Of a stretch of 33,120 bases of DNA, positions 1 through 33,120 are shown piece by piece. The position numbers were made by a program, and so were the translations under genes. Every line of letters begins with the position of its first letter. Position 1 is the first letter of the stretch. Origin of the DNA: Candidatus Bathycorpusculum sp. (GTDB taxonomy: Archaea; Thermoproteota; Bathyarchaeia; Bathyarchaeales; Bathycorpusculaceae); contig WQYG01000013.1 in the NCBI GenBank assembly GCA_009781395.1, positions 1 through 33,120 of the forward strand, read 5' to 3'. The notes under the pieces are model-generated. The model saw nothing but the letters and a program-made list of their open reading frames with translations, made no database searches and was not told the DNA's origin.

Positions 1-47
1 ACTACTTTTTCAGATAAACACTTCTTACACGTAACCATAATTGATAA

Positions 48-746
48 CCTTACTTACAAAATTACTACAAACCTCTATATCTCTCTATTGGTGAAAACTC
101 TCAAAACATTCTTTTACAACCGTTAACGACCTATTTTGCTTCTAAAACATTACAAGTTACTTTCTTACAGCTCCTTATTGCCGTCAATGGACGAGCAGGC
201 CTCAAACGTATACCACTTGTTGTATCCGCCAAACCACTTTTAGAATGGATACAAGAACACCCAAACAAAGACCAATCAGAGACGTCACTATGGTGCTCCT
301 TAACCGATAATCGGGTAGGAGAACAATTAAGCTATAGACACTTCCGCTTAACAATCAAACGGTTGGCACAAAAAGCAGGGATAAACAAAGACATTTGCCC
401 CTCCATTTGTCGTCATACTTCACTTATGGCAATGGCTAAAGTTTTCACCAAATGCCAATTAGACCAATTTGCTGGGACCCGCAGTAGTAAAATGACCCGT
501 CAATATGTACGCTCTTCTGTAGAAGATCTAGAAGATGCTATACTAGAATTACATGGACCAAAACCAGCTGCAACAAAAGATGTTGGTATAGTAAAGCTGG
601 TTGAATGTCCAAAGTGTAGTAGTCAGAATCCTTTTGGTAACATACGCTGCGCCACCTGTGGCCTGATAATAAACAAGGAAACAACATTAAAATTTGAGAA
701 AAACCAAAAAACAACAAGAAACGGATCTACAAGAGCAGAAACATAA
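48..746 (+). pseudogene. Tyrosine recombinase (phage/archaeal integrase) C-terminal catalytic remnant with C-terminal zinc ribbon
   Basis: Frame is open from 48 (stops at 15, 42 and 45) to 746. Translation includes GRAGLKRIPLVVSAKPLLEWIQEHP, then SICRHTSLMAMAK (R-H-x-x box) and TRQYVRSS (catalytic Tyr region), then CPKC..CATC. The N-terminal half of the integrase is absent in frame. Confidence 0.7.
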
Positions 747-752
747 AACTAC

Positions 753-793
753 AAAAGAGCCTTGAAAAACTTATAATGTTCTCGGCTCTTTTT
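753..793 (+). terminator. Hairpin with T-run downstream of integrase remnant
   Basis: Perfect 9-bp inverted repeat AAAAGAGCC (753-761) / GGCTCTTTT (784-792), followed by T. Confidence 0.45.
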
Positions 794-990
794 ACAGCCT
801 CCCATTCTTCTCTGGGAAAAAGCTCAGTTGTTCTTTAGTGAGTGTTATTTCTCTATTTTTCTGAAAATCGTTAAGAACAAGATTAGCGTTTTATGAGAAA
901 AGTTGTTTAAACAGCAGTTGCTATTGATATGTATCAACTGCAGTAGTTAAAATTGAACATGGAGAAAATGACCGTTATCGTCTATTATTT

Positions 991-1737
991 ATGGGATTGA
1001 GACAGTTGATGAGTGTATTAAGTGGAACTATTCAAGGTAAAGTAATCCCGCGTAACTTTGGAAACATTAAGCATTTGACAGGGTCAAGACTGAAGGATTC
1101 GGGTGATTCTTTAATGGAGACGTTTTTTCAGCAATTTTTCACGGAAAAGTTACAATTTTCTAAGCGTGATAGGCTTTATGTTACTGAAAAGGTGGATGGC
1201 GCGAATGTGGGTGTGTACAAGTTGGGTGGTGTTTTGTATCCGGTTATGCGTAAGGGTTATGATGTACGTATGTCTGAGTGGGTGTTTTTGCGGCGGTTTG
1301 CAGATTTTGTAGCCGATAATGTTGCTCGTTTTGATGCGTTGCTTTTAGAGGGGGAGCGGGTTTGTGGGGAGTGGATGATTAAGACTCATTCACTTTTTTA
1401 CAAGTTGCCGCATGAACCGTTTGTGGTGTTTGATATCATCCAAGGTGTGGATAGGCCTGTTAGGTTAGAGTTTGTTGAGATTATGGCGCGTTGTAAATGT
1501 CATGGTTTTACTCATGTGGGTTTAGTGTGGGAGGGTGGCGCTGTTTCTGTTGTGGAGGCGCTTGGGTTGTTGGGTGGGGGTTTTCATGGTTGTCAAGCTG
1601 CGCCGGAGGGTGTTGTGTATCGGTACGAGCGTGACGGCGCTTTTTTGATGTCGGCAAAGTTTGTGTCTAATTTGAGTGTTGGCGGCGATTACATGAATGT
1701 AGAGGATGCTTACAATGAGTGGACACAGTGGCACTAA
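991..1737 (+). CDS. RNA ligase family protein (nucleotidyltransferase superfamily)
   Basis: N-terminal KHLTGSRL; motif I EKVDGANVGV (KxDG); motif III GEWM; IIIa FVVFDI; IV EGVVYRYE; V AKFV. Confidence 0.85.
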   Translation: MGLRQLMSVLSGTIQGKVIPRNFGNIKHLTGSRLKDSGDSLMETFFQQFFTEKLQFSKRDRLYVTEKVDGANVGVYKLGGVLYPVMRKGYDVRMSEWVFLRRFADFVADNVARFDALLLEGERVCGEWMIKTHSLFYKLPHEPFVVFDIIQGVDRPVRLEFVEIMARCKCHGFTHVGLVWEGGAVSVVEALGLLGGGFHGCQAAPEGVVYRYERDGAFLMSAKFVSNLSVGGDYMNVEDAYNEWTQWH

Positions 1738-1777
1738 CCCGTTATTGTTTCATAATCTAACGCTTCTTTTTCGGTTG

Positions 1778-3151
1778 TTATGCTTTTTTTATAATCCATT
1801 TACCTTTCTTTTTTGCTCCCTCACGCTCAATAATGCCGTTCTTTTTTAAGAGTTGTAAATTGTTTTCAATACTGCGATTAGTCAGACCTATTTTTTCGGC
1901 AAGCTGCTTGATGGTTATCATAGGATTTTCCTGAATTAGTGTTATCATTTGTTTTTGTTTTTCATTTATTCCGAAGTTTATTCCGAAGTTTATTCCGAAG
2001 TTAGCTTCGGTATAATTTTTAGTAATGTTGGTAGAGGCTTTAATGCGTTTGAATTCAATCTCAAAAAAGATTTTTTTATTTCTAAAAATAGGTTTAGAAA
2101 TGCCGTCTTGTTTGCACTCAGTTTTTATCGTATTTATTCCTCGTCCCCATCGCTCAATTTGGCCGCTATGGTAAAAAACGGTGGCAATATGTGGATTGTG
2201 TAAAATCGATCTGTGAGATGTTAAAAGTTCCTTAAAACTGATATCCTCAGGCAATCTGGCCATATTTGAAATAATTGCTTTATCCTCATATACTCGTATA
2301 CTAATCGGCGTAAAATATGAATAATCATTATGAATAATCGCGTTTAAAACGGCTTCACGCATAGCCTCATAAGGCACAAGAAACTCTTCAATCCGCTGAA
2401 TTCCCTCATAACGAATCCACCCTTTAAAGTACTTCCCATAGAGCAAATCAAGAACTTTATCAGCCAACTCGATAAGCGAACCACGAACTTCATCTTGATA
2501 ACGCACCTCAACATCATTATCAAAAAAACCAATCTTAACACAAGCACCTGATACCCATTTCTCAGGATTCGCACCAAAACACATAGTGGCCGCACGTTTT
2601 ATAAACTCATTTTCCTTCAAGCTAAGATTCTCAAGCAGTGTATCAATTGGAATGTCTACGTCTTCTTTTTTCAGACGCCTGCTTTGTATTGCTTTTTTGC
2701 GAAAAGTTTCAAACGCGTCTGTCGATAAATCATTAACTGAAACATTGGGAATTGGTACACCATCCCAGGTTTTACCCTGTTTACGAAGTAAAAATTCTGA
2801 TAAACCATTTCCAGTTAATTCAATGGTGGTTGAGCCACTGCGTTTATAATATTTCCCCTTATAGGCAATAGCAAAGGGGTGCGACGTAACATCAATGGAG
2901 ATGTAATCTTTACCACTCTCACTATGGAGTGCAACGTCAGCACTTATCATCATGGCATTAGAAATCTTTTGAGGAACTACAGCAAGCAAACCTTTAGCAT
3001 CCGCAAGTCCAACAACTTTTCCAGCATCATTTTTGCCAATTTCAAGCACACCACCGTTTGTGTTAGCAAATGCGCAGACAGTTTCTAAGTACTCATCTTT
3101 CCAAATCAACTTAAATTCAAGTCTGCTGTGCTCCATAAATCTCCACTTCAC
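1778..3151 (-). CDS. AlbA_2 (Schlafen-like) DNA-binding / HATPase_c_4 putative transcriptional regulator with C-terminal wHTH
   Basis: N-terminal ExxxLEFKLIWKDEYLETVCAFANTNGGVLEIGKNDAGKVVGL (AlbA_2); YEAMREAVLNAIIHNDYS and GQIERWGRGINTI (HATPase_c_4-like); NFGINFGINFGIN linker; KQLAEKIGLTNRSIENNLQLLKKNGII wHTH. The true start may be MEHSRLEFK, 5 codons downstream. Confidence 0.85.
   Translation of the reverse strand: MKWRFMEHSRLEFKLIWKDEYLETVCAFANTNGGVLEIGKNDAGKVVGLADAKGLLAVVPQKISNAMMISADVALHSESGKDYISIDVTSHPFAIAYKGKYYKRSGSTTIELTGNGLSEFLLRKQGKTWDGVPIPNVSVNDLSTDAFETFRKKAIQSRRLKKEDVDIPIDTLLENLSLKENEFIKRAATMCFGANPEKWVSGACVKIGFFDNDVEVRYQDEVRGSLIELADKVLDLLYGKYFKGWIRYEGIQRIEEFLVPYEAMREAVLNAIIHNDYSYFTPISIRVYEDKAIISNMARLPEDISFKELLTSHRSILHNPHIATVFYHSGQIERWGRGINTIKTECKQDGISKPIFRNKKIFFEIEFKRIKASTNITKNYTEANFGINFGINFGINEKQKQMITLIQENPMITIKQLAEKIGLTNRSIENNLQLLKKNGIIEREGAKKKGKWIIKKA
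1965..2000. repeat. 3x 12-bp tandem repeat TTTATTCCGAAG encoding (NFGI)n
   Basis: Exact copies at 1965-1976, 1977-1988 and 1989-2000, inside the AlbA_2 gene. Confidence 0.95.
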
Positions 3152-3374
3152 AAGATGTCTGATATTTATTCTGATACTGCATTTTATTTATTCCGATATA
3201 AACTCCATTATTTGCTTCAGATATCCCCTCATGCTTACGTTTTTATTAGCAGAAGATTAGCAAAAGCTTTTTTGTTAATATTTTCTGATAACCGCGTTGA
3301 GTAGGTATGTTTGTACATGCCCAAATTTTGTCGTAATTCAGCTAAAATTGGTTTGTTGGGCAAAAAACAAACAA

Positions 3375-3398
3375 TTTATTCCGTAATTTATTCCGTAA
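3375..3398. repeat. 2x 12-bp tandem repeat TTTATTCCGTAA upstream of the AlbA_2 gene
   Basis: Exact copies at 3375-3386 and 3387-3398. Related single sites at 3165-3176 (TTTATTCTGATA) and 3187-3198 (TTTATTCCGATA). Confidence 0.9.
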
Positions 3399-3603
3399 TT
3401 TTTGTCGAAATAACTCTTGTTATGTACAAGCATACACTCATTTTTTAGTTTTTTGAGAACGTTGTCTTTAGTTGCTCGGTAAAAATTATGCAGGATTATG
3501 TTTTATGGATAAATGCCCTTTCGTTATCAATACTTTCTTTTCCTGAAAAATAACAGGATACAGAGAAGAGCGCCAAAAGAAAAAAGAGGATATTATGGCG
3601 ATA

Positions 3604-3644
3604 TCTCCGTGTAAGTTTGGGTTCAAATCCCAGCGGTCCCACCA
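3604..3644 (+). repeat. tRNA 3'-half-like sequence / copy 1 of 28-bp direct repeat (att-like)
   Basis: TCTCCGTGTAAGTTTGGGTTCAAATCCC (3604-3631) followed by AGCGGTCCCACCA. This gives a T-arm TTGGG-TTCAAAT-CCCAG, acceptor 3' strand CGGTCCC and ACCA. No matching tRNA 5' half is seen upstream. Confidence 0.75.
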
Positions 3645-3843
3645 CACAACAACCACACATAGCAATTCATATTTAGAGAAAACTAAAGTATTGTTAGTTG
3701 TAATGAATAAGGCTCTGTTAAATTCAAAATTTTTTTTGAGTAATTATAAAAGGCTATTTATTTATCGACGATCACTAAAGGGTGGTAACTCAATTTTTGA
3801 ATGAAAACATGTTAACAATAAATAGTGTGAAGTAAAATGATGG

Positions 3844-5529
3844 GTGAACTTTGGTGTCTATAAAATGTTTTATGAGTATTTTGTAGCTGAAGATAAAGTT
3901 GAGGCTGTGCGAGTTATTGCGCAGTATTTGGATATGCTTGCAAATGATACTTTAAGGTATGTGGCTAAAGATAGAGCTACGTTGAAGGGTGAAATTGGAC
4001 TTTATAAACAGTTTTTGGATGCTGAGAGTTTGCCTGTTAATTCAGAATGTCCTAAAGAAGTAATTAAGCAGTTGTCAAAGTATTTTCAAAGGGCTGTTCA
4101 ATGGGAAAAAGCGGAAACAATGATAAACATTACACCGCCTGCTAATTTAGTGGGTATTGCTAGTTCTGCGTATGCTAGTTTGTTTAATCCCAATTTTGCA
4201 CAAGATGAAGTCTCGGGTTACTTGTTAGCTACTGAGTTGGTGGTTACAAAATTTTTATCAGAGCTAGTTGGTTGGGATGTTAAAAAGGCTGGTGGGGTTT
4301 TTACGTTTGGTGGGAAAGGCATTAGTCTGTATGCAGGCAAAATTGGACTTGTAAAAGCAATTCCTAATGTTAGACGTTTGGGGGTTGGCAATAGCCAAAC
4401 AATAATTATTACTAGTGAAAAGGCTCATCCTTGTAATTTTGAAATATGTGATTGGTTAGGTATTGGTAGTGATTTTTGTTTGAGTTTGCCCACTGTTGCA
4501 AATGGTCAAATAGATTTAAAAATGTTGCAGGCTACGCTAAGAGAAAAATTGAAAAATGGTGTAAGAATTGGTTGTATTATTATTAACGGTGGAACAACTA
4601 ATGAAGTTATAATTGATCCTATCAAAAAAATAGTTGAAATTAGAGATAACCTTGTTTCTGAGTTCCAATTAGATTATGTACCCCATGTTCATGTTGACTC
4701 TGTAATCGGTTGGATCTGGCTAGTTTATAAGTACTATGATTTTAAAAAAAATAGGTTAGGTATGTCTCAAACAGAGATTGCAAAAATGTCTGCTATGAGA
4801 GATAAAATTTCTGAGTTAAAATATGCCGATTCTTTTGGGGTTGATTTTCACAAAACCGGTTTTTGTCCATATATATCAAGTTGCATAATGGTAAATAACA
4901 AAGCTGACCTGCACGCCTTAGGCGGAAAATCAGCCTATGACATTGACTCATTAAAACATGGTGAATATGCACCCTTTGAATGGACTTTAGAACTCTCTAG
5001 GGGATCTTGCGGCCCAATTTCTGCATACATAGCCTTTAAATTATTTGGATTAGAGTGTTTTCAAGAATTAATATACAACATATTTTCTAATGGAGAATAC
5101 ATTCGCAAATTGTTAACAGCAAAAACTGACTTTGAAGTAATCAATAACGAAACAGAAGGATTTGCCACATTATTTGTAATTCTCCCCCAAACAAAAACCC
5201 TACGCTACAACGACTATACAAAATTAGCAAATGAAGCAGAAGTAAAAACTTTGTTAGATTACAATCAACAATTCTTCTTATTTCTATCAAAAAAATATGA
5301 AACAGGCGAAATCGGTTTTAAACTAACTTTCTCTAAAAATTATAAACCCCTCGGAGCCAAAGTTAAAACAGGCTGCTTAAAAATCTATCAAGCATCCCCC
5401 ACAGCAACCAAAGAAAAAATCTATAAAACAATTAACCAGCTAATTGAATTAAAAAAAGAGTTTGACAATAACAATAAAACCTTCAAAGACCAAACAAACA
5501 GACCAACAGACTTTGTATACAGAACATAA
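3844..5529 (+). CDS. Pyridoxal-dependent decarboxylase, group II family (glutamate/tyrosine/diaminobutyrate decarboxylase-like)
   Basis: PLP-fold motifs HVHVDSVIGW (HVDxA-like) and DFHKTGFCPY (PLP Lys); TPPANLVGIASSAYASLFNPN resembles the family substrate region. Confidence 0.85.
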   Translation: MNFGVYKMFYEYFVAEDKVEAVRVIAQYLDMLANDTLRYVAKDRATLKGEIGLYKQFLDAESLPVNSECPKEVIKQLSKYFQRAVQWEKAETMINITPPANLVGIASSAYASLFNPNFAQDEVSGYLLATELVVTKFLSELVGWDVKKAGGVFTFGGKGISLYAGKIGLVKAIPNVRRLGVGNSQTIIITSEKAHPCNFEICDWLGIGSDFCLSLPTVANGQIDLKMLQATLREKLKNGVRIGCIIINGGTTNEVIIDPIKKIVEIRDNLVSEFQLDYVPHVHVDSVIGWIWLVYKYYDFKKNRLGMSQTEIAKMSAMRDKISELKYADSFGVDFHKTGFCPYISSCIMVNNKADLHALGGKSAYDIDSLKHGEYAPFEWTLELSRGSCGPISAYIAFKLFGLECFQELIYNIFSNGEYIRKLLTAKTDFEVINNETEGFATLFVILPQTKTLRYNDYTKLANEAEVKTLLDYNQQFFLFLSKKYETGEIGFKLTFSKNYKPLGAKVKTGCLKIYQASPTATKEKIYKTINQLIELKKEFDNNNKTFKDQTNRPTDFVYRT

Positions 5530-5793
5530 AAAACAGTACAAAAATAACCCAATAATAACAAGTTGAAAAATATTAAACAAAACCCTAAAAATTCGCCAAG
5601 ACCATAACATATCGCGATATAGAAATAAACGCGCCCTACATCCAGTATTTGACAAAATCTTTTTTAGACTTTTGCGCAACCTGATATGGGGGTATTTCAA
5701 AAACCATACCTGTTTTCTACTATAGTTCTAAAAAACATGATGGAATACTGAAAAGGTATTGAAAAAAAAGAAAAAGTAGTTGTATTGGAAAGC

Positions 5794-5821
5794 TCTCCGT
5801 GTAAGTTTGGGTTCAAATCCC
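5794..5821 (+). repeat. Copy 2 of the 28-bp tRNA-3'-like direct repeat
   Basis: TCTCCGTGTAAGTTTGGGTTCAAATCCC is identical to 3604-3631. Downstream sequence differs (GTAATCCATCA). Confidence 0.9.
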
Positions 5822-6008
5822 GTAATCCATCATATGTTAAATGTATTTACTTTTCTTTTTTCTCTTTTTTTTGAAATGTAAATATAAAAATGAAATAACG
5901 CCCAGTAGAACGCCCGCAAGCACCTATAATCTTTCTCAAACTAAAGCTATCTCTAGCAGTTTGTACATTATTTTCTCTACTGTCTTAAGTATTACTTTCA
6001 TCAGATAA

Positions 6009-7379
6009 TCAATCATCATTATCATTAGATGCCCTATTACTATTGGCATTGTTGTATATATCACTAGCATCCGGAGCGTTATTACCCAAAATCCTGCCAC
6101 CATGATTATTGAACGTGCCGTAGAGATTGTACACGCCACCACCAGTTGTAGCTGTGTTGTTGGTGATTTTGCTGCTTCCCATAATGTTAAAAATTCCCGC
6201 TCCCTCAAGGGCGCCATTGGTCAACCAAAAATCTCCAGACTCTATGCATACACCACCACCGCCTATAGCTGTGTTGTAGGAAATTTCTCCACCCGACATA
6301 CTAAAATTGCCTCTATTATATACGCCACCCCCTCTAAAAGCAGTATTGTTAGCAATAATCCCACTAAACATGTTAAAAGTGCCACGTGATATGTGCACGT
6401 AGTCGTAAGAAATATAGATTCTACCAGACATTTCGCCAGCTGCCTGACAACCCGAGTTGAATACACCCCCACCACGAGTTGCTACGTTGTTAGTAATCAC
6501 ACCGCCCAACATATTAAAGGAACCAACTACATGTATGTATACACCACCACCATGGCCCACACCACCACTACTTGAAGTTGCTACATTATCTGAAATCAGA
6601 CCATTTAACAATTCAAAAGTACCCTTATCTATGTATACGCCACCACCATAAAAGTAAGCAGTATTGTTAGTAATCGTGCCATCAAACATCTTAAACTTGC
6701 CCGAAGATTGTACAGCTACGCCACCGCCCCTATATGCGATGTTTTTAGCAATTCTTGCCTCATCTAACAATTCAAAAGTCCCTTCATTGTACACACCCCC
6801 ACCAGCAGAATAATAGCCATAAGCAGAGTTCTTAGTAATCACTGCACACCCAGACATCATAAAATAACCCTTGTTGTACACCCCACCACCTTTATCTATA
6901 GCAGTGTTGCCTGAAATTTCGCCACCATACATGATACATGTGCCACCATTATTAACAAGCACTCCACTACCTATCGCACCCTTTACGTGAGTTACAATAA
7001 TCTTGTCAAGTCCTAACATGCCTTGCCCCTCAACAGTAATGGTGCATGTGTTATTTGCCCCTGTTAGTTTGTAAAACCCAATGATCTTATTGCTTGTTAA
7101 TGTAATGTTTTTGTTAGTTGGAATCGTTAGGGTTCTTGTTAGTTTGATGTTTTTGTTTAGTGCGATGCTGGTGGGTGTGTTGGGTGGTGTGTTGTTTATG
7201 GCTGTTCTCAGTTCGGTTTCAGTTTTAACATGTACCGCATTCTCCAAAGAAGATTTTTCTCCACTATAATAACTGTACAAATAGACTGAAGAAGTTAACA
7301 CTGCAAAAAATAGAAAAACCAATAACGTAGTTTTACGAGAAATACGCAGCTTGTGTTTAGTTTTTACATTCGCATCCAT
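6009..7379 (-). CDS. Cell-surface right-handed beta-helix (POMP/adhesin-like) repeat protein with N-terminal membrane anchor
   Basis: N-terminal TM (TTLLVFLFFAVLTSSVYLYSYY) followed by about 10 degenerate repeats of GGGVYNxGxFxMxGGxIxxNTA. Confidence 0.8.
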   Translation of the reverse strand: MDANVKTKHKLRISRKTTLLVFLFFAVLTSSVYLYSYYSGEKSSLENAVHVKTETELRTAINNTPPNTPTSIALNKNIKLTRTLTIPTNKNITLTSNKIIGFYKLTGANNTCTITVEGQGMLGLDKIIVTHVKGAIGSGVLVNNGGTCIMYGGEISGNTAIDKGGGVYNKGYFMMSGCAVITKNSAYGYYSAGGGVYNEGTFELLDEARIAKNIAYRGGGVAVQSSGKFKMFDGTITNNTAYFYGGGVYIDKGTFELLNGLISDNVATSSSGGVGHGGGVYIHVVGSFNMLGGVITNNVATRGGGVFNSGCQAAGEMSGRIYISYDYVHISRGTFNMFSGIIANNTAFRGGGVYNRGNFSMSGGEISYNTAIGGGGVCIESGDFWLTNGALEGAGIFNIMGSSKITNNTATTGGGVYNLYGTFNNHGGRILGNNAPDASDIYNNANSNRASNDNDD

Positions 7380-7600
7380 ACAAGTAACTCTTACGGCTGT
7401 ATTTTGATTTAACCCAGATTAGATGCTGCTTTATAAGCATTATTTCAAAAACTTTGATCACAACAAAGCGCTGCAAAAAGCAGAAATACACTTCAAGGGT
7501 GTTGTTGTTGGTTGTGTTTGTGTTTTGTTTGTGGGTTGTGGGTTGGTTTTGGCGTTAGCTTTAATATGGTTATTGTGTTTTTGTTTGTGGTGTATTTAGT

Positions 7601-8560
7601 GTGAAAATGTTAAGTGTGAATTTGTTGGCTTTTCAGGCCGCTCAGAAGCTTTTGGTTAATCCTGAATTATATGGTGTAGCTGTGTCAAAATCGTCTGCGG
7701 GTGCTGTTATTGTTGATGCAGGTGTTAATGTTCCAGGTGGTTTTGAGGCTGGGAAGATTTTAACTGAGTTGTGTCTTGGTGCGGCTGGAAAGGTTGATCT
7801 TGGCTTTAAATCGTATGGTGAGATTGATTTTCCTTCTGTTATTGTTACGACTGATTTTCCGGCTGTGGCCTGTTTGGGTTCTCAGTTTGCTGGTTGGCGT
7901 ATTAAGGAGGGTGATAATATTGCCATTGGGTCAGGTCCTGTTCGTGCTATAGCTCTTAAGCCTAAAGAGGTTTATGACGAAATTGGTTACACAGATCCTT
8001 GTGATAGAGCGGTAATTGTTCTTGAGAGTAATCAGTTGCCTACGGATGTGTTAATTGAGAAAGTTGTCAAGGCTTCTGGTGTTGCTCCTGAGAATTTAAT
8101 TGTGGTGGTTGCTCCAACAGCTAGCATTGCAGGGTTAACTCAGGTTTCAGGTCGTGTGGTTGAAGTTGGTATACATAAATTAAAAACTGTTGGGTTAGAT
8201 CCTAAATGCATAAAGTATGCTATGGGGTATGCGCCTATTTGTCCTTCTGGTCCTGATTTTGAGGTTGCCATGGCACGCACTAACGATGCCATACTCTATG
8301 GTGGTACCGTTTTTTGTGCAGTTGAATACGATGATGAAGTAAAATTGCAGGAAATTGTTAATCAAACACCTTCAATGATGTCTAAAGATTACGGCAAACC
8401 TTTTCTGCAAATTTTCCGTGAAGCTGACAAAGATTTCTACAAAATAGACCCCAACCTGTTTGCTCCCGCCGTCATAATAGTCAACAACATAAAAACCGGT
8501 CGAACCTTCAAAGCAGGAAAAATTAACCCCCAAGTTTTAGCCCAAGCTTTGGGCTTCTAA
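7601..8560 (+). CDS. mch: Methenyltetrahydromethanopterin cyclohydrolase
   Basis: Full-length similarity by eye: SVNLLAFQAAQKLL, SSAGAVIVDAGVNVPGGFEAG, LCLGAAGKVDL, IGSGPVRAIALKPKEVYDEIGY, VCPTGPDF-like ICPSGPDFEVAMARTNDAILYGG. Confidence 0.93.
   Translation: MKMLSVNLLAFQAAQKLLVNPELYGVAVSKSSAGAVIVDAGVNVPGGFEAGKILTELCLGAAGKVDLGFKSYGEIDFPSVIVTTDFPAVACLGSQFAGWRIKEGDNIAIGSGPVRAIALKPKEVYDEIGYTDPCDRAVIVLESNQLPTDVLIEKVVKASGVAPENLIVVVAPTASIAGLTQVSGRVVEVGIHKLKTVGLDPKCIKYAMGYAPICPSGPDFEVAMARTNDAILYGGTVFCAVEYDDEVKLQEIVNQTPSMMSKDYGKPFLQIFREADKDFYKIDPNLFAPAVIIVNNIKTGRTFKAGKINPQVLAQALGF
8539..8555 (+). terminator. Hairpin at the 3' end of mch
   Basis: Perfect inverted repeat AGCCCAA-gct-TTGGGCT next to the stop codon; T-rich sequence follows. 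Confidence 0.4.
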
Positions 8561-8588
8561 CTTTAATTTTTAGTTAACACCATTTTTT

Positions 8589-9185
8589 TTATTTTGGAAC
8601 GGTTAGGTACAGTACTTTTTGTACGCGTTGGGCAATTATCCAAGCTATGGGTATTGTGTAGAGTGCTAGTGTTGTGTTAAATAACGCTGCTAGGGGTAAG
8701 TATGCATTTGTGATGGCTCGGTCGAATGCAAAACCTATGGGAATTGCTTGGGGTAAGGCGAAGTAGAGTATAACTGTCATGCATGTAACGCGAGTTAAAA
8801 TGCCTAGTCCTGTTGCAGTTATGAGACATTTGCTGCTATTTATGATGCTGGTTTTGGGGTTTTTGTGGTAGTATATTTTTTTACCGATGATTATTCCAAC
8901 ATATATGCCTATTTGCATGGATAGAGTGGCAAGTAGGTTGTATATGGGGCTTGTTGGCAGTGTGCCGGGAAAGAGGACAAAAAGGACGCTGGTGTTTAAT
9001 AGAGATACAGCTATGCCAGATATGGGGTTGATTAGCAGGAGGGCTATGACTATGGGGATTTCCCATATTTGGTAGAATAGTACTGATGCGAACGGAGCGG
9101 CGACTGCAATGTGTGTCAATGTGGGGTTTAACACAATTGCTATGGCGGCAAAGACTATAGTTAGCGTGAGTTTTTTGGTATCCAT
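8589..9185 (-). CDS. ECF transporter S component-like integral membrane protein
   Basis: About 6 hydrophobic segments; N-terminal MDTKKLTLTIVFAAIAIVLNP and the PIGFAFDRAI region resemble vitamin/queuosine-type S components. Substrate not assignable. Confidence 0.6.
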   Translation of the reverse strand: MDTKKLTLTIVFAAIAIVLNPTLTHIAVAAPFASVLFYQIWEIPIVIALLLINPISGIAVSLLNTSVLFVLFPGTLPTSPIYNLLATLSMQIGIYVGIIIGKKIYYHKNPKTSIINSSKCLITATGLGILTRVTCMTVILYFALPQAIPIGFAFDRAITNAYLPLAALFNTTLALYTIPIAWIIAQRVQKVLYLTVPK

Positions 9186-9300
9186 TTTTGTTCTACACGG
9201 TCAAAATTGTTTTTACTTATTTAAGCGTGACTACTCAATAAAGTGTTTATGTTAAACTGTGGAAAATTGATATATAATAAAGATGTGTATTTAGTTTAAA

Positions 9301-10557
9301 GTGAGTAGTTTGACTGAATCTGTACAGTTCACAACAGTAGCCTTAAAAGAGTGGATAGAAAAAGAAGCAAACACTTCTCTTATTCCTGTTCAAGCGCAAG
9401 CTAAAAAACTTTTAGATGAAACAAGTCAAGCTATTGCAGCCTTAAATGAGGTTTGTGAATCTCTTTTAGAGAATAGCAATAAAGAAATAGAAAAACGCAA
9501 TATGAAACTTTACAATCGCGCTAGGGCCTTAAACAAGTTAGCAAACCTGTTTATAGACCGACTTGCCAAACTCTCCATGCCTGAACAAATAACGTATGAT
9601 ACCCTGCGCAAATACAACAGTGAATCTCAGAAAACCCTCCTAGTTACTGAAGTTGATATAAAAAATTGGTTCCCCCGTATTTCACCTTTTTTCATTATGG
9701 ATAGACGCAAGTTTCTTACAGTTTATGATAAAACAAAACAGACTTTTCTCTCTTTAAACGAGTTTGTCAATAAAGAATATGTTAAAATAAAAACTTTGCA
9801 GGAAACTCTTCTAATGATTGGTGAATTGCAAGGTTTAGAGAATAAATTTACTGGCATGCAGGTAGAAATTGAAAACATAAAAAATGAACGGGTTCCAGTT
9901 GAGGCAAAAATTGCTGAATTGGAGCAAAAAACAGGTGAATTAAAAACTGCAGGCCCTATTGATCAGTTAAATTTTGTTACCTGTGAGATTGAAACTTTGA
10001 ACAATGATTTGAAAACCACCCTTAGACACCTGCAGAAACCCTTTATAAAAATGCAAGCCCTAGCAACTTCTGGCGGCGGAGGCGGCATAACACCTGACGA
10101 GTTACGTCTGATTAACCTGTATTTGGATACGCCCTTTGAAGCCTTAGTAATTGAAGAAACTGGTTGCCCTACTTTAAAGCGGGTTCTTGAAAAACTTCAA
10201 ATTATGTTAAAAGAGGACAAGTTAAAACTTAAACCTGACAAAGCTCGAAAAGCTGAACAATCCCTAACTGAAATCTTAGACAAGAGTCTGCTAAATGATC
10301 CTCAAGAAAAAAGCAAAACCTTATCAACACAAAAAGACCAACTTTTAACCTCTACACGTATGGATGAAATTAAACAAAATATATCCATGTTTGAGGACCA
10401 AACAGAGCAGCTTAAAGCCCGAAAAGCAAGCATTGAAGCACATGAAACAATTAAAAAACGTGAACACCAAGATTTACAATCTGACCTTAGCAATCGTAAA
10501 CGAGCCATCGAACGAAATATAGCCGAAGCCTTCACAAAAACCATCAAAATCACCTAG
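9301..10557 (+). CDS. Predicted coiled-coil protein of unknown function
   Basis: Long charged heptad-like ORF; GTG start; interior GGGGG linker at about codon 259. Confidence 0.75.
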   Translation: MSSLTESVQFTTVALKEWIEKEANTSLIPVQAQAKKLLDETSQAIAALNEVCESLLENSNKEIEKRNMKLYNRARALNKLANLFIDRLAKLSMPEQITYDTLRKYNSESQKTLLVTEVDIKNWFPRISPFFIMDRRKFLTVYDKTKQTFLSLNEFVNKEYVKIKTLQETLLMIGELQGLENKFTGMQVEIENIKNERVPVEAKIAELEQKTGELKTAGPIDQLNFVTCEIETLNNDLKTTLRHLQKPFIKMQALATSGGGGGITPDELRLINLYLDTPFEALVIEETGCPTLKRVLEKLQIMLKEDKLKLKPDKARKAEQSLTEILDKSLLNDPQEKSKTLSTQKDQLLTSTRMDEIKQNISMFEDQTEQLKARKASIEAHETIKKREHQDLQSDLSNRKRAIERNIAEAFTKTIKIT

Positions 10558-10723
10558 TCTATACTTTATTAAAACTTTAACTTGAGTGCTCGTAAAAGCG
10601 TTTTACCTTATGTTGTATTTGTATTTTGTAACTGTAGAACCTCTTGTTTGAGTTTAGTTGATTTTTCGAAACCTTTTTATATTTTGTATAGCATTTATAG
10701 CAAGTTTTCAAAGGGGACTATAA

Positions 10724-11074
10724 ATGTCTAAGACTCAGCAGAAAAAGAAGAAAAAACAGTCAGCTTGTCTTGTAGAGGTTGAGCAGGTTGAAAGTGAGCT
10801 TTTGCCTGCGTTAGTTGAAGAGTTAGACAAGTTGGCGAAAGAGAAAAAGTTTGTTGACATTCAGGTTTGTCCTAAGTGTAAGAGTCCTTTCATTAAGCGG
10901 GTTAATTCTATGGCTGGTGATATGTTTGCTCACATGGGTATTACTCCGCCTAAATGTGATTGTGGTGAATGTGGTTGGAGAGGGCAAATTGTGCTTAAAG
11001 CGACAAATAAGTCTACGACAGTTAAAGATGTTGTAATAATGGCTGAAGCAAACGAAATGGGTAGTGAAGAGTAA
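10724..11074 (+). CDS. Zinc-ribbon protein of unknown function
   Basis: CPKC ... CDCGECGWRG zinc-ribbon Cys pairs; Lys-rich N-terminus. Confidence 0.75.
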   Translation: MSKTQQKKKKKQSACLVEVEQVESELLPALVEELDKLAKEKKFVDIQVCPKCKSPFIKRVNSMAGDMFAHMGITPPKCDCGECGWRGQIVLKATNKSTTVKDVVIMAEANEMGSEE

Positions 11075-11339
11075 CACAAAATCAAGAGCGTCTGTTGGTT
11101 TGATCGTATGTTATGTTTATGGTTGTGTTCAAGTGGCTGTTATTGGACGAGTTGTAGAACTGGGGTGAATTGGTTAAATTAATTTTTAACTAGGTGTCTA
11201 CATATTTATGTAGCTGAGTATGTAAAAGCAAACTGGGTGTTGCTCTAAAATGTGGTTTGGTTCAACATTTTGTTTTGTTTTTTGATATGTGTGTGTTAAT
11301 TGACTGTGTTTTAGGTGGATAGGTTTATTTATATTTGTT

Positions 11340-12098
11340 TTGAGGGTATTTACTTGTGTGATTTGTTTGGCGCTTGCTGTTGATGCTAAATCGTTAGTTA
11401 AGCAATTTGGTAGTGTTCGAGCCTTAGATAATTTGAGTTTTACTGTTAAGCCTGGGGAAATTTATGGGTTAATTGGTCCAAATGGTGCAGGTAAGACTAC
11501 CACGTTGCGGTCTATTTGTACTCTTATTTTGCCTTCTTCGGGTAAATTGGATATTTTTGGGTTAGATGTGGTTTCTCAAGCTTCTGAGGTTAGAAAAATT
11601 TTGAGTTATTTGCCTGAGGAGTCAGGGGCTTATCCTAACTTGACTGGGTATGAGTATCTTGAATTTATGGCTAAATTTAACCAAAAAGCTGATCGTGATG
11701 TTAAAAGTATGGTAAATGAAGCTGTTGAACTCTGTGGTCTTGGTAGTCGTCTTAAGGATAAGGCAAAAACTTATAGTAAAGGTATGAAGCGTCGTTTGTT
11801 AATAGCCCGTGCTTTAATGACTCATCCTAAACTTGCGGTGCTTGATGAGCCTGCTAGTGGTCTTGATGTTTTACAAGCATATAATGTTCGAGAAATCATT
11901 AAACGATATGTGAAAACCTATGGTGTAACGGTGATTTTAAGTAGTCATAATATGCTTGAAGTTGAGTATCTCTGTGATAGGGTTTCTTTTATAAATAAGG
12001 GTAAAATTGTAATTGAAGGTAACCCTCGTGAACTTAAAACTAATTATAATAGCGAAAATCTAGAAGAAGTCTTTGCAAAGGTGGCCGGTTATGTTTAA
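11340..12098 (+). CDS. ABC transporter ATP-binding protein (NatA/CcmA-like)
   Basis: Walker A GPNGAGKTT, signature YSKGMKRRL, Walker B LAVLDEPASGLD. The start is probably downstream of 11340. Confidence 0.9.
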   Translation: MRVFTCVICLALAVDAKSLVKQFGSVRALDNLSFTVKPGEIYGLIGPNGAGKTTTLRSICTLILPSSGKLDIFGLDVVSQASEVRKILSYLPEESGAYPNLTGYEYLEFMAKFNQKADRDVKSMVNEAVELCGLGSRLKDKAKTYSKGMKRRLLIARALMTHPKLAVLDEPASGLDVLQAYNVREIIKRYVKTYGVTVILSSHNMLEVEYLCDRVSFINKGKIVIEGNPRELKTNYNSENLEEVFAKVAGYV

Positions 12099-13380
12099 AG
12101 GGTTTAAAACAGTTTTTATAAAAGAGATTAAAGAACTCATACGAGATCCAAAAATTCTAGTTGGCATGATTCTAGTTCCTCTTATAATGCTCCCGGTTAT
12201 GGGTCTTGTCATGGGTTATGCTGTAACTAGTGTAGAGGAGCAGTCTCAAGGTTCTACCCTTGTTATCCTTAATAATGACTCTGATGGAGATTGGAGTCAA
12301 ACTTTTGTTACTTATCTTAGTTCAATTATGTCGGTTCAAGTTTTAAGTGACCTATCTCCTCAGCAAGTAATTGACCAAAAATTACTTGCCACTTATGGTA
12401 GTACTCAATTTATAGAAATTCCTGCGGGGTTTAGTCAAAATATGACTCTCTATTTAGAGGGTGATCATGCTATAACTACAAATGTTAACGTTTATGGCGT
12501 TTTTCAAGGCGGAGGCATGTTTAGTGACCTTGGCAGCTCTGAAATAGTTGCTTACGTGAATGCTTTTAACCGTGCCATTGCACCTGACGTTGTTTTAACC
12601 ACCCATTCAACAATTATAAAAGACCAAGTCCAAGAAGGCATCGACCCCGCAACCCTATCTATGTTAATGCTCTCCCAATCAATAGCCCTGCCTATGACTG
12701 TAATGATAATGATCCTATCCTCAATGCAAATAGCCGCCACAAGTGTAGCTATGGAAAAAGAAGAAAAAACCCTCGAAACCCTCCTAACCTCTCCTGTTGA
12801 CCGTTTCGCAATTTTAATGGGCAAAGTCTCAAGCACCGTAATTGTAGCAGGAATCGCCGCCGTAACAGTCCTAATAGGCTACTCCTACATGATAGGCTCC
12901 ATCACCATGGGCATACCTGACACCATAAACGTTGACCTCGTCACCCTAGGACTAGTTCCCTCAACCTTTGGCTACATAATGCTAGGCATATCCCTCTTTG
13001 TCACCCTACTCTCCGCCCTAGCCCTAGCAGTTATAATGTCTTCCTTCTCTGAAAACGTACGCAGCGCCCAAGCCCTAGTAAGCTACATCTACCCCCTAAT
13101 ATTCATCCCCTCAATAGCCCTAATGTACCTTGACATAAACACCCTACCCACAGCAATCAAAGCCGCCCTATACGCCATACCCTTCAGCCACCCAATGATC
13201 GCCTCCAAAGCAGTAATAATGGGCAACTATACCACCGTCATCTTTGGCATAATATACGTCACAATATTTACCATAATCATCATGTACTTTGCATCAAAAC
13301 TCTTCTCCACCGAAAAAATCCTCACCGCCAAACTAATGCTCAAAAAAGAATCAAAGAAAAAACACAACGACACAAACTAA
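12091..13380 (+). CDS. ABC-2 type transporter permease (NatB-like)
   Basis: MFKGFKTVFIKEIKELIRDPKILVGMILVPLIMLPVMG start; large extracytoplasmic loop; six hydrophobic segments. ATG at 12091 overlaps the 3' end of the ATPase gene. Confidence 0.88.
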   Translation: MFKGFKTVFIKEIKELIRDPKILVGMILVPLIMLPVMGLVMGYAVTSVEEQSQGSTLVILNNDSDGDWSQTFVTYLSSIMSVQVLSDLSPQQVIDQKLLATYGSTQFIEIPAGFSQNMTLYLEGDHAITTNVNVYGVFQGGGMFSDLGSSEIVAYVNAFNRAIAPDVVLTTHSTIIKDQVQEGIDPATLSMLMLSQSIALPMTVMIMILSSMQIAATSVAMEKEEKTLETLLTSPVDRFAILMGKVSSTVIVAGIAAVTVLIGYSYMIGSITMGIPDTINVDLVTLGLVPSTFGYIMLGISLFVTLLSALALAVIMSSFSENVRSAQALVSYIYPLIFIPSIALMYLDINTLPTAIKAALYAIPFSHPMIASKAVIMGNYTTVIFGIIYVTIFTIIIMYFASKLFSTEKILTAKLMLKKESKKKHNDTN

Positions 13381-13721
13381 CCCCTCTATCACTTACAAAA
13401 ACCTAAAACTAACAATCCACCAAACCACCGCCAACAACAACTATAACACAATTAAACCCAATAACAACTCTCAAAACCTAACAAACATTTTTACACAAAC
13501 AACAGCAACTACTTGCGTAAATGACCTTCTAACATGTCTAATCCTAAAACAACAATTAATCCTAAATAAATTCCTATTAACAAGCCTTTTCTCTGTTTAA
13601 CAGTTAAAACCTTTATATTTTAAGAACACCTTTTACTTAAAATCCTCAAATATATATAGGTAAAGACGCTATTAACTGCCTTAGAGGGTTCGTAACGAAT
13701 AAACAAATCCAAACCATAATA

Positions 13722-15332
13722 ATGCTATTACTTGCCATTTCTACATCTCTATTAGTTCTACCTCTTTCTACCCTTCACGCAGCAAACACAGATACCACCT
13801 CTTGGACAAAACTTGCCAACATGCCTACCAGTCGTGGTGGCTTAGACTTAGCTGTAGTGTCAGACAAAATCTATGCCATAGGCGGTTCAAATAATGACAG
13901 TGATCTTGATATAAATGAAATGTATGACCCTGTAACCGATAGGTGGTCTGTTAAAACGTCTATGCCCACTGCCCGAACAGGTTTTGCCACTGCCGTTCAT
14001 GCAAACAAAATTTATGTCATCGGCGGCTCAATTGATGATAACCTCACAGGCACTGTAGAAGTTTATGACCCCGTTAGTGATACTTGGCAAACTTTAGCTT
14101 CTATGCCTACCTCAAGAGCTGATTTAACGGCAAATGTTGTTGGAGACAAAATCTATCTCATAGGTGGTAAAATATACCTAAATACTTCCCCCTACTACAC
14201 TCAAACAAATGTTAACCAAGTTTATGATATTAAAACTAACACTTGGTCCACAAACACTTCCATGCCTATTGCCCTTCAAGGCCACACCTCAACTGTAATA
14301 GACACAAAAATATATGTCATAGGAGGCTCTAGACAGTCTCTTTCCGGAGTTGACACCTCAACTAGTACATTACAAATTTATGATACTGAAACAGGCAAAT
14401 GGTCAAATGGTCAACCTTTGATTTTTCCCTCTAGCTATGGCGCAGCTGTTGCAACAGTAGGCGATATGGCACCAACAAAAATTTATTATGCCGGCGGTTT
14501 TTCTATTGAAACCTTTACTGATAGAACACAAATTTATGATGTTGAACATGATTTTTGGAGTGAGGGCCCAAAAATGTCTTCCAAACGAGCCTACTTAGGT
14601 GTAGCCGTTGTAGCCGATATTATATATGCAATCGGCGGTCTTGACGGAGAAAAATGGTTAAACCTCAATGAAGAATTAAAACCCGCCAGTTATGGCAAAG
14701 TTCCTCCCACTATAGAAATTATAAGCCCTCAAAATAAAACCTATAAAAACCTACAAATTGATTACCAAGTTAACAAAGCAGTTTCCTGGGTTGGCTACTC
14801 TTTAGATAACGGTCCAAATATAACTTTGACAAAAACCCCTTTTTCCATAGATAACATACCTAACGGACCCCACTCCATAGTGCTCTTTGCTAGAGACACC
14901 TTGGGAAACATTGGCGTTTCAAAAACAGTATACTTCACAATCGACCAAGCAGTCCCAACAATTACCGTCATAACACCTATACAACAAGCCTACAACACCG
15001 CAGACATAATTCTAACAATCATAGTAGATAAACCTGTTACACAACTCTCCTACAGCCTAAACGACCAACCAGAAGTAACAATCACCGGCAACATCACTCT
15101 ACCTGCATTACCCGACGGAAACCATGTAATAATTGTTCACGCTATCGATGAACTTGGAAACTTGGGAACATCAGACGAAATCGCTTTCACAGTATCAACC
15201 TTCCCAACTTTCTGGGTTGCCACAGCAATTGTTCTAATAATAATACTTCTCACCTCAGGATTTCTAGTAATTAAGCATAAAAAAATCAGCAACAACCTCG
15301 CCATAGAAATACCTGAAAACCTAGCAGAATAA
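13722..15332 (+). CDS. Surface kelch-repeat protein with two Ig-like domains and C-terminal TM anchor
   Basis: Signal-like N-terminus; kelch blades (IYAIGG...YDPVTDRWS...MPTAR); two IEIISPQNKTY/ITVITPIQQAY Ig-like repeats; C-terminal TM TFWVATAIVLIIILLTSGFLVIKHKK. Confidence 0.85.
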   Translation: MLLLAISTSLLVLPLSTLHAANTDTTSWTKLANMPTSRGGLDLAVVSDKIYAIGGSNNDSDLDINEMYDPVTDRWSVKTSMPTARTGFATAVHANKIYVIGGSIDDNLTGTVEVYDPVSDTWQTLASMPTSRADLTANVVGDKIYLIGGKIYLNTSPYYTQTNVNQVYDIKTNTWSTNTSMPIALQGHTSTVIDTKIYVIGGSRQSLSGVDTSTSTLQIYDTETGKWSNGQPLIFPSSYGAAVATVGDMAPTKIYYAGGFSIETFTDRTQIYDVEHDFWSEGPKMSSKRAYLGVAVVADIIYAIGGLDGEKWLNLNEELKPASYGKVPPTIEIISPQNKTYKNLQIDYQVNKAVSWVGYSLDNGPNITLTKTPFSIDNIPNGPHSIVLFARDTLGNIGVSKTVYFTIDQAVPTITVITPIQQAYNTADIILTIIVDKPVTQLSYSLNDQPEVTITGNITLPALPDGNHVIIVHAIDELGNLGTSDEIAFTVSTFPTFWVATAIVLIIILLTSGFLVIKHKKISNNLAIEIPENLAE

Positions 15333-15340
15333 CTCTGCTA
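15322..15340 (+). terminator. Small hairpin spanning the kelch-gene stop codon
   Basis: Inverted repeat TAGCAGA-N5-TCTGCTA. No T-run follows. Confidence 0.25.
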
Positions 15341-15440
15341 ACGGTTAAGAACTGTGTAAAAATGTTTTGTGATATTTTTTGTGATTGTTTTGAATTGTAT
15401 GGTTGATTATTTGTTTGGAGTAAGGTTTAAGTAAATTTGG

Positions 15441-15728
15441 GTGGCAACTTGTTTGTGTATGGGTGTCTTTATGCCGTATGTGCTTGATTATGTTTCAGCT
15501 GAAAGTGAGGGTTGTTCTTCAAAAATAGTGCTTGATGATCGTATTTTTTATGTTAGACTGTTGTCTTCACCTGTGGGGGCTGTAAAATATTTTTCTGCTG
15601 ATCAAAATGGTCATTTGCAGAAAGAAATTTCCAAGTCTGAATTTGAGTTGTGGGTAAATATTTTAGCTGACGATGATCTAGACGTAAAGGTTATACTTGA
15701 AAAGGTTATGCAGGGTAAAAAGTATTAG
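15441..15728 (+). CDS. Small hypothetical protein
   Basis: 95-aa ORF in an otherwise gene-free interval; no recognised motif. Confidence 0.45.
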   Translation: MATCLCMGVFMPYVLDYVSAESEGCSSKIVLDDRIFYVRLLSSPVGAVKYFSADQNGHLQKEISKSEFELWVNILADDDLDVKVILEKVMQGKKY

Positions 15729-15894
15729 TAGCTTGCTCCACTAATTTTTCCTGTTGATTTCTGCAAGTTGTTGTGTTTACTGTTTTTCTGTTTTCTTCTT
15801 GTTGTTGAGTGTTTGTGTGTTAGTTCTTTGTTGGGGTGGTGTGGGGGAAAAAGAGTGCTTAAATATTTGTTTGTTGTGTAGAATGAGGTTGGTT

Positions 15895-16035
15895 GGGGTA
15901 GTAGTATAGCCAGGTATTACGATGGGCTCCAGAAGCAACCAGAATGGGTATGCTGACTTCCTTTGGGAAGAGTGACGAAGTTTTGGAGCTGTAGATACCC
16001 ATTGGTCGTCGGTTCAAATCCGATCTGCCCCACCA
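15895..16035 (+). tRNA. tRNA-Trp(CCA) with intron between positions 37/38 and encoded CCA
   Basis: Acceptor GGGGTAG/CTGCCCC; anticodon stem ATGGG (15922-15926)/CCCAT (15998-16002); anticodon CCA 15929-15931; T-arm GTCGG-TTCAAAT-CCGAT; terminal ACCA. Intron about 15933-15996 (64 nt). Confidence 0.92.
15933..15996 (+). ncRNA. tRNA-Trp intron with half box C/D-like guide module
   Basis: D'-like CTGA (15953-15956), CTTCC/GGGAAG mini-hairpin, C'-like GTGACGA (15972-15978). Upstream guide AATGGGTAT (15943-15951) is perfectly complementary to ATACCCATT (15995-16003). No good terminal C or D box was found. Confidence 0.65.
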
Positions 16036-16113
16036 TCTTTTTCTTTACTCATTACTTGTATGTGTTTAGGGTCATAAAATTTTGCTGATAATCTTCTTGT
16101 GGTATTGTTACAT

Positions 16114-18132
16114 CTGATGTTCAGCTGTTTGCTATAAAATTATGTTGAATTAGTTTCCCTTGTCGAGTTCGCAAAAGCATAGACTAAAAAGTATCAAAGA
16201 GCAGCAAACTATGGGGAACCACCATAACTAGACTTACAATAAAACAGCAGCTAAACAAGAAAATAGTTCCACTAACAATGGCAGTAGCAAACAAAATCAT
16301 CGAAGAACTAGACTTCGTAAACCAAATAAACCAAACAGTAACATGGGACCCAGCCCACTGGAACATAAGCCCCGGTAGCCTAGCCAAAATGCTAATCATG
16401 GGAACCTTCACAGACATGCGCATCCCCCTAACCCGCATCAAAGAACGCTTCGAAAACATAGATACACCATACTTTTTAACCCCCCAAGACAAAACAGGTG
16501 ACTTAAACGAGTTCAACGTAGGCAAAGCCCTAGACCGCATCGCCGAAAAAGACTACCAACAAATATATCAAACAATCGCTCTTAACGCAATTCAAAAATA
16601 CCAAATCCCCCTCACCCGCCTACATAGCGACACCACCACCCTATCATTCTACGGCGAATACGACCTACAAAACAGTTTACTAACCGAAGAAGAGCTAAAA
16701 TCGCTTTTCAAAATAGAGAAAGGCTACAACAAAGACGGCCGGCCTCAATGTAAACAGGTTGTAGTGGGACAAATAACCAATCAAATAGGAATCCCCATAA
16801 TTAACAAAATACAATCAGGCGCAACCAGTGATATAGACTGGAACCGTCAAGCGTTAAATTACCTTGAACAAATACGTGCTAAAGGCTTCAAAGTAGGCCT
16901 CTACGTTGCCGACAGCAAACTAATGACCCAAGAACATGTAACAAAAATGAACACCACAAAAGATCGCATAAATTTTGTGTCACGCTGTCCGGCAAACTTT
17001 GCAGACAAACTAGAAAACCAAATGATAAGTCGAGCTTTTGAAGAAGGTAATTGGGTTGAGTATGGTTCTTTTAGTGAGGCAAAAAAGAAGGATGTTTGTA
17101 CTTATCGTGGAGTAGGTTTTACGCAGATGGTTTATGGTGCGCCTCTGCGTTTGGTGGTGCTTGAAAGTAGTAGCTTGGTGGCAGGTGTTGTGCGTCTTTA
17201 TGAGAAGCAGCAAAAAGAGCTTGAGCCTTTAATTAAAAAGTTGACACAACCAGTTTATAGTTGTTTTAAGGATGCAGAGGCGGCGTCTAAGCGGTTTTTA
17301 GCTTTAAAGCAGACACGTCTCTTTTTGTTTGATATTGATATAGTTAAACAGGAGCAAGGGGTTTGGCCTAAAGGACGCAGGGGACTTAAAACCCAACCTA
17401 AAATTAAAATCACCTATCAAATTGTGCTTAAAAACATTCGGTGCAATGAAGTAGCCTATAAAGTCTTTGAGAGGGAGCAGTCTTGTTTTGTTTTGGTTAG
17501 TAATGCTGTAGGGTTGGCTGATCGGGAGCTTGTTTTGGCGTATAAGGGGCAGGTGGTGGTTGAGAATTCTTTTCGTTTGCTCAAGTCTCCTGCGGTGGCG
17601 TCTGTTATTTATCTAAAAGATCCTTGTCGTATTGGGGTTTTGTCGATGTTGTTGGTGTTTGCGTTGTTGGTGCGTGCTTTGATTGAGTTTAGGTTGCGTG
17701 CGGGGTTGGCGGTTTTTCGGATGCGTAACCCTGAGGGGTCGTTGTGTGCGGGTTGGAGTGGGCGTGAGTTGTCTGCGCCTACGTTTAGGTTGCTCTATGA
17801 GCATGCTTTTAGTTGTTATTTTGAGTGTGAGGGTTTGGAGGGGGGTTATGGTTTTTGTTGGCCTCATAGTGATGCGCAGGTGCGTGTTGGGGCACTTTTG
17901 GATTTGTTAGGTTATAGTCTTGAGCAGCTTGTAGAATAGTAATTATTTGTGTGTTGTGAATGGTTTGTTAGTGGAGTTTATGCCTTTTGGGTGCTTGGTT
18001 TTTAGGGGTGTCAATTTTTTCTTTGTAGTCTTTATAATTTTGTCCATAGCACATCTGCAGCCAAAAACATGTCCTTCAAACCGAAAAACAAAACAAATCA
18101 ACCAACTTTTACCACAAACAGCTGAACATCAG
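16114..18132 (+). mobile_element. Complete IS1634-type (IS4-like) insertion sequence
   Basis: Perfect 18-bp terminal inverted repeats CTGATGTTCAGCTGTTTG (16114-16131) / CAAACAGCTGAACATCAG (18115-18132); flanking 6-bp TSD TTACAT (16108-16113 and 18133-18138); one intact transposase inside. Confidence 0.93.
16278..17939 (+). CDS. IS1634 family DDE transposase
   Basis: LHSDTTTLSFYGEYD (first D), GYNKDGRPQCKQVVVG, GLYVADSKL (second D), AYKGQVVVENSFRLLKSP (E motif, YREK-like). Confidence 0.92.
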   Translation: MAVANKIIEELDFVNQINQTVTWDPAHWNISPGSLAKMLIMGTFTDMRIPLTRIKERFENIDTPYFLTPQDKTGDLNEFNVGKALDRIAEKDYQQIYQTIALNAIQKYQIPLTRLHSDTTTLSFYGEYDLQNSLLTEEELKSLFKIEKGYNKDGRPQCKQVVVGQITNQIGIPIINKIQSGATSDIDWNRQALNYLEQIRAKGFKVGLYVADSKLMTQEHVTKMNTTKDRINFVSRCPANFADKLENQMISRAFEEGNWVEYGSFSEAKKKDVCTYRGVGFTQMVYGAPLRLVVLESSSLVAGVVRLYEKQQKELEPLIKKLTQPVYSCFKDAEAASKRFLALKQTRLFLFDIDIVKQEQGVWPKGRRGLKTQPKIKITYQIVLKNIRCNEVAYKVFEREQSCFVLVSNAVGLADRELVLAYKGQVVVENSFRLLKSPAVASVIYLKDPCRIGVLSMLLVFALLVRALIEFRLRAGLAVFRMRNPEGSLCAGWSGRELSAPTFRLLYEHAFSCYFECEGLEGGYGFCWPHSDAQVRVGALLDLLGYSLEQLVE

Positions 18133-18577
18133 TTACATTGTTGTTTTTGGTTTTCTGTGTGTTACCTGTCTTTGTTTTGACAGTGTTGTTTGTTTTGTTT
18201 TTCTTTTCCTATTTTGTGTGGTTCTTTGTTATTGGACGTCTTTTAATCCGTAACTTTCAGTTTTTAGGTAGTAGGTTTTGTTTGAGAACGTGTTTTTGAG
18301 GTTGAAATGGAAAATGTCGTATTTTTGCAGTTTAGTTTTGGTATGTTGTATATGCCTAATAGGTATATAGGTAACGTGATTTATGAGTTATATGACTTAC
18401 TGTAAAATGTCAACATGTGACAAGTTTATACTGGTTTTTCTCAATTATCAAACGTTAACAAATAATTTTAATTAACAAATAATGCAAAACTACAAAAATA
18501 CGTATTCCCTAACCACCGAAAGTTATGGTTTAATTGTGAATGGGTGATGTTTGTGGGGGTTTGTTGTGTTGTGGTTG

Positions 18578-19894
18578 TTATTGGTTTATCCATTCTTTGA
18601 ATTTCCAAAAAGCGTAGAGGGGTATGGTTTTTTTTGTCATTTCGTCAAGTGAGGTTAAAACGGATTTTTCGGGGTTGAATTTTTGGCAATATTGTGTTAT
18701 TGATCTGGCGTGTTTTACTGTGCCTGATTTAACTTCGATGGGTATGATGTGTTTTTCGTTGTCTTGCACAATAAAGTCAACTTCAGCTTTTGCAGAACCT
18801 TTTGCTGTCCAATAATACACACTTTTGTCTTTAGTTTTGCCATACATTATCTTTAGTTCGCATGCAACAAAGTTTTCTGCCATTGCGCCCTTGAACTCTT
18901 TGTATGTGGGTGTGTCATCAAATATGATAGACGCGGGTAAATCTGCGTGTCGTCTTAATAAACCAATGTCGGACATGTATAATTTAAAAAAAGTGTGGTC
19001 CGCATAAGAGGAAATAGGGTAATTGGGTTTTTCGATGTACTCCACTTTATAAACAAGCCCTGCTCTGATAAGCCACATCAATGCATCCTCTAAATCTTTG
19101 GCCCTCCAACTTTTTTTAACTTGACTAAATATAAACTTGTGATTTTCTTTACCCAGCTGACTGGGGATAGATTGCCAAACAGCTGAAATTTTAGGGTAAT
19201 CTTTTGTATCTGCATATTTAACAAAGTCTTGCTGATAGCCAAGAAGTATTTCATCAAGTTTTTTTTGGACTTCTTCAATACTTTTAGTGTCAAGCCAAAC
19301 CTGCACAACCTCCGGCATACCGCCAACAACGTGGAAATCTCTATACTTTTCTAACAATTCGTTTCTAAAAGTTTTCCAAACACTGTCGCTAAAAGAGCTT
19401 TTTTGTAGTTCTTTTGTTAGCATTTCATTTTGAGCAAGTAGAAACTCGTAGAAACTCATGGGATAAAGCGTTAAGAACTCTACCTTGCCGACAGGAAAAG
19501 AAGCTCCCTTTTTCATAGCAACCCCAAGCAAAGAACCTGCTGAAATAATGTGGTATTGAGGGACATCTTCATGGAAATATTTTAACGAAGTAACAGCATT
19601 GCTGCATTCTTGAATTTCATCAAAGATGATGAGTGTTTGGTGCGGTTTGATTGTTTTTCCACGAGCCAGCCCTAGATCTTTAATGATTCTTTGGGGGTCT
19701 AAATCTTGCTCAAAGAACGTTTTAATTTTAGCGTCCTTGTCAAAACGGTAATACGCAATATCGGTGTAGTGCTGTTTTGCAAAATCTTTTATCAAAAACG
19801 TTTTACCGCATTGTCTTACTCCTTGTACGACAAGGGGTTTTTTGTTGGGATTGTTTTTCCATGCTATTAAATCTTGCATCAGCATTCTTTCCAT
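18578..19894 (-). CDS. ATP-binding protein, AAA_14 + DUF4143
   Basis: VVQGVRQCGKTFLI (P-loop), LIIFDEIQEC (Walker B), GSLLGVAM..FPVGKVEFLTLYPMSFYEFL; C-terminal DUF4143 TAKGSAKAEVDFIVQ..IPIEVKSG. Confidence 0.92.
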   Translation of the reverse strand: MERMLMQDLIAWKNNPNKKPLVVQGVRQCGKTFLIKDFAKQHYTDIAYYRFDKDAKIKTFFEQDLDPQRIIKDLGLARGKTIKPHQTLIIFDEIQECSNAVTSLKYFHEDVPQYHIISAGSLLGVAMKKGASFPVGKVEFLTLYPMSFYEFLLAQNEMLTKELQKSSFSDSVWKTFRNELLEKYRDFHVVGGMPEVVQVWLDTKSIEEVQKKLDEILLGYQQDFVKYADTKDYPKISAVWQSIPSQLGKENHKFIFSQVKKSWRAKDLEDALMWLIRAGLVYKVEYIEKPNYPISSYADHTFFKLYMSDIGLLRRHADLPASIIFDDTPTYKEFKGAMAENFVACELKIMYGKTKDKSVYYWTAKGSAKAEVDFIVQDNEKHIIPIEVKSGTVKHARSITQYCQKFNPEKSVLTSLDEMTKKTIPLYAFWKFKEWINQ

Positions 19895-20273
19895 AGTGCA
19901 TTTCCCCTCCGACTACTAATGAAGCGTTAATAAAAACTTTGCCAAATCTTTAGCAAAATTACACCATAGTTTTTGAATAATTCCTGCAAAATTACACTTT
20001 ATCTACATTTGAACACAAACAACCTGTTTACCCAAGAAAATTATATGCAGGTGAAAAATTTTTGAAAAATAGAGTTAATTTTGGAAAAACAGTTTAAAAA
20101 ACACTACAAAAACAAACAACAAAACCTATGCATAACACACACATAATTATGCATATGACCCTATTTAACCATCAAACAGATTTAACGGTATTTTCAAAAA
20201 CCACCCAAATACAAAAAAAATAACACAAACTACGCATAACCCCCAAGATTTCAGGATATTAGCAGTGTAGTGG

Positions 20274-20723
20274 TTATAACTCTTTTTTTAAGTAAATCAT
20301 ATCCACAAGCTGAATACCGTTCTCAAAAATAGAATGATCATAGTTGTCTGTAAAAAAGTTCTGAACCCTATGAGAGAGACAAAAACCATTTTTCTCATAA
20401 AACCGTATAATTGAAGGCACCTCACCCGTCCCAACAATCATGGTTTTATATTTACCTTTATAAAATGCTGAAACATACCCAATGAGCTTACTACCATACC
20501 CCATACCCTGCCACTCTTTGTATGTTGCTATACTTTTAAGCTCACACGTATCAAAACCTTCACTTGTAACAACACATACACTCTTCAACACATCACCATC
20601 ATCATACAAAGCAAACAACTCCCCACGCCCAAGATATTTATCTACCATAGACTCCTGCTCATCAGCAAGCAAAAGCAAATCAATAAACCGCTTTTTACCT
20701 TCCCTTACAATCTTAACTTCCAC
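20274..20723 (-). CDS. GNAT family N-acetyltransferase
   Basis: [22 protein letters not shown] (motif A Q/RxxGxG/A) and FYEKNGF. Confidence 0.88.
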
Positions 20724-20957
20724 GAAATAACCCCTAAACTAACACTTTATTTGCTTAAAGCTAACCACAATGCATAATTATAAACCTTAACTGCACAACC
20801 TTTAGGGTAATACAATACTCGTGCCTATTCAGTTAGAGCGATTTTGACGTAGGTAGATGTTGTTCCTGTAATAATTCTACGGTTGTGTGAAAGACCGCTT
20901 TTTCTGTTTATTTACAATCTTAACATAGAGGTAATCTTGTAAGGGCTGAAATGTTGG

Positions 20958-21566
20958 TTAGCTGGTTTCTTTTGTTAATTCTTCATAGACAAAACAATCG
21001 GTAAAGTGGTCGTTGACCATGCCTGTGGCTTGCATGAATGCGTAAATTATTGTGCTGCCGACAAAGTTCATGCCGCGTTTTTTGAGGTCTTTGCTGATTT
21101 TATCTGAAATGGGTGAGGTTGTGATGAAATCTTGTATTTTTTCAAAGTGGTTTGTGATTGGTTTGTAGTCTACGTAGCTCCATAGGTATTTATCAAGACT
21201 GTCGTGTTCTTTTTGGATGTGGAGAACTGCTTTTGCGTTGGTTATGGTGGCGTTAATTTTTAGGCGGTTTCGGATGATTCCGGGGTTTGCTAAAAGTTCT
21301 TTGATTTTATCATCGTTGTAGAGTGCGATTTTTGCGGGGTCAAAGTTGTCAAAGGCGGTGCGGTAGTTTTCGCGTTTTTTAAGTATGGTGAGCCATGATA
21401 GTCCTGCTTGTGCACCTTCTAACGTTAGCATTTCGAATAGTTTTTTATCATCGTGGACGGGTCTGCCCCATTCGTTGTCGTGGTAATCTACGTAAATTGG
21501 AATATCGCCGCACCAGCAGCATCTGGCTTTGTTATCTTTCATGTCTGTTTCCAACTCTTTCACCAT
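20958..21566 (-). CDS. tag: DNA-3-methyladenine glycosylase I
   Basis: RCCWCG..YHDNEWGRPVHDDKKLFEMLTLEGAQAGLSWLTILKKRENYR..FVGSTIIYAFMQATGMVNDHFTDCF. Confidence 0.93.
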   Translation of the reverse strand: MVKELETDMKDNKARCCWCGDIPIYVDYHDNEWGRPVHDDKKLFEMLTLEGAQAGLSWLTILKKRENYRTAFDNFDPAKIALYNDDKIKELLANPGIIRNRLKINATITNAKAVLHIQKEHDSLDKYLWSYVDYKPITNHFEKIQDFITTSPISDKISKDLKKRGMNFVGSTIIYAFMQATGMVNDHFTDCFVYEELTKETS

Positions 21567-21813
21567 ACTATCTGCCTTTAATTGTTTTTATACCCTGGCG
21601 CTATGTTTCTTATTTTTTCTTGTGCTTAGACGCATTATCTGTCATAAATTAAACTTTATTAACGTAAAGTAGGTTTGCCACAATATTTATAATTTCGGAA
21701 GAGGTTTAATAACTCCTATGTGTGGTATTCTCAGACTGGGGTTTATGGAGTTTGTGTGTTTAGTAAGTTGTATGTTTGTGGTGAGTGCTGTACGGTTACA
21801 GGTGTAATGAGAA

Positions 21814-22995
21814 ATGAAATCACAGTTTAATAAAAAAAAGTTTGTTGCTACAGTTTTATTGGTTCTTCTATGCAACTCGTTCATAGGAGTGAGTGTGGGT
21901 GCTGTTGAAACATTTGAGGATGTTGATTCAATAAAAGTTCTTAATTTTATAAGAGATATATTTCAAGTTGACATTGATAAATATGATGTAACCTTGTCAA
22001 GATTGTCAACAAGACCTCTGGATGTTGGTGTAGTAACGAGCGGATACTATAATCTTGTGTATTCTGATTCTGATAATAGTGGCGTAGGCTCAAGTGTTTT
22101 AACGGTGGGTTTTACCTTATGGGACAGCGAACTTGTTGCTTGTGATTTTCGTCGTACAAATTTTGATGATACGGTAATACATTATATTCAAAAACCAGAA
22201 AATAATTTGTGCAAGACAGCCATAGGCGTTCTACAAAGATACCAAACATACGCCAAGGATAAACAAATACCTCAAATGGTCAATCTGCTAAAAACCGCAG
22301 ACCTCACAAACGATTGCATAAAAACAAACAATAATTTACAACTCACAGTTACAGTCAGCGATCGTTCTTCTGTGCTGTGGAATGATGTTCGTGTTACTTT
22401 GAGGTGGAGTAACACGGTAAATGGTGCTGACTATAGCAGACTTACTTTAACGTTTAAAAACGGTGAATTAATAGGGTTTGGAGATGATAGGGCGTTTTAT
22501 GTTTTGGGTAGTGGTGTGGTAAAGATTTCTGAGAAGCAAGCTGTTAATATAGTGCTCGAGCAGATGGCAGGTCTTTCGTATACAGTTGATGATGAGGTAG
22601 TATCGGGTTTTAACATAATTAATGAACGCATTCAAACACAGCCTTCTGTTTATTCTCTGCCGTCGGAGAGTTTTTTGGTAAAGTATCCTATTTGGATTGT
22701 CGATTTGCCTTTAGCGGATATTTATCCTGGTACGGTTTCTTCTATTAGGGTCCTGCTTTGGGCTGATACTGGGGAGATAATTAGTGGTAAAGCTTTAGGT
22801 TCGACGACTCATCACATCTTTAGTTACGATTTAATTCATGAGGTATCACCGCTTCAAGACAGTGGTTTAAACTCTGACTCCCGCAATACGCTATTAGTGG
22901 TGTATTTTGTGGGTGTATGTTTGGCAATTATGATCTGCATAGTTATGGTTGTTGTAGTTTTTAAAAGAAGAAGCGAATCCTATATGGCCAGATGA
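21814..22995 (+). CDS. Secreted, C-terminally TM-anchored protein; paralog of the N-terminal domain of 30449-32773
   Basis: Signal peptide; NFIRDIFQVDIDKYDVTL matches VLRDFFGLDLSQYDVVF; C-terminal TM VVYFVGVCLAIMICIVMVVVVFKRR. Confidence 0.8.
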   Translation: MKSQFNKKKFVATVLLVLLCNSFIGVSVGAVETFEDVDSIKVLNFIRDIFQVDIDKYDVTLSRLSTRPLDVGVVTSGYYNLVYSDSDNSGVGSSVLTVGFTLWDSELVACDFRRTNFDDTVIHYIQKPENNLCKTAIGVLQRYQTYAKDKQIPQMVNLLKTADLTNDCIKTNNNLQLTVTVSDRSSVLWNDVRVTLRWSNTVNGADYSRLTLTFKNGELIGFGDDRAFYVLGSGVVKISEKQAVNIVLEQMAGLSYTVDDEVVSGFNIINERIQTQPSVYSLPSESFLVKYPIWIVDLPLADIYPGTVSSIRVLLWADTGEIISGKALGSTTHHIFSYDLIHEVSPLQDSGLNSDSRNTLLVVYFVGVCLAIMICIVMVVVVFKRRSESYMAR

Positions 22996-23200
22996 TGGGT
23001 ATTGGCACATTTTTCTCCATAGCAACAAGGCCTGTGATGGAAAAGTACGTAAAATGAAATCTAATTCAAGCAGTAAACAAAAATACACGTGCCAATGTCA
23101 TTTTGCCTTGCTATAAAATAGATCTCCTTTTTTTGTTTTGTTTTGGTGTGGGGGTATGTTTATATGGTTGTATCCCCTCCCCCTGTATGGGATGTTGTTT

Positions 23201-23467
23201 ATGCATGCTCATAAGCGAAGAAAAGAAGTCTCTGATCGTCTAGCTCGAATTGAGGGCCATGTTCATGGTGTTAAAAATATGGTTGAAACTGACAAACCTT
23301 GTCCTGAGATACTTTTACAACTAGTTGCCATACGAGCAGCCTTAAACAAAGTCTCTAAAATAATTCTTGAAGACCATGTAGAATCCTGTTTAAAAGAAGC
23401 TGCCACCTCAGGTGAAACCGAGCAACATTTTGAAGAACTCAAAGAAGCCCTATCAAAACTAATATAA
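23201..23467 (+). CDS. CsoR/RcnR-family metal-sensing transcriptional repressor
   Basis: RRKEVSDRLARIEGHVHGVKNMVETDKPCPEILLQLVAIRAALNKVSKIILEDHVESCL. Putative C-H-C ligand set. The ORF track's earlier 23138 start is less likely. Confidence 0.9.
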   Translation: MHAHKRRKEVSDRLARIEGHVHGVKNMVETDKPCPEILLQLVAIRAALNKVSKIILEDHVESCLKEAATSGETEQHFEELKEALSKLI

Positions 23468-23483
23468 CCTAAAAGGTCACGCT

Positions 23484-25331
23484 ATGTCCTTAAAACAATT
23501 TTTACTACTCCTCTTCACAGTTCTAGGTTTAACAGGCTGGTTAACAGCAACATTTAACCTACTACCCCCGACTGTAACGTTTTATCTTCAATTTTCCTCT
23601 GCAACTCTTGCTCTTTTAACTATTGGGTATGGCGCCCTTAAAGCGTTATACACCCGCATTTTTAGCATGGACGTTTTAGCTACCATAGCCATTTTTGCCT
23701 CCATATTTAGCGGAGAATACTTTCCCGCAACAATTGTAGCCCTCATGCTAATAGGCGGTGAAATGCTTGAAGATTATGCTCAACAAAAAAGCTCCAAAGC
23801 CATACAAAAACTAGTGGAAGAGCAACCTCAAACAGCCACCGTTCTCCGAAACGGCCAAGAAATCCAAGTTAAACCCCAAACAGTCCAAATCGGCGAAACC
23901 GTCCTAGTAAAACCTGGAGCAAAAATTCCCGTAGACGGAATCATACAAAAAGGAACCGCATACATAAACCAAGCCTCCATAACAGGCGAATCCCTTCCAA
24001 CTGAAAAAACTATAGGCACCCCTGTTTACAGCGGAACCACCGTCCAACAAGGCGCCATATACATAACCACCACAGCTGTCGGCGAGGAGAGCACCTATGG
24101 AAAAATAATCTCTATGGTAAAAGACGCCAAAGAAAAAAAAGCCCCCATAGAACGCACCGCAGACAAATACGCCAAATACTTTACCCCCCTAATCCTCCTA
24201 ATAGGCTTAACCGTTTTTGCCCTAACCCAAGACCTCCTACGCATGGCAGCCGTCTTTATCATAGCCTGCCCCTGCGCCCTAATCCTCTCCACCCCCGCCG
24301 CCATTGTAGCAAGCATTGGAAACGCAGCCAAACAAGGCATCCTCATACGAAACGGTGAAACCCTAGAAAAAACCTCAAAAATCGATACTCTAATTGTAGA
24401 CAAAACAGGAACCATAACAAAAGGCCAACTAGAAATCGCAGACATCCAAAGCTTTCACCCAAAATACACCCCAAACCAAATCCTACAATTAGCCGCCGAA
24501 ACAGAAAAATGCTCCGAACACCCCTTCGCAAAAGCCATAACAAAAACCGCCCAACAAAAAGGCCTACAAATCCCACACCCCGACAACTTTGAACACCACC
24601 CCGGCTTAGGCGTATGCATAACCAACAACAACGATGGAACACCCATCATAACCGGCAACACCCGACTAATGCAAAAATACAACGTACAAATAACCCCAAA
24701 CGCCCAAAACTATCTAACAAACCACGAAAACAAAAACACTGTCATTCTCATTGCAAAACAACAAACCCTACTTGGCGCAATAAGCCTCTCTGATCAACCC
24801 CGCGAAAACGCAAAACACACCCTAACACAACTTAAAAAAGAAAACGGCATAAAACAAATCATAATGCTAACAGGAGACAACAAACACGTCACAAACAACA
24901 TCGCCTCACTATGCGCCATTGACAAAGCCATAGCTGAACTAATGCCCGCCGACAAAGCACACAAAATACAAACCCTCAAAAACCAAGGCTCAACAGTCGC
25001 CATGATCGGCGACGGAATCAACGACGCACCCGCATTAGCCCAAGCCGACATCGGCATCGCCATGGGACTATCAGGAACAGAAATAGCCATAGAAACAGCA
25101 GACATCGTACTTGTAACCGATGACCTATCAAACCTACCCAAACTACTAAAAATCGGAAAAACAACCATGACCATAATCAAACAAAACATCACCTTCGCCC
25201 TAGCCATAAACATCATCGGCATAGCCCTATCAAGCCAAGGCCTAATAACCCCCCTAATGGCATCCATAATTCACGAAAGCAACGCACTAATAGTCATGGC
25301 CAACTCACTAAGACTCCTAAAAATAAGATAA
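23484..25331 (+). CDS. Heavy-metal translocating P1B-type ATPase
   Basis: CPC metal motif (IIACPCALILSTP), DKTGTIT, HP locus SEHPFAKAI, GDGINDAPAL, TGES. No N-terminal HMA domain. Confidence 0.94.
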   Translation: MSLKQFLLLLFTVLGLTGWLTATFNLLPPTVTFYLQFSSATLALLTIGYGALKALYTRIFSMDVLATIAIFASIFSGEYFPATIVALMLIGGEMLEDYAQQKSSKAIQKLVEEQPQTATVLRNGQEIQVKPQTVQIGETVLVKPGAKIPVDGIIQKGTAYINQASITGESLPTEKTIGTPVYSGTTVQQGAIYITTTAVGEESTYGKIISMVKDAKEKKAPIERTADKYAKYFTPLILLIGLTVFALTQDLLRMAAVFIIACPCALILSTPAAIVASIGNAAKQGILIRNGETLEKTSKIDTLIVDKTGTITKGQLEIADIQSFHPKYTPNQILQLAAETEKCSEHPFAKAITKTAQQKGLQIPHPDNFEHHPGLGVCITNNNDGTPIITGNTRLMQKYNVQITPNAQNYLTNHENKNTVILIAKQQTLLGAISLSDQPRENAKHTLTQLKKENGIKQIIMLTGDNKHVTNNIASLCAIDKAIAELMPADKAHKIQTLKNQGSTVAMIGDGINDAPALAQADIGIAMGLSGTEIAIETADIVLVTDDLSNLPKLLKIGKTTMTIIKQNITFALAINIIGIALSSQGLITPLMASIIHESNALIVMANSLRLLKIR

Positions 25332-25347
25332 AATAGAAAATTTGCCG

Positions 25348-26229
25348 CTAAACACCATGTACTGCCTTTTTACAGGCTTCGTCTATGAGCCGCAATATTT
25401 CCCTTCTAGCCTCACTAATAGTGAGGGGAAGCTCATCAGCTATGGGCAAATTGTTTTCTTTCTTTAAAACTTCAAAAAGATGCGCTATACGAGGTGAACG
25501 CAAATTTACTTTTCGAATTAACTCTGTATTTGAGAAACTTGTTTTAGGAGTACCCGCAGAAACTATTTTACCTTTGTTTAAAATGTAGAGTTTGTCTGCA
25601 AATAAGGGTACCATATCTACATCATGTGTAGCCAATAATAATGTGATTCCTTTTTCTTTGTTAAGTTGAAGCAATAAGTGTAAAATATCGCTGGTAGCAA
25701 TTGGGTCAAGACTTGAGGTGGGTTCATCCATAATGATAACTTCTGGTTCCATAGCAAGAACACCTGCTAGAGCTACTCTTTTTTTCTGGCCACCGCTAAG
25801 AAAGTGTGGGGGTTTGTCTGCATACTCGTTCATGCCAACAGTTGTAAGTGCATCTTTTACAAGCTGTTTGACACGTTCAGAAGTATAGCCTAGATTTAAA
25901 GGTCCAAATGCTACATCTTGTTTTACTGAAGAGGCAAAGAGTTGATCATTTGGGTCTTGAAAGACAAAACCCACTCTTTTTCGTAGGTTTAGAAGTGATT
26001 TAGAATCGTAGGCTAAGGGTTTGTCCTCAAAGTATATTTTGCCGGAAGTAGGTTTTAGAATGCCGTTTAAATGGTTAAGTAGAGTGGTTTTTCCTGAACC
26101 ATTTGTGCCTAAGAAAGCAATTCGTTCGCCTTGTGCAAAATTTAACGAAACCTCATCTAATGCTAATGTTCCATCTGAGTAACAATGAGATACGTTTTCC
26201 AATCTAAACATCATATTATTATAATACAA
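25348..26229 (-). CDS. cbiO: Energy-coupling factor ABC transporter ATPase (cobalt type)
   Basis: GTNGSGKTTL, FQDPNDQLFASSVKQDVAFGPLNLG, LSGGQKKRVALAGVLAMEPEVIIMDEPTSSLD; in operon with CbiQ/N/M. Confidence 0.92.
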   Translation of the reverse strand: MYYNNMMFRLENVSHCYSDGTLALDEVSLNFAQGERIAFLGTNGSGKTTLLNHLNGILKPTSGKIYFEDKPLAYDSKSLLNLRKRVGFVFQDPNDQLFASSVKQDVAFGPLNLGYTSERVKQLVKDALTTVGMNEYADKPPHFLSGGQKKRVALAGVLAMEPEVIIMDEPTSSLDPIATSDILHLLLQLNKEKGITLLLATHDVDMVPLFADKLYILNKGKIVSAGTPKTSFSNTELIRKVNLRSPRIAHLFEVLKKENNLPIADELPLTISEARREILRLIDEACKKAVHGV

Positions 26230-27043
26230 CTCCCATGTTTGTTGTTACAAGTATTAATGTAATAAGTAGGATGTCAAAGATGACTATGCCTAAGAGGGTT
26301 GTTTTTCTTGTAGAAGGAAAGTCGTCAAGTATGCGTATTTCTCCGTCGTATCCTCGTGCGTTCATAGCGGTAAGTGTTCGCTCTCCTTGATCTAGTGTTC
26401 GTATGAAAAGACTTCCGGCGAGCATAGCTAAAGAGCGAATGCTACTTAGCCAGCCTGAGCGTTTAAGTCTTAGTTTTTGGGCAAGAGTCATTGTTTTAGA
26501 GATTTCTAGAAATAAAAAGATGTAGCGGTAGATTAGCATAGACATTTCTACCATGACTTGTGGAATGTGGATGCGGCGAAGGAGAACACACAGATCTGTT
26601 ATTGATGTTGTGAGTACTAGAAAGAAAAGACATGAAAGAGCGCTTTCAACTCTAAGGAAAGTGTTTATGCTCATAGAAATTCCGCTTTTAAATATTGTCC
26701 ATGTGGTCCAGGGTAGTGGGATTTCTATTAGAGGTGTTCCTGAGCCAAAGAGTAAAGCTAGTACAATACAGCTAAGTATGAGCATAAAGGTTGGGTAGGC
26801 AAACAGGTCAAGGTAAAGATGTGTTTTAACTTTAGCAAGACCTAAGGTTAAACTTGTACAGATTATAAATACTACAATGGGTACAATAAAGGACACTACG
26901 CCTGGCACATCAAAGGTTGATGCAGAAACACTTATTAAAAGTGCTGAGAGTGCAAAAAAAGTTTTAGTTATTGGACTATTTTTTGCTAATGCGTTGGTAT
27001 AGGCCGATTTGTCTACTTCAGCGTAGAGGTCTGAATGGCTCAA
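26219..27043 (-). CDS. cbiQ: ECF transporter transmembrane (T) component
   Basis: Multi-TM; RLKRSGWLSSIRSLAMLAGSLFIRTLDQGERTLTAMNARGYDGEI (coupling helix region, ERxxxAMxARGY). Confidence 0.92.
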   Translation of the reverse strand: MSHSDLYAEVDKSAYTNALAKNSPITKTFFALSALLISVSASTFDVPGVVSFIVPIVVFIICTSLTLGLAKVKTHLYLDLFAYPTFMLILSCIVLALLFGSGTPLIEIPLPWTTWTIFKSGISMSINTFLRVESALSCLFFLVLTTSITDLCVLLRRIHIPQVMVEMSMLIYRYIFLFLEISKTMTLAQKLRLKRSGWLSSIRSLAMLAGSLFIRTLDQGERTLTAMNARGYDGEIRILDDFPSTRKTTLLGIVIFDILLITLILVTTNMGVVL

Positions 27044-27204
27044 TAGGTTTTTCTCCCATCTTTAGCACTTATGTTCATTGTTTTATTTTTGATTTTGACT
27101 AATTGGTTGAACATATTTCTTTCCTTCTTTTGTGCTGTATCTCTACTTGTGTATGGGCATTTGAATGTGATTAAAAAAGAGAGTAGGGGGATATGTTTTT
27201 GTTG

Positions 27205-27744
27205 TTATTGTTGTAGTGGTTGTTTTGTTTTGTCTTCGGGGTTTGTTCTCATATATCCCACAAAGTAGGCAAGTATTGAGGCTCCGATGGCTACTTGTGC
27301 TGAGAAAAGTAGTATCTCACCTGTTTCATCTGGTTCATACCCTAGTGGATCAATCCATGGAGTGTAGCCGCCTGCTGTGATTTCGTCTGGACCTTGACCG
27401 TCTGTTCCGCTGAAATCTGCATCTGGGTGAATCATAAAGGGCATTATAAAGAGAGTTAGCACCAGTCCTATGACTGCTATGTATAGGTATTTCATTTTGA
27501 TTTTTTGTTTTGGAATGATTGCGTTATCTGTAGTGCGGATTTTTTTTAATCCTTTTTTGGTTCCAATGAAGTGTCCTATAGTTGCAGCCATTATTCCTGC
27601 TTGAACTGAGAACAGTAGTGTTATGGTTTCATCTGGAAGCGAAATAACTGCTTCAGATAAGGGTGTATACCCTAAACCTATTATGTATGCAAATAGTGCT
27701 ATAGGTGTCACTATGGCCAATGCTATATAGTATTTATACTCCAT
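27205..27744 (-). CDS. cbiN: CbiN-like ECF cobalt transporter component, apparently tandemly duplicated
   Basis: C-half DADFSGTDGQGPDEITAGGYTPWIDPLGYEPDETGEILLFSAQVAIGASILAYFVGY is CbiN. N-half YTPLSEAVISLPDETITLLFSVQAGIMAATIGHFIGTKKG is a second, degenerate copy. Confidence 0.85.
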   Translation of the reverse strand: MEYKYYIALAIVTPIALFAYIIGLGYTPLSEAVISLPDETITLLFSVQAGIMAATIGHFIGTKKGLKKIRTTDNAIIPKQKIKMKYLYIAVIGLVLTLFIMPFMIHPDADFSGTDGQGPDEITAGGYTPWIDPLGYEPDETGEILLFSAQVAIGASILAYFVGYMRTNPEDKTKQPLQQ

Positions 27745-28443
27745 TTATGTTTTCACCTCTTTTTTTATGTTTGTAGTGGTGGGAATTTTTAGTATTCCTA
27801 GTTTTTGTAGGATACTGCCTTTGTATTTTGACAGGAGGCTAAATAGTAGAACAGCGAAGAACCCTTCGGCTATGGCTAATGGGATTTGTGTGAAAGCATA
27901 TATGCCTAAGAATGTTGAAAATGCTGTAAAGACACTTCCATTATCTGGGAATGCCAGGCCTAGTTGGAATGCTGTTATGACATATGTCATTAAGTCGGCT
28001 ATGGCTGTTGCGGCAAAAACGCCTATCATTGGCATAATTCCTGCCTTTTTAGATATTTTCCATATGGCAAAACCTATTGCAGGTCCGGCAATGCCCATGG
28101 AGAAAATGTTAGCTCCAAGAGTTGTTATGCCTCCGTGAGCTAGCAATAAGGCTTGAAATACCAGAACTATTACTGAAATGGCACCTGTTATTGAAGGTCC
28201 AAAAAGTATAGCTGAAAATCCCGTGCCTGTTGGATGCGAGCTGCTTCCAGCTACTAATGACGGTAGTTTGAGTGCAGAGATTACAAAGACAAATGCGCCA
28301 ACTATCGCCAAAAGCGGTTTTATTTCAGGCATTTTTTTTGTTAATTTAGTAACTTTATAGATGCCATAGATCACTATTGGTATTGATATTAGCCACCATA
28401 TTTGCCACCATGGTGATGGTAGGAAACCTTCCATTATATGCAT
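27745..28443 (-). CDS. cbiM: ECF transporter S component for cobalt (CbiM)
   Basis: MHIMEGFLPSPWWQIWW; SSHPTGTGFSAILFGPSITG; ALLLAHGGITTLGANIFSMGIAGP. ATG at 28443 gives the N-terminal Met-His needed for metal binding; the track's 28479 start would add 12 residues. Confidence 0.94.
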   Translation of the reverse strand: MHIMEGFLPSPWWQIWWLISIPIVIYGIYKVTKLTKKMPEIKPLLAIVGAFVFVISALKLPSLVAGSSSHPTGTGFSAILFGPSITGAISVIVLVFQALLLAHGGITTLGANIFSMGIAGPAIGFAIWKISKKAGIMPMIGVFAATAIADLMTYVITAFQLGLAFPDNGSVFTAFSTFLGIYAFTQIPLAIAEGFFAVLLFSLLSKYKGSILQKLGILKIPTTTNIKKEVKT

Positions 28444-28463
28444 ATCTTTCTTGTTCTCCTTGC

Positions 28464-28478
28464 TGGATAGTTTATCCA
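28464..28478. promoter_or_regulatory. Candidate operator between cbiM and the divergent regulator gene
   Basis: Perfect inverted repeat TGGATA-gtt-TATCCA, 20 nt upstream of the cbiM ATG. Confidence 0.4.
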
Positions 28479-28531
28479 ATAGGCATATAAGTGTTTGTTT
28501 AACATTAGTTAACTACTGGTTGAATAGAAAT

Positions 28532-29380
28532 ATGAAGAAACAACTTCAAGAACTCCTCCTCAAAGACAAAGGTGAATTTACAAAATTTCAAATTTTACTT
28601 GAAGTCATGCGAAATCAACCCCACGTAAAACAAAAAGACATAAGCGAAACCATGGGCATCACCATCCAAGCCATATCTAAATATTTTAAAAAACTCTCCA
28701 AAGAAGGCCTCCTAGAAGCAGGCTCCGAACGAGCAGACTACCGTCTAACTCAAAAAGGCATAACAAAACTCCGAGACGACCTAAAAAACCTAGACTCATA
28801 TGTCAAATCCGTTAAAAACGAATTAAAAATAGATCACGCCTGGATAGCCATAGCAACCCTGCCTGTAAAAATCAATGAGCAAGTAGGACTAATCACCAAA
28901 GGCGGCATATTTTACACTGTACCCGTAACTAACTCTGATGTTGAAGCCATCGGCATTGCCACAAACAACGCCGAACCCGGCGAAGACATAGGCCTAAAAG
29001 AACTAAAAGGCAAAGTCAAACTAAAACAAGGCAAAATCCTAATAGTCAAACTACCCAGCATCCGACAAGGCGGCTCAAGAACCACCGACCTGACAAAAAT
29101 AACCGAATTAATCAACGATTTCAAACCCGACCGCATAGGCGTCATGGGAGCCGTCGGCAGAGCCGTAATTAACAAATTAAACCTCAAAGCCGACATAGAA
29201 TTCGGCATCAGCCACGCAGCCGTCATCGCAGCCTCCCGAGGCCTAAACGTACTAGTCCTAGTAGTTGGCCGCATGGTCAACAAAATGATCCAAGAAATCG
29301 ACTCACAAAACATACACTTCGCCCGCGACATCATCTACGAAGTAAAAGACGCCAAAAACACCCAAGACACCTCAAAATGA
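28532..29380 (+). CDS. Archaeal wHTH transcriptional regulator, divergent from cbiMNQO
   Basis: KQKDISETMGITIQAISKYFKKLSKEGLLEAGSERADYRLTQKG wHTH; C-terminal sensor-like domain. Start MKKQLQELLLKDKG preferred over the track start at 28451. Confidence 0.8.
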   Translation: MKKQLQELLLKDKGEFTKFQILLEVMRNQPHVKQKDISETMGITIQAISKYFKKLSKEGLLEAGSERADYRLTQKGITKLRDDLKNLDSYVKSVKNELKIDHAWIAIATLPVKINEQVGLITKGGIFYTVPVTNSDVEAIGIATNNAEPGEDIGLKELKGKVKLKQGKILIVKLPSIRQGGSRTTDLTKITELINDFKPDRIGVMGAVGRAVINKLNLKADIEFGISHAAVIAASRGLNVLVLVVGRMVNKMIQEIDSQNIHFARDIIYEVKDAKNTQDTSK

Positions 29381-30207
29381 GCATCGAATGCCCCGAAACC
29401 TACATCCTTACAAACCAACTAAACAAAGAACTAAACAACAAAACAATCACCAACTATGAAGTACAAAACAGCCAACAACTCCAACAAAAAGGCTTCATAA
29501 GCCAAAACCAAACCCTCAACCACCTAATCAACCGCAAAATCCTCTCAACCACCACCAAAGGCAACACAATTATCATAAAACTCGACAACCATTGGAACAT
29601 AATCATAGCACCCGAATACGGCGGCACCATAACCATACACCCACCCCAAACCAACCCCACAAAATTTCACCTAAAAATAGACCTACAAACCCTCCTTCTA
29701 ACAATAAACCTAACAAGCATAGGCTGCATACAAGCAGTCGAAACCCCTTTCCTTAAAACAAACTATCTCTACAACCGAGATTTCAGCCAAAAACTCAACC
29801 CCCTAGAAACAAACTTTACCCCAAAACACTTCATTGAACAACTTGACAACAAAAAACAAAACATCAAAACCGCCCTAGTCGGAAAAACCGCCGTCATTGT
29901 TGGAATATCTAACAGTGCCTTCCAAGACATCATCTACCGCGCCAAAATCAACCCCAAACGCAACACCCACACACTTACCTTAGACGAAAAACAAAACCTC
30001 TACAACGCAATCAAACAACTAATCAAAGAACGCTTAGAAGCAGGCGGAAAAAACCAGTTTACAGACCTATACGGCAACCCTGGCCTATACATACCCAAAA
30101 TGGGGCCAAACAAAAAAGACCAACCTTGCCCCCTATGTAACTCTAAAATAGAAAAAATCAACCATGGCGGCGGACAAGTATACCTCTGCCCAACCTGCCA
30201 AAAATAA
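29377..30207 (+). CDS. Fpg/Nei-family DNA glycosylase-like protein (non-canonical N-terminus)
   Basis: H2TH region FQDIIYRAKINPKRNTHTLTLDEKQNLYNAIKQLIKERLEAGG; zinc finger CPLC-x16-CPTC. ATGA overlap with the upstream gene. Confidence 0.82.
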   Translation: MSIECPETYILTNQLNKELNNKTITNYEVQNSQQLQQKGFISQNQTLNHLINRKILSTTTKGNTIIIKLDNHWNIIIAPEYGGTITIHPPQTNPTKFHLKIDLQTLLLTINLTSIGCIQAVETPFLKTNYLYNRDFSQKLNPLETNFTPKHFIEQLDNKKQNIKTALVGKTAVIVGISNSAFQDIIYRAKINPKRNTHTLTLDEKQNLYNAIKQLIKERLEAGGKNQFTDLYGNPGLYIPKMGPNKKDQPCPLCNSKIEKINHGGGQVYLCPTCQK

Positions 30208-30448
30208 TGTTTCCTATAGTTGATTTCTAATCTTTTTTCTTTCCAACGATAGATTATCTGTAGGCTCGTATAACCTATAGTTTGTGAAGAAGGAGTAGAT
30301 GTTTATTTGTATGTGTGTTCCATCATTATATGATGTGCAATATATGGGAGCCTATGTTTACTTCCTTACGTTTCATGAAATTCATAAACAAAACTTTGTG
30401 ATGTTGCATATTGAGCGTGTATGTTTTAAGGTTTGGAGGATGCAGTAG

Positions 30449-32773
30449 GTGGGTAAATTTTTTCAAAAAGTTGTAGCAATGTTTCTTTTGATGGTTCTTT
30501 TTTTGGGTGTTGTTTGTGCGTTAACTGTGCCTGGGGTGTGTGCGGTAGAGTCTTCTGTGTCTGAGAAAGGTTTAGGTGTGTTACGTGATTTTTTTGGTCT
30601 TGATTTATCTCAATATGATGTTGTATTTGAAGAGGATTGTTTGTCTGAATCTTTTCTTGGTGATGTTTTTGAAACGGTGCTTTTTACTTTAACCTCTGAG
30701 GGTAGCAAACTTAGACTAGTTTTTACGTTTGTAGGGGGTAATTTGTTAAATGTGTATGTGTTTGAAAATGATGGTGTACCTTTGTTAAATTTTGGTGTTG
30801 CGGATGGTGATGTTGTTGGGGGTGCTCAGAGTTTTCTTGGTCGTTATGGGCAGTATTTGTCTTGGTCTTTTTTTGGGGATTTAAAGTCGTCGCTTGATGG
30901 TGTGGGTGTTAATAAGAATTGTACAAAACCTGTTGGAAATGCTTTGCTTGAGGTAACTGTTTATGATGATGTTGATGTGACTAATTTTATGTGGTATTTA
31001 GCTGATGTGGGTGGTGTGGAGGATTTGTGTGTTGGTGTTGTGGCTTTAGGTTTTAAAGATGGGGCCTTTGTTTCTTTTACTAACACTTGGACTTTGTATG
31101 GTGGTGTTGATAAGTCTTTTGTGTTGCTTAAAACTGGTAATACTGCTGAAGTATTGTCTGTTGTTGATAATGTTGATGGTGTTGGTTTGTCTGTTAAGTC
31201 TTTGGGTTCTATGGTTTTGTTTAGTGGGGTTGATTGTTTGGTTGTTGTTGTTTTGTTTGTTGTTGTTATTGGTGGTGTGTTTGGTGTTGGGTTGTTTTTT
31301 GGGGGTTTGAGGGGTTTGTGTTTTTTTAAGCGGTTTTTTGTGAAGAAGGTGTTTGGGTTGTTGTTTGTTTGGTTGTTGTTGTTTTTGGTTGTTTTTTTGC
31401 CTTTAGTTGGGGCTGTTAGTGCTTTGCCTGTTGGGGGGGTTGTTTGGGGTTCTCGTAGTAGTGGGGCTTTAAATGATTTGTATGGTAGTCATAGTTGGCG
31501 TAAAACTGATGCTGAAATAGGTCTGCAAGATTTTGTTGGTCGTTTTTTGGTGTCTAATTGTCTTACGGTTGCTAATGGGTATGTTGGTTTTTCTAATTTG
31601 TGGGCTAATAAGAGTAGTGTTCTTTCTCAGGCTCAGGGTTTAAATGTTAATTATGATCATGTGGCGGTTTTTGATTGGGATCATGGTGTAGGTGGTTATC
31701 CTGGGGCTGTTTCTTTTTCTTATGATGGTGTGCCTGCTGATGAGTTGCATTATATGTTTGAGGATGATTGGGGAACTATTGTAGGAGGGCCTTCTGATTA
31801 TGAAACTGATTGGAGTCATGGTGTTTATGATATAGATATTTATGAGGCGTTTTCGGCAGGTAAAGTTCATTTTGCATTCATAAATACGTGTCTTTCAGCT
31901 AATACTGAGCTTTTCGGTCAGGGCACTTCTCCTTCAGGTTATCCTTTAGGTATGCCTTTTGCTTTTACTCATCGCATGGTAGGCTATGTGCCTTTGGGAA
32001 GTAATTCTACTCTTATGAGTGATGATGGGTATAATCGTCCTGATGCTTTTCCGCAATGTTACATAGGTTTTCCCTTTGGCTCTGCATCGTTGGATCAATA
32101 TATTTCTTATAATGAGAATTGGCAGCCTTGGTATAAGTGGGTTGTTTACTTTTGTTATATGGCGTTTAATTTTGATGTGTCTGTAAATGAGGCTCTTGAT
32201 TGGGCTTGTAGTATGCAGTGGGGCTGTCCTTCTTTTGGAGTTAGTCCTCTTCAAGGAGATGGATTTACAGCTATTTGGCCTATTTGGGATGATGAAAACA
32301 AAGAATTTACCGTTTCTCGTGTGCAGGGTTTGCATAGCACTTTAGCGGTGTATGGTAATGGTAATATTCATTTAAAAAACTTCCAAGCCCCACACATGGT
32401 TAGCTATCCGTATGTTAGTGGTCCAAAATCTGTTGACCCTGAGGTTTTGGTTGATTTTTCTGTGTACTCTGTTGACCCTTTTAATCATGATGTACGGTAC
32501 GTTTTTGACTGGGGTGATAATACACCACAAACAACAACTAACTATGCTAAAGCAGGGGTGCCTGTTACGGTTTCTCATCTTTGGAGCACTGCCGGTGTGT
32601 ATGAGGTTGTTGTTAAGGCTCAATGTGAAGACGGCACTTGGAGTGACTGGTCTGAGTCACACATAATCACAGTTGGCAGCTCTTATTGGTTGACAATAAC
32701 TGTGATAAGTATATTTTTAATTGGTTTTATACTGTTAGTACTGATACTATGGTACCGCTTTAAAAGACAATAA
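30449..32773 (+). CDS. Composite surface protein: N-terminal secreted domain, internal TM/signal segment, predicted clan-CD Cys protease-like region, PKD domain, C-terminal TM
   Basis: Signal peptide; N-domain paralogous to 21814-22995; internal VKKVFGLLFVWLLLFLVVFLPLVGAVSA; DHVAVFDWDHGVGG and VHFAFINTCLSA motifs; PKD VRYVFDWGDNTPQTTT...VSHLWSTAGVYEVVVKAQ; C-terminal TM. Confidence 0.75.
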   Translation: MGKFFQKVVAMFLLMVLFLGVVCALTVPGVCAVESSVSEKGLGVLRDFFGLDLSQYDVVFEEDCLSESFLGDVFETVLFTLTSEGSKLRLVFTFVGGNLLNVYVFENDGVPLLNFGVADGDVVGGAQSFLGRYGQYLSWSFFGDLKSSLDGVGVNKNCTKPVGNALLEVTVYDDVDVTNFMWYLADVGGVEDLCVGVVALGFKDGAFVSFTNTWTLYGGVDKSFVLLKTGNTAEVLSVVDNVDGVGLSVKSLGSMVLFSGVDCLVVVVLFVVVIGGVFGVGLFFGGLRGLCFFKRFFVKKVFGLLFVWLLLFLVVFLPLVGAVSALPVGGVVWGSRSSGALNDLYGSHSWRKTDAEIGLQDFVGRFLVSNCLTVANGYVGFSNLWANKSSVLSQAQGLNVNYDHVAVFDWDHGVGGYPGAVSFSYDGVPADELHYMFEDDWGTIVGGPSDYETDWSHGVYDIDIYEAFSAGKVHFAFINTCLSANTELFGQGTSPSGYPLGMPFAFTHRMVGYVPLGSNSTLMSDDGYNRPDAFPQCYIGFPFGSASLDQYISYNENWQPWYKWVVYFCYMAFNFDVSVNEALDWACSMQWGCPSFGVSPLQGDGFTAIWPIWDDENKEFTVSRVQGLHSTLAVYGNGNIHLKNFQAPHMVSYPYVSGPKSVDPEVLVDFSVYSVDPFNHDVRYVFDWGDNTPQTTTNYAKAGVPVTVSHLWSTAGVYEVVVKAQCEDGTWSDWSESHIITVGSSYWLTITVISIFLIGFILLVLILWYRFKRQ

Positions 32774-33037
32774 AGCACGTGCTGGATAACTACTACTACT
32801 GATGGTGTATTGTTGGTAATTGTATGATGCTTCAAACTCTTCTTATAGTTCATACTTAATTGATTACATTAAAACACAAAAATTGACTTTTCACTGTGTA
32901 GTATGATGATTTTTGTTAACATCGATAGATACTAGATAGAATACATGCAGGTAACTTTCTTTTAAATGCAATAAAAAATGTAGAACTTAGGTTACACCCT
33001 AAATTCTGCGGTGTTTTGTGCACATACAAAAAGTGAG

Positions 33038-33120
33038 TTATTTGTTTGTGAGATAGTTTTTTAGGTCGTTTTCTGTTAAACCACACGCTTCTAGAATGGC
33101 ACGCTGAGTTTTAGTTAAAG
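33038..33120 (-). CDS. C-terminal fragment of an ORF running off the window
   Basis: Reverse-strand frame LTKTQRAILEACGLTENDLKNYLTNK*; no family assigned. Confidence 0.35.
   Translation of the reverse strand, partial: LTKTQRAILEACGLTENDLKNYLTNK

Follow-up and report, generated by a model that had tools for sequence, protein, structure and literature searches.

The tRNA-Trp intron and its elements

We asked whether the intron of an archaeal tRNA-Trp gene could encode a guide RNA for the very tRNA that it interrupts. The gene lies in a 33,120-nt stretch of DNA from Candidatus Bathycorpusculum sp. (hereafter the window), which forms contig 13 in an archaeal genome of 2.13 Mb. Positions 15895-16032 match the Rfam family RF00005 (49 bits) and read as tRNA-Trp(CCA); ARAGORN misses the gene because of its intron. 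Near-identical tRNA-Trp genes are found in Candidatus Bathycorpusculum (L159, L177 and L181; phylum Bathyarchaeota, class Bathyarchaeia). A second, intronless tRNA-Trp would make the intron dispensable, and no second tRNA-Trp was present among the model matches read in this assembly, which is 95% complete. The guide intron is the only intron of the window gene. Many Bathyarchaeia tRNA-Trp genes carry an extra intron of ~30 nt just past nt 43 (L012, L015, L018, L033-L036), and some have a further one in the 5' half (L308, L329, L275, L277). The gene is preceded by a Kelch-repeat protein gene (13722-15332) and followed, after ~240 bp, by an ORF of 553 aa (16278-17939), likely a transposase, whose N terminus holds a DUF4277 domain.

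The first-pass annotation of the window had described the intron as a box C/D-type guide of the kind found in Haloferax pre-tRNA-Trp, with a clear D'/C' half, in a different archaeal lineage. When checked against the sequence, every element it had named (the 64-nt intron, the D' box CTGA, the hairpin and the C' box GTGACGA) was in its place, and the lineage is indeed a different one, the Bathyarchaeia. The guide upstream of D' is perfectly complementary to 9 nt that straddle the 3' splice site, and its N+5 nucleotide (G15948) faces C15998, that is, C39. The second potential guide that had been noted around the anticodon also pairs there, with one G.U, and places G15986, 8 nt past C', opposite C34. 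The terminal C and D boxes, described as degenerate or absent, are not recognisable in their expected slots (Table 1). One suggestion had to be given up, namely that this is a single-guide version aimed at position 39: both guides exist, and it is the C34 guide that is invariant (72/72 introns, see below). Judged from these sequence features and their conservation, the intron is very likely a cis-encoded box C/D-type guide for its own tRNA, with C34 and C39 as predicted targets and C34 placed from C'.

Table 1. Features of the tRNA-Trp gene and its intron (window coordinates)
Feature	Position	Strand	Basis or remark
Possible archaeal TATA box CTTAAATAT, ~30-37 nt upstream of tRNA-Trp	15858..15866	+	by eye
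tRNA-Trp exon 1	15895..15932	+	Rfam RF00005 match; last nt G37
Anticodon stem ATGGG / CCCAT	15922-15926 / 15998-16002	+	sequence
Anticodon CCA	15929-15931	+	C34 = 15929
Predicted intron, 64 nt, canonical 37/38	15933..15996	+	sequence; same place in relatives
Empty slot for terminal box C, AGCAACC	15934..15940	+	no box C
Guide to position 39, AATGGGTAT, upstream of D'	15943..15951	+	9-nt perfect complement of ATACCCATT, 15995-16003
Spacer G between C39 guide and D'	15952	+	sequence
Box D' CTGA	15953..15956	+	CNGA in 69/73 introns sampled without C/D criteria
Hairpin CTTCC (15957-15961) / GGAAG (15966-15970) between D' and C'	15957..15970	+	stem of K-turn
Box C' GTGACGA	15972..15978	+	RTGANGA in 72/73 introns
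Guide to position 34, TTTTGGAGC	15981..15989	+	pairs with GCTCCAGAA, 15926-15934, with one G.U
Empty slot for box D, GTAG	15991..15994	+	no box D
tRNA-Trp exon 2	15997..16035	+	starts at A38, C39 = 15998; Rfam match up to 16032; sequence
Encoded CCA	16033-16035	+	sequence

The D'/C' K-turn and the C34 guide are conserved in Bathyarchaeia

Relatives of the intron were sampled from 260 Bathyarchaeia genomes with a pattern of exon anchors (CTCCAGA, ACCC and the T arm) enclosing an intron of 42-72 nt. Box criteria were kept out of the sampling to avoid circularity. The pattern matched in 73 of the 260 genomes, and 73 introns were analysed (the additional match L203 failed the filter); L030, in which the boxes were mis-called, was excluded from later counts, leaving 72. 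D' reads CNGA and C' reads RTGANGA in nearly all of them (Table 1). A stem of at least 3 bp connects the two boxes in 86% of the 72 introns compared with 34% in shuffled sequences, with several pair types at stem positions 2-3. As the stem joins D' and C', the two boxes make up a full K-turn with a stem. Across the relatives, the D'-C' spacer varies between 5 and 19 nt and the 3' intron tail between 4 and 16 nt. A different hairpin, GCAAAC/GTTTGC, lies near D' in many congeners and was discarded as not general.

Because box D is absent, the register of the C34 guide was measured from C'. In all 72 analysable introns C34 faces a G that lies exactly 8 nt past C', and this offset is the N+5 slot of a would-be D box 12 nt downstream of C', 12 nt being the usual archaeal inter-box distance. 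In register, 9.0 of 10 positions pair on average; with the target slid by 1 nt, no more than 3.6 do. The guide also changes together with the start of the intron: nt 1-4 form 298 pairs with it where 240 were expected, a value reached in none of 5,000 permutations (uncorrected for relatedness). A-T, G-C, T-A and C-G pairs all occur at intron nt 2, and the co-changes include AG-GG/CC, AA/TT and, in Sulfolobales, AT/AT. The base facing A36 varies freely. In L322, L325 and L328 the intron starts with CC and the guide has GG, a double compensatory change adjoining the 5' splice site. The predicted C34 guide is the conserved, invariant core of the intron.

No recognisable terminal box C/D pair

Within 2 nt of the expected slot of the terminal box C, none of the 72 Bathyarchaeia introns matches RTGANGA. 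The D slot holds GAAA, CGTG, GTAG, GTGA and other sequences with no consistent D box. These introns have apparently lost the terminal C/D pair, one of the two usual protein-binding pairs. Could the terminal boxes nevertheless be present in degenerate form, so that a second K-turn forms (e.g. across the circularised junction) and assembles an ordinary two-motif box C/D RNP? Some introns still have GA as the third and fourth letters of the D slot (7 with GTGA, 3 with TGGA), many relatives have RTGAAGA just 5' of the 3' splice site, and in Sulfolobales the C slot sometimes reads RTGA and the D slot GAGA. However, not one C box was found near its slot, and the 19 CNGA matches near the D slot are mostly one sequence, GGAGCGGAA, of a single clade (f25-f27), 2 nt off register. 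RTGAAGA overlaps nucleotides needed by the bulge-helix-bulge (BHB), and the window has neither RTGAAGA near its splice site nor a near-slot CNGA. We therefore regard degenerate terminal boxes as unlikely, although they are the strongest of the alternatives. As a shifted box C, RTGAAGA was rejected, its spacing to D' not being 12; it was also set aside because its GAAG serves the central helix of the BHB.

To see the intron in other archaea, we used a covariance model of the tRNA-Trp gene to search the phylum that holds Thermococci, a sample that lies outside Halobacteriota. The intron was found in 102-103 of its 115 genomes. Records named Methanomicrobia archaeon (L091, L106) and Thermococci archaeon (L116, L135) belong to this one phylum sample, and some of the names look outdated. 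In all 10 distinct Thermococci introns the terminal C and D boxes are canonical and occupy the exact slots, in the order ATGAGGA or GTGAAGA, 12 nt, CTGA, loop, C', 12 nt, and CTGA or CCGA as the D box. The box positions in the two groups thus indicate that the stem-bearing K-turn is the terminal one in Thermococci and the internal one in Bathyarchaeia. Bathyarchaeia are not alone in having the reduced form: it also occurs in a lineage that is sister to Thermococci (L232, L236), in genomes of Asgard archaea (e.g. L276, L278, L289) and in other Thermoproteota.

How, then, would C34 be placed by a guide that has no D box? Tentatively, and with the balance somewhat against it, we propose that fibrillarin is positioned by a 12-nt ruler from the C' box of a single K-turn, and that this one-K-turn form, rather than the two-motif form of Haloferax and Pyrococcus, is the usual state of Bathyarchaeia tRNA-Trp introns and is met again in other Thermoproteota, Asgard archaea and the Thermococci sister lineage. 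A recognisable D box is held to be essential in archaeal C/D sRNPs, which is a point against a D-less guide.

The C39 guide covaries with its target and is dispensable

In shuffled introns, any 9-nt perfect complement to the exon arose in 0.8% of cases and a box-registered 7-bp C39 guide in 0.01% (1/10,000). The comparison with relatives exceeds chance by a much wider margin. Pairing is better between each C39 guide and its own target than after targets are swapped, and none of 10,000 permutations did as well (uncorrected for relatedness). Guide and target covary, at intronic positions too, with GGGTAT/ATACCC in the window and GGGTTT/AAACCC in most relatives; on average 8.0 of 9 positions pair in register, and no more than 3.9 once the target is slid by 1 nt. 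By the criterion used here, 19 of the sampled genera keep the guide throughout, 3 are mixed and 3 have lost it. The window's own genus is affected too, the guide being lost in G013 and G025 (L011, L016). In L201 and L202 (G204, G205), 1-2 extra nt before D' (CTCGA, CTTTGA) move the C39 guide off N+5 while its exon complementarity is retained.

The first-pass annotation had expected boxes and guide-exon pairs to be conserved in relatives, and had reasoned that an intron kept without the pairing or the CTGA would speak against a guide. The C34 guide and D'/C' are conserved and both guides covary; loss of the pairing with the intron kept does occur in some lineages, but it affects position 39 and spares the element as such. 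The predicted C39 guide is real yet dispensable. One could go further and suppose that only the C34 guide works, the complementarity to position 39 being an inherited or drifting remnant and C39 unmethylated in the window organism. The loss of the guide in some genera and its mixed retention in others, with G013 and G025 of the window's own genus among the losses, agree with this, as does P. furiosus, in which Cm39 was predicted and was undetected by mass spectrometry (PMC7668247), a result that counts against C39 methylation. However, covariation throughout 19 genera, perfect pairing over 9 nt in the window and the Um39 that H. volcanii makes (PMC2584109) make an idle C39 guide rather improbable.

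Proposed mode of action and its relation to splicing

A guide RNP would need its proteins, and all three that the annotation had proposed to look for are encoded in the window genome. Nop5 and fibrillarin lie within 2 kb of each other on contig 26, and there are two L7Ae-family proteins. The fibrillarin gene (G000, contig 26, 6306-6985; L001, L002) is split over two frames. The split counts against a guide RNP, though the gene is intact in 12 congeners and an assembly indel is the likely cause.

By analogy with established box C/D biology, L7Ae would bind the K-turn formed by D', the hairpin and C', and Nop5 and fibrillarin would then be recruited. The sequence 5' of D' would pair across the 3' splice junction and, following the N+5 rule, direct C39 to be 2'-O-methylated. 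Its counterpart 3' of C' would bridge the 5' splice junction by pairing with nt 31-37 and the first intron nucleotides, and would direct methylation of C34. Because the terminal D box has decayed, the C34 register would be set by the constant distance of 12 nt from C'. As each guide duplex takes in nucleotides of the intron, a target molecule would have to be methylated before it is spliced. The intron could act in cis, or in trans from another pre-tRNA or as an excised circular intron; since the two duplexes would cross in cis, it is natural to expect them to act in sequence or in trans.

A relaxed hBHBh' splice motif, proposed from a drawing by hand, has 3-nt bulges AGA and ATA, an h' helix AGC/GCT and a central helix CTCC/GTAG that is paired at 3 of 4 positions with one C.U mismatch. 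The minimum free energy fold of the window pre-tRNA prefers the C34-guide duplex in cis (z = -3.0) to this motif, with which the duplex competes in this model. That the pairings are pre-tRNA folding elements, i.e. alternative helices that compete with or prepare the BHB and guide no methylation, would suit this fold and the overlap of the C34 guide with the proposed h' helix, but it leaves unexplained the conserved D'/C', the N+5 position at C39 and why the partner of C34 always lies 8 nt past C', and we consider it very improbable.

Comparison with known guide introns

Archaeal tRNA-Trp introns that nest a box C/D RNA are established (PMC2584109, PMC4090602, PMC7994747). Intron-guided Cm34 and Um39 are known in H. 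volcanii (PMC2584109, PMC7994747), where methylation is sequential and possible in trans (PMC7994747, PMC4090602). Measurements have shown that tRNA-Trp carries Cm34 in S. acidocaldarius, H. volcanii and T. kodakarensis (PMC7668247), and circular tRNA-Trp introns occur in every archaeon reanalysed (PMC12558985). In the literature searched, to which the primary Haloferax and Pyrococcus papers and supplements did not belong, we found no description of the Bathyarchaeia form or of a C'-anchored register; a list of 29 archaea in the supplement of PMC2584109 could hold reduced examples.

Intron-guided methylation of positions 34 and 39, worked out in two euryarchaeal groups, would extend to Bathyarchaeia and beyond. 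Selection appears to hold C' and the wobble guide rather than the position-39 guide or the terminal boxes. Cm34 would limit tRNA-Trp to UGG, away from UGA (PMC7668247), and decoding of UGG only would be a reason for this strong conservation. As natural minimal guides, these introns let one ask whether N+5 is counted from box D or from C'.

The window intron resembles those of Haloferax volcanii and of Pyrococcus/Thermococcus (sR50) in its host tRNA-Trp, its 37/38 position, its D'/C' boxes, its 12-nt box spacing and its guides to 34 and 39 that span the splice junctions. It differs in lacking terminal C and D and in having its stemmed K-turn at D'/C' rather than at the terminal boxes; the comparison of boxes drew on the Thermococci introns, with the exact Haloferax and Pyrococcus box sequences outside it. 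The intron is also shorter than that of H. volcanii (64 versus 103 nt), and position 39 is C, as in the Thermococci introns read here, while it is U in Haloferax. We group it with these guides as a reduced form with one K-turn and two guides rather than as a canonical representative. The Sulfolobales tRNA-Trp intron (L307, L310, L312) shares the 12-nt register from C' to C34, the D'/C' hairpin and the CCA anticodon, although its D' is more degenerate and some copies keep partial remnants of the terminal C (ATGA) and D (GAGA). With archaeal stand-alone box C/D sRNAs the intron has in common the CNGA and RTGANGA boxes, 12-nt guides and the N+5 rule; unlike them, it sits in a tRNA intron, targets its own precursor and has just one box pair that can be recognised. 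In eukaryotes, box C/D snoRNAs whose C'/D' is degenerate likewise combine one stemmed K-turn with a degenerate second site that may guide, but their host genes and targets are unrelated, and the resemblance is one of layout only.
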